Assembly (NCBI GenBank): GCA_027624045.1
Contig: JAQBUE010000010.1
Coordinates: forward strand, 1-53,668
Length of the DNA stretch: 53,668 bases
Origin: Acidobacteriota bacterium
Lineage (GTDB): Bacteria; Acidobacteriota; Terriglobia; Bryobacterales; UBA6623
Reading direction: 5' to 3'
Of the stretch, positions 1-53,668 are shown one piece after another (the first letter of the stretch is position 1; each line of letters begins with the position of its first letter). The notes under the pieces were generated by a model. The model worked only from the letters and a program-made list of their open reading frames with translations. It ran no database searches and had not been told where the DNA came from. The position numbers and the translations under genes were made by a program.

Positions 1-73
1 TCCTCCTCGGAGCCCCAGATTAGGGGACATTTCTATTGGGCGCTCAAGGGGACATTATCATTGGGCTACAACA
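1..73. mobile_element. Probable terminal end of an IS21-like insertion sequence
   Basis: Two near-identical direct repeats lie here: GGGGACATTTCTATTGGG (about 23-40) and GGGGACATTATCATTGGG (about 49-66). Read on the minus strand the segment starts TGTTGTAGCCC and then carries two copies of CCCAAT...AATGTCCCC. IS21-family elements begin with TG and carry multiple direct transposase-binding repeats near each end, often with an AATGTCCCC core, so this looks like an element end whose body lies to the left of the window. No transposase gene is visible and the exact junction (about 70-73) is uncertain. Family assignment is from memory of the repeat style, not from a search. Confidence 0.5.
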
Positions 74-170
74 CAAAACTCCAAGTGGAGTCCGGTACGT
101 CAGAGTCTCACGCGAGCGCAGGGAAACCGTTTCTGACGTTGACTACGCCTAGGGTACGCGGAGAAGCCGC
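74..170. other. Short intergenic stretch between the IS-like end and the SUMF1 gene
   Basis: No gene is visible. A perfect inverted repeat (ACTCCA-AG-TGGAGT, 78-91) sits immediately beyond the inferred element end. It could be a weak hairpin downstream of the minus-strand gene that ends at 171, but there is no T-run to support a terminator. Confidence 0.3.
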
Positions 171-2045
171 CTACTTCCTTGTCAGGGCATGTTCGAGCCA
201 CTCAAGCGCAAGCTCCAGAGCTTCAGGGCTAGGGCTGTGACCTTGGCGGTGGTTGTAGTAGCCGATGTCTTGTGGCCGCTGAAAGAGTTGGTAGACTGAC
301 CGAGCGGCGTTGATGTAATACCAGCTACGGTCGCTATCCGCCGAGTCGCCTCCGATCAACAGATACGGGCGGGGCGCGATGAGGCCCAGCAGCTCATGAT
401 GATCATACGGCTCCTCCCGTTTCTGGATTGCATCACTCAGATACCAATAATCTTCATAGTTCGAAAAGCTCAACCCAATACCGGGCTCTGACGACACGGC
501 CGCGGTGATCCGTTGATCCATTGCGGTTGCGTAGAGGGTCATCTTGCCACCCAAGGAATGGCCGATCATACCGATGTTTCCCGTATCGACATCCGGCAAG
601 GTCGCGATGTAGTCCAACACCCGCTGAGAGTCCCAGACCCACTTCCCGAGGCCCGACCAGTTCGGATGCCGTTCGTAGAGGCTCGCTACAGCCTCGGCGT
701 AGTCCTCGCCGTAGCTCTCGCCAAACCATCGAACCGCTAGAACGACATAGCCCCGTCGAGCCATGTGCAATCCGAACTGCCGGACATGCGATGCAGTGTA
801 GAGCCGTCCACCGAGATTTCGGCCGATCGGCGTGTCGACGTCGTAGTACGGCACGATAACCACCGGAGTCGGGGTGCGAACGGGCGCCTTGGGCCGCATC
901 AGATAGATCTTCTCCCACGAATCCTTTTCTGTTCGCAGGTACATCAGCTTCCCGGTGTAGAAATCTTCCTCGTCTGTTCGAACGAGCCGGGCAAGCGGTT
1001 CGGGCGGGCTGTCGATCGAGGGTGAGCCTAGGACGCGGCGCCACTTAGCGCGAATCGCTTGGCGCACGGTCTTCCACTCCTCGACCGTGTCCACATCGGG
1101 AGGCACGACCGGCGACAGCTCGCCGAGTTTTCCTCGATACTCGGCGGGAACTTGATTGAACTGCGCCAGCCACTCTTCGCGGCCGGCTCTGGTCAGCGAT
1201 CGGAAGTTGGCGGCCGGAATCGTTCGGCACAAGCGGAAACCCGTGTACTTCGATTTGGCGTCCTGTGGACGACCGGTTCGGAAGTCGCGGGCGGCGACGG
1301 CTTTGCTACCGCGGCCCCAGAATCCACTGCGAAACGATCCACCCATCAGCACACGTTCCAGGCCCCGGCCAGGTCCTAGAGGGAACTCCGTCTTGGTTAA
1401 CAGGGCCGAATGGGTGTTGAAGTAATCGTGGGTCCATTCCCAGACATTACCGAGCATCTCGTAGAGGCCGTGGTCATCGGGAGGATAGCTGCCGACGGCG
1501 CGGACGGTCCTCTCTCGCAAATCCGAGCGAAGCCGTTCAATGCTCTTGGTGTTGTCAGACCCCAGATTGGCCAGCTCCGGCCGGTCGCGGGGAATCACGG
1601 AGGACCGAGCGGCGAAGGTCCACTCGGCTTCAGTGGGCAGGCGGTAGCCGTTCTTGCGTACATCGCATTGGTACGTTTCGAGGTTGTAGCAGGGCTCGAA
1701 TTTCTCCCTTTTACTTCTTCGGTTGCAGTACTCGATCGCTTCCACCCAGCTCATGTTGGTCACGGGCAGTTGGGGGCCTTTGGCGGCCGAAGGGTTGTAG
1801 CCCATGACCTCTTCGAACGATTGCTGTGCCACCTCGGTCGCGCCGATCATGAAACCCGCGAGGGTGATCTCTTGCTCGATCGACCGCGCGGAAGCACCTG
1901 GCGCTTGTCCGGGGCGCTCCATCGCAAAGGTGGTTTCGGGGAAGCGCACGAATTCCTTGTCCGCCGATTGCGCAAAGACCGAATGCGCCAAGCAGAGGCT
2001 ACCGAGAAGCCCCCCAAGATTTCGTGAAATAAGGCGGAAGATCAT
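171..2045 (-). CDS. Exported SUMF1/FGE-type domain fused to an alpha/beta-hydrolase
   Basis: A 624-residue protein with an N-terminal signal peptide (cleavage near AQS, residue about 26). Residues about 28-280 form a formylglycine-generating-enzyme/sulfatase-modifying-factor fold, seen in NMSWVEAIEYCNRRS, GYRLPTEAEW, LGNVWEWTHDYF, GGSFRSG and GFRLC. The paired catalytic cysteines of true FGE are not evident, so it is more likely a binding or structural version of the fold. Residues about 340-624 are a dienelactone-hydrolase/acetyl-xylan-esterase-like domain with GHSLGG (Ser near 497), an acidic residue near 567 (GGDSADSDR) and His near 603 (QGHSPS). The start is backed by AAAGGAGACAT directly upstream of the ATG. 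It is the last gene of a minus-strand run. Substrate unknown; a periplasmic esterase is the best guess. Confidence 0.85.
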   Translation of the reverse strand: MIFRLISRNLGGLLGSLCLAHSVFAQSADKEFVRFPETTFAMERPGQAPGASARSIEQEITLAGFMIGATEVAQQSFEEVMGYNPSAAKGPQLPVTNMSWVEAIEYCNRRSKREKFEPCYNLETYQCDVRKNGYRLPTEAEWTFAARSSVIPRDRPELANLGSDNTKSIERLRSDLRERTVRAVGSYPPDDHGLYEMLGNVWEWTHDYFNTHSALLTKTEFPLGPGRGLERVLMGGSFRSGFWGRGSKAVAARDFRTGRPQDAKSKYTGFRLCRTIPAANFRSLTRAGREEWLAQFNQVPAEYRGKLGELSPVVPPDVDTVEEWKTVRQAIRAKWRRVLGSPSIDSPPEPLARLVRTDEEDFYTGKLMYLRTEKDSWEKIYLMRPKAPVRTPTPVVIVPYYDVDTPIGRNLGGRLYTASHVRQFGLHMARRGYVVLAVRWFGESYGEDYAEAVASLYERHPNWSGLGKWVWDSQRVLDYIATLPDVDTGNIGMIGHSLGGKMTLYATAMDQRITAAVSSEPGIGLSFSNYEDYWYLSDAIQKREEPYDHHELLGLIAPRPYLLIGGDSADSDRSWYYINAARSVYQLFQRPQDIGYYNHRQGHSPSPEALELALEWLEHALTRK

Positions 2046-2084
2046 ATGTCTCCTTTCAGTCGGGTACGACTCGGGCCCATATTT

Positions 2085-2957
2085 CTAGGAGAGGCTTGCG
2101 AGCTCAAATCGAAGGTCAGTCCTCGGGATGGCGTGCCACCAGGAGGGGAAGTGGTCCGGTGCGTGTGTGCGAGGAGCTAGCACGCGGGCGCGGAGGGTAA
2201 CCGGCAACGGGTCCTGGTCGAAGGGGTAGGGGTCGATGGCGACTCGGCGTTCGCCGACACGTTGCACATGGAGCGAAACGTGGTCGCCCCAGCTCTTTCG
2301 CGGGATATTGGCGAGAGTGCGCTCCTTGTCGCCGCCGAAGCAGAGGTGCAGCGAGAGGGCGTCGCAGAGTTGCAGCAGCCGCGTGTGTGGCCGCAGGTGC
2401 CAGGGCTCGACGGCCGCCGACCATTGCGGATTGTTCCTGATGCGGTCAGACAGAAGCTCTTGCATCACATGCTGCTCGCCGACGAACTGTTTGGCTTCGT
2501 CCAGTTCGTCGCCCTCGGGAACGGGCCAATCTCCGGGGCCTCCGAAAAGCGGGTGCAGGAATGACGGATCGTTCTCCGCGCCGACGCGCGGCGCGTGAAG
2601 CGAATAGGCGTGCAGGCTGATCAGCAGGGCGACGTAGGGGTGCTCTTCGCGGAAACGGGGGATGCCGCGCCGCCATCTCTCGAAGCCGTCAGATTCTTTG
2701 AGGGAGGTGAGGTTGAGGGGCAGCCCGTCGGCGGGATCGAGCTGTGGGTCGGCTTCCCATTCCCACCAGCCGTTGTCGTGCTCGGCGATGGCCAGGATGG
2801 TTTCGGCGCGCAGGCGTTCGGGCTCGGGGAAGGGGGCGTAGTAGCCGGGGCGAGCGAACTCGCCATTACCCCAGTGGGCGGCCAAGTAGCCGGCAACGGC
2901 GGCATGGTTGGGTTGGGTGATGCACCAGAGTTCGTCGCCGACGGTGAATTTGAGCAT
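2085..2957 (-). CDS. DUF3891 family protein
   Basis: A 290-residue soluble protein without a signal peptide. It has the pattern I associate with DUF3891: an N-terminal CITQPNHAAVAGYLAAHWGNG segment, then AIAEHDNGWWEWEADP, and later PHTRLLQLCDALSLHLCFGG. The conserved histidines (QPNH, AEHDNGW, LHAYSLHAPR) suggest a helical, possibly HD-like metal-binding fold, but no function is established and the family name is from memory. A GGAGAAGAAGGC ribosome site precedes the ATG. It lies 37 bp after the xylose isomerase gene and 39 bp before the SUMF1 fusion, so the three are probably co-transcribed. Confidence 0.75.
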   Translation of the reverse strand: MLKFTVGDELWCITQPNHAAVAGYLAAHWGNGEFARPGYYAPFPEPERLRAETILAIAEHDNGWWEWEADPQLDPADGLPLNLTSLKESDGFERWRRGIPRFREEHPYVALLISLHAYSLHAPRVGAENDPSFLHPLFGGPGDWPVPEGDELDEAKQFVGEQHVMQELLSDRIRNNPQWSAAVEPWHLRPHTRLLQLCDALSLHLCFGGDKERTLANIPRKSWGDHVSLHVQRVGERRVAIDPYPFDQDPLPVTLRARVLAPRTHAPDHFPSWWHAIPRTDLRFELASLS

Positions 2958-2994
2958 GCCTTCTTCTCCAGGCTTCGGGGCTTCGATCCGCTTT

Positions 2995-4230
2995 CTATCC
3001 GAAAATACGGCCCTTGTGCTGCCCGATGAGGATCTGGAAAAGCCTATGCGCGATCAGTTCGTGGAGGCTCAGCAGTTCGCGGTTGGCCGCGAAGATGTCG
3101 TCGGCGCTGTCCGCGCCGGACGCACCACCGCCGGCCTTGAGCGCGTCGGTGGCTTGTTTGATGACGGGGTCGTCGATGGCTTCGCCGGCGATCTCCCAAA
3201 GCGTGATGAAGCGGTCGACGGCGGTTGGGAAACTGATCTTGAAGACGCCGTGGTTGCTGGTGGTGCGGGGCGGCTTGAAGTCGAGATTGAAGGGGCCCTC
3301 GTAGTTGTGTGAGCGCAGCAGGATGAGCACGTTCAGCCAATCCAGCGGATTGACGAGCCCGACGCCGAGGTCAACGTCATGCTTCAGCGGATAGCCGTCG
3401 TTGATATCGAAATGCCAAAGTTTGCCGCAAAGCATAGCGCGGGCCAGTGCGGCGCGGCAGGCGGCGCCCCACATCAGCTCGTGCAGGTATTCGGGGTTGA
3501 GGCCGACCATCTCCGGGTGGGTAAGCAGGCCGCTGCTAATGAAGGCCAGCATGGCGTCGGACGTAGGCAGGATGATCTGGCTGACAGGTTCGAAGGGCTT
3601 GGCTTCGAGGCAATGTTTCAAGGTGTCGCGGCCTCGCTCTTTGGCGACGATAATGTCGCGCTCGCAAGCGGCGTTGATGCCGTCGGCGAACCAGCGCAGC
3701 GTTTGTGTCTCGTCGATCGCACCTTGAATCATGTAGCCGAGAGTGCCGGGCCAGTAGACGGCGAAGTTCGCACCGAGTTCATGGCCGATATCGACGACGT
3801 TCGAGAGACGGCGGGCGGAGTATTCGCGGACTTCGGGAGCTTCGGCGGCGGAACTCGCGGCGAAGACGGGGTGGTGGAAGGTCTCGCAGGTGACCATCGA
3901 GCAGCGGACGCCGTTTGATTTGAGGGCCGCGCCGATGCGCGCAACGATCTCGGTCTGGCGGTCGGTCATCAAATCATTGGTGGGGATGACATCGGTGTCA
4001 TGAGTCGCCCAGCAAGGGATACCGATTTCGCCTAGGGCGCGGATTACCTCTTCGAACGGGACCGGCTCACGGGTCGGCGCGTGGAAGAGAGCATGACCCT
4101 CGTAGGCGTAGGCCCATTGAGGCCCGGAGATAAAGTATTTGCGCCGGACATCGGGCGAATAGCTGCCGCCGGAAAGTTCGCTGAGGCGGTCGACGAGGGG
4201 GATCTGTTGGTCGCGGGCGATGGGCATCAC
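2995..4230 (-). CDS. xylA: Xylose isomerase (class I-like)
   Basis: A 411-residue TIM-barrel enzyme that should interconvert D-xylose and D-xylulose (or a related aldose/ketose pair). All hallmark residues of actinobacterial xylose isomerase can be aligned: H77 (ATHDTD), E209 and K211 (CLEAKPFEP), E247 and H250 (NPEYLHE), D275 (LWHFDINDG), D285 and D287 (KHDVDL) and D317 (YEGPFNLDFKPPRT). They correspond to the catalytic His and the two-metal site. It is slightly longer than the usual 385-395 residues. The start is either GTG 4230 or the adjacent ATG 4227, neither with a strong ribosome site. No xylulokinase or transporter lies nearby, so the in vivo sugar is open. Confidence 0.88.
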   Translation of the reverse strand: MMPIARDQQIPLVDRLSELSGGSYSPDVRRKYFISGPQWAYAYEGHALFHAPTREPVPFEEVIRALGEIGIPCWATHDTDVIPTNDLMTDRQTEIVARIGAALKSNGVRCSMVTCETFHHPVFAASSAAEAPEVREYSARRLSNVVDIGHELGANFAVYWPGTLGYMIQGAIDETQTLRWFADGINAACERDIIVAKERGRDTLKHCLEAKPFEPVSQIILPTSDAMLAFISSGLLTHPEMVGLNPEYLHELMWGAACRAALARAMLCGKLWHFDINDGYPLKHDVDLGVGLVNPLDWLNVLILLRSHNYEGPFNLDFKPPRTTSNHGVFKISFPTAVDRFITLWEIAGEAIDDPVIKQATDALKAGGGASGADSADDIFAANRELLSLHELIAHRLFQILIGQHKGRIFG

Positions 4231-4308
4231 CCATCAAGTAAAACTCTCCCGAGGGGCGAGCGTCAAGATGCCGAGATAAAAATGACCGGCGTTTTGGGAT
4301 GGGCCGGG

Positions 4309-4794
4309 CTACTGGGCGGCGGCGGCGGCGACGGTGACGTCAGTGGATGTCGGCGGGAAGCAGGCTTTGCTGTTGCAAGCCTGGTAACGAAGCCGGCCCT
4401 TGAGTTCAGTCAGCGCCGGTACCTTGTCGGGGACGGCGAAGCGCGACACAATTACGATCTTGTTGGAGTAGACCGAGACCGGTTGTGACGAAAACAAATA
4501 GTTGACCAACTCGGGTTCGGGGTAGTCGGTTTCTTTCAGATCAAGCCCCGAGGGCTCCCAGGTCAGCGCGGTGGGAATCAGATACTCGTCGGCGGGTCGG
4601 CTTGAGTTGATGTGATAAGCGGGCCGGATCTGAATCGTGACGGGAACGTCCACGATTTCGCCCGGCTTCAGTTTGACAACCGGGCTGGGCAGAACCGTCG
4701 CGGCGCGAAGACCGCTAGAGAAACTTTGGGCCCCGGATACACTCACGGCGCCGGCCAGCAAGGCCGCCGCGAATAATCTAGAGCAGACCTTCAA
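4309..4794 (-). CDS. Stand-alone DsbD-alpha (DsbD N-terminal) domain protein, secreted
   Basis: A 161-residue protein with a signal peptide (cleavage near SGAQ, residue about 21) and a single immunoglobulin-like DsbD N-terminal domain. Typical features are VTIQIRPAYHINSSRPADEYLIPT and RYQACNSKACFPP, with the redox cysteine pair at C140 and C145. In DsbD this domain passes electrons from the membrane to periplasmic thioredoxin-like partners. Here the transmembrane beta and C-terminal gamma domains are absent. Its start overlaps the end of the upstream TlpA gene by 17 bp, so the two are probably translationally coupled and act on the same periplasmic disulfides. The membrane electron donor is not in the window. 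Confidence 0.82.
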   Translation of the reverse strand: MKVCSRLFAAALLAGAVSVSGAQSFSSGLRAATVLPSPVVKLKPGEIVDVPVTIQIRPAYHINSSRPADEYLIPTALTWEPSGLDLKETDYPEPELVNYLFSSQPVSVYSNKIVIVSRFAVPDKVPALTELKGRLRYQACNSKACFPPTSTDVTVAAAAAQ

Positions 4795-5314
4795 TGTCTT
4801 CCTCGTACTCGCCGCGGCCGACCAGACCCATATGCGAGATCACGATCTGTCCTTCTTTATTGATGATAAAGGTCGTCGGGAGAGCGGCGATGCCGCCATA
4901 CTGATCGGCCATCTCATTGCTGCCGACGACGACGGGAAAATTCAGCTCAAATCTGTCGGTGAACGGCCGCACGACTTCCCAGCCTTCATCATCAAGAGAA
5001 ACTGCGATTACGGAGAAGCCCCGGTCCTTATATTTGCGCTGGAAATCAACGAACCAGGGCATCTCGATCTTGCAGGGGCCGCACCAGGTGGCCCAGAAAT
5101 TGAGCAGGACCACTTTGCCTTTGTAGTCGGAGAGCTTGACGTCGCGGCCTTCCGCATCTTTCAACGTGAAGTCCGCCGCCGGCTTGGGCAGTTCGCTCGT
5201 TGCCGCTTGCACGGTATTGTCTTCGCTGATCGTGGCGCTTTCCCGCGCGCAGGACGCCAGAGCCAGCAGGACCCCGAAGCACACGAGTAAAGGCATTTTC
5301 ATCCGTCGGAACAT
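4778..5314 (-). CDS. TlpA/ResA-like thioredoxin lipoprotein
   Basis: A 178-residue membrane-anchored thiol:disulfide oxidoreductase. The N-terminus has a lipobox (LASC, Cys22), followed by an AhpC/TSA-Redoxin thioredoxin fold with WATWCGPC (C78, C81) and the cis-proline loop ALPTTFI. TlpA/ResA proteins reduce periplasmic disulfides, for example in cytochrome c maturation. It overlaps the DsbD-alpha gene by 17 bp, suggesting the pair works as donor and acceptor. An upstream ATG cluster (MFRRMKM) makes the exact start uncertain by six residues, without effect on the lipobox. Confidence 0.87.
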   Translation of the reverse strand: MFRRMKMPLLVCFGVLLALASCARESATISEDNTVQAATSELPKPAADFTLKDAEGRDVKLSDYKGKVVLLNFWATWCGPCKIEMPWFVDFQRKYKDRGFSVIAVSLDDEGWEVVRPFTDRFELNFPVVVGSNEMADQYGGIAALPTTFIINKEGQIVISHMGLVGRGEYEEDIEGLL

Positions 5315-5394
5315 GAAAGATCTCCCTGCCAGCTAACCCGATTATAGCGTCCTCACCGTGCCGGCCCTGGATTTCAGCGGACCCGGATAACGCT

Positions 5395-6795
5395 CTATTC
5401 TGTTCCTTCGCTCGCCGCCGGTTTTGAGTTCCGGTCGGCGGATTCCACTAATTCCACTCGCACGCCGAGTCGGCCCCGATGCAGCCGGACATTCAACTCG
5501 TCGCCGCTTCGGGTCTGCTCGGCCATTCGGATCACTGAGCCATCAGCGGCCTGCACGATGGCGTAGCCGCGATCGAGAATCGAAAGCGGGCTGAGGTTCG
5601 CCAACTGCTTGCGCAGGGACTCCAGGCGCGTCCGGCCGCGTTCCAGGCGCAGAGCAACGAGCGGTGCCAAGCGCCCGGCCGCGCGATCGAGGCGAGCGCG
5701 GCGGCGCGCCAGCCCCACCCGCAGGTCGAGATGTTTGAGACGGTCTTGCCGCTGGCGCAGTTTCCGTTCCGCGTCCCGCAAACGCGTTACAACGGAGCCT
5801 CGGAGCGAGAACGTCAACTCGTCAACCTGCTGCGAGCGTGAGGCAATCGCGTGGCGCACCAGTCCGCCGGCGCGTTCAACGCGGCTGCCGAGAGCATCGC
5901 GTCCGGCGGTGGCGAACTTGTAGCGGATAGCGCGGGTGAGGCGCATCCGCAGGTCCCCGACGGCTTCGACAAACTCCTCTTTCTTGCGAACGACCAGTTC
6001 CGCCGCCGCCGAGGGAGTGGGAGCGCGCAAGTCGGCGACGAAATCGGCAATCGTGAAGTCGGTTTGGTGTCCAACGGCGGAAATGACCGGGATATCGCAC
6101 TCGGCGATGGCGCGGGCGACGATCTCTTCGTTGAACGCCCAGAGGTCTTCGAGCGACCCGCCGCCGCGCCCTACGATCACGACGTCGACGGTCTTGGAAT
6201 CACTGAAATAGCGCACACCGGCGGCGATCTGTTTGGCCGCCCCATCCCCCTGCACCTGCGCGGGATAGAGCAGGATGTGGAGTCCGTCGAAGCGCCGCTC
6301 CAGGATGCGAAGCATGTCGGCGATGGCGGCTCCGGTGGGGGAGGTGACGATGCCGATGCGCCGCGGCAGGGTTGGCAGGGGCCGCTTACGCTCGTCGTCG
6401 AACAAACCCTCGGAGGCAAGCTGTTTCTTGAGCTGCTCGAAGGCGAGTTGCAGCGCGCCGAAGCCTTGTGGTTCCAGGAGATCGACGTAGAGCTGATATT
6501 CGCCGCGCGCCTCGTAGACGCTGATACGGCCCCTGGCGATGACGGCCAAGCCGTTCTGGGGCTTGATCTTCAGGTACAGCGCGTTCTGGCGGAAGCAGAC
6601 CGCTTTGAGCTGAGCGTCGCGGTCTTTTAACGTGAAATAGTAGTGTCCGCTGGGTGCAGCGCGGACATTCGATATTTCCCCCGTGATCCAGATGTCGCTA
6701 AAGCCTGCTTCCAGTAACGAGCGGATCTCGCCCGTTACCTCGGCCACCGAGTAGACGCGCCGTTGTGGCGCTAGGTTGAGGCCGAGCTGTTCCAT
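5395..6795 (-). CDS. xseA: Exodeoxyribonuclease VII large subunit
   Basis: A 466-residue cytoplasmic nuclease subunit. It has an N-terminal OB fold (residues about 10-110: VTGEIRSLLEAGFSDIWITGEISN, SGHYYFTLKD), then the catalytic domain with IGIVTSPTGAAIADML, VVIVGRGGGSLEDLWAFN and ISAVGHQTDFTIADFVADLRAPTPSAAAE, then a long helical region. The C-terminal SPLSILDRGYAIV motif is also present. With XseB it degrades single-stranded DNA to oligonucleotides. The small-subunit gene xseB, often adjacent, is not visible here. It ends 80 bp before the TlpA gene start and begins 25 bp after the phosphodiesterase gene. Confidence 0.95.
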   Translation of the reverse strand: MEQLGLNLAPQRRVYSVAEVTGEIRSLLEAGFSDIWITGEISNVRAAPSGHYYFTLKDRDAQLKAVCFRQNALYLKIKPQNGLAVIARGRISVYEARGEYQLYVDLLEPQGFGALQLAFEQLKKQLASEGLFDDERKRPLPTLPRRIGIVTSPTGAAIADMLRILERRFDGLHILLYPAQVQGDGAAKQIAAGVRYFSDSKTVDVVIVGRGGGSLEDLWAFNEEIVARAIAECDIPVISAVGHQTDFTIADFVADLRAPTPSAAAELVVRKKEEFVEAVGDLRMRLTRAIRYKFATAGRDALGSRVERAGGLVRHAIASRSQQVDELTFSLRGSVVTRLRDAERKLRQRQDRLKHLDLRVGLARRRARLDRAAGRLAPLVALRLERGRTRLESLRKQLANLSPLSILDRGYAIVQAADGSVIRMAEQTRSGDELNVRLHRGRLGVRVELVESADRNSKPAASEGTE

Positions 6796-6819
6796 ATGGA
6801 TGATTGCTGCGTACGATCG

Positions 6820-8382
6820 TTACGGACGATCCCCGACGATAGCATTTTGCGCCGAGACGTTCGGTGCCGCCCGATGGCGTGGCAGAAGGGCGACGAGCGC
6901 CGCGCTGACGGCGACGGCGGCGATCTGGAGCAGGTCAAGCGCCGCCTTCAGGTTGAGGTTCAGGTCAGGCATGGCGTCCGTCATGAAGAGGCCTGACTGA
7001 TAGTGGAGCCAGGCGACTTGCATCGTGCTGATGGAAATAATGCCCAGCGCCAGATGGGCGGTGCTAGTGGCTTCAGGCGCCCGGCGCCGCAGGGTCACAG
7101 CAACCGCCAGGAACGCGACGCTCGCCGCCAGCAGGTTCTTGCCGAGAAATAGCGGGAGGAACTCCTCGCGGTTGATGACGCTCAATGAGTAGCCGAGGCC
7201 CAGAGCGGCGAACAGCAGGTAGTAGAGTCCCAAATAGGCGGCAACGGCGATGAGCAGCGCGAGCCTGTTCCGGCTGCGTGAGTAGGTGAACCCCGCGGCA
7301 ACCATTGCGAGCAGTAGAACCGCGAGCGCCGGCAAAGCGCGTTCCGGACGTCTCCAATCGGGACTAGGGCGGCCTTGCGGCAGGATCTCGGCGAGTGCTT
7401 GCTGCTGAGCCTGAAAACGCGCCTTCGCTGAGCGGGCTTGCTCGGCGGTCAGGTCTAAGGCGTCCCAAAGGACATTGCCCTGGCTTGTCCCCGGCAACGG
7501 CAGCCCCAGCAGGATGGCCAGGGTCGGCGCGACGTCGACGGCCGGGGCCCGCCAGCCATCGCTGTTCCGAATTCCCTTGCTGGCAAAGACCAGCGGCACT
7601 TCGATGGCTTCGGGCTCCGAGCCTCCGTGGCCGCCGCCCGCGCGGTGCTGGATGTGGCCGTGGTCCGAGACGATGGCAAAGACGGTGCGGCCGTTGTCGA
7701 GGGCGCGGACGAGTGAGCCGAGGCAGCGGTCCACTGCTTGAGCTACGTGGTGGTAGGCTTCCGACTCACCGCCGAAATCGTGGCCAGCGGCATCAGCGGC
7801 GGCCACTCCGACGGCGAGGAAGCCGCTTTCGTAGCGCGCCAGGAACTGCTCAGAGTCGCGGCAGTTATCCTCTTGCCACATCGCCATGGCCTCGGGAGTA
7901 GCGTTGTGCGAGAGGCTCTTCGTTTGGAATAGCAAGTGGCCTTCGAGGTACTCGCCGAAGGCTCGGCCCCACAACGATGACCCGGCGGCGGCGAGGGGCA
8001 TTCCGGTACTGGCGGCCAGTGAAAACAGTGAGTCGACCGGCGGCGGCTCATAGCGGCCGTTGTTCGTGACGCCATTGACTTCGGGCCAAGCTCCGGTCAC
8101 AAGCACAGCCCGGTTGGGATTCGAGAGCGAAGGCAGAGCCGCTTGCACGGTGCCTGATGATCCGCGCTGGGCCAGCGCTTGTAGCTCCCTCATGCGGCTG
8201 GAAGCGTCGAGGCGAACGCCATCGAGCACGATGAGGACCGCTCGTTCGGCGACGGGATCGCCCCCGGGCCGGCCGCGCTGCTTCTGATACGGACTCTGGT
8301 AGCCGGTCACGCTGCTCCACGTCGAATGTGCTGTCCAAAGGGCGATGGCGGCAACAGCCAGTAATCCAAGAGTCCGCAACAT
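6820..8382 (-). CDS. Type I phosphodiesterase/alkaline-phosphatase-superfamily protein with multi-pass C-terminal membrane domain
   Basis: About 520 residues starting MLRTLGLLAVAAIALW, a signal anchor; the frame stays open 78 bp further upstream but that extension lacks a hydrophobic start. The catalytic domain (residues about 40-330) shows the metal ligands of the superfamily: VLIVLDGVRLD, LPSLSNPNRAVLVTG, DAAGHDFGG, AIVSDHGH and GGHGG. The nucleophile position appears to be Ser rather than the usual Thr, and PNH of the family reads PNR. The last 160-170 residues contain about five hydrophobic helices, so the active domain faces the periplasm. It could be a phospho-transferase on lipid or glycan head groups or a plain phosphodiesterase. 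It lies 25 bp upstream of xseA, in divergent orientation to the kinase gene at 8600. Confidence 0.8.
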   Translation of the reverse strand: MLRTLGLLAVAAIALWTAHSTWSSVTGYQSPYQKQRGRPGGDPVAERAVLIVLDGVRLDASSRMRELQALAQRGSSGTVQAALPSLSNPNRAVLVTGAWPEVNGVTNNGRYEPPPVDSLFSLAASTGMPLAAAGSSLWGRAFGEYLEGHLLFQTKSLSHNATPEAMAMWQEDNCRDSEQFLARYESGFLAVGVAAADAAGHDFGGESEAYHHVAQAVDRCLGSLVRALDNGRTVFAIVSDHGHIQHRAGGGHGGSEPEAIEVPLVFASKGIRNSDGWRAPAVDVAPTLAILLGLPLPGTSQGNVLWDALDLTAEQARSAKARFQAQQQALAEILPQGRPSPDWRRPERALPALAVLLLAMVAAGFTYSRSRNRLALLIAVAAYLGLYYLLFAALGLGYSLSVINREEFLPLFLGKNLLAASVAFLAVAVTLRRRAPEATSTAHLALGIISISTMQVAWLHYQSGLFMTDAMPDLNLNLKAALDLLQIAAVAVSAALVALLPRHRAAPNVSAQNAIVGDRP

Positions 8383-8599
8383 GCAGGGCTTATTGATTCT
8401 AGCCCGGGGTTCTCGACTGGATCGGGCGAGACCCGGAGCAGCCCGGAAAACCGGAGGCAAGCAGGCTGGGCGAAGCTGTGAAATAATCTATGGTTTGTCT
8501 GCGCTCGTCCCGCGATGGGCGGCGCGCTCGGAAATTTTGTCCTCGGCGACGATTCCGCGCTGAGACGCGTGGTACTAGACCGCCGCAGGCGTTTGTTGA

Positions 8600-9232
8600 A
8601 TGAGTCCAGCTCGCTACATAGCAATTGAAGGCCCGCTGCGGGTGGGCAAGTCGAGTCTCGCCAGGGCGCTGGCCGAGCGCATCCACGCCCGCACGGTGCT
8701 CGACTCGGAAGAGAATCCTTTTCTCAAGGATTTCTACCGCGGCCAGCACGGCTCGGCCTTCCGGGCGCAGATGTATTTCCTCGTTAACCGTTTTCAGCAG
8801 TTGTCGGCGATCAGCTCGAACCAGTCTCAGATGCCGGTTGTCGTGGACTACCTGTTTGAGAAAGACAAGCTGTTCGCCTACATCAATCTCAACGATGATG
8901 AAGTCGCCGTCTACGACGAGTACTACCGGCATTTCAAAGAGCAGTTGGCTCCGCCGGACTTGGTCGTTTACCTCAAAGCCACGCCTGAAGTGTTGCGGGA
9001 ACGCATCGTTCGCAAGAATGTGGAGTCCGAGGCGCAAATCTCCGACGAGTACCTCACCGAAGTGACTCGCGCCTACGAACACTTCTTCTCGCACTACAAG
9101 GCGTCGGACGTTCTTGTCGTGGATACCACGCAGGTCGATTTTGTAAAAAAAGAGAGCGACCTGAATGAGCTACTGGATGAATTGAGCCGCCCGGTTCGAG
9201 GCACGCAGTACTTCCTGCCACTCGGAACCTAG
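8600..9232 (+). CDS. Deoxynucleoside kinase (dGK/dAK family)
   Basis: A 210-residue kinase of the deoxyguanosine/deoxyadenosine kinase type that phosphorylates deoxynucleosides for nucleotide salvage. It has a P-loop near the N-terminus (IEGPLRVGKSSLA), the ENPFLKDFY substrate-loop region, FLVNRFQQL, VVVDYLFEKDKLFA and an arginine-rich lid (LRERIVRKNVESE). Length is normal for bacterial dNKs. No clear Shine-Dalgarno precedes the ATG. It is monocistronic and transcribed away from the phosphodiesterase gene. Confidence 0.88.
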   Translation: MSPARYIAIEGPLRVGKSSLARALAERIHARTVLDSEENPFLKDFYRGQHGSAFRAQMYFLVNRFQQLSAISSNQSQMPVVVDYLFEKDKLFAYINLNDDEVAVYDEYYRHFKEQLAPPDLVVYLKATPEVLRERIVRKNVESEAQISDEYLTEVTRAYEHFFSHYKASDVLVVDTTQVDFVKKESDLNELLDELSRPVRGTQYFLPLGT

Positions 9233-9313
9233 TCCTACGCTTCTCATCACTTCGCGCCAGAGCGTGGGAAACGAAGTTGGGGCGAAGCACGATCCGCCTG
9301 GCGCGTTTTCCGG

Positions 9314-10168
9314 CTACGCCTTGCGCAAGCCCTCAAGCAGGGCGATGGCCCGCAGGATGTCGTCTCGCTGGGCCGCGCCGGTGATCTCCCTCTCGATGGT
9401 CAACGGGCCGCTGTAGCCGACTTCCTTGAGCTTGGCGACGTAGCGGTCCATGCCGACATCGCCTTTGCCGAGCGGGGTTTCCTCGCCGAAGATGCCTTTC
9501 TCTTTAGGCCATGTGCCGTCTTTGCAGTGCACGGAAACAAGCCAGGGAGCGACGACATCGAGAGCTTCGATAGGTTCTCCCGAACCGTAAAGGATCATGT
9601 TGGCGGGATCAAAATTGACCTTCAGGTTGGGGCGGCCGACATCCTGAATGAAGTCCCGCAGCACTGTCGCCGGCTCCTGGCCTGTCTCGAGAGCGAATGT
9701 CTGGCCGTTTTGCGCGCAGTCGTCGCAAATGCGGCGCATCAGGTCGCGCACGGCGATGTAGTCGGGGTCGTTGTGATCTTCAGAAACGAATCCGATATGA
9801 GCCGCGATGCCGGGGGCCCCGAGTGCTTTCGCGAATTGGCTGATCTCCCGGGTGCGCTGCTCCCGTTCTTGGCGCGTGGCGGCGGGGACGTAGCCGACGG
9901 TCTGCTCCACGGTTGGGACGTCGGCGTAGCTCTCGCCCTTAAACGATGCGAAGACGGTATTGAGCGTGAGCCCGGCTTCGTCGAGCGCCTGCTTCCAAGC
10001 GGCTTGTCCGGCGGGGCCAATGTCGGCCTCCCCATGTACGCCGAGCTGGCCGCAGCTGACGCCGAGACCGGTCACCATCGAGACGATTTCTTTCGGGGAC
10101 GCGTCCACGCCGAGGACGCCGCCGGTCCAAAACATGACGCCGACTTGTAAAGGTTTCAGTTCCGCCAT
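9314..10168 (-). CDS. Sugar phosphate isomerase/epimerase (xylose-isomerase-like TIM barrel)
   Basis: A 284-residue AP endonuclease family 2 TIM barrel. Candidate metal and substrate residues are in FALETGQEPA (Glu), LKVNFDPANMILYG (Asp), SVHCKDGTW (His) and LTIEREITG (Glu), which is the standard pattern of the family. It probably isomerises or epimerises a sugar or inositol derivative. GGAGAAACAG precedes the ATG. It follows the Gfo/Idh/MocA gene by 18 bp in the same operon, a pairing typical of inositol or keto-sugar catabolism. The exact substrate cannot be read from sequence. Confidence 0.85.
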   Translation of the reverse strand: MAELKPLQVGVMFWTGGVLGVDASPKEIVSMVTGLGVSCGQLGVHGEADIGPAGQAAWKQALDEAGLTLNTVFASFKGESYADVPTVEQTVGYVPAATRQEREQRTREISQFAKALGAPGIAAHIGFVSEDHNDPDYIAVRDLMRRICDDCAQNGQTFALETGQEPATVLRDFIQDVGRPNLKVNFDPANMILYGSGEPIEALDVVAPWLVSVHCKDGTWPKEKGIFGEETPLGKGDVGMDRYVAKLKEVGYSGPLTIEREITGAAQRDDILRAIALLEGLRKA

Positions 10169-10186
10169 CTGTTTCTCCTGATCGAG

Positions 10187-11197
10187 CTAGATCGTGATTG
10201 GTTTGCCGCCCTGCTCCCGTGAGGTTCGCATGGCGATTGTCATGCGAGTGGCGAGCGCCGATTCCCCAGGCGGGCAAAATTCGGATGCCGCGCCTGAATC
10301 GCACGCGTCGGCAAAGGCGCTGAGCTGAGTCACAAATCCATCCTGCTGTGAAAGTTGGGGCTCTTCGGACGAGCCATCGCCGCGATAGAGCGTGAGCCGC
10401 CGGAGCCCGGAATGAAAATCAAGCGTACCGCCTTCGCACACGATCGAGAATTCCATTGAGAAGGGGTAGCTCTTAGGGTGATGCCAGCCGCCGGAAATAC
10501 TCACGAGCTGCGAGCCACCGTAGTCGAGCTCCGCTTCGACGACGTCAATGCCTTTTTCGATTTCCTCGACGCCGTGCGCCGTGATCGAAGATGGTTTGCC
10601 GAACAGGTGCAGCGCGAAATCGAAGTCGTGAATCAATAAGTCGAAAACCCCGCCGCCGCTGCGCGAACGGTCCTGCATCCACTTGCCCCAAGCGGGCGCG
10701 GCACATTTGCGCCGGAAGAACGCCGTCTTGACGGGGCCGATCTCGCCAGACCGGATGATTTCACGGGCGCGGGCGTAGTCGGGCCAGAAGCGGAGCACCT
10801 GGGCGACCATCAGGACCCGGCCGTTCTCGCGCGCCGCTTCAACCATGCTGTCGCATTCTTCGCCGCTCAGAGCCATTGGCTTTTCGACGAGGACGTGCTT
10901 GCCGGCTTTGAGAGCTTCTAGTGTCGTCGCAGCGTGAAGATACGAGGGCAGACAAAGATCGACGGCATCGAGATTGGAGTCGGCGAGCATTTCTTCGACA
11001 GTGGCGTAACGGGCAGCGTCTCCGAAGTCCATGGCTTCGCCGGGGCGGTCGAGGTTGCCTTCGATCGCGCTGAGGTCACCGGATCGCTTACGTGCGTCGC
11101 TGCTGGCGACGGCGGCGACCTCAGCGTTAGGAACGCTTTGATACGCCTGGAGGTGAGTGCTACCCATGAAACCGAGTCCTGCGACGCCGACTTTCAA
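10187..11197 (-). CDS. Gfo/Idh/MocA family NAD(P)-dependent oxidoreductase
   Basis: About 336 residues, starting at a TTG (11197-11195) with AAAGGAGATCAG just upstream. The open frame continues to 11509, but the extra 104 residues are low-complexity and precede this ribosome site, so they are rejected. The N-terminal Rossmann fold shows VGVAGLGFMGSTHLQAY, then DLCLPSYLHAATTLEALKAGKHVLVEKPMA, which carries the family EKP lysine, and a C-terminal GFO_IDH beta-sheet domain. It oxidises or reduces a sugar, inositol or sugar-derived substrate. It is first in a two-gene operon with the TIM-barrel isomerase. Confidence 0.88.
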   Translation of the reverse strand: MKVGVAGLGFMGSTHLQAYQSVPNAEVAAVASSDARKRSGDLSAIEGNLDRPGEAMDFGDAARYATVEEMLADSNLDAVDLCLPSYLHAATTLEALKAGKHVLVEKPMALSGEECDSMVEAARENGRVLMVAQVLRFWPDYARAREIIRSGEIGPVKTAFFRRKCAAPAWGKWMQDRSRSGGGVFDLLIHDFDFALHLFGKPSSITAHGVEEIEKGIDVVEAELDYGGSQLVSISGGWHHPKSYPFSMEFSIVCEGGTLDFHSGLRRLTLYRGDGSSEEPQLSQQDGFVTQLSAFADACDSGAASEFCPPGESALATRMTIAMRTSREQGGKPITI

Positions 11198-11394
11198 ACT
11201 GATCTCCTTTGGGGGTGGCGGCCTGCCGTATTTGCCCCGACGGCACAACATTATCGGTCGGCGGGGCGGATAATGTAAAGGCGGGCTCACTAGGCCCAGC
11301 TCGGGATTCCGAGATTGACCGTCACGGCCATGCCGATTGCATACTTTATTTCGATGTGACCTGCGGCCTGCCCCATTCGTCATAATCAGAAGAC

Positions 11395-12981
11395 ATGTCA
11401 TTCCCAAACCGGCGGCATCCAGTTCTCCTTTGGCTTGCGAGCGTGGTTCTGCTAAATCTGCTCGCCGCGGGCGCCCAGGCGCAGAAAGTCGAGGCGATTG
11501 TTCATACACTCGACAACGGCCTGAAGCTGCTGCTCGTTCCCCAGGAAGGAGACCCGAATATCTCCTGTGGCTGGGTCGCCAAAGTCGGCTCGGTGAACGA
11601 GCGCCCCGGGGTTACCGGCGTCGCCCACCTGTTCGAGCACATGATGTTCAAGGGCACTCACATCCTCGGCACGAAGGACATCGACAAGGATCTCGAAATC
11701 ATCAAGCAGCTTGACGCCCTCAAGGCCCAGATCCGCGAAGAGGACGAGGCGCTGATCGAGAAACACCGCCGCGGGCTGATTGACGATCCGAAGAACCCTG
11801 AGGCGCGCGGCGAAAAGCACAACGAGCTGCTCAAGCGATTTGGCGAACTGCTTGAGCAGCAGCGCGAGCTGATCGTCAAAGACGAGTTCGATCGCATCTA
11901 CACGCTGAACGGCGCGTCGGGCCTGAACGCCTTCACGTCGAACGACCTGACGGTCTACATGATCAACGTCCCGGCGAACAAGCTTGAACTCTGGTTCTGG
12001 ATGGAGTCCGACCGGCTTTCGAGCCCGGTGTTCCGCGAGTTTTACAGCGAGCGCGACGTCGTACATGAAGAGCGCCGGCTGCGCGTTGACTCGACGCCCA
12101 CCGGCAAGCTCGACGAGCAGTTCGAAACGCTGTTCTGGCAATCCTCGCCCTATCACTGGCCCGTGATCGGCTGGCCCAGCGACCTGGAGGGCCTGACGCG
12201 TGAGGAGGCCCTCGAATTCTTCGACACCTACTACGCGCCGAACAACCTGACCGTCTCGCTCGTCGGCGACTTTGACCCCGACCAGGCCATCGAGTGGGCC
12301 GAGAAATACTTGGGCCGAATCAAGAAGGGCAAGACGAAACCGCAACCAGTGCGCACGACGGAGATCAAGCAGCAGGCCGAAACCCGCATGACCGGTTATG
12401 CCGATACACGGCCGACCGTCAAGGCCCGCTATCATACCGTCGCCGACGCGCACCGTGAAGAACCAGCTCTGCTCGTTCTCGCCAACTTGATGAATGGAAC
12501 GACGGGCCGCCTTTACAAATCGCTCGTTCTCGAGCAGAAGGTGGCCACGGCCGCCGGTGCCGGCGTCAATGGCCTGAAATACGACGGTTTCTTTGAGCTA
12601 TCGGGCATCGCCGCCGAAGGCCACACACCGGAGGAACTCGAGCAGGCGCTCTACAAGGAAATGGAAGTGCTTCAGGAGCAGCTCGTCGGCGATCGAGAGC
12701 TTCAAAAGGTCAAGAATCAGCAACTTGCGGATGACTTTCGCCGCCTGCGTTCGAAGGATAGTTTGATGATTCAACTGCTGATCTACGAAGCTCTCGGCAG
12801 TTGGAAAAACATCAATAGGTTTTCCGAGCGTATCCAGGCCGTAACGCCCGAAGACGTGCGCGCGGCCGCGCGGAAATATTTCAAACCCGAGAACCGTAAC
12901 GTGGCCGTCTACTACACGAAGGAAAGCGCAGGCAGCCAAGAACGCCCCGGTCGCCCGGTGGGACCTGGAGGTCAGCAATGA
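11395..12981 (+). CDS. M16 family zinc metallopeptidase, catalytic subunit
   Basis: A 528-residue exported peptidase with a signal peptide (cleavage near AQAQ, residue about 29). The inverted zinc motif is present as H78-L-F-E81-H82 followed by MMFKGT, and the downstream glutamate-rich segment ERDVVHEERRLR supplies the third ligand. A charged, coiled-coil-like insertion of roughly 65 residues (about 99-165) separates the zinc motif from the NAFTSNDLTVY strand, which is unusual for M16B. The usual two M16 halves follow. The stop overlaps the start of the next gene (ATGA), whose product lacks the zinc motif, so the two should form a heterodimer that degrades peptides in the periplasm. Confidence 0.9.
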   Translation: MSFPNRRHPVLLWLASVVLLNLLAAGAQAQKVEAIVHTLDNGLKLLLVPQEGDPNISCGWVAKVGSVNERPGVTGVAHLFEHMMFKGTHILGTKDIDKDLEIIKQLDALKAQIREEDEALIEKHRRGLIDDPKNPEARGEKHNELLKRFGELLEQQRELIVKDEFDRIYTLNGASGLNAFTSNDLTVYMINVPANKLELWFWMESDRLSSPVFREFYSERDVVHEERRLRVDSTPTGKLDEQFETLFWQSSPYHWPVIGWPSDLEGLTREEALEFFDTYYAPNNLTVSLVGDFDPDQAIEWAEKYLGRIKKGKTKPQPVRTTEIKQQAETRMTGYADTRPTVKARYHTVADAHREEPALLVLANLMNGTTGRLYKSLVLEQKVATAAGAGVNGLKYDGFFELSGIAAEGHTPEELEQALYKEMEVLQEQLVGDRELQKVKNQQLADDFRRLRSKDSLMIQLLIYEALGSWKNINRFSERIQAVTPEDVRAAARKYFKPENRNVAVYYTKESAGSQERPGRPVGPGGQQ

Positions 12982-13006
12982 GGTCAACAGTGAGGTCAAC
13001 AATGAG
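12968..13006 (+). repeat. Triplicated 12-bp ribosome-site/start-codon module
   Basis: Three tandem units GAGGTCAGCAAT, GAGGTCAACAGT and GAGGTCAACAAT occupy 12968-13003, followed by GAG. Each unit carries a GAGG Shine-Dalgarno core and, at its junction with the next, an in-frame start codon: ATG 12978, GTG 12990 and ATG 13002. The repeat is a multiple of three, so all three starts share the frame of the downstream M16 gene. The first unit overlaps the TGA stop of the upstream gene. Confidence 0.85.
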
Positions 13007-14501
13007 ACGCCGAGACTGGATGAAGCTCGCTGCCGGCGCGGCCTGCGCGCCCGCTGCCTGGGCCGCCGAGACGGACGTCGTTCCGCACCCGAGCCGCCTG
13101 AAATTTCCAACGCTCACGTACAATCCGCCGCAGCCGGAAGAATACCGCCATGAGTTACCAGGAGGTGCCGTAGCCTACGTTGTTGAGGACCATCAGCTTC
13201 CGCTGATCGATATTTCGATTACGATTCGGACCGGTGGTTACCTTGTCCCTAAGACAATGCTGGGCCTGGCATCCTCCACCGGTGCCCAGATCCGCGCCGG
13301 CGGAACGAAGACCGCATCCGCGCGCGAGTTTGACGAGCAGGCCGCGTTTCTGGCCTCTGAGATGAGCAGCGGCATCGGCTCCACCTCGGCTTCGGCCACC
13401 TTGAACTGCCTCAAGCAGAATCTTGAGCCGACGCTCAAACTGTTCTTCGACATGCTGAAGAACCCCGGCTTTGATCCGGAACGCCTGCAGCTTTCCGTCG
13501 CGCGCCGGCTGCAGGGCATGCAGCGGCGGAACGATCAGACCGGCGGCATCGAGGGCCGCGAGTTCGCCCGGCTGCTGCGCGGCGACGATCACTTCTCAAC
13601 CTGGCAGACGACGCAAGCGACCGTCGAGGCCATCACGACCGAGGCAATGGCTGAGTTCCATCAGCGTTATTACCATCCCGGCTCAATGACCTTCGCGATC
13701 TCTGGAGACGTCGATACAAAACAGATCCTTGAGAGGCTCGGCAGCGAACTGACGGCCGGTTGGCCGGCATCGTCCAAGCCCGACGTCCCGAAGGTTCCGG
13801 CACCCGGTCACAAGCCGCAGGCCGGAGTCTACATGGTGAACAAGCCGGATGTGAACCAGTCACGCATCGCTATGGGGCACATCGGCATCCAGCGCGACAA
13901 CCCCGACCATCTTGCGGTCGGTGTGATGAACCATATCCTTGGCGGCGGCGGGTTCACGTCGCGCATCATGTCACGTGTGCGCTCGGACGAGGGCCTCGCG
14001 TACAGTGCCGGAACAGGCTTTCAACCCGGCACGTACTATCCCGGCATCTTCCACGCCGGGTTCCAGTCCATGAACGGCCGCTGCGCGCAAGCGACCACGA
14101 TTGTGCTCGAGGAACTGGACCGCATTCGCCAGGAGAAGGTCTCCGAGGAAGAACTGGCTGTTGCGAAGAACTTTTCGATCGAAGTGTTTCCGCGTTTCTT
14201 CGCCACGGCGTCGGCCGTTGCCGGGACGTTTGCCGGCGATGAATATAGCGGCCGCGAGAAGGGGTACTGGGACAAGTATCGTGACCGCATTGCCGCGGTG
14301 AGCAGCGACGACGTGCTGCGAGTGGCACAGAAGTACCTGCACCCAGATCAACTGGTCATTCTGGGCGTCGGGAACGTGGAGGAGATGCTCGCTGGGAATC
14401 CCGACCAGCCCGACTTTCTGTTCTCGAAACTTGCCAAAGACAAAGAAATCCATCACATTCCGCTGCCTGATCCGATGACGATGGAGTACCCCTCCGCCTG
14501 A
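12978..14501 (+). CDS. M16 family peptidase-like protein, non-catalytic subunit, exported
   Basis: A 507-residue M16 homologue. Where HxxEH should be it reads GLASSTGAQIRAGG, so there is no zinc site. The second half keeps the conserved VRSDEGLAYSAG segment, the R/Y-type motif known from the partner subunit of heterodimeric M16B peptidases. The N-terminus MRRRDWMKLAAGAA resembles a Tat signal. Three in-frame starts (12978, 12990, 13002) are created by a tandem repeat; the third gives the most compact Tat leader. Its ATG overlaps the stop of the catalytic subunit gene. Confidence 0.88.
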   Translation: MRSTVRSTMRRRDWMKLAAGAACAPAAWAAETDVVPHPSRLKFPTLTYNPPQPEEYRHELPGGAVAYVVEDHQLPLIDISITIRTGGYLVPKTMLGLASSTGAQIRAGGTKTASAREFDEQAAFLASEMSSGIGSTSASATLNCLKQNLEPTLKLFFDMLKNPGFDPERLQLSVARRLQGMQRRNDQTGGIEGREFARLLRGDDHFSTWQTTQATVEAITTEAMAEFHQRYYHPGSMTFAISGDVDTKQILERLGSELTAGWPASSKPDVPKVPAPGHKPQAGVYMVNKPDVNQSRIAMGHIGIQRDNPDHLAVGVMNHILGGGGFTSRIMSRVRSDEGLAYSAGTGFQPGTYYPGIFHAGFQSMNGRCAQATTIVLEELDRIRQEKVSEEELAVAKNFSIEVFPRFFATASAVAGTFAGDEYSGREKGYWDKYRDRIAAVSSDDVLRVAQKYLHPDQLVILGVGNVEEMLAGNPDQPDFLFSKLAKDKEIHHIPLPDPMTMEYPSA

Positions 14502-14667
14502 GGCTACCGTAACTAGCTGTAATCAAAGCAGTTGCGGAGCCGACTCAACACTCTTAGCCGCTGGAGTTACCTTCTCAGGGGAAACCAACCCGGCGACTCG
14601 GCTAATTCCCTGATAGTGGGCTGAGGGGATAGGGTTCTAGTATGTTTAGTACCGACAGTACTGAACA
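14502..14667. other. Intergenic region with imperfect hairpins
   Basis: No gene is visible. TCAGGGGAA (about 14576) and TTCCCTGA (about 14606) can form an imperfect stem that might end the M16 operon. A second perfect stem AGTAC-CGACA-GTACT (about 14649-14663) lies just ahead of the GTG start of the next gene. Neither has a T-run. Confidence 0.3.
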
Positions 14668-15411
14668 GTGCCTGCACTCCTCGTTAGCTCTTCCCGCCGT
14701 TCCCTATACGCCAACCTGCGAGCCCTCTGGGTTCCGATTGGGCGGCTTGTCTTTTTGACTGTAGGGACCTGGATGATTTTTGCGATAGACAAATGGTCTC
14801 CCGAGTTGGCCGTCCCTCTACTGGCATGTTTCCTGCCGACGATTCTGCACTTGACGCTGTCACTACCGCACTCACGGCCCCTGGTCGAAAGCCGCCCCTA
14901 CCTGCTGCGCTGGATCTACGGCCTTCCGATTCTCGGGCTGCTAGCCTACATTCTGCTTTGGTCCGTGGCTCCCATGATGGGTGGCAGCGAGGGGAACAAC
15001 ATGGGTTTCCTGCTTGCGAAGATGTTCAGGGAATTACCGCTCGATTCGAAGAACGGCATCGCCCTCACCGGATTCTCAGCGGCGGTAATGCTGTTGAGCT
15101 ATTCGGGCTGGAGTTGGAAGAGGCGTGGCTGGCGAGAAGCCTTCTTGCGCCGGCCCAATACGACGATCGCGACGCTGCTGGTTGCTCCCGTGGGAGCTGC
15201 GGTCGCGATCGCGCAGGCATGCTCATTGCTTAACCTCCCGGACCTGATCCTGAACGCGGGCGCGTTCGCTATCGAGGCGACCCTCTACACACAGTTCATC
15301 GCGGCGCGCTCGACCACGCTCGTGCTGTTCCCGATTGCCGCTTGGGTGATCCTGCTGCGCGGCTTTGGCGGCCCCAAGTGGCAAAGCCCTAAGTGGCAGA
15401 GCCAGAGTTGA
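14668..15411 (+). CDS. Hypothetical multi-pass membrane protein
   Basis: About 247 residues beginning at a GTG, with no recognised domain. Hydrophobic segments at about residues 26-42, 48-63, 84-103, 130-147, 163-185 and 212-230 indicate five or six membrane passes. The C-terminus ends in a small tandem duplication (PKWQS-PKWQS) encoded by two copies of a 15-bp unit. There is no obvious Shine-Dalgarno. It stands alone between the M16 pair and a convergent gene. I do not recognise the family. Confidence 0.6.
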   Translation: MPALLVSSSRRSLYANLRALWVPIGRLVFLTVGTWMIFAIDKWSPELAVPLLACFLPTILHLTLSLPHSRPLVESRPYLLRWIYGLPILGLLAYILLWSVAPMMGGSEGNNMGFLLAKMFRELPLDSKNGIALTGFSAAVMLLSYSGWSWKRRGWREAFLRRPNTTIATLLVAPVGAAVAIAQACSLLNLPDLILNAGAFAIEATLYTQFIAARSTTLVLFPIAAWVILLRGFGGPKWQSPKWQSQS

Positions 15412-15432
15412 GGACCTGAGCCACCGGTCCTC
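15410..15432. terminator. Possible hairpin between convergent genes
   Basis: GAGGACC and GGTCCTC form a 7-bp stem around a 9-nt loop, overlapping the stop codon of the membrane protein gene. A second stem, GGTACG/CGTACC, follows at about 15439-15458. The genes on either side converge here, so a terminator role is plausible, but there is no T-run. Confidence 0.35.
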
Positions 15433-15483
15433 CCCCGGGGTACGCGCAACAACGTACCGTCCGTCCGTGATCCCCGTTTCGGT

Positions 15484-16611
15484 CTAACCGAGCGTTTGCA
15501 GCGACTGCAAGATCCCGATGATGTGGCCGTAGGCGAAGGCGAATCCTTGGCGCCCGCCTTCATCATCGTCATGGTGCGGGATGTGGTCGGGCATGACGAT
15601 ATGGGGATAGTCGACTTCCCACAGGGTGCGGGCCACATTCACCATGTTCATGTCGCCCTCGTCGGGCCAGACTTCCTGAAAGTCGTCCCGCCCGCCTATG
15701 ATGTTGCGGAAGTGAATATTGAAAAGCTTTTTTCGCTCGCCGAGAGTCCGAATGACCGCGTGGATCTCTTTGTCGGGATCGTGCAACATCTCGGCGGTTG
15801 TGCCGAGACACAGGTTCATGCCGTGATAAGGGCTGTCCTGAATCGAGACGAACTTATACAGGCCCTCGGGCGTACCTAGTACGCGCGCGATGCCTTGATA
15901 GCCTTCCGGTGGCACGCCCGGGTCATGCGGGTGGCACGCCATGGCGACCTTGTATTCGGCCGCAGCCGGGATCACACGGTCGAGGAAGTAGGTGATGCGC
16001 TCCCAGGCCTGCTCTTCGTTGACCTGACCGGCCCGCGTCAAGGGAGTGGCCGGCTCAGCTTCAGAGAGCTTCCAGGTGCTGTAGGTAGAACCGCCGCGGC
16101 CGGGAGTACGCTCGGTGCGCAGCACGCCCAACAGGCTCATGTTGTATTTAAGTATGCCGACGCCGGCCTTCGAGCAGGCGATGATCATTTTCTGGATGTG
16201 CTCGATGTCGCGGTCGCGTTCAGGCGAATCGGCCATCATGATCGCGCCGCGTTTCTCGCGGTCGATGTGGCTGGAACTGAGAAAAGGCAGTGCCACAACT
16301 TCGAGCGTGATGCCGTATTTCTCGCACATCTCGCGGGTTTGGACGACCTCTTCGTCAAGCCAATAGCCGCGATCGTCGGGCGGACGAGGCGGATAGCCGA
16401 CGATGTGGTTGATGCCGTGGCGTTTGAAATACTGAAGCATCTCGGGATTCGTCGGACCACGCTGGGTCCCGACGTGCATCCGCATCGGCTTCATCACCTT
16501 CTTGGCCGCGGCTTCGCCCTCGCCGCCTTTCGATGCGGTTTCGCCACATCCCGCCAAGGCTGCCGCGCCCGCCGCCGTACCGCCTACCGAGAGAAATTTT
16601 CTGCGATCCAT
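15484..16611 (-). CDS. Exported mannonate-dehydratase-like TIM-barrel protein
   Basis: A 375-residue protein with an N-terminus MDRRKFLSVGG...LAGC that combines a Tat-like RRKFL with a lipobox-like LAGC (Cys about 22). The body resembles UxuA-type mannonate dehydratase and related xylose-isomerase-like barrels: VAMACHPHDPGVPPEGYQG, LCLGTTAEM, LFNIHFRNIIGG and EVWPDEGDMNM. UxuA itself is a cytoplasmic enzyme of hexuronate breakdown, so an exported form probably acts on another sugar acid or has diverged. No other hexuronate genes lie nearby. It is divergent from the DUF2007/PafA pair. Confidence 0.8.
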   Translation of the reverse strand: MDRRKFLSVGGTAAGAAALAGCGETASKGGEGEAAAKKVMKPMRMHVGTQRGPTNPEMLQYFKRHGINHIVGYPPRPPDDRGYWLDEEVVQTREMCEKYGITLEVVALPFLSSSHIDREKRGAIMMADSPERDRDIEHIQKMIIACSKAGVGILKYNMSLLGVLRTERTPGRGGSTYSTWKLSEAEPATPLTRAGQVNEEQAWERITYFLDRVIPAAAEYKVAMACHPHDPGVPPEGYQGIARVLGTPEGLYKFVSIQDSPYHGMNLCLGTTAEMLHDPDKEIHAVIRTLGERKKLFNIHFRNIIGGRDDFQEVWPDEGDMNMVNVARTLWEVDYPHIVMPDHIPHHDDDEGGRQGFAFAYGHIIGILQSLQTLG

Positions 16612-16944
16612 TTCGCTACTCCTTCTGAGCCCGACTGTTTGAGAGATACCGCTCGCAATGGGAACATTTTTCCGCCTGTCGTGTCAACTAGCGTCCAGCC
16701 CCTAAATGGCTATGACCGGGGAGTGCATCTTACCGCGGGCCGTACTTTTCTTGGAGCAAACGCTGGAACCGCGGTCGCCGCGCTTTCTTGCGTGCGGCAT
16801 CGACCTCAGTCTCGGTTGGAGCCTCGGGCATGACCGTAACTTGGACTGACTATACTGATCGATGTATTTCAGCACCGTGCCGAATCCTGCATGGCCGTAT
16901 ACACAGCGCGCTGTGCTGAGGTCCGCGGTCCGAAAAGGAGAACC
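16612..16944. other. Divergent intergenic region with a possible 33-residue small ORF
   Basis: This 333-bp gap separates two divergent genes and should hold both promoters. A TATACT box at 16851-16856 could serve the plus-strand DUF2007 gene, but no convincing -35 is spaced correctly. A short minus-strand reading frame (16730-16831) has coding-like composition and is listed separately. Nothing else is recognisable. Confidence 0.4.
16730..16831 (-). CDS. Candidate small basic protein, 33 residues
   Basis: An ATG-initiated frame of 34 codons in a region free of other genes. It encodes an acidic N-terminus (MPEAPTETEVDAARKKA) and a basic, helix-prone C-terminus (RRPRFQRLLQEKYGPR), then TAA. The ordered charge pattern looks like a real small protein rather than noise, but there is no good Shine-Dalgarno upstream and I recognise no family. 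A conserved small acidobacterial protein is one possibility. Confidence 0.35.
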   Translation of the reverse strand: MPEAPTETEVDAARKKARRPRFQRLLQEKYGPR

Positions 16945-17223
16945 ATGCCCGACGCAACAGATGAATTCGTTACCATTTTCGCATCACGGAGCCACGACGC
17001 TGAGAGCGAAGCCGAAACCGTGCACGGTCTGCTCGAATCCTCTGGGATCGAGTCGCTGATCGTTCGTGAGAATGTCCTCGAAATGCCGGTTGGCCGGGTC
17101 TCCGTCAAGGTCTTCTCTTCCTACAAAGACGAAGCCGAACGGCTGATCGAAGCGGCTCAGGAGCCCGGGAACGCCGAGTCGGAAGACGACGAGTCCGAAG
17201 ACGATGGGAACCCCGAGGGATGA
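16945..17223 (+). CDS. DUF2007-like small protein
   Basis: About 92 residues with the DUF2007 pattern: a ferredoxin-like fold sensing the sum of sequence ...VTIFASRSHDAESEAETVHGLLESSGIE..., VGRVSVKVFSSYKDEAERLIE, then an acidic tail rich in Glu and Asp. The family has been called a putative signal-transducing protein but has no proven role. The ATG at 16945 has AAAAGGAG at ideal distance, so the longer in-frame extension to 16891 is rejected. Its stop overlaps the start of the phosphatase gene (ATGA), implying translational coupling. Confidence 0.75.
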   Translation: MPDATDEFVTIFASRSHDAESEAETVHGLLESSGIESLIVRENVLEMPVGRVSVKVFSSYKDEAERLIEAAQEPGNAESEDDESEDDGNPEG

Positions 17224-18839
17224 AGAGGCGCTTGGCGGCCTGCGTGCTGCTGGGTGCGTTTGCATTCGCCGCGGGCCCGCCGCCTTCACCGCCGAAGCTC
17301 GTCGTCCTCATCGTGATCGATCAGCTTCGTTACGACTACCTCACTCGTTTCGATGATCTTTTCCAGGGCGGTTTCCGGCGCTTGCTCGACGAAGGCGCCG
17401 TTTTCACAAACGCCAAGTTCAGGCACGGTATCACGCTCACCTCGCCCGGCCACGCCAGCATCGCCACGGGCCGCCATCCATCGCAACACGGCGTAACGGC
17501 GAACTACCGTTACGATCCCGAGCACGGCAAGCGCGTCAACGCCGTTTTCGATCCGGCGGAAGAAGCCGTGGGTGGCAAAGGCAGCAACTCATCGCCGCGT
17601 ATTCTCGAGGCTCCCACACTGGCGGACATGCTCAAGACCCAACGGCCTGGGTCGATCGCTGTCGGCGTTTCGCTCAAGGATCGCTCCGCGATTCTGCTCG
17701 CCGGCAAGAAAGCCGACGGCGCCTATTGGATCTCCGCCGATTGCGGCTGCCTTGTCACGAGCACTTACTATCACGACAAGGCGCCCCGCTGGCTTGAAGC
17801 CTTCAACGCCCGCAAACTTGCCGACAGCTATTTTGGGAAAGTCTGGAGGCCCTTTCTCGAAGACCGCTCGCTCTATGAAAAGTACGCCCGCGCCGACGGC
17901 TTCCCAAGCGAAAGCGCCGGACGCGAACCGTCGTTCCCCCACCGCTTCCGGGGCAGTCCGCCCGCCCCCGATTTTTACGAAGGCGTGCTGGATTCCGCCC
18001 TCGGCGACGAAATCGTGCTCAATGCGTCGCTGGCCGCCATCAATGGCTGGCAGCTAGGTGAGGATGACATCTCTGACCTGCTCGCCATCAGCTTCGCCGG
18101 CGTCGATCGCGTCGGACACGTCTTCGGTCCGTTCAGCCAGGAAGCCATGGATCAGATGCTGCGCCTCGACTATGTTCTAGGACGTCTGCTCGATGAACTC
18201 GACGAACAAGTCGGCCTCGATCAAACCGTGATTGCCCTCACCGCGGACCATGGTGTCATGCCCCTCGTCGAGTACTTGCAGCAAGAAGGAACGAACGCTG
18301 TGCGGTTCCCCAAGTCCGTCATCCCCGATGCGGCTAACCGCGCCATCGGCGAAAAATATCCGGGTGCCGGAAACGTCGTCGCCTATTTTGACCCGCCGCA
18401 CATCATCTTCGATCTCAAGCGGCTCGCCGAACTCGGCATCTCACGCGCTGAAGCCGAGAATCTGGGCAGTCAGGCCATCCTCGCCACAGGCTACGTGGAG
18501 AAGGTCTATCGGCATTCCGATTTCGCGGCTAAGCCCGCATCCGGCGAGGCCTTCTTCACTCTTTACCGCAACTCGTTTTACGCCCCGCGCAGCCAGCACT
18601 TGATCGTTCAACTCAAACAGAACCACTACATCGATGGCTCGCAAGGCAGCACGGGCCACGGCAGCCCTTATGACTATGACCGGCATGTGCCCATCGTGTT
18701 TTTCGGGAAACGAATTCCAAAGGGTCGATTCGAACAGCCGGCCGGACCCGAAGACGTGGCTCCGACGCTCGCCAGAATCTTGGGAATCGAGATGGCGCCG
18801 GACCCCGACAGCCGCCTACTTGACGAAGCGCTGCGCTAG
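17220..18839 (+). CDS. PafA-like alkaline phosphatase family protein
   Basis: A 539-residue exported phosphatase with a signal peptide (residues 1-20). Superfamily metal ligands are seen in LVVLIVIDQLRYDY, ITLTSPGHASIATG (Thr nucleophile), SFAGVDRVGHVFGP, ALTADHGV and STGHGSPYDYDRHVPI. The SLKDR motif and HGVTANYRYD match the Lys/Arg and Asn phosphate-contacting residues of PafA, a phosphomonoesterase that releases phosphate from many organic esters in the periplasm. It is translationally coupled to the DUF2007 gene. Confidence 0.88.
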   Translation: MKRRLAACVLLGAFAFAAGPPPSPPKLVVLIVIDQLRYDYLTRFDDLFQGGFRRLLDEGAVFTNAKFRHGITLTSPGHASIATGRHPSQHGVTANYRYDPEHGKRVNAVFDPAEEAVGGKGSNSSPRILEAPTLADMLKTQRPGSIAVGVSLKDRSAILLAGKKADGAYWISADCGCLVTSTYYHDKAPRWLEAFNARKLADSYFGKVWRPFLEDRSLYEKYARADGFPSESAGREPSFPHRFRGSPPAPDFYEGVLDSALGDEIVLNASLAAINGWQLGEDDISDLLAISFAGVDRVGHVFGPFSQEAMDQMLRLDYVLGRLLDELDEQVGLDQTVIALTADHGVMPLVEYLQQEGTNAVRFPKSVIPDAANRAIGEKYPGAGNVVAYFDPPHIIFDLKRLAELGISRAEAENLGSQAILATGYVEKVYRHSDFAAKPASGEAFFTLYRNSFYAPRSQHLIVQLKQNHYIDGSQGSTGHGSPYDYDRHVPIVFFGKRIPKGRFEQPAGPEDVAPTLARILGIEMAPDPDSRLLDEALR

Positions 18840-18867
18840 GCGCATCCACTGAACAGGTCTGCCGCCC

Positions 18868-19461
18868 CTACAGCTCCAGTAGATAGCCCTGCTTGCCTAC
18901 GTTGCGCCCCACCGTTGCGCCGATTTTCGTCTGATTCCCCGCGGCCTCATGAATATGGCCGCAGAAGAAATACTCGGGCTGATTGACCTGGATGAAATTG
19001 AGAACGACCCTGCTCCCGAAGTGTTGATCGGGCTTGACGCCGTCAAGGTCAGTATCGAGAGGCGGCGCGTGACACACCAGAACCATAGGCGATAGACCCG
19101 CGAACTTGGCCAGCCGCTCTTCGAGCTGCTCTTCGCTGTACTCGCCCGGAGTGCTAAACGGCGTGCGATTCGAATAACCGAGTCCGGCGAAGTGCCAGCC
19201 GTTCACTTCGAAAACTCGCTCGTGGAAATTCCGGAAGCCGTGGTCGTCACAAAATTTCGCGATCTGATCTGACGACTCGTGATTACCGGGCAACACCCAC
19301 AGCTTCTCGCCTAGAGGCTTGAGAACCTTGGCGCAATCTGATAGCCCCCGCGCCCAGGTCACAAGATCGCCGGCCGAGATGTAGATGTCAGCGTCCACCG
19401 CCGCCACTGCTTCGAGCTGCTTGAGGTCGTTGTGAATGTCGGAAAAGATCTGTATTCGCAT
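18868..19461 (-). CDS. Calcineurin-like metallophosphoesterase
   Basis: A 197-residue cytoplasmic phosphoesterase with the complete set of dinuclear-metal motifs: FSDIHND, SAGDLV, LPGNHES, VCHAPPLDTDLD and FCGHIHEAAG. It is short, as for stand-alone YfcE-like or UPF0046-like enzymes. The physiological substrate is unknown. Its 3' end converges with the phosphatase gene, and its start faces the HEAT-cyclophilin gene. Confidence 0.88.
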   Translation of the reverse strand: MRIQIFSDIHNDLKQLEAVAAVDADIYISAGDLVTWARGLSDCAKVLKPLGEKLWVLPGNHESSDQIAKFCDDHGFRNFHERVFEVNGWHFAGLGYSNRTPFSTPGEYSEEQLEERLAKFAGLSPMVLVCHAPPLDTDLDGVKPDQHFGSRVVLNFIQVNQPEYFFCGHIHEAAGNQTKIGATVGRNVGKQGYLLEL

Positions 19462-19521
19462 CGAGTTTCACCCTGCAAGAACCAGTCTAGACCACCCGTA
19501 GCCCTGTTACGATGGCGGCTT

Positions 19522-21486
19522 GTGATCGAGCTCGTCAGACGTCACGAAGTCAAGTATCTCGGCGTGTGCATGCTGCTGCTCTTGGTTGCGGTGGGCTGGC
19601 TCGTGCTGACCCGTCCACCGCATCTCATCGAGGCGGATTTCCTGCAGCGTGAAGACCGCCGGGTTGTAGATAGCTGGCTGCTTGAGCAGCTCAACAACCC
19701 CATCGCCGAGCATCGTGCGCGCGCCTGCCTGGCACTGGGCCGCATTGGCTCCCCCGACACGCTGAGCGTCCTGATCAAAGCGCTTCGGGAGCCTATCCCC
19801 CACGTCCGCGCCGCCGCCGCATTCGCCCTTGGCGAGATGGAAGACCGCGATACCGCCGCTGAGACCGGCCGCGAGCCGCGCGAAGAAGCCGCCAACGCCC
19901 TGATCGAGGCTCTGCGTGATCCCGAGCGAACCGTGGCTGAACACGCTGTTGAAGCTCTCGGCAAGCTGCGCTGGGAAGCAGCTTATCCTCGCATCACGCA
20001 AACCCCCGCCCCGCTCTCCGTCACCATGACCGCCCTGGTTCGGCTCGGCAACAGGGATGCCCTTCCCTGGATCGTCGCGCGGCGCCGTTCTGACAACCAG
20101 GAAACGCGTTGGACCGCCGCACGCGCTCTGCTCGATCTCGGCGCCGATGTCGACGGTGAGATCAGACGCTCTTTTCTCAACCTCACCAGGGACCTCAATC
20201 CGTGGATTCGCATCGCGGCCATACGTGGCCTGGCTCGGGCCGAGCATTCCGAGGAAGTACTCGAAACACTCGCCCGTATGTCAAACGACCCAGACGCCAA
20301 GGTCCGCATGGAAGCGCTGAACTCGCTTGCTTCGACACGTAACCCCCGCGTCTTCCAGATACTCGTCAAGACCCTCGGCGACCGCAATGAGAACGTCCGG
20401 CTGGCGGCGGTGGACGCTCTTGGCTTCCTCGGCGACCCGCGCGCCCGGCCGCTTCTTGAATCGCTGCTCGGCGAGGGCCCAGTGCTGTCATTGCGAGCTG
20501 AACTCGCGCTGGCCCGGCTTGGTTTGTTTGGCCCGCTACCTGGAGAAGGCGTGCTGCCTCCACGATACGCGGGACCCGGATTCCCGGTTTTCATCGAACT
20601 GCTGCGGTTGCGAAGCTCTGACCAAGTCACGCCATCGTTCATGAGCCTCTGGCGGTCCCCTTCCGAAGACTTGAGCGCTCTGAAACCCGACATCCTACGT
20701 GAGCTGGCGTCGCGTATCTCGTCTTCAAATGACGACTTGATCGCGCAAGCGCTCGATCACAGCGATGCGAACGTTGCCCGTAGCGCCTTGGAACTTGTCG
20801 CTGAGCCGCGCCTTGCCACTTGCCGCGCCTCGTATACTCGCGGCTTGGAGGGGGACGACGCTGGCCTGCGGCTGGCCGCGCTCGATGCAGCCGCGCGTTC
20901 AGTAAGCCGCAACGAGACTCATGCGTTTCTGCTAGGGACGCTCGAAGACCCTGAACGCCTGGTCCGCAAGCGCGCGGTGCGCCACCTGCGAATCCTTTTC
21001 GGAGAAAGCCACGACGAGAAGATCGGCACCGTTCAGGTCGATTACGACAGTAATGATTACCAAAGTTTCGCGCGTTCACGCAGCCGGCTCATTCGAATAG
21101 AAACCTCCGTGGGCCTGCTCGAACTGCGTCTCGACTATCCCAACGCCGCGCTGACCGCCGAGAACTTCGTGCGCCTTGCGCGGGCAGGCTATTACGACGG
21201 ACAACGCTTTAGCGAAGTCCTCCCGGGCAAGTATGCAAAAGCAGGAGGTCCCGCGGCGCCGGATCACACCATCCGCACCGAGATTAATTACGAGCTCTTC
21301 CTGCGGGGAAGCCTCGCCATGGCCGAACCGGAAAAGGATTCGGCTGGCGGCCAGTTCTTCATCTGTCTGGTACCTCAGCCGCTCTGGGAAGGGCGCTACA
21401 CGAACTTCGGACGCCTCACATCGGGCGACGATCTTCTCGATCACATCACCCCCGAGACGCGAATTCTTCGCATTGTCGTCCCGTAG
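19522..21486 (+). CDS. Membrane-anchored HEAT-repeat protein with a C-terminal cyclophilin-like domain
   Basis: About 654 residues from a GTG at 19522, chosen because it places the hydrophobic segment (YLGVCMLLLLVAVGWLVL) near the N-terminus; the open frame extends to 19432 but overlaps the divergent gene. After the anchor come many HEAT/PBS-lyase repeats (RARACLALGRIGS, VRAAAAFALGEM, VRLAAVDALGFLGD). The last 125 residues are a peptidyl-prolyl isomerase domain (IETSVGLLELRLDYPNAALTAENFVRLARAGYYDG, GQFFICL). The segment FSEVLPGKYAKAGG aligns to cyclophilin FHRIIPGFMCQGG, so the catalytic Arg is a Glu here and activity is doubtful. Probably a periplasmic scaffold or chaperone. Confidence 0.82.
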   Translation: MIELVRRHEVKYLGVCMLLLLVAVGWLVLTRPPHLIEADFLQREDRRVVDSWLLEQLNNPIAEHRARACLALGRIGSPDTLSVLIKALREPIPHVRAAAAFALGEMEDRDTAAETGREPREEAANALIEALRDPERTVAEHAVEALGKLRWEAAYPRITQTPAPLSVTMTALVRLGNRDALPWIVARRRSDNQETRWTAARALLDLGADVDGEIRRSFLNLTRDLNPWIRIAAIRGLARAEHSEEVLETLARMSNDPDAKVRMEALNSLASTRNPRVFQILVKTLGDRNENVRLAAVDALGFLGDPRARPLLESLLGEGPVLSLRAELALARLGLFGPLPGEGVLPPRYAGPGFPVFIELLRLRSSDQVTPSFMSLWRSPSEDLSALKPDILRELASRISSSNDDLIAQALDHSDANVARSALELVAEPRLATCRASYTRGLEGDDAGLRLAALDAAARSVSRNETHAFLLGTLEDPERLVRKRAVRHLRILFGESHDEKIGTVQVDYDSNDYQSFARSRSRLIRIETSVGLLELRLDYPNAALTAENFVRLARAGYYDGQRFSEVLPGKYAKAGGPAAPDHTIRTEINYELFLRGSLAMAEPEKDSAGGQFFICLVPQPLWEGRYTNFGRLTSGDDLLDHITPETRILRIVVP

Positions 21487-21518
21487 GTGGGACGTGCGGT
21501 CTTGAGGACAACACCTTC

Positions 21519-22052
21519 TTAAGGTATGAGATCTTGGGGCGACTTTCGATCCGGGTCATTCAAATACGCGTAGATCCTCAGGTCTTCACCAGTCATCCGC
21601 TTTGTCGCCCACACGATCTGCCCGCTGTGCTCTGCCAGATGCTCGATACAATGATAGATCGCGTGGAGCAGCGTCAGATCGAAGACCTGAATCTTACGTT
21701 TAACCAGCAGATCCTCCTCCGATAACGATGCCAGAACGGCGTCAGCGTCCGCGATCGCGTCGCGCAAGGCCGACATTGCTTGCTCGCGCGTCAACGGCTC
21801 GCGTTGCGCAAACTCCGCGTCTCGATTCCGCCGGTCCGGCGCTCCTCCCACGCCACTTACAATCCATTGCCGGATATTTCCCGCCAGGTGCAGGATCAAG
21901 TTCCCAACCGCGTTTTCCGTCTCATGGGAACGAGTCCATAGCTGCCCGTCATCCAGTTTCGCGACGCAAAGCTCGATCCGCCGCAGCCGCTCTCGAAGCT
22001 GATGGCGGCTGATGCGAAGAAACTCGTGGGCGAAGGTATTGCTATCGGACAT
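21519..22052 (-). CDS. DinB-like (DUF1572) four-helix-bundle protein
   Basis: A 177-residue protein with the metal-binding histidines of the DinB superfamily at H55 (LILHLAGNIRQW), H138 and H142 (HCIEHLAEHSGQI). The superfamily includes thiol-dependent transferases and many unassigned proteins; DUF1572 members are unassigned. No signal peptide. It lies 99 bp downstream of the broken outer-membrane barrel gene and converges with the HEAT-cyclophilin gene; a small stem ACCTT-CTT-AAGGT lies between them near 21511. Confidence 0.8.
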   Translation of the reverse strand: MSDSNTFAHEFLRISRHQLRERLRRIELCVAKLDDGQLWTRSHETENAVGNLILHLAGNIRQWIVSGVGGAPDRRNRDAEFAQREPLTREQAMSALRDAIADADAVLASLSEEDLLVKRKIQVFDLTLLHAIYHCIEHLAEHSGQIVWATKRMTGEDLRIYAYLNDPDRKSPQDLIP

Positions 22053-22151
22053 GGCCGTATTATCTTCATTATCTTCGCTCCGTCAAAGGCAGCCCTCGCG
22101 CCCGTCCCTCTCGCGTCACCGAAGCGGACGAGCTTCCGCCGACCGAGCGGA

Positions 22152-22811
22152 TCAGAAACGATATCCGAAGCCGACGGTGACGCTCTTTGAAGCCGCCGCA
22201 TCGATGTAGCGAGGAAGGAGTGAGAACTCGACACGAAAGACGGCTCGACGCGTCAGGCTGACAATCGTTCCTCCACGCAGTAGCAGTGTCCCGTTGGTCT
22301 GATTGAAACTTATGTCCTGGAACTCGTCAGCCAGGATCGGCTGCCCGTTTTCGTCGTGCGCGATGATGGGGCGGAGGCCGGTTCGCTGGCTTTCTTGTTC
22401 AATGCCAACACCGCCACCGGCATACAGTGAGAACCGTTCCCTGCGCCACAACCGAACCAGCGACGGAGTCAGCACGACGCGGCGCTCACGGCTAAAGTTG
22501 TCGTTCGGGCCGGCTCCTGCTGAGCCGTCCGGTTTCCAGAAGGTCTCGGCGACGCTGGTGGTCACGTCGAAAACCGCAGCCCAACGCCTGCCGAGTGGGG
22601 CGATGATTCCGGCGCCGAACTGCGGTCGCCATCCGGGTGCGATCGACTGATTGCCGTGGAAGTACCCACCTGTAAGGGCGAAGACCTCGACGGCGGGCTC
22701 GCGCTACTGGGCCGAAAGGGGGAGCGGTAGGAGCGCTATGAAGCCGAGGGCCGCTACTGTCAATCGGAGGTTGCCAAAGAAAGCGGCGGACCCAGTATTT
22801 CTTTCACTCAC
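22152..22811 (-). pseudogene. Outer-membrane beta-barrel protein gene with an in-frame amber stop after the signal peptide
   Basis: Read from a GTG at 22811 (GGAGGG nine bases upstream), codons 1-35 encode a signal peptide ending LLPLPLSAQ. Codon 36 is TAG (22706-22704), and the same frame then continues open for 183 codons with clear barrel-like strands (VEVFALTGGYFHGN, PQFGAGIIAPLGRRWAAVFD, LYAGGGVGIEQ, TLLLRGGTIVSL) to a C-terminal VGFGYRF, the terminal-Phe signature recognised by the Bam machinery. Everything but one codon looks intact, so this is a recent nonsense mutation, a sequencing error, or read-through. A GTG at 22565 opens only the last 137 residues, without a signal, and is unlikely to be a functional start. 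Confidence 0.75.
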
Positions 22812-23060
22812 GGTGTGTTGCCCTCCGAGTATCTCCTTCTCGCTTAAAGCCTATGAATGAGGACGTTCACGCTTAGATTAGCAGTGCCACGTTCACGGAC
22901 CAAGCAGACAAAGAGATTCGCGAGCACGGAGAGCGAAGGTGTTCTTAGCTTTCCCAAGTAAGGCGTTAGGAATCGGTGTTCGGAGCGTCCGAGAGGCGTG
23001 ATAGGATCAAGGCGTTTTAGAGTTCCATATTCACCCTGACGCTCCTGGAGGCGAACAACA
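22812..23060. other. Divergent intergenic region
   Basis: No gene is recognised in this 249-bp stretch. It should contain the promoters for the barrel gene (minus) and the DUF362 gene (plus). The only clear element is CTGGAGGCGAACAACA directly before the DUF362 ATG, a good ribosome site. A 76-residue minus-strand frame overlaps it but has no recognisable composition. Confidence 0.35.
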
Positions 23061-24182
23061 ATGAATAGGCGCAACTTCCTTCATGTAGCGGCGGCTAGTC
23101 CGGTGCTGGCGCGCGCCGCGTCGAACCCCATGCCCGCCTACCGCACTGTGACACCCTATAAGGCCGCCGCTTCGCCGGGCTTCCCGGGGCCTTACAAGGG
23201 CCAGGTGACGCGGGTTTATGGCGAGAGCTCGATCGACCCGGAATCGGAGAAGGTCGATTCCGACGTCGTCCGGCAAATGATTTCCCAGGGCATGCGCGGC
23301 ATGACGGGCGACAAGGATGAGCGTGACGCCTGGGCGCGGTTCTTCGGGCCCCATGACATCATCGGTCTCAAAGTCAACTGCTCCGGCGCGCCAAACGTCA
23401 TGACCAACCCGGAGATCGTGGCCGACATCGTTCAAAATCTGATCAGTATCGATGTGCCGCCCAAGCAGATCTACATCTACGAGAAATTCAGAAGCCAGAT
23501 GGACACCGTCCGCTATGAGCAATATGTGCCCGACGGCGTACATGTCGTGGCGGCCGAGGAGAGTCGCGGGGCTATTGTCGGCTACGACCCGGACGTCTAC
23601 GTCGAGACGGATTTCTTCGGCGAAGAAGATACGCGCTCATTCATGCTCCGGATCGTTTCCGAGACGCTGACGAAGATCATCAACCTGCCCAACATGAAAG
23701 AGCATCAGGCGGCGGGCGTGACGGGTTGCTTGAAGAACATTTCCTATGGCCACTTCTCGAACGTCGACCGGTCGCATCGCTGGGAAAAGACCAACACCGA
23801 TACCTATATCGGTACGCTGGCCGCGGTGGAGCCGATCCCTTCGAAGACGGTGCTGAACATCATGGATGGGCTGCGCGGCGTGTGGCACGCCGGGCCGTTC
23901 TCGCGCGAAAAGAAATTCCGCTTCTTCCCCAAGCAGATGATGTTCGGCACCGACCCGATCGCGATGGACCGCTTGCTGATCGACGTGATCGAGGATAAGC
24001 GCAAGGCGGAAGGCGCGCCCTCGGTGTTCGACCGCTCGAAGGAACACATCCGCTCCGGGCGCGAGGTCGACCCGTCGCACAACCGCTTCATCCGCGAACC
24101 GGGCCATATCAAGTACGCCACGCGCTTTGACCTGGGCGTCTACGACATCGGTCAGATCAAGATCAAGCGCATCGACGTATGA
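23061..24182 (+). CDS. Exported DUF362 domain protein
   Basis: A 373-residue protein with a Tat-like leader (MNRRNFLHVAAASPVLARA). The body shows the DUF362 layout: DIIGLKVNCSGAP, ...EIVADIVQNLISIDVPPKQIYIYE, INLPNMKEHQAAGVTGCLKNISYG, and a C-terminal MMFGTDPIAMDRLLIDVIEDKR. It has no ferredoxin cysteines, unlike many DUF362 proteins. The function is unknown. Its stop overlaps the start of the next gene by ATGA, so the two products are probably made in balance and work together. Confidence 0.82.
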   Translation: MNRRNFLHVAAASPVLARAASNPMPAYRTVTPYKAAASPGFPGPYKGQVTRVYGESSIDPESEKVDSDVVRQMISQGMRGMTGDKDERDAWARFFGPHDIIGLKVNCSGAPNVMTNPEIVADIVQNLISIDVPPKQIYIYEKFRSQMDTVRYEQYVPDGVHVVAAEESRGAIVGYDPDVYVETDFFGEEDTRSFMLRIVSETLTKIINLPNMKEHQAAGVTGCLKNISYGHFSNVDRSHRWEKTNTDTYIGTLAAVEPIPSKTVLNIMDGLRGVWHAGPFSREKKFRFFPKQMMFGTDPIAMDRLLIDVIEDKRKAEGAPSVFDRSKEHIRSGREVDPSHNRFIREPGHIKYATRFDLGVYDIGQIKIKRIDV

Positions 24183-25135
24183 CGCTCCTTCTACTATTCC
24201 TCTTAACGCCGGGCATATTCTGGGACGGTGCACCCGCCACGGCGGACGTGCTCAAGCAGGCCGGCATCACGAAGATCGCCGTTCCCGCGGCGATGGAGAG
24301 CGAGTGGAAAGGGCAGTCCGGCATATCCGTCGAAGCCGTTGACATCTCATCGCGGACCTTGCTGAAGCCTCCGGCCGTGCAGATGCGGATGAATCAGGCC
24401 TCGGCCAGCCGGTCGCCCTGGATCGACGGCAATGGCTGGCAATTCATCCGCGAGCCGCGGGGCGGCTACTACTACAACGTCGAAGGACCATCAGCGGCGC
24501 TGGCGGCGGCCGAAGCATTCGTTTTCGGCGGCGATGCCCCGGTTCAACCTGACACGCTGGTTCAAACTGACGCCGGGGGGCTTCCGGCGCTGGGAGAGAT
24601 GCTGGCGTTTCTCGGCCGGATCGAGCCATCCGATCTGCCGCCCCGCGTCAACATCGGATACATCGACGACGGTTCGGCCGAGTCGGGCGAACTGCTGAAC
24701 CTGATGGTCAGGAAGAACCTGTTGTTCAAGCTTGTCACCACCCCCGACCCGAGCCTCGATTTGAACGTCCGTTTCGGCTCCGACGAGTTCCTGAAGGGCG
24801 ACACTTCCGACCCCAGCCGCTTGGCGCAGAGCGTTCGCGCCAGACTGACGGACGATAAACGCCTCTTCCGGGTGTACGGCTCGGATACCGTCGTGGGGCG
24901 CCTGATGGGCGACGAGAAGCGCGCCCGCCTCTACCTGCTCAACTACAGCAGCGGCCGTCGCTCCGGTTTCGGCATCCGCGTGCGCGTTCTGGGACGCTAC
25001 AAGAATCACACGGGCGCCGTCTCGGGCCTCGACAACCCGGGTATCCGCGAATACGTCGTCACCGACAACGCCACCGAGTTTACGATTCCCGAAATGGGAA
25101 TTCTAGCGGTGATCGACCTCTCAGGCGGACGATAA
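24179..25135 (+). CDS. Secreted protein of unknown function coupled to DUF362
   Basis: A 318-residue protein with a short signal peptide (MTLLLLFLLTPGIFW). I recognise no family. An alpha/beta-like N-terminal part (DVLKQAGITKIAVPA, EGPSAALAAAEAFVFGGD) is followed by a central region and a C-terminal stretch rich in beta strands (ARLYLLNYSSGR, FGIRVRVLGRYKNHTGAV, REYVVTDNATEFTIPEMGILAVIDL). That C-terminus is reminiscent of the beta-sandwich domains ending some glycoside hydrolases, but no catalytic motif is visible. It is translationally coupled to the DUF362 gene. Confidence 0.65.
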   Translation: MTLLLLFLLTPGIFWDGAPATADVLKQAGITKIAVPAAMESEWKGQSGISVEAVDISSRTLLKPPAVQMRMNQASASRSPWIDGNGWQFIREPRGGYYYNVEGPSAALAAAEAFVFGGDAPVQPDTLVQTDAGGLPALGEMLAFLGRIEPSDLPPRVNIGYIDDGSAESGELLNLMVRKNLLFKLVTTPDPSLDLNVRFGSDEFLKGDTSDPSRLAQSVRARLTDDKRLFRVYGSDTVVGRLMGDEKRARLYLLNYSSGRRSGFGIRVRVLGRYKNHTGAVSGLDNPGIREYVVTDNATEFTIPEMGILAVIDLSGGR

Positions 25136-25142
25136 GCTCCGG

Positions 25143-26912
25143 CTAGGTTTTATTGGACGAGTAGGCGTTGAAGATGTACTGCAGCAGCATGCGCTGCGTA
25201 TTGAAGAACGAACCATTCAGCGCGATCGCGGAACGCATGATCAGCGCATAGTCATCGGGGCGCTCGTAGTAGAGAGGCAGGATGATCTTTTCCAGCTTGT
25301 CATAGATCGAGTTCGCGGCCGTGGCTTCGCCGCCGGAGTTCTCGTCGATCGACCAGCCGGTCACGCCCTCGAGGTGACCCTCGATCCACCAGCCGTCGAG
25401 GATGCTTAGACTGGGGACGCCGTTCAGGGCCGCTTTCATGCCACTGGTACCCGACGCCTCGCGGGTCTTCTCTGGGGTGTTCAGCCAGAGATCGACGCCG
25501 CTCGTGATAAGGCCGCCCCAGTAGAAGTTGTAGTTCTCGACGTAGACGACTTTGACAGCGTTGCTGAGGCTATCCGCGGCTTCGAAGATTCGCCGGATGC
25601 CGGCTTTGCCTTCCAGGTCGCGTGGGTGCGCCTTGCCGCCGTAAATAATCTGGAGCGCGCCGGTCTTCTCGGCGATCCGCTTGAGACGCTCGACATCGTG
25701 GAAGACCAAGTCGGCTCGCTTGTAAGCCGTGGCTCTGCGCGCGAAGCCCACGGTGAAGGCGTTCTCGTCGAGTTCGACAGCATTGTTTTGGTTGATGGCC
25801 AGAATCATGTCGCGCTTCGCGCGGACATGCGCTGCGCGGATCTCCTCAAGCGCGATGTTGATGCCGTACCGCAGGTAAATGTTGTCGTGGCGCCACTCGG
25901 GAATCTCGCGGTCAAACAATTCGCGAAACGGCGGCGAGGTCCAGGTTCCGGCGTGGACGCCGTTCGTCAAAGCCTTGATGCGGTAATTCGGGAACATCAT
26001 CCGGGAGACTTGCCCGTGCCGCATGGCAACGCCATTGACGTAATTCGAGTGGTGTAGCGCGAGGTGCGTCATGTTGAGGTGGTCGTGCCCAGTGAACCCA
26101 CTCGAAAAAAGGCGCACCGCGCGTTCTTCACCGAGCACGCGGCGGACCATCTCGCCGGGAAATTCATCATGTCCCGCCGGAATCGGAGTGTGCGTGGTGA
26201 ATACGCATTTGCGCCGAATCGCTGCCAAGTCACTCTCCACCGGAAACTGCCGGTCTGATAACCGCAGCTGCCTTTCGACGAGAGGCAGAACCAGCAACGC
26301 GGAGTGCCCTTCGTTCATGTGGAAAATGTCAATGTCGGCATACCCTAGTTTCTCGAGCATCTCGACGCCGCCGACGCCGAGCAGGAACTCCTGGCATAGG
26401 CGGTAGTGCGTGTCGCCGCCGTAGAGTTGATCGGTCAGAGCGCGGTCCCATTCGCTGTTCGACTCCGAACCGGCATCGAGGAAGTAGATCGGAATTACAT
26501 CGCCGTTGACGCCGGCGAGCGAGTACCGCCAGCAGCGCAGCACGACCGGCCGCGATTCCAACGTCACGGTGATTTCGGCGTCCGTCAACTGGAAAAAATC
26601 CTGCGGCTTCCAGTCGATCGGCTTCTCGGTCTGGGTGCCCTCTTCATCGAGAACCTGACGGAAGTAGCCCTTGCGATGAAGCAGAGTGACGCCGACCATC
26701 TGAACGCCCAGGTCCGCGGCCGAACGCAATGTGTCGCCGGCAAGAATCCCAAGTCCGCCGCTGTAAGTCGGGATCTCGGCCGAAAGACCGACTTCCATCG
26801 AGAAGTAGGCTACGCGCGGCGCTCGTATTGACTTCGTGGTCTCAAGCGTTTCCGGCCGGTGAAGCCCCACGGTCGTGCCCGCTGGATCTAGCGGCTGCGG
26901 AACAGGTGTCAT
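25143..26912 (-). CDS. glgP: Alpha-glucan (glycogen/maltodextrin) phosphorylase
   Basis: About 589 residues from the ATG at 26912 (weak GAGAAG upstream); a TTG 48 bp earlier is less likely. It is the shorter bacterial/archaeal type. Motifs include RVAYFSMEVGLSAEIPTYSGGLGILAGDTLRSAADLG near the N-terminus, HMNEGHSALL, FTTHTPIPAGHDEF, ALTNGVH, FARRATAYKRADL, IIYGGKAHPRD, and the PLP/phosphate region ASGTSGMKAALNGV. It releases glucose-1-phosphate from storage glucans. It stands alone; no branching enzyme or ADP-glucose genes are in the window. Confidence 0.92.
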   Translation of the reverse strand: MTPVPQPLDPAGTTVGLHRPETLETTKSIRAPRVAYFSMEVGLSAEIPTYSGGLGILAGDTLRSAADLGVQMVGVTLLHRKGYFRQVLDEEGTQTEKPIDWKPQDFFQLTDAEITVTLESRPVVLRCWRYSLAGVNGDVIPIYFLDAGSESNSEWDRALTDQLYGGDTHYRLCQEFLLGVGGVEMLEKLGYADIDIFHMNEGHSALLVLPLVERQLRLSDRQFPVESDLAAIRRKCVFTTHTPIPAGHDEFPGEMVRRVLGEERAVRLFSSGFTGHDHLNMTHLALHHSNYVNGVAMRHGQVSRMMFPNYRIKALTNGVHAGTWTSPPFRELFDREIPEWRHDNIYLRYGINIALEEIRAAHVRAKRDMILAINQNNAVELDENAFTVGFARRATAYKRADLVFHDVERLKRIAEKTGALQIIYGGKAHPRDLEGKAGIRRIFEAADSLSNAVKVVYVENYNFYWGGLITSGVDLWLNTPEKTREASGTSGMKAALNGVPSLSILDGWWIEGHLEGVTGWSIDENSGGEATAANSIYDKLEKIILPLYYERPDDYALIMRSAIALNGSFFNTQRMLLQYIFNAYSSNKT

Positions 26913-27289
26913 TTCGTTCTTCTCTTGAGCGCTCAATGTTCTATGCTCGAAAACAGGCAACCGCCAAAGAATCGTGCTGCCGATTCTTCAGCGACAAAAC
27001 CTCGTCAAGCCGGGATGTTGCGGCCGATCCGGAAAGAGATGATATTCCCCGCAGTGTGAATTGTGCCCGAAACGCGTCGTCGTAACCCGCTCGGAGATGA
27101 ATTTAATCCTTGACCGCCGCCGAACGTGATCTGAAAGAGCGATCTTAGCCCGATCGTGAAGCGCTTGTCCAGAACGGTGCGGTGAGTCCGCGCGACATGG
27201 CGGCCCGCGATCACGCGATTCAGAGAGAGGTCGGTGTAGTCACTGCGATTTCTTGTCGGGGTAGAATGGGGGGGCCAAGGTTGTCTGCA
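26913..27289. other. 377-bp divergent intergenic region with a possible protein remnant
   Basis: No complete gene is recognised. On the minus strand a frame is open from about 27260 to a stop at 27005-27007, ending SDYTDLSLNRVIAGRH... KRFTIGLRSLFQITFGG. The alternating pattern is faintly like an outer-membrane barrel, but it has no start of its own and its C-terminus is not aromatic. A TAGAAT box near 27262 could be the -10 for the SDR gene. Confidence 0.25.
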
Positions 27290-28075
27290 ATGGACACAGA
27301 AAGGTTCAAAGGCAGGGTCGCGCTCGTTACCGGCGGCTCGCGGGGTATCGGACGAGCCGTTGTCGAACGTCTCGCGGCTGAGGGGGCCGCCGTGGCCGTG
27401 AATTACCGCATCCGGAGCGGAGAAGCCGAGGACATCGTGCAGCGTCTCCAGAGCGAAGGCTGTCAGGTATTTGCCGTGCAGGCCGATGTCGCTGTACGCT
27501 CCGAGGTTGACGCCATGGTGCGGCGTGTGCGGGATGAACTGGGGACAATCGATATCCTTGTCAACAATGCCGGGGTACTCGTCACGGGCGATCTGCTGAA
27601 CTATGACGCCGAAGCTTTCGAACACATGTGGCGCGTCAACGTCAACGGCGTCCTACACGCCACGGCCGCCGCCGCGCCCGGTATGATTGAGAAAAAGTGG
27701 GGACGGGTTGTTAATCTTTCTTCGATCGCCGCCGTTGGCACTGCCTTTTCGGGAACGACCCTCTACGCCGCCACAAAAGGGGCCGTGCAAATCCTCACCA
27801 AGCGCTTTGCTTATGAGCTCGGCCCGAGCGGCATCACGGTCAATGCCGTACTGCCGGGATTTACACTGACCGACATGGTTTCAGAGGGTCACACAGAAGA
27901 AGAAATGCAGCAGAGCATCGAGGCCGTCGCCCGAAAGTCACTCTTGGGGCGAGCCGGCGAGCCGGGCGATATTGCGTCCGTTGTAGCTTTTCTCGCTTCA
28001 GAGGACTCTCGTTTCATGACGGCCCAGTTTCTTGCGGTCGATGGAGGCAGGACGGACTTTCTCACTCACTGCTAA
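27290..28075 (+). CDS. Short-chain dehydrogenase, 3-oxoacyl-ACP reductase-like
   Basis: About 261 residues from the ATG at 27290, directly ahead of the Rossmann motif ALVTGGSRGIGRAVV; the longer open frame back to 27182 is rejected. It contains NNAG (ILVNNAGV), the catalytic Ser in NLSSIAAVG, and YAATKGA (Tyr-x3-Lys), and ends with MTAQFLAVDGGRTD, all as in FabG-type reductases. It may reduce 3-oxoacyl chains or another ketone. The next gene is the enoyl reductase FabV, 50 bp downstream, so a fatty-acid or polyketide role is likely. Confidence 0.88.
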   Translation: MDTERFKGRVALVTGGSRGIGRAVVERLAAEGAAVAVNYRIRSGEAEDIVQRLQSEGCQVFAVQADVAVRSEVDAMVRRVRDELGTIDILVNNAGVLVTGDLLNYDAEAFEHMWRVNVNGVLHATAAAAPGMIEKKWGRVVNLSSIAAVGTAFSGTTLYAATKGAVQILTKRFAYELGPSGITVNAVLPGFTLTDMVSEGHTEEEMQQSIEAVARKSLLGRAGEPGDIASVVAFLASEDSRFMTAQFLAVDGGRTDFLTHC

Positions 28076-28086
28076 GTTGAGCAAAC

Positions 28087-28105
28087 CCGCCTGAGCGCTC
28101 GGCGG
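28087..28105 (+). other. Intercistronic GC-rich hairpin before fabV
   Basis: CCGCC and GGCGG bracket a self-complementary GAGCGCTC, making a strong stem in the 50-bp gap between the SDR stop and the fabV start. The right arm overlaps GGAG, the only Shine-Dalgarno-like sequence for fabV. It could attenuate transcription or mask ribosome binding. There is no T-run, so a classical terminator is unlikely. Confidence 0.35.
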
Positions 28106-28125
28106 AGTTGGGACTCTCTCACTTT

Positions 28126-29322
28126 ATGGCCATACAAGTTGTTCAAGAACGTACCCGCGGCTTCATCTGTATCACCGCCCACCCGGAGGGTTGCCGGCGG
28201 CGCGTCGAAGAGCAGGTCGCGACGCTACGGCAGTCGGCTCCGGCTCCGCTGGAAGGGCCCAAGACGGTCTTGGTTATTGGAGCTTCCACCGGCTACGGTC
28301 TGTCGACTCGAATTGCCGCGGCGTGGGGTTTCGGCGCTAAGACGGTAGGTGTGTTCCTGGAAAGGCTGCCCGAGAGCCGCCGCACGGCATCGGCCGGCTA
28401 CTACAACTCAGCGGCTTTTCACAAACTTGCCGCGGCGGACGGCCTGTACGCCGGGTCGATCAATGGCGACGCCTTCTCGGAGGAAACCAAGCGAGACACG
28501 GTTCAGCTGGTTAAGAAGGAGCTGGGTAAGATCGACTTGGTTGTGTACAGTGTCGCGGCCCCCCGGCGCATCCATCCCGAAACCGGTGACACCGTGTCGT
28601 CCGTCCTCAAGCCGATCGGAAACAACTACACGGGTAAAACGATCGATCTTTCGACTGGTTCGATTACAGAGGTGGCCATGGAGCCGGCCGATGAGGACGA
28701 GATTGTTGCGACGGTCTCGGTGATGGGCGGCGAGGACTGGCAGATGTGGATGGATCTGCTCGGCGCGGAGAACCTGCTTGCCGAGGGTGTTCGGACCTTG
28801 GCGTACTCCTACGTCGGTCCCGAGGTCACTTGGCCCATCTATCGCGACGGCACGATCGGGATGGCGAAGAAAGACCTCGTGCAGACAGGGCACTTCTTGA
28901 ATGACGCGCTGGCCGCCGAATACGGCGGAGGCGCCTGGGTTTCGGTCAATAAGGCAGTCGTGACCCAGGCTTCAGCGGCGATACCCGTCGTCCCTCTCTA
29001 CCTGAGCCTGTTGTTCCGCGTGATGAAGCAGAAGGGCCTGCACGAAGGGTGCATCGAACAGATGCGCCGGCTCTGCCTGGATCATCTCGCGGCCGGCAAG
29101 GAAGTGCGGGTAGATAAACAGCGGCTCATCCGTCTGGACGATTTGGAACTTCGAGACGACGTTCAGGACGAAGTGGCCGTCCTGTGGGACCAAGTCAACA
29201 CCGAGAATCTCAACGAGATCTCCGATTACCAGACCTTCCGTAAAGAGTTCAGCCGGCTCTTCGGCTTTGAGGTCGCCGGCATCAACTATGACGAGCCGGT
29301 CGAGGTCGATGTGCGGCTGTAG
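28126..29322 (+). CDS. fabV: Trans-2-enoyl-CoA/ACP reductase (FabV type)
   Basis: About 398 residues from the ATG at 28126. It catalyses the last step of the fatty-acid elongation cycle and replaces FabI in many Gram-negative bacteria. Diagnostic features are VVQERTRGFICITAHPEGC at the N-terminus, the cofactor loop VLVIGASTGYGLSTRIAAAWGFGA, DLVVYSVAAPRRIHP, and the active-site Tyr-x8-Lys (YRDGTIGMAK) followed by SYVGPE-type context. Length is normal for FabV. It is adjacent to a FabG-like reductase. Confidence 0.95.
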   Translation: MAIQVVQERTRGFICITAHPEGCRRRVEEQVATLRQSAPAPLEGPKTVLVIGASTGYGLSTRIAAAWGFGAKTVGVFLERLPESRRTASAGYYNSAAFHKLAAADGLYAGSINGDAFSEETKRDTVQLVKKELGKIDLVVYSVAAPRRIHPETGDTVSSVLKPIGNNYTGKTIDLSTGSITEVAMEPADEDEIVATVSVMGGEDWQMWMDLLGAENLLAEGVRTLAYSYVGPEVTWPIYRDGTIGMAKKDLVQTGHFLNDALAAEYGGGAWVSVNKAVVTQASAAIPVVPLYLSLLFRVMKQKGLHEGCIEQMRRLCLDHLAAGKEVRVDKQRLIRLDDLELRDDVQDEVAVLWDQVNTENLNEISDYQTFRKEFSRLFGFEVAGINYDEPVEVDVRL

Positions 29323-29373
29323 CCTGAAGCTGCAACCCTTAGTCCAGATCCTCTCACCAGAGGCCGCTTCTCC

Positions 29374-30921
29374 GTGACCACTTCTCGGGGACCGCTTTCC
29401 GGGTCTTACTCCGCAAGTGGCTCCTACAATGAAGGTTTGCTGAAGCAAGTAGCAGACGAGATCAGGCGACACCAGATGTTTGCCGCCGGGGAAGGCGTGG
29501 CCGTGGCCGTTTCCGGCGGGGCCGATTCCGTCGCCCTGCTGTATGTGTTGCGTGAACTGGCACCGAAGCTGGGTATCGTCCTTTCGGTCGCCCACCTTAA
29601 TCACAGGCTGCGCGGTTCTGAATCCGATGCCGACCAGGAGTTTGTCGGCGCCCTGGCTGACCGCTTGGAACTGCCGTTCCATACCAAATCCGTCGAGGTC
29701 AGAGAACTTGCGCTGAGCAGTGGGGATAACCTCGAGCAAGCCGCCCGCTACCTCCGTTATCAGTGGTTTACCCAATTGATCTCGGCGGGGGACGCCGCTA
29801 AGGTGGCGGTAGGTCACACGCTCAGCGATCAGGCCGAAACGGTCATGCTGCGTCTGTTGCGCGGCTCGGGATCGGCCGGCCTGTCGGCGATCCGCCCCGT
29901 CCGTGATGACGGTGTGGTGCGCCCGCTGCTGGGTTTGTCGCGCGAGCAAGTTGAGGATTTCCTGAGGGCAATCAAAGTTGAGTGGCGCGAAGATTCGACG
30001 AACGCCGACCTCAGCCTGGACCGAAACCGTCTAAGGCGCCATCTTATGCCGCAGCTCAAACGTGAATGGAACCCGAATCTGCCGGCCGTTCTGGCGCGAA
30101 CCGCGCAGTGGGCCAGGGATGAGGAAGCCTATTGGAACCAAGTGCTGTCGGAAGCGGTCCCACGGGTAGTGCTCCGAGAACAAGGCCGGGAACAAGGAGG
30201 AGCGGTGCAGCTTTCCGTCGTTGAACTGAACAAGCTCCCGGTGGCCCTTGCGCGGCGTATTCTGCGGCAGGCCGTAACGATGGCGCGAGGTGATTTGCGA
30301 GATGTCGACTGGGATCACATCGAGCGGCTTCGGAACCTGGCCGCGGGCCGCAAAGGTACTGGAGCGGTGCATCTGCCCGGTCTCGACGCCCTCCGGTCGT
30401 TCGATGTCATGTGCTTCCGGAGCAGACCGCGGCAGAGCGGAGCCCCGGAGTTCAACTTCGAGTTGCAGCCTCCGGAGGTTGTCGCCATCCCCGGTGGTTC
30501 GAAAATGCTCGCATTGAGGATCGCGGACCGCTCCGATTCGCAAGGGGAGTATAATAATTGCAGGGCGGAAACCCTCGATTGGGAAACAGTTCCGAAGCCG
30601 CTGCGGTTACGCAATTGGCGTCCGGGGGATCACTATCGCCCAGTAGGTCGGTCGGGCACGCAGAAGCTAAGAGTGCTGTTTCAGAAAAGCCGGACACCGG
30701 TCTGGGAGCGCGAAGGGTGGCCTGTGCTGGTTGGGCCTGCCGCGGGTCGAGAGCGGGGCGAAGTGCCGTCGGTGGACGAAAGATTGCGTGACGTGGTTGT
30801 TTGGGCTCGCGCTTTCGGGATTGCCGCCGAGTTCAAGCCGGGAGCAGCAACCCGCTGTTTCCTGCGGATTAGTGAGATTGATCGCGAAGACTCAGATTTT
30901 GGGAGAACGGATTGGGTCTGA
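29374..30921 (+). CDS. tilS: tRNA(Ile)-lysidine synthetase
   Basis: A 515-residue enzyme starting at a GTG. It converts the wobble cytidine of the CAU anticodon of tRNA-Ile to lysidine, so the tRNA reads AUA. The PP-loop SGGADS (residues 47-52) is followed by HLNHRLRGSESDADQEF, NLEQAARYLRYQWF, and GHTLSDQAETVMLRLLRGSG. The C-terminal domain contains LRNWRPGDHYRPVGRSGTQKLRVLFQ and PVWEREGWPVLVG. It lies directly upstream of ftsH, a common bacterial arrangement. Confidence 0.95.
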   Translation: MTTSRGPLSGSYSASGSYNEGLLKQVADEIRRHQMFAAGEGVAVAVSGGADSVALLYVLRELAPKLGIVLSVAHLNHRLRGSESDADQEFVGALADRLELPFHTKSVEVRELALSSGDNLEQAARYLRYQWFTQLISAGDAAKVAVGHTLSDQAETVMLRLLRGSGSAGLSAIRPVRDDGVVRPLLGLSREQVEDFLRAIKVEWREDSTNADLSLDRNRLRRHLMPQLKREWNPNLPAVLARTAQWARDEEAYWNQVLSEAVPRVVLREQGREQGGAVQLSVVELNKLPVALARRILRQAVTMARGDLRDVDWDHIERLRNLAAGRKGTGAVHLPGLDALRSFDVMCFRSRPRQSGAPEFNFELQPPEVVAIPGGSKMLALRIADRSDSQGEYNNCRAETLDWETVPKPLRLRNWRPGDHYRPVGRSGTQKLRVLFQKSRTPVWEREGWPVLVGPAAGRERGEVPSVDERLRDVVVWARAFGIAAEFKPGAATRCFLRISEIDREDSDFGRTDWV

Positions 30922-30983
30922 AACGCGTCTATGCAGGTAAGACCTCCTAACCAGACCGGGGGTCGCAAGGCAGAGAGGGCAAC

Positions 30984-32903
30984 GTGAATTCGACAGTCAA
31001 GACAGCCATCTTCTGGGTCGTGATGCTTTGCACGGCGATCCTATTGTGGAGGGTCGTGCAAACCGGCGGCGCGGAGCGCGAGACGGCAATCTCCTACTCG
31101 GAGTTTCGCAAGAAGGTACAGGACAACGAAGTTGCGGAAGTGAAGATCACGAATCGCAACGAGGTTACCGCTGTACTCAAAGACAACAAGAGTCGTGTTA
31201 CGACGATCCTGCCTGCCGACTACCCCGGCATCATCGAGACGATCGAGAATAGCGGCGCGGTCATCACTGTGGAGCAGTCGAGCACGCCTTTCTGGCTGCA
31301 GGTGCTGTTTAACGCATCGCCCTTTATCTTGTTGTTCGGCTTCTGGATCTTCATGATGCGGCAGATGCAGGCTGGCGGAAACAAGGCTCTCAGTTTCGGC
31401 AAGAGCCGCGCGCGGCTGCTCACGAGCCAGCAGAAGAAAATCACCTTCAAAGATGTCGCGGGCGTCGAGGAAGCCAAGGAAGAGCTACAGGAGATCATTG
31501 AGTTTCTGAGGGAGCCGCAGAAGTTCCAGAAGCTCGGCGGACGCATCCCGAAGGGTGTACTGTTGGTCGGATCTCCAGGGACCGGGAAGACCTTGATGGC
31601 GCGGGCGATTGCCGGCGAAGCGAGCGTACCATTCTTCTCCATTTCCGGGTCTGACTTCGTTGAAATGTTCGTGGGCGTCGGCGCCAGCCGCGTCCGTGAT
31701 CTGTTCGAGCAGGGCAAGAAGAACGCTCCCTGCATCATTTTCGTCGACGAGATCGACGCTGTCGGCCGTCACCGCGGGGCCGGTCTGGGAGGCGGACACG
31801 ACGAGCGGGAACAAACGCTGAATCAGTTACTGGTCGAGATGGACGGCTTTGATTCAAACGAGGGCGTGATCCTGATCGCCGCGACAAACCGTCCAGACGT
31901 GCTCGACCCCGCATTGCTTCGACCGGGCCGCTTCGACCGCCGCGTCGTCGTGAACCGTCCCGACGTGCGAGGCCGGGAAGGCATCCTGCGCGTCCACACC
32001 AGGAAAGTCCCGCTGGCCAAGAACGTCAGTTTGCAGGTTTTGGCGCGCGGCACACCGGGCTTCACCGGTGCTGACCTTGCCAATCTCGTCAACGAAGGCG
32101 CGCTGTTCGCGGCCCGTCAGAATCGTAAAGTCGTCGTGATGAACGATTTCGAGTTGGCGAAGGATAAAGTCCTGATGGGGGCTGAGCGGCGCTCGATGAT
32201 CCTGACCGACGAGGAGAAGCGGACGACGGCTTATCATGAGGCCGGCCACGCTTTGGTGGCGTTGCTGGCTCCGCACTCCGACCCGCTGCACAAGGTGACG
32301 ATCATTCCGCGCGGCTCCGCGTTAGGCGTCACGATGCAACTGCCGCTGGACGACAAACACACTTACAAGAAGGAATTCCTCAAATCACGTCTCACCATCC
32401 TGATGGGCGGGCGGATCGCCGAGGAGATGTTCCTTGACTTCATGACCACCGGTGCGGGCAACGATATCGAGCAGAGCACGGCTCTGGCGCGCCAGATGGT
32501 GTGCGAATGGGGTATGAGTTCGATGGGGCCGCTGACCTTCGGCAAGAAGGAAGAGCAAATCTTTCTCGGCCGTGAAATCTCACAGCACCGCGATTACAGT
32601 GAAGCGACCGCCATCCGCATTGATGCCGAAGTTGGCAATCTGGTCAAGGGAGCTTATGATCAGGCCAAGAAGTACATCACCGATAACTCCGACGCGCTGG
32701 TCCGCATCGCTGAAGCGTTGCTGGAGCGGGAAGTGCTCGACGGGAAAGAAATTCAGACCCTGATGGACGGCCGCGAGTTGCCGGCGCTCGGCTCGGTGAA
32801 TGCACCGGAAGACATTGATGCCGATAAGCAAGAGGTGCTGCGGCCGGAAACTCCCAGCCGCGTGCCCGGCCTGTCGGAAGGCGAGCAAGCCTCACCGGCC
32901 TAG
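30984..32903 (+). CDS. ftsH: ATP-dependent zinc metalloprotease FtsH
   Basis: A 639-residue membrane AAA+ protease starting at GTG with AGAGAGGG upstream. It has an N-terminal transmembrane helix (about residues 4-22), a periplasmic segment, a second helix (about 104-127, [12 protein letters not shown]), an AAA+ module with [21 protein letters not shown] and RPGRFDRRV, then the peptidase with [12 protein letters not shown] and [17 protein letters not shown]. It degrades misfolded membrane and regulatory proteins. A stem GACCTCC/GGGGGTC (about 30941-30965) lies in its leader. Confidence 0.97.
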
Positions 32904-33011
32904 CGCCCGGGGTTATCCGATTCGCCACGATATGTTCGTCACCGCGGGGACGGAACCCGCTGCGCGATACGATGATTCGTAGGTCTGCCCGAGCGCGAGA
33001 CCGTTGAACCC

Positions 33012-33941
33012 GTGTCAAATCCATTGGAACCCGGCGGCGGAACGGCGCGCTGGGAAGTCCCCGGCCACCCCACGGTCAGCATCGTCACCCCTAGCTACAA
33101 CATGGCGCACTTTTTGGAGGCGACCATCGAGAGCGTGCTTTCCCAAAGCTACGCTCACATCGAATACCTTGTAATGGATGGCGGATCGAACGACGGTACG
33201 GTGTCACTGCTTGAGAGCTACGGTGATCGTCTGCGTTGGGTTTCCCAGCCCGATCGCGGCCAGGCCGACGCCATCAACCGAGGATTTGAACGAACCAGCG
33301 GATCGATCTTCGCTTTTCTCAACGCGGACGACATGTATTGCGCGGATGCGATCGAGAAGGCGGTCCAGGCCTTCGAGCTGTATCCCGAGGCCGGCGTCAT
33401 CTACGGCGAGGGCGACCACATCGACGAGGCCGGCGGAACGATCGGACCCTACCCCACGCGGGACTTTGACCTCGATCTGCTCGCGCAGCGTTGTTTTATC
33501 TGCCAGCCGGCCGGGTTTCTGCGCCGCGAAGTCTTCAGCGACATCGGCATGATGGATCGCGACCTTCACTTTGCGCTGGACTACGATCTCTGGATCCGCG
33601 CGGCCAAGAGGTATCCCTTGCAGCGAATTGAGGAGCGTTTGGCGCTCTCGCGGATGTATCGCGCCAACAAGACCCTTCGGAATCGAGTCACGACGTTTCG
33701 CGACACAGCCCGCGTTCTAAAGCGGCATTTCGGCTACGTGCCCTACGACACGGCCTACGGATACGCCGGCGCTATTGTGGATCGCCGTGACGGTTTTTTC
33801 GAGCCGATCCCTCCCTCGCCGACGATCTTCCTGCTGGCGATCGTGTTGGGTCTGTACGAAAATCCGGGGCAGCCGGGCCGGGTCTTGAGTGAAGCTCTGC
33901 GGCATACACGCCTCGCCGGGCTGGTTCCAGGTGCGTGCTAA
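33012..33941 (+). CDS. Glycosyltransferase family 2
   Basis: A 309-residue GT-A-fold glycosyltransferase starting at GTG. It shows TVSIVTPSYNMAHFLEATIESVLSQSY, YLVMDGGSNDGTV, QPDRGQADAINRGFERTSGSIFAFLNADDMY (the metal-binding DD), and CFICQPAGFLRREVF with LDYDLWIRAAK. Sugar donor and acceptor cannot be read. It is followed 58 bp later by a GDP-mannose-epimerase-like gene, and an ABC polysaccharide exporter lies close by, suggesting extracellular glycan assembly. Confidence 0.88.
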   Translation: MSNPLEPGGGTARWEVPGHPTVSIVTPSYNMAHFLEATIESVLSQSYAHIEYLVMDGGSNDGTVSLLESYGDRLRWVSQPDRGQADAINRGFERTSGSIFAFLNADDMYCADAIEKAVQAFELYPEAGVIYGEGDHIDEAGGTIGPYPTRDFDLDLLAQRCFICQPAGFLRREVFSDIGMMDRDLHFALDYDLWIRAAKRYPLQRIEERLALSRMYRANKTLRNRVTTFRDTARVLKRHFGYVPYDTAYGYAGAIVDRRDGFFEPIPPSPTIFLLAIVLGLYENPGQPGRVLSEALRHTRLAGLVPGAC

Positions 33942-33999
33942 GATCGTGATCTTTCCGGAGGGCGCGTATGCGGCACGATCTCTTGGCGGAGCCTGAAAA

Positions 34000-34986
34000 T
34001 TGAGTACGTCACGTAAAGTCCTGGTGAGCGGAGCCGGAGGTTTCATCGGCCATCACTTGGTGAGTGACCTCAAAGCCCAAGGCCATTGGGTGCGCGGCGT
34101 CGACCTCAAGCATCCCGAGTATGCCGCGACAGAGGCCGACGAGTTTTCGCTCTTGGATCTCCGCGAGATCGAGTGCTGTCTGCGGGCGACCCGCGGCATC
34201 GATACGGTCTTCGCGCTGGCGGCCGACATGGGAGGCATGGGCTTCATCTCACAGAACCATTCGCAGATCTTCTACAACAATGCTCTGATCAATCTACATA
34301 CCTTGGAAGCGGCGCGCCGTAACGGCGTCGAACGATATCTGTTTTCGTCCTCGGCCTGTATCTATCCCGAATTTCTTCAACAAGACGCCGACGTGAGACC
34401 GTTACGCGAGGAAGACGCCTATCCGGCCCAGCCGCAAGACGCCTATGGCTGGGAGAAGCTGATGTCCGAAAGGGTCGCTTTGCACTACCGCGATGAGCAT
34501 GCAATCGATATGCGGATCGCGCGCTTTCATAACATCTACGGACCGCTCGGCACATGGGAGGGCGGGCGCGAGAAGGCGCCCGCGGCGCTCTGCCGCAAGA
34601 TCGCGGCCGCGAAAGCTACGGGGAATACGGAGGTTGAGATTTGGGGGGATGGTGAACAGACGCGGTCGTTCTGCTATATCGACGATTGCGTGGAAGGGCT
34701 GCGGCGGCTAATGGATTCAAACCGTTCCGATCCCATCAACCTGGGACAAGATCGCATGGTGTCGATCAACGAGCTGGCGGATATCATTGCGGCGGTGGCG
34801 GGGGTATCGATTGTCAAGAAGCACGTTGCGGGACCGACAGGCGTAAGAGGGCGCAACTCCGACAACACGCTGCTGCGGGAGGTGCTGAACTGGGAACCCG
34901 CGATCTCACTCGAAGACGGGCTCGCCCGCACCTACGCATGGATCGAAAGCCAAGCCGGCAAGAAAACGGCGCGCACAGCCGATTAG
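34000..34986 (+). CDS. GDP-mannose 3,5-epimerase-like NAD-dependent epimerase
   Basis: A 328-residue extended SDR enzyme starting at TTG with GGAG upstream. Its resemblance to plant GDP-mannose 3,5-epimerase is striking over the whole length: AADMGGMGFISQNHSQI, SSSACIYPEF, DAYGWEKL (Tyr/Lys), RFHNIYGPLGTWEGGREKAPAALCRKI, EIWGDGEQTRSFCYIDDCVEGL, NLGQDRMVSINELA and GVRGRNSDN. The plant enzyme converts GDP-D-mannose to GDP-L-galactose/gulose. In a bacterium it most likely supplies an L-sugar nucleotide for polysaccharide. It follows the GT2 gene. Confidence 0.9.
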   Translation: MSTSRKVLVSGAGGFIGHHLVSDLKAQGHWVRGVDLKHPEYAATEADEFSLLDLREIECCLRATRGIDTVFALAADMGGMGFISQNHSQIFYNNALINLHTLEAARRNGVERYLFSSSACIYPEFLQQDADVRPLREEDAYPAQPQDAYGWEKLMSERVALHYRDEHAIDMRIARFHNIYGPLGTWEGGREKAPAALCRKIAAAKATGNTEVEIWGDGEQTRSFCYIDDCVEGLRRLMDSNRSDPINLGQDRMVSINELADIIAAVAGVSIVKKHVAGPTGVRGRNSDNTLLREVLNWEPAISLEDGLARTYAWIESQAGKKTARTAD

Positions 34987-34991
34987 GGAAG

Positions 34992-35010
34992 CAGGGGCAA
35001 GCCGCCCCTG
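34992..35010 (+). terminator. Hairpin after the epimerase gene
   Basis: CAGGGGC and GCCCCTG form a perfect 7-bp stem around a 5-nt loop, starting 6 bp after the epimerase stop. A short T-rich stretch (GGGTTTGAG) follows rather than a true T-run. It may end the GT2-epimerase transcript ahead of the aldolase gene. Confidence 0.5.
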
Positions 35011-35115
35011 GGCTGGGTTTGAGAAAGCGGTCTGTTGCTATGATGTTTGTGTCCTCGGCGCTGAGCCGCGGATCGGCGGTTCCACGACTGGTGAGCCGTT
35101 CGCAAAGGGGTTCTC

Positions 35116-35775
35116 ATGAAGATTTTTCTCGATACCGCCAACCTTGATGAACTGACCCTGGCGGCGTCATTCGGTGTCGTCGACGGAGTCACGACGAACC
35201 CCTCGCTGATCGCTAGGGAAGGGCGCTCGAATGAAGATCAGATTCGCGCCATCACCGAGATTATTGACGGAGACATTAGTGCGGAGGTGGTCTCGACCGA
35301 GGCCGAGGAAATGATCCGCGAGGGCCGGATATTGGCCGCCATTCACCCCAATGTCGTCGTGAAATGCCCCTTGATCCCTGAGGGCATCAAGGCGACGAAG
35401 GCGCTCTCTTCCGAAGGGATTCGCGTCAACGTAACTCTCTGTTTCAGCGCCACCCAAGCTCTCCTGGCCGCCAAGGCGGGCGCCTACATCATTAGCCCGT
35501 TCATGGGCCGGCTCGACGATATTTCCATCGACGGCACGGAGCTGATTCGCGAAATTGTCGCCATTTACGAGAACTACGATTTCCAGACCCAGGTGTTGGC
35601 CGCATCCATTCGCGGTCCGCTGCAGGTCAAAGATGTCGCACTCGCCGGATCCCATATCGCTACGATGCCCGCCAAGGTGTTCCACCAGCTCTTTAAGCAT
35701 CCCCTCACCGATATCGGCCTCGAGCAGTTTCTCGCCGACTATCGCAAGACTTTAGCCGAAGTCTCCGCCGGGTGA
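35116..35775 (+). CDS. Transaldolase/fructose-6-phosphate aldolase family protein
   Basis: A 219-residue protein of the short transaldolase (FSA/MipB) type. It begins MKIFLDTANLDELTLAA and contains VDGVTTNPSLIARE, the Schiff-base lysine K83 in NVVVKCPLIPEGIKA, INVTLCFSATQALLAAKAGA-like (here VNVTLCFSATQALLAAKAGA), YIISPFMGRLDD, and VLAASIRGP. It carries out aldol cleavage/formation of sugar phosphates or transaldolase transfer in the pentose phosphate pathway; the short type cannot be assigned to one reaction by sequence alone. GGGG before the ATG is a weak ribosome site. Confidence 0.9.
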   Translation: MKIFLDTANLDELTLAASFGVVDGVTTNPSLIAREGRSNEDQIRAITEIIDGDISAEVVSTEAEEMIREGRILAAIHPNVVVKCPLIPEGIKATKALSSEGIRVNVTLCFSATQALLAAKAGAYIISPFMGRLDDISIDGTELIREIVAIYENYDFQTQVLAASIRGPLQVKDVALAGSHIATMPAKVFHQLFKHPLTDIGLEQFLADYRKTLAEVSAG

Positions 35776-35779
35776 CGTC

Positions 35780-36250
35780 TTGGGACCCTTGCTCGCCGAC
35801 GGTGGTCTAGCCTTCGGGGCAACTGTCATTGCGGCGGCCGCGTTGGTCCTGGGGATGTACTGGCTTTGGCGCCGCCGCCGCGATCCCGCCGAGAGAGAGC
35901 GCCCGCGCCGTCTTCGCGTCAACGAGACCGGGCGTACGACGGATGGCACGATTGTCGATATCCAGCAGATCGACCGCGATGGACCCTCGTCAGCCGCCAA
36001 ACTGATCTTCTATGAGTATTCGGTGCGGGGGGTGAACTATTCCACCGCTCAGCACATCAGTGCTCTCGACGAAATCATGGCAGGCGACCTGTCACGCTGC
36101 TTGGGCTCGGCGCACGTCAAATATCGGGCCGGGAATCCGTGTGATTCGATCGTGATCTGTGAAGAGTGGAGCGGCCTTCTGAGCCCTTCGGGGTTACTTC
36201 CCGAACGCCTCAGCGCACTTCCACCGAAGTCGCCCGGGGCAACGACGTGA
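35780..36250 (+). CDS. DUF3592-like single-pass membrane protein
   Basis: A 156-residue protein starting at TTG 4 bp after the aldolase stop; a later ATG (in GMYWLW) is an alternative but would lose the membrane helix. One transmembrane helix at about residues 10-29 is followed by basic residues and a beta-rich domain (TTDGTIVDIQQIDRDG, KLIFYEYSVRGVNYSTAQHIS, VKYRAGNPCDSIVI) that fits the DUF3592 pattern. Function unknown. Its last 41 bp overlap the 3' end of the convergent ABC ATPase gene. Confidence 0.6.
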   Translation: MGPLLADGGLAFGATVIAAAALVLGMYWLWRRRRDPAERERPRRLRVNETGRTTDGTIVDIQQIDRDGPSSAAKLIFYEYSVRGVNYSTAQHISALDEIMAGDLSRCLGSAHVKYRAGNPCDSIVICEEWSGLLSPSGLLPERLSALPPKSPGATT

Positions 36251-36965
36251 CGGCGCCCTCATACGCGGCCACGACCTTCTGACTGGGCCCGTCCATGCGG
36301 ACGCGGCCTTTATCCAGCCAAACCGTGCGGGGGCACATCGCCAAGACCGCCGACATCTGGTGGGAAACGAAGAGCAGTGTTCTTCCGCGGCCCGCCAGAT
36401 CGGCAATCTTCTCCTTGCACTTTGCCTGAAAGCCTCTATCGCCCACGGACAACACCTCGTCCATGATGAGGATGTCGGGATCAACATGGATGGCGACGGA
36501 GAATCCCAAACGGGCAATCATGCCGCTTGAGTACGTCCGCACGGGTTCGTCGAGAAAGTCTTTCAACTCCGCGAAGTCCACGATCGAATCCAGTTCGCGT
36601 TTGACATCCGCTGGGCGGAAACCCAATAGGGATGCGTTCAGATGAATATTTTCACGCCCCGTCAAGTCGGAATGGAAGCCCGTTCCGAGCTCGAGGAGCG
36701 CGCCGATCCGTCCGTTCCTGGAAACCTTGCCGCTCGTCTCGGTGATTATGCCGGCCACGATACCCAAAAGGGTGCTCTTACCCGCGCCGTTGCCTCCTAC
36801 CAACGCAACTTTCTCGCCAGGCTCGACCTGCAATGATACGTCCCGTACGGCCCAAAACGGCTCGACGGTGTGCGACGATTTGCGCCCCAGGCGCGGCACC
36901 GCGAACTCCCGCGTCTTGTGAATCAGAAAGCGCTTGCTTACTTGTTGGAGGTCGATTGCTCTCAT
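36210..36965 (-). CDS. Polysaccharide ABC exporter ATP-binding subunit (Wzt/TagH type)
   Basis: About 251 residues from the ATG at 36965 (AAAGG upstream). It has Walker A GGNGAGKST, a Q/E-loop region GALLELGTGFHSDLTGRENI typical of polysaccharide exporters, signature YSSGMIARLGFSVAI, and Walker B DILIMDEVLSVGD. It ends without the C-terminal carbohydrate-binding domain found in some Wzt proteins. With the permease encoded 8 bp upstream it should export a lipid-linked polysaccharide across the inner membrane. The 3' end overlaps the convergent DUF3592-like gene. Confidence 0.92.
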   Translation of the reverse strand: MRAIDLQQVSKRFLIHKTREFAVPRLGRKSSHTVEPFWAVRDVSLQVEPGEKVALVGGNGAGKSTLLGIVAGIITETSGKVSRNGRIGALLELGTGFHSDLTGRENIHLNASLLGFRPADVKRELDSIVDFAELKDFLDEPVRTYSSGMIARLGFSVAIHVDPDILIMDEVLSVGDRGFQAKCKEKIADLAGRGRTLLFVSHQMSAVLAMCPRTVWLDKGRVRMDGPSQKVVAAYEGAVTSLPRATSVEVR

Positions 36966-36973
36966 GCTGACCT

Positions 36974-37753
36974 TTAGAGGTAGTCCGCGAAGTCTTTCTT
37001 GAGCCGCCCATAGACCCACGCACCCACAAACAAGGTGCCGAAAGACACGCCGGCCAGTTTCAGCATGGTCGTAGCCGGAGGGGGCAATCCCCGAAGACAG
37101 ATCTGCCGTAGCAGGTAGATCACCGCGGAAATCGGGTTGAGAGTGTAGATCCAGACGAGATCTGCTTGAATCTGGTCGACACCATAGAAAACGGGACAGA
37201 GCCAGAACAGCACTATGGTGGCGGATTCAACCACATACCGGACGTCACGATGGTACACGTCCAGGCTCGATGTAAGCAGCGCCAGGCCGCAAACGAAGAC
37301 GATCTGCAGCGCGAAGATAGCGGGTATCCACACCCACTGAACGTTGAAACCCACGAACCAAACGACGGCGACCAGCAACAGAGCTATCTGGATCACGTAG
37401 TGCACAACATTGCCGAGTACGACTGAAACCGGCAGCAGTTCCCGCCAAAACGGCACGCGTTTGATTAGGTTCGCATTAGCAGCCACCGAGCCTGTGCCTG
37501 TCATCCAACTCAGGCTGAAAAAGTTGTACGGGACCAACCCGAGCAAGACGAACAACGGGTAGTGCTTGCGGTCCAGAGACGGGAACAAGACCGTAAAAAC
37601 AAACGAAAGCACCCCCATCATGACAAGGGGGTTCACCAGCGACCACAGGATCCCCAGCGACATATTCCGGTAGCGGACCTTGAAGTCCTTGGCTACCAGA
37701 TTGCGCAGGATATAGAGGTGGTCGTGAGTTGGGGCCGCCGCCGTCATAGCCAT
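36974..37753 (-). CDS. Polysaccharide ABC exporter permease (Wzm/TagG type)
   Basis: About 259 residues from ATG 37753 (GAGG upstream; an ATG at 37771 is an alternative). The ABC-2 permease signature is clear: N-terminal amphipathic LYILRNLVAKDFKVRYRNMSLGILWSLVNPLVMMGVLSFVF, then about six membrane helices and the late WIYTLNPISAVIYLLRQ motif. It forms the channel for the adjacent ATPase. It is followed within 8 bp by that ATPase gene. Confidence 0.92.
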   Translation of the reverse strand: MAMTAAAPTHDHLYILRNLVAKDFKVRYRNMSLGILWSLVNPLVMMGVLSFVFTVLFPSLDRKHYPLFVLLGLVPYNFFSLSWMTGTGSVAANANLIKRVPFWRELLPVSVVLGNVVHYVIQIALLLVAVVWFVGFNVQWVWIPAIFALQIVFVCGLALLTSSLDVYHRDVRYVVESATIVLFWLCPVFYGVDQIQADLVWIYTLNPISAVIYLLRQICLRGLPPPATTMLKLAGVSFGTLFVGAWVYGRLKKDFADYL

Positions 37754-37875
37754 ACGGCCTCGGTCGGGCATAGACGCGAGCCGGAAGGGATCGGTAGCTC
37801 CTCACTCTACTAAATGGTGAAGGTACGACGAGGGCGGCCAGCGGCCCGCTGGAAACCCTACGCCGGCAGCGCCGA

Positions 37876-38082
37876 CTAACTCGGGATCGTGTCGCACACC
37901 AGGCGCAGCATGACGAGATCGGCCCGCCGAAAGCGCATCTTCGGCAGGTTCTGGAGTCCCTCGGGCTCGTCGAGGACATAGCGAATCAGAAGCGAACGCA
38001 GCTCGCCGGAACTGAGGCCCAGCACTAGGGCGGCTTCGTCGACGTTATATTCCGCTTTTGTTGAGGATAGGTCTAAGGGCAT
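37876..38082 (-). CDS. Small HTH/excisionase-like protein
   Basis: A 68-residue protein with a pattern resembling a MerR/excisionase winged helix: YNVDEAALVLGLSSGELRSLLIRYVLDEP..., then KMRFRRADLVMLRLVCDTI. The first half would be the helix-turn-helix and FRRADL the recognition-adjacent segment. It likely binds DNA or is a regulatory adaptor, but no target site is visible. It sits between the ABC exporter genes and the CPBP protease gene, all on the minus strand. Confidence 0.6.
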   Translation of the reverse strand: MPLDLSSTKAEYNVDEAALVLGLSSGELRSLLIRYVLDEPEGLQNLPKMRFRRADLVMLRLVCDTIPS

Positions 38083-38243
38083 GAGTGGTTTGCCGCTACG
38101 ATATCCTCAATTCTAGAATTCGCCGCCGCGACTCACCATCCGGAAAAGCGCCTAGTTCGTAGGCGGTGATACCCGACTTCATGATCTCTCTGGGCTCTAA
38201 GCCATAGCCGAATCAGTGGCTCTAGCCTTCACCGAGGCCAGGC

Positions 38244-39287
38244 TCAGACGCGCGGGAAAACAAAGGCGTGTGTGACGGCGACAAGCGTGTGGGTGACCGC
38301 GGCGGCGACAACGCTGTTCGTCTGGCTGTATACCCGTCCATAGAACCATCCTGCCACCGCCGCCATCAGGACGTAGCTCCAATTAGGAAACCCTCCTCGG
38401 GAGATATGCGCCAACCCGAACAGAATGGCGACAAGCGCTTGTGCCAGCCCGGGCCTCTTGAGGGTTGCCGCGAGCAGATTTTGGATGACACCCCGGAAGT
38501 AGAGCTCTTCGGAAAGCGCGACGGCTACGTACAGTCCGGCCGCCCCGCCCGCGATCTCAAAAGGATCCGTCCAGGAGTCAAACGTCCGTGGTCCCCAGTG
38601 CGCAAAACCAATGGCCAGCGACAAGGGGATACCAATCGGTAGGAAGAGTAGATAGTTCTTCAAACCGGCCGTGAAGTCGGACCTCGATATCGCGAGCTGG
38701 TACCTGGTCCCTCGGAGCGGCCTGAGCGAAAGAAAAACCATCGCCCCCAGAGGTATCAACATGATCTTGCCGATCGCGTAGACGTCACGCGGAATGTTTC
38801 CTCCCGGGGTTGGGTAAATTTCCCTAAACATATCGCTCAAGCCGCTGACCATCGGATACGCCAAGAGCACGAGGACGGTGATATCCTGCCAGGTCAAACG
38901 GTGTTCGCGCGGCGGCGCCAATACATAGACGAAGGCAACGGCGCTGGAAAACGCCAGCAGTGTCGCAAATGACTTCAGCGAGAAAACGCCGCTCGGCAGA
39001 GAATAGATCAGGTAAGGCACTAGCGCGGTTGCGACAAGCAGGGAAGCGAGAGAGGCGGGTGAAAAGCGATCCTCCAGCAGGGACCGCACCGCGGGGAACA
39101 ACGGAATCAGACAGGCCGAGATTTGAACCAGGAAAGCCGCCGCGACCGGAACCGCCAACCGCGCCGGCACGTCCAAGCGATCGGCGGCAATGAAAGCCGC
39201 AATGATGAGACCCGCGTTCAGCAGGATCAGCGTAAGCCAGAAGGGCCGCGGGGACTGCTTCCGGGATGGGTGCGCGCCGTCAGCCAA
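38244..39287 (-). CDS. CPBP (CAAX/ABI) family intramembrane metalloprotease
   Basis: A 347-residue polytopic membrane protein starting at TTG. Late in the chain are the family motifs EELYFRGVIQNLL (EExxxR) and GLAHISRGG, FLLWSYVLMAAVAGWFYGRVY-type helix (here NWSYVLMAAVAGWFYGR) and VTHTLVAVTHA (His). Such proteins are related to Rce1 and to bacteriocin self-immunity proteins. The N-terminal half has about five to six extra helices. The start overlaps the open frame of the divergent plus-strand gene by up to 98 bp. Confidence 0.85.
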   Translation of the reverse strand: MADGAHPSRKQSPRPFWLTLILLNAGLIIAAFIAADRLDVPARLAVPVAAAFLVQISACLIPLFPAVRSLLEDRFSPASLASLLVATALVPYLIYSLPSGVFSLKSFATLLAFSSAVAFVYVLAPPREHRLTWQDITVLVLLAYPMVSGLSDMFREIYPTPGGNIPRDVYAIGKIMLIPLGAMVFLSLRPLRGTRYQLAISRSDFTAGLKNYLLFLPIGIPLSLAIGFAHWGPRTFDSWTDPFEIAGGAAGLYVAVALSEELYFRGVIQNLLAATLKRPGLAQALVAILFGLAHISRGGFPNWSYVLMAAVAGWFYGRVYSQTNSVVAAAVTHTLVAVTHAFVFPRV

Positions 39288-40092
39288 GTCAACATCTTAC
39301 CGAAGCGCCGGAAAACTTCCCGGTACCCTGGCGATAACTCTCGGCGTCGGCCTCTCTCTCGCCTTCCCAGCCGCACTGCCGTCCCAGGAGCCACCTCGCG
39401 CACTGATCCGCGACCTCGCGGCGCAAGGCTCAAGGTTCGAGCAGGCGCGACAGCGCTACACCTATCGGAGAGAGTTCCGATTCAACGAGCTTGGCCGCGG
39501 CGGACGTCCCATAGGTTCCTACGATGAAGTACGAGAGGTGTTGTTCTCTCCCGAGGGCGAACGTATTGAACAATTCGTCGGCCGCCCTCACGACCGGCTG
39601 CAGCGCATCGGCCTGACCGAGGAGGACTTCCGTGACCTGCGAGAGGTGCAGCCGTTCGTGCTCACCGAGGATACGCTGTGGCGCTATCGTCTTACCTACA
39701 AAGGCATTGAGGACTCTGAGGACCAGAGCTGCTATGTCTTTCGCATCCAGCCCCGTCAGGTACTCGATGGGCAGCGCGCGGTCGATGGGCTGATCTGGGT
39801 GAGCCGGGAACACCAGCAGATCGTCAAGGTCGCGGGGAAACCGTTGCCTCAGATCTATGGCACGAAGCAGGAGAATCTCTTCCCACAGTTCGCCACGATC
39901 TACCAGCGCGTTGATGAAGACCTTTGGTTCCCGGTGAAGACAATCGCTAGTGACATTCTCCCGTTTCGCAACGGACCGCAGCGTGTCGAGTACACGATTC
40001 TCTACAAGAACTACCAGCGCTTCCAGGCTGAGTCTTCCGTTACTTTCGGCGCTGAGATTACCGAAGAAGGCGCCAAGCCGCCATCGCCCTAG
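39190..40092 (+). CDS. Secreted hypothetical protein, LolA/outer-membrane-lipoprotein-sorting-like
   Basis: Up to 300 residues. The only ATG starts in frame (39190-39205) lie inside the divergent CPBP gene; the coding signal seems to begin at a signal peptide (LAITLGVGLSLAFPAALPSQ), for which CTG 39328 is the nearest possible start, so the true start is unresolved. The mature part (YTYRREFRFNEL, ...YDEVREVLFSPEGERIE, YRLTYKGIEDSEDQSCYVFRI, DGLIWVSREHQQIVKVAG) reads as a series of beta strands as in LolA-like proteins. That resemblance is an inference, not a confirmed family. Confidence 0.6.
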   Translation: MKAAMMRPAFSRISVSQKGRGDCFRDGCAPSAKSTSYRSAGKLPGTLAITLGVGLSLAFPAALPSQEPPRALIRDLAAQGSRFEQARQRYTYRREFRFNELGRGGRPIGSYDEVREVLFSPEGERIEQFVGRPHDRLQRIGLTEEDFRDLREVQPFVLTEDTLWRYRLTYKGIEDSEDQSCYVFRIQPRQVLDGQRAVDGLIWVSREHQQIVKVAGKPLPQIYGTKQENLFPQFATIYQRVDEDLWFPVKTIASDILPFRNGPQRVEYTILYKNYQRFQAESSVTFGAEITEEGAKPPSP

Positions 40093-40133
40093 TCCAGCCG
40101 GACGCGGGCGCAAGCCCTGTTAAGCTCAAATCC

Positions 40134-40418
40134 ATGGACGGCGTCGCCCGCGTTGAACAGGAACTCAAAAAGTACCAGCATCCTCTGTTGGAGTTTTCAG
40201 CGAGGAACGAGAACGGGCGTTTAGAACTTGTGATCGACCTCAAGAACAAGCCGGCCGACATCCACACGTACTATCTCGAGATCCACCCTCGCGACCTCGA
40301 AAACCGCCAGTTTCCCTGGATGCTGCAGCGCATGATCTTCGACGGGCTGCACGACTATTTCGTCGAGATGTTTGTGTACACGCCGCAAAGCATCGACAAT
40401 CCAGACGCCCCTGTATGA
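40134..40418 (+). CDS. Hypothetical protein, 94 residues
   Basis: A soluble alpha/beta protein (VARVEQELKKYQHP, RLELVIDLKNKPADIHTYYLEIHPRDLEN, FPWMLQRMIFDGLHDYFVEMFVYTPQ). I do not recognise the family. Composition and the ATGA overlap with the following methyltransferase gene support it as real and translationally coupled to that gene. Confidence 0.65.
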   Translation: MDGVARVEQELKKYQHPLLEFSARNENGRLELVIDLKNKPADIHTYYLEIHPRDLENRQFPWMLQRMIFDGLHDYFVEMFVYTPQSIDNPDAPV

Positions 40419-41395
40419 CCCGGCTCGGCGAGCTGATCCGAAGCGAAATCCAGCGCGGCGGCCCGGTCTCGTTCGAGCGCTTCATGGAGCGGGCACTTTA
40501 CCATCCCGAGCACGGTTACTACCTGCGGGACAAGGACCCTTTCGGCAAGCAAGGGGATTTTTTTACGAACTCACAGATGCAGCCTGTCTTCGGACGGTTC
40601 ATTGCGCGGCAGATCGAGCAGTGGCGGCGTGAGATGGGATCACCGCCCGAATTCACGGTTGTGGAACTCGGCGCGGGCCGTGGTGAGACCCTGGCCGAGG
40701 TCAAAAAAGCATTGCCCGATGTCGAGTGCATCGCGGTCGAGCGCGGAACGGGACCGCTTCCGGGCGGCTTCACGGGCGTTGTGTACTCGAATGAGTTCTT
40801 CGACGCCCTCCCTGTCCGTGTGGTTGAGAAGCGCGGCGCCATCCTCACGGAGTTGCTCGTCGGGCTTGACGAGGAGCGCTTTGGCTGGCTTGCGGTTGAC
40901 ACTCATGATGCGGCTCTCGAGCAGTATGTTGACCGCTATGCGCCGGGGTTGTCCGGTGGGCAACGCCTCGAAGTCAATCTCCAAGCCCTGCACGAACTGG
41001 AACGTATCGCCGGCGCGCTGGAACGCGGCTATGTTTTGACCATCGATTACGGTTACACCGCCGAGGAAATCGCCGCCGGCCGGCGCTTCCCGCAAGGGTC
41101 TCTGATGGCTTACCAAAGCCATCAAGCGCTAGAGGATGTGCTGACCGAGCCCGGCGAATGTGACATCACGGCCCATGTCAACTTCACAGCTCTTGAAGAA
41201 AGGGGACGCGACCTCGGCCTGGACTCACTGGGCCTCCGCACGCAGGCGCGGTTTCTTCTCGATCTGGGTGAGGGCGACCAATTTGCCTCGGTACTGGCCG
41301 GATCGGAGGTGGAAGCCCTACAGCTTCGCCTGCAACTCAAGTCGCTGCTGATCGGCATGGGTGAGACGTTTCGTGTCTTAGTGCAGCGGAAATGA
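40415..41395 (+). CDS. MidA/NDUFAF7-type SAM-dependent methyltransferase
   Basis: A 326-residue protein of the DUF185/SAM_MT family: ALYHPEHGYYLRDKDPFGKQGDFFTNSQMQPVFG, VVELGAGRGETLAEV (SAM site), VVYSNEFFDALPVRVV, LTIDYGYTAEE and CDITAHVNFTALEE. The mitochondrial member NDUFAF7 dimethylates an arginine of a complex I subunit; the bacterial role is likely protein arginine methylation but unproven here. It is coupled to the 94-residue gene upstream. Confidence 0.88.
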   Translation: MTRLGELIRSEIQRGGPVSFERFMERALYHPEHGYYLRDKDPFGKQGDFFTNSQMQPVFGRFIARQIEQWRREMGSPPEFTVVELGAGRGETLAEVKKALPDVECIAVERGTGPLPGGFTGVVYSNEFFDALPVRVVEKRGAILTELLVGLDEERFGWLAVDTHDAALEQYVDRYAPGLSGGQRLEVNLQALHELERIAGALERGYVLTIDYGYTAEEIAAGRRFPQGSLMAYQSHQALEDVLTEPGECDITAHVNFTALEERGRDLGLDSLGLRTQARFLLDLGEGDQFASVLAGSEVEALQLRLQLKSLLIGMGETFRVLVQRK

Positions 41396-41416
41396 CGGTA
41401 TACTCCGATCAGAATC

Positions 41417-42205
41417 ATGGCGTCCGCATCGCCCCAGCTCGTGCTCGACGAACTCGCCGATAGGCGTTTTTCGTTCTATCCCAGCATCCTCAACGTTGAG
41501 CACAACGAGTGGACCCTGGCCCGTGAGACCTGGTCGGAGGTGCTTGTCTCCAACGTCGCGAGCAGTGTCGAGACCTGGATTCCGCGGACCTATCTCGGCA
41601 GTATCAGCCACACGGATTCGCCGGTGCTGATCGTTGGCCTGACGCGCGAGCTGGAATGGAACGCGGGTAAAATCTGGCCCCACCAAAAGCGAGTCATCGA
41701 GATGCCGGGCCGCAAATCACAGCCCAGGGACACGGCTGCCGCCGACATGGCTGCGCCGCCGCCGCGTCGCGAATCCAGAGCTGAAAGCAGTATCGGACGT
41801 CTACTCATTGCCGCGCTGAGCGTGGGCTTGCTGGCGACCCTCTTTCTGGTCATGTACGCCTTTGATGCGCTGCGCAATCCTCTCGATGTGCTTTTCCCGG
41901 CCGACACGACGACAGCCGACCAGCGCTATCTGGGACTGACTGGTTCAGCCGGTCGTGAAGATATTTTCGAGAAGGTCGGCCGCCCCGAGCAGCAGGAGTG
42001 GATCAGCCGACCCGAAGCCGAGATCCAGTTTGAGGTGCTGTGGTATCCCAGCCGCTCCTACGCTCTGATCATGATGGGCGTGGGGCGCGAGGGCGGCCGC
42101 TACATCGGCGCCATCCACATTCCCTCGCGCACAATGCTGGATTCGGTAAAGCTGCCGCGGGGAGGCTCGACAGCTTCGATGCTCAGAAACCTGCCTGAAT
42201 TCTAG
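41417..42205 (+). CDS. Hypothetical protein with a central transmembrane helix
   Basis: A 262-residue protein I cannot assign. Residues 1-95 form a cytoplasmic-looking domain (VLDELADRRFSFYPSILN, WSEVLVSNVASSVETWIP), then a basic linker, one transmembrane helix at about 127-147 (LLIAALSVGLLATLFLVMYAF), and a C-terminal domain containing EDIFEKVGRPEQQEW, a SmpA/BamE-like sounding motif. Its stop overlaps the convergent CCA gene by 4 bp. Confidence 0.65.
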   Translation: MASASPQLVLDELADRRFSFYPSILNVEHNEWTLARETWSEVLVSNVASSVETWIPRTYLGSISHTDSPVLIVGLTRELEWNAGKIWPHQKRVIEMPGRKSQPRDTAAADMAAPPPRRESRAESSIGRLLIAALSVGLLATLFLVMYAFDALRNPLDVLFPADTTTADQRYLGLTGSAGREDIFEKVGRPEQQEWISRPEAEIQFEVLWYPSRSYALIMMGVGREGGRYIGAIHIPSRTMLDSVKLPRGGSTASMLRNLPEF

Positions 42206-43530
42206 GACGGCTTTTCGCCCTCTTTGGGATAGCGCGCGCGCACGTACAAGAGCGCCTGATCGCGGCCACTCAGCCGGCCCTCGAGCTGGGCGTCCTCCAC
42301 GTCGGAGAGTATTTCCTGAAATCGCGGGCCGGGCTCGTAGCCTGCCTCGATCAAATCATCGCCGCTCAGCAGCCGTGGCGGCCGCAGTTGTTCTTCCGGA
42401 AGGTCTTCAAGCCGCTGCCGCGCCATTTCATAGAACCGCAGCTTCCCGTGGCTTCCCAGGCAGTCGAGCCGATGCAATTCAAGGTGCTCGTCGAACCGCT
42501 CCATACGCAGGAACTTCTTCAACGTGCTTTCGCGCATGTCGGGCAGGTGCATAAACCGCATGTGATTCGCGACCAGCGTCACGGCCTGTTCGGTCTGATC
42601 GCGCGAGTAGCGCAGTCTCTGACAGATCGCCTCGGCCATTTTCATGCCGACTTCGACGTGCCCGTTGAAGCGAATGCGGTCGGGCGCGCGCTGAAACGTG
42701 GCGGGCTTACCGACGTCGTGCAGCAGCGTCCCGAGCGCCAGCGTCAAGGCCGGGTTTTCCAGCTTACTGAGCATGATCATCGTGTGCGTCCAGACATCGC
42801 CCTCCGGGTGATGCTGGGGCGACTGTTCAACCCCTTGCAGTGCTTTGATCTCGGGGAGAATCACTTGCAACAAGCCGGTTTCATCGAGCAGCTCGAAGCC
42901 CCGCCGGGCGCCGCCCTCGGTCAAGATGCGGCTAATCTCATCCCGAATCCGCTCCATCGAGATCTGCTGAATCTCTCGCGCATGCCGCTGGATTGACTTC
43001 AGGGTTTCGGCCTCGATGGCGAAGCCCAGACGCGCCGCGAAGCGAACCGCTCGCAGCATGCGCAGCTTGTCTTCCGCGAAGCGCTCATCCGGGTTCCCGA
43101 TTGCGCGGATGATCCTGGCCTCCAGATCGTTGCGTCCGCCGACGAAATCCAAATAGCGGCCGTCAACCGGATCGCAAAGAATGCCGTTGATCGTGAAGTC
43201 ACGCCGCTGAACATCTTCCTCCGGGCTGCGTGTAAAGCTCACGTTTTCGGGACGACGGCCGTCGCGGTAGTCATGATCGGTACGGAACGTCGCGACTTCG
43301 ACTTCCGCCCCTGCCTGCCGCACCAGCACGACACCGAACTGCACGCCGACCTGGATCGCATCGGGAAAGAGGCGCAGCAGGTCCTCGGGCAGGGCATCCG
43401 TCGCGACATCGTAGTCTTTGGCGGGCACGCCGAGCAGGCGATCGCGCACACATCCTCCGGCCCAGAAGGCTTGGCGCCCTTGGGCTCGCAGTTGCTCGAT
43501 GACCTGCCGCGAAAGTTCCTCGCTCGTCAT
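42202..43530 (-). CDS. cca: CCA tRNA nucleotidyltransferase / poly(A) polymerase family
   Basis: A 442-residue class II nucleotidyltransferase that adds or repairs the 3' CCA of tRNA. The head domain has FWAGGCVRDRLLG and the metal-binding DYDVAT (D39, D41), then RRDFTINGILCDP and RFAEDKLRMLRAVRFAARLGF. A C-terminal HD domain is present (LLHDVGKPATF), as in bacterial CCA enzymes with phosphohydrolase activity. Whether it adds all three bases or only CC or A cannot be told by eye. Confidence 0.92.
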   Translation of the reverse strand: MTSEELSRQVIEQLRAQGRQAFWAGGCVRDRLLGVPAKDYDVATDALPEDLLRLFPDAIQVGVQFGVVLVRQAGAEVEVATFRTDHDYRDGRRPENVSFTRSPEEDVQRRDFTINGILCDPVDGRYLDFVGGRNDLEARIIRAIGNPDERFAEDKLRMLRAVRFAARLGFAIEAETLKSIQRHAREIQQISMERIRDEISRILTEGGARRGFELLDETGLLQVILPEIKALQGVEQSPQHHPEGDVWTHTMIMLSKLENPALTLALGTLLHDVGKPATFQRAPDRIRFNGHVEVGMKMAEAICQRLRYSRDQTEQAVTLVANHMRFMHLPDMRESTLKKFLRMERFDEHLELHRLDCLGSHGKLRFYEMARQRLEDLPEEQLRPPRLLSGDDLIEAGYEPGPRFQEILSDVEDAQLEGRLSGRDQALLYVRARYPKEGEKPS

Positions 43531-43651
43531 GGTCCTCCGCCTGCTCTGATGCTACGGGGCCCGTGATGAGGATTTCAAGGCACCGAGCGCCGGTCCCGTC
43601 CGTATCTGAAGGTCGCACTCGCGAGCCGGCTTTGCGCCCGCTCGGTGGCCG

Positions 43652-44887
43652 CTACGCCTTGCCGAAGATCTCCCGCACACGCCGCGCGGCAACCTGCTCG
43701 TCTCCCGGGTCGTTCATGAAGACCGTGAACTGAACGCCCTGCCGGGGATTCCCTGCAACCACGATGCGCGGTTCGCCTTCCAAGAGCTGCTTTTTGAACT
43801 CGCCGGTCGTGATACCCAACTCTGCCTCGTCCCACTCGACCGCGATACGGTGAACCCGCCGGGTGCGCTCGAATGGCACGCGGCTCGTGCGCAGACCACG
43901 GATCTTCTTGAACTCGCGTTCGAGAGCGTCTGCCTGCTTCATGGCCCGCTTGTCGATCGCCTTGAAGTCAAGCTTCGCGTAGCGCTCAACCGCCAGCCAT
44001 AGAGCCACCATTTCTTCCCGCCCCACCTTCATCGGCCGGCCGCTGGAGGCCGAGTGGGGGTTGGAATTCATCCAGGCGGCTTGAATCAAATCTTTACGGC
44101 CCGCAAGCAGACCCGAGCACTGCGGTCCGCTGATATGCTTGCCGCCGCTGGTGCAGATCAAATCGACCCCGAGTGCTCCCAGGTCCTGGATATTCTTCCA
44201 GGGCGGCAGCATGTTCGCGGCATCGACCATCAGCGGAACACCCGCGGGCTTCGAGATCGCGAGCACCGCGGGAACTTCCACGTGGTTCTGGTCCTTCCAG
44301 GCCCAGTCGCCGGTCGTTCCGCCCAACATGTAGATCATCGCGGTCTTCGGGTTGATGGCTTTCTCGAGCTGCTCGGCGCCTTCGACCTCTACAATCTTCA
44401 CGCCCGCCGTGCGGATGGCGTGATCGTATCCGTTGCGGTGGATCTTTTGGATAATGACTTCCGACTTCATGCCGCTGATGTCGGGAAGCTGCTGGATCTT
44501 CTTCAGGTCGGTGCCGGCGACGCAGGCGTACGTGCCGATCGCGATCGCCCCCGCCGTGCCCGAGCTCACCATCGCATCCTCGCAGCCGACAAGCGCGGAA
44601 ATGCGCCGCCCAATAGCGTCCTGAAGCTCCTCGAGCACGACGTAATGACGCGCTGCCTCCGCCTGCGCCTCGAACAGTTCCGGCGCCTGCTTCGACGCGC
44701 CAATCGTCGTGTATGTACCCTGAAAGTTGACGACCGGGCGAATCCCGAGTTCGCCGTAGACGTCACGGGTCGTCTTGCGGGCGCCCGCCGCGGAAAAAGG
44801 CCATAAGCCGGAGAGTGAACCGAGCCCCGCGCCTTGCAGAATACGTCGTCGCGTTGTAGAGATCCTGTTGTTTTCCTCGGTGGTCAT
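43652..44887 (-). CDS. Exported SelA-like PLP-dependent enzyme
   Basis: A 411-residue fold-type-I PLP protein resembling selenocysteine synthase/D-glucosaminate-6-phosphate ammonia-lyase relatives: VVNFQGTYTTIGAS, EELQDAIGRRISALVGCEDAMVSSGTAGAI, VPLMVDAANMLPP, and the PLP lysine in CTSGGKHISGPQCSGLLAG. The N-terminus (TTRRRILQGAGLGSLSGLW) is a Tat-like leader, so it is probably exported folded with its cofactor. No selB, selD or tRNA-Sec is in the window, and the length is short for true SelA, so selenocysteine synthesis is unlikely. It is the end of a run with a D-2-hydroxyacid dehydrogenase. Confidence 0.85.
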   Translation of the reverse strand: MTTEENNRISTTRRRILQGAGLGSLSGLWPFSAAGARKTTRDVYGELGIRPVVNFQGTYTTIGASKQAPELFEAQAEAARHYVVLEELQDAIGRRISALVGCEDAMVSSGTAGAIAIGTYACVAGTDLKKIQQLPDISGMKSEVIIQKIHRNGYDHAIRTAGVKIVEVEGAEQLEKAINPKTAMIYMLGGTTGDWAWKDQNHVEVPAVLAISKPAGVPLMVDAANMLPPWKNIQDLGALGVDLICTSGGKHISGPQCSGLLAGRKDLIQAAWMNSNPHSASSGRPMKVGREEMVALWLAVERYAKLDFKAIDKRAMKQADALEREFKKIRGLRTSRVPFERTRRVHRIAVEWDEAELGITTGEFKKQLLEGEPRIVVAGNPRQGVQFTVFMNDPGDEQVAARRVREIFGKA

Positions 44888-44944
44888 TATAGGCGCTCGT
44901 TTCCGCCGTCAGCGATGCCTGGGATGCGCCGCTAAAACTCTCGG

Positions 44945-45946
44945 CTAGAACCACATCGCTTTGTTGACGATATTGATCAGCTCTTCACCACGGGCGAAGC
45001 GGCCGAGGTTGTCGAGCAGTGTTGCGAGGTGACGCTCGGAGACACGCGGCGAATAGCCCGCGATGTGAGGCGTGATGATGACGTTCTCCATGGCCCACAG
45101 CGGATGCTCGGGCGGAAGTGGCTCGGTCTCGAAAACATCAAGGCCTGCTCCGGCGATTTCTTTTGCTTCGAGAGCTGCGGTCAGGTCGGCGAGATCGACG
45201 ATCGCTCCGCGTCCGATGTTGATCAAGAAGGCACCGGCTTTCATTTGCCGGAACTGTTCCCGGCGGAAGAGTTTCGCCGTCTCGGGTGTGTGTGGTGCGG
45301 CGATGGCCACGAAGTCGCTTTCAGCGAGCAGTCTGGGCAGTTTCTCAGGCTTCCAGAGGGCTTCGACTCCTTCCGGGGCCTGGCTGCGGACGGCGTCGAC
45401 TGCAAGCACCCTCATGCCGAAGGCCGAGCCCCGTCGCGCGATCTCGGAGCCAATCTGACCCAGACCAACGATGCCCAGCGTCGTGTCGGCCAGGTGCATG
45501 TGTGCGCGGTCGATCGCGTTCATAACTCCCGGCCCGGTCATGACACCTCCCCGCGCGGATTCGCCGCCGATGGGCGCCCAACACGCCTGGGTCTGCTGGC
45601 GTATATAAAGATGCAGGTTACGGGCGAAGCAGATGATGTATCCGAACACTTGGTCGGCGATGACGTCTGAGAACAGGCCGCGCATGTTGCTGAGCCGGCA
45701 GGGATGCGCGATCAGTTCCGGGAAAACGTAGTGTTCAAGACTTGCAGTCGGGCTTTGGACCCAGCGCAGCTTCGTCGAGGCGGCGAGTAAAGCGGGGGTA
45801 ATCTTCCCGAAAAAGCCATCGGCGTCGGCGATAGCCGCGAGGGCGTGTTGTTCGTCAGCGGCGTTCACGACTTCCATCGCTCCGGCCGCTTGTTGGATTC
45901 TCTCAAGGCGTTGCTGTTCGACTGGAGGGTGAATGACAAGCTTCAT
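44945..45946 (-). CDS. D-2-hydroxyacid dehydrogenase family protein
   Basis: A 333-residue NAD(P)-dependent dehydrogenase with the Rossmann motif LGIVGLGQIGSEIARRG, SDFVAIAAPHTPET, INIGRGAIVDLADL (catalytic Arg), AGAGLDVFETEPLPPEHPLW (Glu), and TPHIAGYS (His). It interconverts a 2-keto acid and a D-2-hydroxyacid, for example glyoxylate/glycolate or hydroxypyruvate/glycerate. It lies in the same run as GlcD, which oxidises such acids. Confidence 0.88.
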   Translation of the reverse strand: MKLVIHPPVEQQRLERIQQAAGAMEVVNAADEQHALAAIADADGFFGKITPALLAASTKLRWVQSPTASLEHYVFPELIAHPCRLSNMRGLFSDVIADQVFGYIICFARNLHLYIRQQTQACWAPIGGESARGGVMTGPGVMNAIDRAHMHLADTTLGIVGLGQIGSEIARRGSAFGMRVLAVDAVRSQAPEGVEALWKPEKLPRLLAESDFVAIAAPHTPETAKLFRREQFRQMKAGAFLINIGRGAIVDLADLTAALEAKEIAGAGLDVFETEPLPPEHPLWAMENVIITPHIAGYSPRVSERHLATLLDNLGRFARGEELINIVNKAMWF

Positions 45947-45990
45947 GGTTTGTGAGGGGCCCGCGCCGTTCGTCTTCTTGCGACAGTCTA

Positions 45991-46386
45991 CTAAACGCCA
46001 CCGGGGCCAGTGAGCCGGGAAACCGTGAGCAGCATGCCCTCGGCGGATTTCACTCGAACCTCTTCGCCGGCTCGGATGAGATCATCCGCCGAATCCGCCT
46101 GGGCCTTCCACAGTTCGCTGTTGACCAGGACATAGCCCTCCGGGTTCAAGTCCTGTTTGGCGATTCCCGCCAAACCTACGAGCCGCTGCGTGCCGGCCGG
46201 CGGCGCTGATTCGTAGCCTGTCTTGAGGATCGGGTACAGGACGGCGTCTTTCACGACCCACAGAAGAAAGATCAGCAAGCCCATCCAGGCCGGGAGATCA
46301 AACCTCTCGTTGGCCGCGAGCAGAACCACGATCAGCAAAATCCAGCCTGGGATCTGCAACAGCCAGTAGCGCGTCAGCGTGCTCAC
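45991..46386 (-). CDS. NfeD-like membrane protein
   Basis: A 131-residue protein starting at GTG. Two hydrophobic helices (about residues 8-25 and 32-52) are followed by a C-terminal OB-fold domain (LVGLAGIAKQDLNPEGYVLVNSELWKAQADS, VKSAEGMLLTV) typical of NfeD. NfeD proteins partner with stomatin-like proteins, but none is encoded nearby. It lies 10 bp downstream of glcD. Confidence 0.82.
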   Translation of the reverse strand: MSTLTRYWLLQIPGWILLIVVLLAANERFDLPAWMGLLIFLLWVVKDAVLYPILKTGYESAPPAGTQRLVGLAGIAKQDLNPEGYVLVNSELWKAQADSADDLIRAGEEVRVKSAEGMLLTVSRLTGPGGV

Positions 46387-46396
46387 GGCAGCCGGC

Positions 46397-47830
46397 TTAC
46401 CAGACCGTGGCTTGACCCCGCGACGTCATCGGCCGCACCTCAAGGCAGCCTTTGCCTGTCGGAAGCACCTTGCCGGGGTTCAGGCGGCGGTCCGGGTCGA
46501 AGACCTTGATGAGCGTCTCCATCATATCGAGGCTGTCCTGGCTGAAGACCAGCGGCATGAGGTCATTTTTCTCCATGCCGACGCCATGCTCCCCGGTGAT
46601 GGCGCCACCGGCGTTGATGCAGTATTCGAGGATCTCGGCACCCGCCTTTTTAGTCTTTTCCAGTTCGTCGGCCTTGCGCGGATCGAACAAGATGATGGGG
46701 TGCATATTGCCATCGCCGGCATGAAAAATATTGCTGATCGTAAGCCCGTAACGCTCCGAGACTTTGTAGATGAAGCGCAATGTATCGGCCACGCGTGTCC
46801 TCGGAACAACGCCGTCTTGCACGTAGTAAGTCGGGCTCACACGCCCCACCGCCCCGAAGGCGTTCTTGCGGCCTTTCCACAGTAGGGCGCGTTCTTCTTC
46901 TGACTTGGCGACCCTGACTTCGCGGGCGCGGCAATCACGGCAGACGCGGTCGATTTGCCCAACCTGCTCGTCGACGGACTCGGCGGGACCTTCGATCTCA
47001 ATCAGCAGGACGGCGTTGGCATCCATCGGATAACCGGCGTGAGTGGCTTCCTCCACCATGCGGAGCATGACGCCGTCGAGCATCTCGACCGCCGCCGGAA
47101 TGATTGCCTGCGCCGTCATGGCTGCCACGGTCGAGGCCGCGTCCTCAGGCTCGTCATAGATGGCGAGAAGTGTCTTCACCTTCTCCGGTGACCGCATCAA
47201 ACGGACGATCACTTTTGTGATGAGCACCATCGTGCCTTCCGAACCCGTCAGCAGTCCGGTTAGATCGTAACCCGTCGGGTCGGCTTCCTTGCCGCCGGTT
47301 TCGATCACCGTGCCATCGGCGAGAACAGCCTCGATGCCGAGGGTGTGATTCGTCGTAACGCCGTAGATGAGCGTATGGGGCCCGCCTGAGTTCTCGGCAA
47401 CGTTCCCGCCGATCGTACACGCTTTCTGACTGGAGGGGTCAGGGGCGTAGTAGTATCCATCTGCCTGTACCGCGAGGGTTATGTCGAGGTTCACGACGCC
47501 GGGTTGGACGATGGCGCACTCATTATCGAGGTCAATTTCGAGGATGTTGTTCATGCGGGCGAAGGCCACCATGATGCCGCCCTCGGTGGGAATGCTGCCT
47601 CCGCTGAGCCCGGTCCCCGCTCCGCGGCCGACCACAGGAAGGCTAAACTCACGCGCAACCTTCACGATCTCAACAACTTGCTCAGTCGATGTGGGGAAAA
47701 CGACACACTCAGGACGACCCTTCTCAATGCTGCCGTCGTATTCATAGAGCAGCAGTTCCTGAGGGCGCTCCAGCAGACCCTGGGGACCGACAATATCTCT
47801 CAGTTTTTCGATGGCCTTGGAGGAAATCAC
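46397..47830 (-). CDS. glcD: FAD-binding oxidase, glycolate oxidase subunit GlcD-like
   Basis: A 477-residue flavoprotein starting at GTG. It has a PCMH-type FAD domain (LPVVGRGAGTGLSGGSIPTEGGIMVAFARMNNIL, AIVQPGVVN, CTIGGNVAENSGGPHTL) and a C-terminal domain with FHAGDGNMHPIILFDP and GGAITGEHGVGMEKNDLM. It oxidises glycolate, lactate or another 2-hydroxyacid. The usual GlcE and GlcF partners are not in the window. It shares an operon with NfeD-like, D-2-hydroxyacid dehydrogenase and SelA-like genes, and is divergent from guaA. Confidence 0.92.
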   Translation of the reverse strand: MISSKAIEKLRDIVGPQGLLERPQELLLYEYDGSIEKGRPECVVFPTSTEQVVEIVKVAREFSLPVVGRGAGTGLSGGSIPTEGGIMVAFARMNNILEIDLDNECAIVQPGVVNLDITLAVQADGYYYAPDPSSQKACTIGGNVAENSGGPHTLIYGVTTNHTLGIEAVLADGTVIETGGKEADPTGYDLTGLLTGSEGTMVLITKVIVRLMRSPEKVKTLLAIYDEPEDAASTVAAMTAQAIIPAAVEMLDGVMLRMVEEATHAGYPMDANAVLLIEIEGPAESVDEQVGQIDRVCRDCRAREVRVAKSEEERALLWKGRKNAFGAVGRVSPTYYVQDGVVPRTRVADTLRFIYKVSERYGLTISNIFHAGDGNMHPIILFDPRKADELEKTKKAGAEILEYCINAGGAITGEHGVGMEKNDLMPLVFSQDSLDMMETLIKVFDPDRRLNPGKVLPTGKGCLEVRPMTSRGQATVW

Positions 47831-47911
47831 GTATCCAATGATATACTAGTCAGTTTCAGGCGAGCGAACACCAGTCAGAAGGTCTTTGTTCTCTGATAGA
47901 TACACCTCCCT
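47831..47911. promoter_or_regulatory. Divergent glcD/guaA intergenic region
   Basis: This 81-bp gap should hold the promoters of both genes. A TATACT box (47842-47847) with TTGGAG 19 bp upstream is a marginal plus-strand promoter. Just before the guaA ATG the plus strand reads CACCTCC, the complement of a Shine-Dalgarno sequence, so guaA has no ribosome site of its own in the usual place. Confidence 0.3.
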
Positions 47912-49705
47912 ATGGAAAAGATTGCGGTTCTCGACTCAGGCGGCCAATACTGCCATCTGATAGCACGAAAGGTGCGCGAACTTGGCGTCTACGCCGAAAT
48001 CTTGCCCCTTGGCACTACGCCTAAGAAGCTCGCGCGGTATAGCGGTGTCATCATCTCGGGCGGGCCGTCCAGCGTGTTCGATAAGGCAAGTCCGCAGCCG
48101 AAACCGAGTTTGTTCGGGCTTCCCATACCGATGCTGGGGATTTGCTACGGTCACCAGCTCATGGCCCAGCACCTCGAAGGCAAGTTGGAGCGCGGAAACG
48201 CCAACGAGTATGGGCGGGCTGATCTGCGTGTTCGTCACGAGCATCCTCTTTTTCTTGAACTTCCCCTTCGGCAGCGAGTCTGGATGAGCCATGGCGACCA
48301 CGTGACCAAGTTGCCTCCGGGATTCGAAACCCTCGGCGACACGCGGCAGTGCTCGGTCGCGGCGATGGGCGATCTGCGCCGCCACTACTACGGCCTGCAG
48401 TTTCATCCCGAAGTGATTCATACCGCGTATGGAGCGGAGATTCTGCGCAACTTTCTCTTGCGTGTCTGCCGCTGCCGCATGGATTGGCACCCAGAGGACA
48501 GCGTCGTCAAAATCTTCGACAAGATCCGCCGGACCGTCAAAGGCCGGCGCGTCCTGTTCTTCCTCAGCGGCGGCGTCGATTCTACGGTTGCCTACGCGCT
48601 CACGGTTAAGGCGATCGGTCCTGAAAACGTCCACGGCGTCTATGTCGATACCGGATTTATGCGGCTCGATGAGACCCGCGAAATTCAGGAGGCGTTTAGT
48701 CATCTGGGATACGGAAGGGTCGACGTGGTCGCGGCGCGAGGTCAGTTCCTGAGCGGGCTTCGAGACGTGGTGGACCCCGAAAAGAAGCGCCAGATCATCG
48801 GCCGACTGTTCGTCGACGTGCAAGAGCAGGTCGTTGAGCGGGAAGAGTTTGGCGGCCACGACTGGATACTCGGCCAAGGCACGATCTATCCGGACCGGAT
48901 CGAGTCGGGCGCCAGCTCCAATTCGGCGGTTATCAAGACACATCACAACCGTGTGGACAGCATTACCAAACTGATCGAGCAAGGGCGCATCCTCGAGCCG
49001 CTTGAGGACTTCTACAAGGACGAAGTGCGAAAGCTAGGCAGGGTGCTGGGATTGCCCGACGCTCTCGTCTGGCGGCATCCCTTCCCGGGGCCGGGACTGG
49101 CGATTCGTTGCCTCTGTACCAGGAGCACCAGTAAGGTTCAGGCGGACGCCGGGATCGACGGTCTGGCGAAGGCCGCCGGCTACCGTGGATTCCTGTTGCC
49201 GATTCGCAGCGTGGGCGTGCAGGGCGACAGCCGCAGCTACGCCAAGTTGACCGTGCTGCACGGTGGGCCGCTTGACTTCCGCTCACTGCTGCCTTTGGCA
49301 ACCGCCATCACCAACAAGCACCCGCAAACGAATCGCGTCGTCCTGGCGCTGGCGCCCAAGCGCTGGCGTCCGGGTGAATGGACAGTGTGCCGGGCGACCT
49401 TGACGCGTAAGAGGATTTCGCTGCTGCAAGAGGCCGACCGCATCGTTACGAGATTCCTCCACGGCCAGGGCCTGTATGGCCGAATCTGGCAGTGTCCCGT
49501 TGTGCTTGTCCCCCTAAGCCGTAGTGGCGGCGAGACGATCGCGTTGCGCCCGGTCACCTCCGTGGATGGTATGACCGCCGAGGCCGCCCAGATACCGGGC
49601 GCGAAGATGACCGAGTTGGCCCGCCAGCTCATGGCGCTGAACGGTGTCGACGCCGTGCTGTACGATCTTTCCCATAAGCCGCCTTCGACAATCGAGTGGG
49701 AGTAG
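47912..49705 (+). CDS. guaA: GMP synthase (glutamine-hydrolysing), long eukaryote-type form
   Basis: A 597-residue enzyme converting XMP to GMP with glutamine. The class I amidotransferase domain has GICYGHQ (Cys78) and LQFHPEVIHT (His/Glu), then the ATP-pyrophosphatase loop LSGGVDSTV and LGQGTIYPDRIES. The C-terminal domain is about 70 residues longer than in E. coli GuaA and follows the human order: FLLPIRSVGVQGDSRSY, then TNRVVLALAP, GRIWQCPVVLVPL, and finally YDLSHKPPSTIEWE. No Shine-Dalgarno is seen. Confidence 0.95.
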   Translation: MEKIAVLDSGGQYCHLIARKVRELGVYAEILPLGTTPKKLARYSGVIISGGPSSVFDKASPQPKPSLFGLPIPMLGICYGHQLMAQHLEGKLERGNANEYGRADLRVRHEHPLFLELPLRQRVWMSHGDHVTKLPPGFETLGDTRQCSVAAMGDLRRHYYGLQFHPEVIHTAYGAEILRNFLLRVCRCRMDWHPEDSVVKIFDKIRRTVKGRRVLFFLSGGVDSTVAYALTVKAIGPENVHGVYVDTGFMRLDETREIQEAFSHLGYGRVDVVAARGQFLSGLRDVVDPEKKRQIIGRLFVDVQEQVVEREEFGGHDWILGQGTIYPDRIESGASSNSAVIKTHHNRVDSITKLIEQGRILEPLEDFYKDEVRKLGRVLGLPDALVWRHPFPGPGLAIRCLCTRSTSKVQADAGIDGLAKAAGYRGFLLPIRSVGVQGDSRSYAKLTVLHGGPLDFRSLLPLATAITNKHPQTNRVVLALAPKRWRPGEWTVCRATLTRKRISLLQEADRIVTRFLHGQGLYGRIWQCPVVLVPLSRSGGETIALRPVTSVDGMTAEAAQIPGAKMTELARQLMALNGVDAVLYDLSHKPPSTIEWE

Positions 49706-49798
49706 CCGGAGCCCTCGTGGGATCTCAGCAGTTGCGAAGGATCAGAGCGTTCAGAGGTCGGCGGTCGGCTGTCTTTTTGCCTCTGCGCGAACCTAGCC

Positions 49799-50605
49799 GT
49801 GCCCGAACTTCCTGAAGTAGAAACGATCATCCGCGGGCTCGCGAGGCGCGTAATCAATCGCCGCATCGCCGGGGTTGAATTCCACGAGCCCCGCACGGTC
49901 GTGGGGGACCCCGCTCAGGCCGTCGAGCGCTTGCTCGGACAAACGATTCGCGGCATCCGGCGTCACGGCAAGTACATCGTTTTCGATCTACAGAAAGGCC
50001 GCAAGGAGAGCTGCCTCGTCGTCCATTTGCGGATGTCCGGCAACTTCGTTCTTGACGGCGAGCCGGGGCCGCATACGCGCGCGATTGTCGAGCTTGAGGG
50101 CGGCCCGACGATGGTCTTTCATGACATTCGCAAGTTCGGGCGCTGGCAGGTGTCGGACGATTTGCCGGCGCGGCTGCTGCAGCTGGGCCCAGAGCCGCTC
50201 GAGATTTCCGAATCCGAGTTCGTCAAACAGCTTCGCGGGCGCCGGGCCATGGCGAAGGCTTTATTGCTGAATCAGGAATTCCTGCGCGGGCTCGGTAACA
50301 TCTACGCCGATGAATCGCTGTTCCGGGCGCGCATTCACCCGCGGGCGATTACGTCGCGGATCGGTGTGAAGCGCGCCGCACGGCTCCATCGCGCCATTCA
50401 GGAAGTTTTGACGGACGCGATTGCGCAGGGCGGTTCGACGATCAACAATTACGTCAATAGCGAGGGCGGACAGGGCTACTTTCAGCTCAGCACGGCGGTC
50501 TACGGCAAGACCGGCGAGGAGTGCACGGTTTGCGCGGCGCCGATCCTTCGCATCATCGTGGCGAGCCGGAGCACCCACTATTGCGGCCGATGCCAGCGGC
50601 CGTGA
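49799..50605 (+). CDS. mutM: Formamidopyrimidine-DNA glycosylase
   Basis: A 268-residue base-excision repair enzyme removing 8-oxoguanine and ring-opened purines. It begins at GTG, giving MPELPEVETI with the catalytic N-terminal Pro2 and Glu3. HGKYIVFDL has the conserved lysine, and NIYADESLFRARIHP is the H2TH helix. The C-terminal zinc finger cysteines are C242, C245, C262 and C265. It lies between guaA and the second M16 pair. Confidence 0.96.
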   Translation: MPELPEVETIIRGLARRVINRRIAGVEFHEPRTVVGDPAQAVERLLGQTIRGIRRHGKYIVFDLQKGRKESCLVVHLRMSGNFVLDGEPGPHTRAIVELEGGPTMVFHDIRKFGRWQVSDDLPARLLQLGPEPLEISESEFVKQLRGRRAMAKALLLNQEFLRGLGNIYADESLFRARIHPRAITSRIGVKRAARLHRAIQEVLTDAIAQGGSTINNYVNSEGGQGYFQLSTAVYGKTGEECTVCAAPILRIIVASRSTHYCGRCQRP

Positions 50606-50646
50606 CGACGTTCGCGCCTACAGAACAGTGCAGCGGATGGGCTAGG

Positions 50647-52005
50647 ATGAACTCACCTATGAGACGCATCATTGGGTTGATACTGTTGGGGCTGCTGCTG
50701 GCCGCTTGCGGCTCCAAGACGGAAGACAAGATTTTCCCCTACCCCTATTCGCTCACCGACCTCGATAACGGATTGCGCGTCGTGACCGTTGACACGGGTT
50801 TTCCCGAGGTTGTGGCGCTGTACATTGTTGTGAACGTGGGTTCGCGCAACGAGGTGGAGCCAGGACGGACGGGCTTTGCTCACTTGTTCGAACACATCAT
50901 GTTTCGCGGCACCGAAAAGTTCCCGCCCGAGCGATGGGAAGCGATCATGCAAGACGCCGGCGCCCAGACCAATGCCTACACGAGCGACGACCGTACCGTC
51001 TATCACGCCGTGTTCTCAAAGGAAGATTTGGAGCCGATTCTGGAGCTCGAAGCGGACCGCTTTCAGAACCTTAAATATTCCGAAGAGGTGTTTCGCACCG
51101 AAACGCGGGCCGTACTCGGTGAGTACAACAAGAACTTCGCCAACCCCATGCGCAAGCTGGATGAGATGGTTCGAAAAGCGGCCTTCACGACCCACACGTA
51201 TCGCCACACCACCATGGGGTTTGTCGAGGATGTCGAGAACATGCCAACCATGTACGACTACGGCCTCGAGTTCTTCGACCGCTACTACCGGCCCGAGTAC
51301 ACCACGGTGTGCGTCGTGGGTGACGTCAACGCGGACCAAACTTTAGCGCTCGTCAAGAAATATTGGGGCGGATGGGAGCACGGGAGTTACAAACCGGATA
51401 TCCCTGTTGAGCCTCCGCAGGGCGGGGCTAAGACGCTGCGAGAGGCCTTCCATACTCCGACCTTGCCGATCGTCTCGGTTTCCTATCACGCGCCGGCCTA
51501 CGGCGACGAAGTGAACGACTCGGCCGTGCTCGATGTGATCTCCTATTACGCGTTCTCTGAAAACTCCGCGCTCTACAAGAAGCTCGTCGTCGAAGAGCAG
51601 AAAGTGGATGCCATGGAACCCGCCTACTACGACCACCACGATCCTTACCTGTTTTCGGTGGAAGCCCGCGTCAAAGAGAAAGAAGACGTGGACTACGTGC
51701 GGGATCAGATACTGGCGACGATCGCTAAGCTGCGGGATGAGACCGTTCCCGCGCAGCCTCTCAACGACGTGAGATCCCACTTGCGCTACCAGTTTGCTCT
51801 CGGCCTCGATAGCACCACCGCGATTGCCTCGACGCTGGCCCACTACATCAATATGCGTGGCACGCCGGAAACGATCAACAAACGCTACGCGCTCTATCAG
51901 GGCGTGACGCCGGCGGATGTGCAGCGGGTCGCGAAAGCGGTGTTCGTCGAAAGCGAACGCACCATCGCGACGTTGCTGCACGAGCCGCAAGAGGGTGCGA
52001 AATGA
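50647..52005 (+). CDS. M16 family zinc metallopeptidase lipoprotein, catalytic subunit
   Basis: About 452 residues from ATG 50647 (ATG 50659 is an equally good start; upstream in-frame sequence is inside mutM and is rejected). A lipobox (LLLAAC, Cys21) places it in a membrane. The inverted zinc motif is H79-L-F-E82-H83, followed by IMFRGTEKF and later RAVLGEYNKN. The domain order is that of M16B peptidases without the coiled-coil insertion seen in the first pair. The stop overlaps the start of the partner gene. Confidence 0.92.
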   Translation: MNSPMRRIIGLILLGLLLAACGSKTEDKIFPYPYSLTDLDNGLRVVTVDTGFPEVVALYIVVNVGSRNEVEPGRTGFAHLFEHIMFRGTEKFPPERWEAIMQDAGAQTNAYTSDDRTVYHAVFSKEDLEPILELEADRFQNLKYSEEVFRTETRAVLGEYNKNFANPMRKLDEMVRKAAFTTHTYRHTTMGFVEDVENMPTMYDYGLEFFDRYYRPEYTTVCVVGDVNADQTLALVKKYWGGWEHGSYKPDIPVEPPQGGAKTLREAFHTPTLPIVSVSYHAPAYGDEVNDSAVLDVISYYAFSENSALYKKLVVEEQKVDAMEPAYYDHHDPYLFSVEARVKEKEDVDYVRDQILATIAKLRDETVPAQPLNDVRSHLRYQFALGLDSTTAIASTLAHYINMRGTPETINKRYALYQGVTPADVQRVAKAVFVESERTIATLLHEPQEGAK

Positions 52006-53480
52006 CGCGCCGCCTGTTGTTCATCGGGCTCATGGGTGCTTTGAGCACAGCGTTCGCCGGGCCCCCAGAAACTTTGACGATGCCGAGCCAGTCGCCGCTC
52101 GTCACGTTTCGCATCATGGTTCGGACCGGAGCGGCCTTCGACCCCGCCGGGAAGGAAGGCGCCGCCGCGCTGACCGCCGCCATGCTCTCAAGGGCCGGCA
52201 CGCGGCATCAGACCTACGACGAGATCGTCGAGGCGATGTTCCCGATGGCGGCTTCCGTAAGCGCGCAGGTCGATAAGGAGATGACCGTCTTCTATGGCAC
52301 GACACATGCCGAAAACCTCGAAAAATATTACGGACTCTTGCGGCCGATGTTGCTCGATCCCGGCTGGAGAGAAGATGATTTCCGGCGCCTCAAGGATGAA
52401 GCGAGGAACTTCCTGCGCATTCAACTGCGAAGTAACAACGAGGAGGAACTAGGCAAGGAGTTCCTGTTCCTGAAGATCTTTGAAGATCACCCCTACGGTC
52501 ATCATTCGGTGGGGACGATCGCGGCGCTCGATGAGCTTACAATCGACGACCTCAAGGCATTCTATGCCGCCCACTACCTTCAAGGGAACGTTGTGATCGG
52601 TTTGGCGGGTGGCTATCCCGACGGTTTTCCTGAGCGCATGCAGGCGGATTTCGCCAAACTGCCGGTGGGCGGGCCGATCGCCGCGCCGCTGCCCCAACCG
52701 GAATCGCCCAAGAAGTTGCGAATTCACATCATCGAGAAGGACACGCGGGGAACCCACATCGCGCTTGGCTTCCCGATCCCGGTCAATCGCTCGGCCGAGG
52801 ATTGGCCGGCGCTCAAGCTTGTGCAGTCGTACTTCGGCCAACACCGCTCCAGTAAGAGCCATCTGTTCCAGGAAATCCGAGAAGTTCGCGGCATGAACTA
52901 CGGAGACTATGCGTACATCGAGTATTTCCCGCGGGGGATGTTCCAGTTCAATCCCGACCCGAACCTGGCCAGAAGTCAGCAGATTTTCCACATCTGGATT
53001 CGTCCCGTGGAACCTCAAAACGGGATGTTCGCCTTGCGGATCGCCCTCTACGAACTGAATAAACTCGTCACCGAGGGCATAACCGCGGAAAACTTCGAGG
53101 CGACGCGGCGGTTTCTTGGGAAGTTCGTGAACTTGTTGACGCAGACCGAAAGTGAAGAGCTGGGTTATGCCCTGGATAGCCGTTTCTACCGCACTCCTCC
53201 GTTTCGGGACTACCTCAAATCTGCCTGGGCCGGCACGACGGTGGACGACGTGAACAAAGTCATCCGCAAGTATCTGCGTGCGACGGATCTGGATATCGTC
53301 ATCATCACGGCCGACGCGGCGGGCCTGCGCGATGCGATCCGCTCGGGCCGGCCTTCGTCGATCAAGTATGTGTCGCCGCCGCCCGAGGACATCCTCAACG
53401 AAGACAGGGTAGTGGGCCGCTATCCGCTCGACGTGGGTAGCATCGAGATCGTGCCGGCCGAAACGATCTTCGAAAACTAA
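52002..53480 (+). CDS. M16 family peptidase-like protein, non-catalytic subunit
   Basis: A 492-residue exported protein with a signal peptide (residues about 1-19, ending AFAG). The zinc motif position reads GAAALTAAMLSRAGT, so there is no metal site. The second half carries REVRGMNYGDYAYIEY, the R/Y motif of the partner subunit in heterodimeric M16B peptidases. It is coupled to the catalytic lipoprotein gene by ATGA and should assemble with it on the periplasmic side. Confidence 0.9.
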   Translation: MTRRLLFIGLMGALSTAFAGPPETLTMPSQSPLVTFRIMVRTGAAFDPAGKEGAAALTAAMLSRAGTRHQTYDEIVEAMFPMAASVSAQVDKEMTVFYGTTHAENLEKYYGLLRPMLLDPGWREDDFRRLKDEARNFLRIQLRSNNEEELGKEFLFLKIFEDHPYGHHSVGTIAALDELTIDDLKAFYAAHYLQGNVVIGLAGGYPDGFPERMQADFAKLPVGGPIAAPLPQPESPKKLRIHIIEKDTRGTHIALGFPIPVNRSAEDWPALKLVQSYFGQHRSSKSHLFQEIREVRGMNYGDYAYIEYFPRGMFQFNPDPNLARSQQIFHIWIRPVEPQNGMFALRIALYELNKLVTEGITAENFEATRRFLGKFVNLLTQTESEELGYALDSRFYRTPPFRDYLKSAWAGTTVDDVNKVIRKYLRATDLDIVIITADAAGLRDAIRSGRPSSIKYVSPPPEDILNEDRVVGRYPLDVGSIEIVPAETIFEN

Positions 53481-53668
53481 CCTGCCCGCGGTGCCCTTGA
53501 TGGATGTGGACTTCGCGGTCATTGGCCCGCTCGTCCGGCACCCATGCATCGTATCCGGTTTTTCTCCATCGGCTCGCGCCTTTGCGCCACGCGTCTTTCA
53601 GACCCCGGCTCGGGGCCCGCTGCATATGGATGCAGGAAGGCGTTGATGACGCCGCAGCCGCCCGCCGC
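53481..53668. other. Window end, no recognised gene
   Basis: No gene is recognised. A perfect stem CTGCAT-ATGG-ATGCAG (53620-53635) could lie in the 3' region of the M16 operon but has no T-run. Short open frames on both strands have no coding-like composition. Confidence 0.3.

Follow-up and report, generated by a model that had tools for sequence, protein, structure and literature searches.

A stop/Shine-Dalgarno/start junction triplicated between two M16 peptidase genes in an Acidobacteriota genome

The M16 gene pair and the array at its junction

The window, a 53,668-nucleotide stretch, belongs to a 5.5-Mb genome; the named genomes closest to it are metagenome-assembled ones from the Bryobacterales. 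As shown in Table 1, it contains two overlapping M16 genes on the forward strand. The majority of M16B proteases are described as heterodimers (PMC12731061). In this study, we found an HxxEH motif in the upstream protein and none in the downstream protein, and both proteins carry the M16_C domain. Among PDB chains, the downstream protein was closest to the inactive chain of the M16B heterodimer SPH2681/SPH2682 (3amj_B, E 4.9e-46), and the active chain of the same structure was the second-best match of the upstream protein (3amj_C, E 2.8e-50). These results suggest that the pair likely encodes the putative active and inactive subunits of one complex, in agreement with an earlier sequence-only reading of this DNA, which had paired a catalytic with a non-catalytic subunit. 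Matches of the pair to the NCBIfam YfmF and YfmH models were far below the cut-offs, and these names were not assigned.

Table 1. Positions of the three units and of the two M16 genes that meet in the array
Feature	Positions	Strand	Sequence	Description
Upstream gene, M16 peptidase, putative active subunit, 528 aa	11395..12981	+		Pfam M16 and M16_C; HLFEH at residue 78; PDB 4nnz and 3amj_C; TGA stop 12979-12981
Unit 1	12968-12979	+	GAGGTCAGCAAT	GGAGGT with the preceding G, -10.0 kcal/mol, strongest Shine-Dalgarno; final AT opens ATG 12978
Unit 2	12980-12991	+	GAGGTCAACAGT	GAGGT, -6.3 kcal/mol; GTG start 12990, 8 nt beyond the stop; second upstream-frame TGA 12991
Unit 3	12992-13003	+	GAGGTCAACAAT	GAGGT, -7.2 kcal/mol; ATG start 13002, 20 nt beyond the stop; third upstream-frame TGA 13003
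Downstream gene, M16 peptidase-like subunit, no HxxEH; 507 aa when started at unit 1	12978..14501	+		Pfam M16_C; best PDB match 3amj_B (inactive subunit)

Between HxxEH (78) and what is likely the zinc-ligand glutamate (about 225), the upstream protein is about 68 residues longer than the solved M16 enzymes, for which a spacing of about 80 is given (PMC12731061); judged by eye, the additional residues are charged and helix-like. A second M16 pair lies at 50521-53480 of the window, where an HxxEH gene is followed by a gene without the motif; its spacing from HxxEH to the glutamate is likewise about 80, and its junction has one ATGA overlap only, at 52002 (GAGGGTGCGAAATGA).

At the junction of the first pair, three 12-bp units stand head to tail in the window sequence and are followed by GAGA. 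The sequence-only reading had described three such units, each with a GAGG core and an in-frame start (ATG, GTG and ATG), and these are present as it claimed; the unit that it gave is exact in the third copy only, and the other two copies differ from it by one base each. Tandem Repeats Finder reported the array at 12968-13006 (period 12, 3.2 copies, 88% matches) with a score of 64, the highest among the 22 tandem-array rows of the window. All three starts share one frame. In addition, two features overlooked by the sequence-only reading were observed. The ATG of unit 1 overlaps the upstream stop as ATGA, so that the genes overlap by 4 nt, and the frame of the upstream gene meets a TGA once in each unit. 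Since every unit holds a stop in the upstream frame, the triplicated element is the whole stop/Shine-Dalgarno/start junction, more than a ribosome site.

The pair resembles the ATGA termination-reinitiation pairs treated in PMC6728339 and PMC10666635, as two same-strand genes with a 4-nt NTGA overlap and a Shine-Dalgarno motif inside the end of the upstream gene (GGAGGT of unit 1), likely encoding subunits of one complex. It differs from the pairs described there in that the overlap junction is tandemly triplicated and that coupling is predicted here from sequence. When read from unit 1, the downstream ORF has MRSTVRST added ahead of MRRRDWMK, which bears out the extra residues (RSTV/RST) of the sequence-only reading. 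The Tat-like leader that it had placed behind these residues stands by eye only, where the stretch RRRDWMK appears twin-arginine-like; the curated leader profile TIGR02811 reached 15.9 bits with the extended N-terminus, below its cut-off of 48.45, and had no match at all with the short one.

The junction in relatives and the origin of the array

Protein searches (E 1e-60 or better) located the gene in 3 of 3 genomes of the genus, 17 of 18 of the family and 184 of 257 of the order, own genome included. The junction was compared in 23 distinct relatives with a protein identity of 50% or more and the upstream gene present. A single junction was found in 23/23, both other genus members included. 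The sequence-only reading had proposed a count of units in relatives as a check on variable copy number, and the count was thus one at each of these junctions, all of them from other species. A 4-nt overlap is present in 19 (17 ATGA, 2 GTGA) and other short spacings in 4. Shine-Dalgarno energies ranged from -7.3 to -11.9 kcal/mol in the 19 overlap-type relatives; those of the other four were computed relative to the stop and are not quoted. Both other genomes of the genus (L006 and L007) read GGAGGTGGACNATGAGACG, with GAG repeated 12 nt apart, and a relative from another genus of the family (L019) has the sequence of unit 2, GGAGGTCAACAGTGA, in single copy.

Excluded from the 23 were 11 loci below 50% identity (L014-L017, L038-L044), one locus without the upstream gene (L031) and duplicate rows (L008, L009, L018, L022). 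No repeated unit was seen in the printed junctions of the 11 loci, though some of them (e.g., L042) are poorly placed. Twenty distant junctions (L084-L103, about 33-36% identity), short stretches that are not reliably placeable, were excluded from all counts. A self-repeat in L032 (score 14, period 14) was rejected, since visual inspection shows an A-rich repeat within coding sequence, past the start, and no Shine-Dalgarno/start unit.

Since these relatives have one copy at the homologous junction, the comparison settles the array as a true duplication, and the single junction in all of them indicates that it was probably gained in this Acidobacteriota lineage. Slippage is the likely origin of the triplication. 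We infer that the GAG repeat of the sister species offered a ready template. The first extra unit would have arisen by slippage between the GAG of the Shine-Dalgarno and the GAG spanning codons 1-2 (ATGAGACG), which are 12 nt apart; a further unit would have followed by slippage between the existing 12-bp copies, an easy step once two were present, and two base changes would then have accumulated among the copies. Because the unit length of 12 is a multiple of three, both reading frames were kept. The two single-base differences between copies show that some time has passed since the array formed, and arrays this short and imperfect lend themselves poorly to rapid variation. Replication slippage, as put forward in the sequence-only reading, is therefore retained for the origin, which fits both the single copy in relatives and the spacing of GAG in both sister species, and the rapid variation between strains that it envisaged is disfavoured by the differing copies.

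Start use at the triplicated junction

The anti-Shine-Dalgarno CCTCC was read in the 16S of three family members, since the 16S match of the own genome covers just the first part of the gene. Among the three units, only unit 1 has an energy inside the range of the 19 overlap-type relatives. The starts of units 1, 2 and 3 lie at -4, +8 and +20 nt from the upstream stop. It has been reported that reinitiation in E. coli loses 40-80% of its level at a distance of 14 nt and is almost absent at 38 nt, and that it is near zero at 22-23 nt in Haloferax (PMC10666635); both are organisms from outside the Acidobacteriota. Removal of the Shine-Dalgarno substantially lowered reinitiation in four of five E. 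coli pairs (PMC6728339). As unit 1 keeps the ATGA overlap and has the strongest Shine-Dalgarno, it is likely the main start, with a protein beginning MRSTVRSTMRRRDWMK. From the published coupling data, units 2 and 3 are predicted to be little used. Starts placed 12 nt apart would also be expected to occlude each other, not to add.

We put at about two in three (0.68) the probability that the locus is a lineage-specific triplication in which unit 1 is dominant, the extension is tolerated and the change is close to neutral. Unit 1 would carry nearly all reinitiation, and units 2 and 3 would be mostly silent relics. The downstream protein would bear the eight-residue extension MRSTVRST ahead of its leader, and this extension would be tolerated because of its site in the n-region of the leader. 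Tolerance of extra N-terminal residues is probable, since two relatives likewise carry additional residues at this position, before the RR motif (MNQRALNRRDW in L019, where GTG is read as M, and MKQIQIDRRRW in L020).

The openness of the starts speaks against this view. When the junction is folded in isolation, the start of unit 3 is the most open, with 0.91 unpaired versus 0.53 for unit 1, an advantage for unit 3 if ribosomes were to bind de novo. Another reading takes unit 3 as the main start, with units 1 and 2 as standby or decoy sites where ribosomes are held and then passed on downstream. The N-terminus from 13002, MRRRDWMK, matches that of both sister species (MRRREWMK), as this reading would expect. 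However, unit 3 combines a weaker Shine-Dalgarno with a start 20 nt away from the stop, the published dependence on distance is strong (PMC10666635), and a ribosome at unit 1 already has an AUG and a strong Shine-Dalgarno and no need to move on. We consider unit 3 as the main start unlikely, if more probable than the other alternatives to dominance of unit 1. RNA structure was not supported as a cause, as shuffled sequences fold just as well as the junction does (z 0.73). Start annotation by the first ATG and start annotation by homology yield different N-termini at this junction.

Dosage tuning, neutral duplication and known repeats

The sequence-only reading had proposed that the number of units tunes the ratio of the subunits. 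Under this proposal, the number of Shine-Dalgarno/start units would set the amount of inactive per active subunit, and slippage would vary the number between strains. Its premise holds in part: the units are in frame, each has Shine-Dalgarno-like and start elements, and units could be added or removed by slippage with both genes left unbroken. However, the single unit at 23/23 relative junctions reveals no recurring variation at this place, and the differences between the copies argue against frequent slippage. Unit 1 alone reproduces the overlap of the relatives and has the strong Shine-Dalgarno, and the two other units are more distal and weaker. Furthermore, coarse gene calling on a sample of 21 genome stretches (311 kb, window included) found 9 overlap junctions, of which this one alone is repeated. 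Tuning by copy number is therefore improbable. If unit number did change expression, the subunit ratio would have a simple evolutionary handle that lends itself to testing; the evidence does not favour this. A related view, in which the self-similar junction is a small evolvable rheostat of both reinitiation and the n-region charge of the leader for the active/inactive pair, draws on one 12-bp unit holding stop, Shine-Dalgarno and start in compatible frames, so that units could be gained or lost without harm to either gene; we regard it as more doubtful still.

The retention of a start codon by every unit is consistent with weak selection, three starts at one junction could slightly raise the chance of initiation, and the number of units may have weak effects on dosage. 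Nevertheless, the array is probably a real but ordinary, near-neutral duplication, and a regulatory role is unsupported. A generic double Shine-Dalgarno/start pattern gave 167 matches versus 128 in the reversed control across 18 family genomes (6 versus 4 in the own genome), so little an excess that no large family-wide device was seen in these genomes. Among the matches listed, three others with repeated spacers were noticed (L060, L050 and L076). L060 (G013 C22:67361-67409) was rejected because its 12-bp coding repeats, GAGGCTCGGGGT, lie within a roughly 330-codon open frame and fit the pattern by accident; L050 (own genome, C56:3814-3842) was rejected as a 14-bp G-rich tandem repeat overlapping the 3' end of an open frame.

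Taken by itself, the array is only modestly beyond chance, since some array scoring 64 or more turns up in 8 of 200 dinucleotide-shuffled versions of the window; the self-repeat score of the junction is 18, and of 5000 random 90-mers drawn from the genome sample, 5 score 16 or higher. A stretch of 39 bp fits well inside a short read. A coincidental repeat, or one made by misassembly, is very improbable despite these shuffles and a source assembly of 342 contigs, because the array falls exactly on the homologous junction that is single-copy in relatives and because base changes separate its copies, which a simple assembly echo would not show.

No description of duplicated Shine-Dalgarno/start units was found in the literature searched, which comprised open-licence papers only. 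A 38-bp duplication upstream of argB is reported among other kinds of upstream mutation (PMC6941894). The array described here is a natural example of a stop/Shine-Dalgarno/start overlap duplicated with both frames intact. It shares with the TAACTGA arrays of Beggiatoaceae (PMC4679880) short direct repeats over the ribosome-binding region, just upstream of start codons. As described in that report, the TAACTGA repeats are 7-mers with little Shine-Dalgarno character, many per genome and mostly intergenic, whereas here each 12-mer has a Shine-Dalgarno and an in-frame start, and the array occupies one locus.
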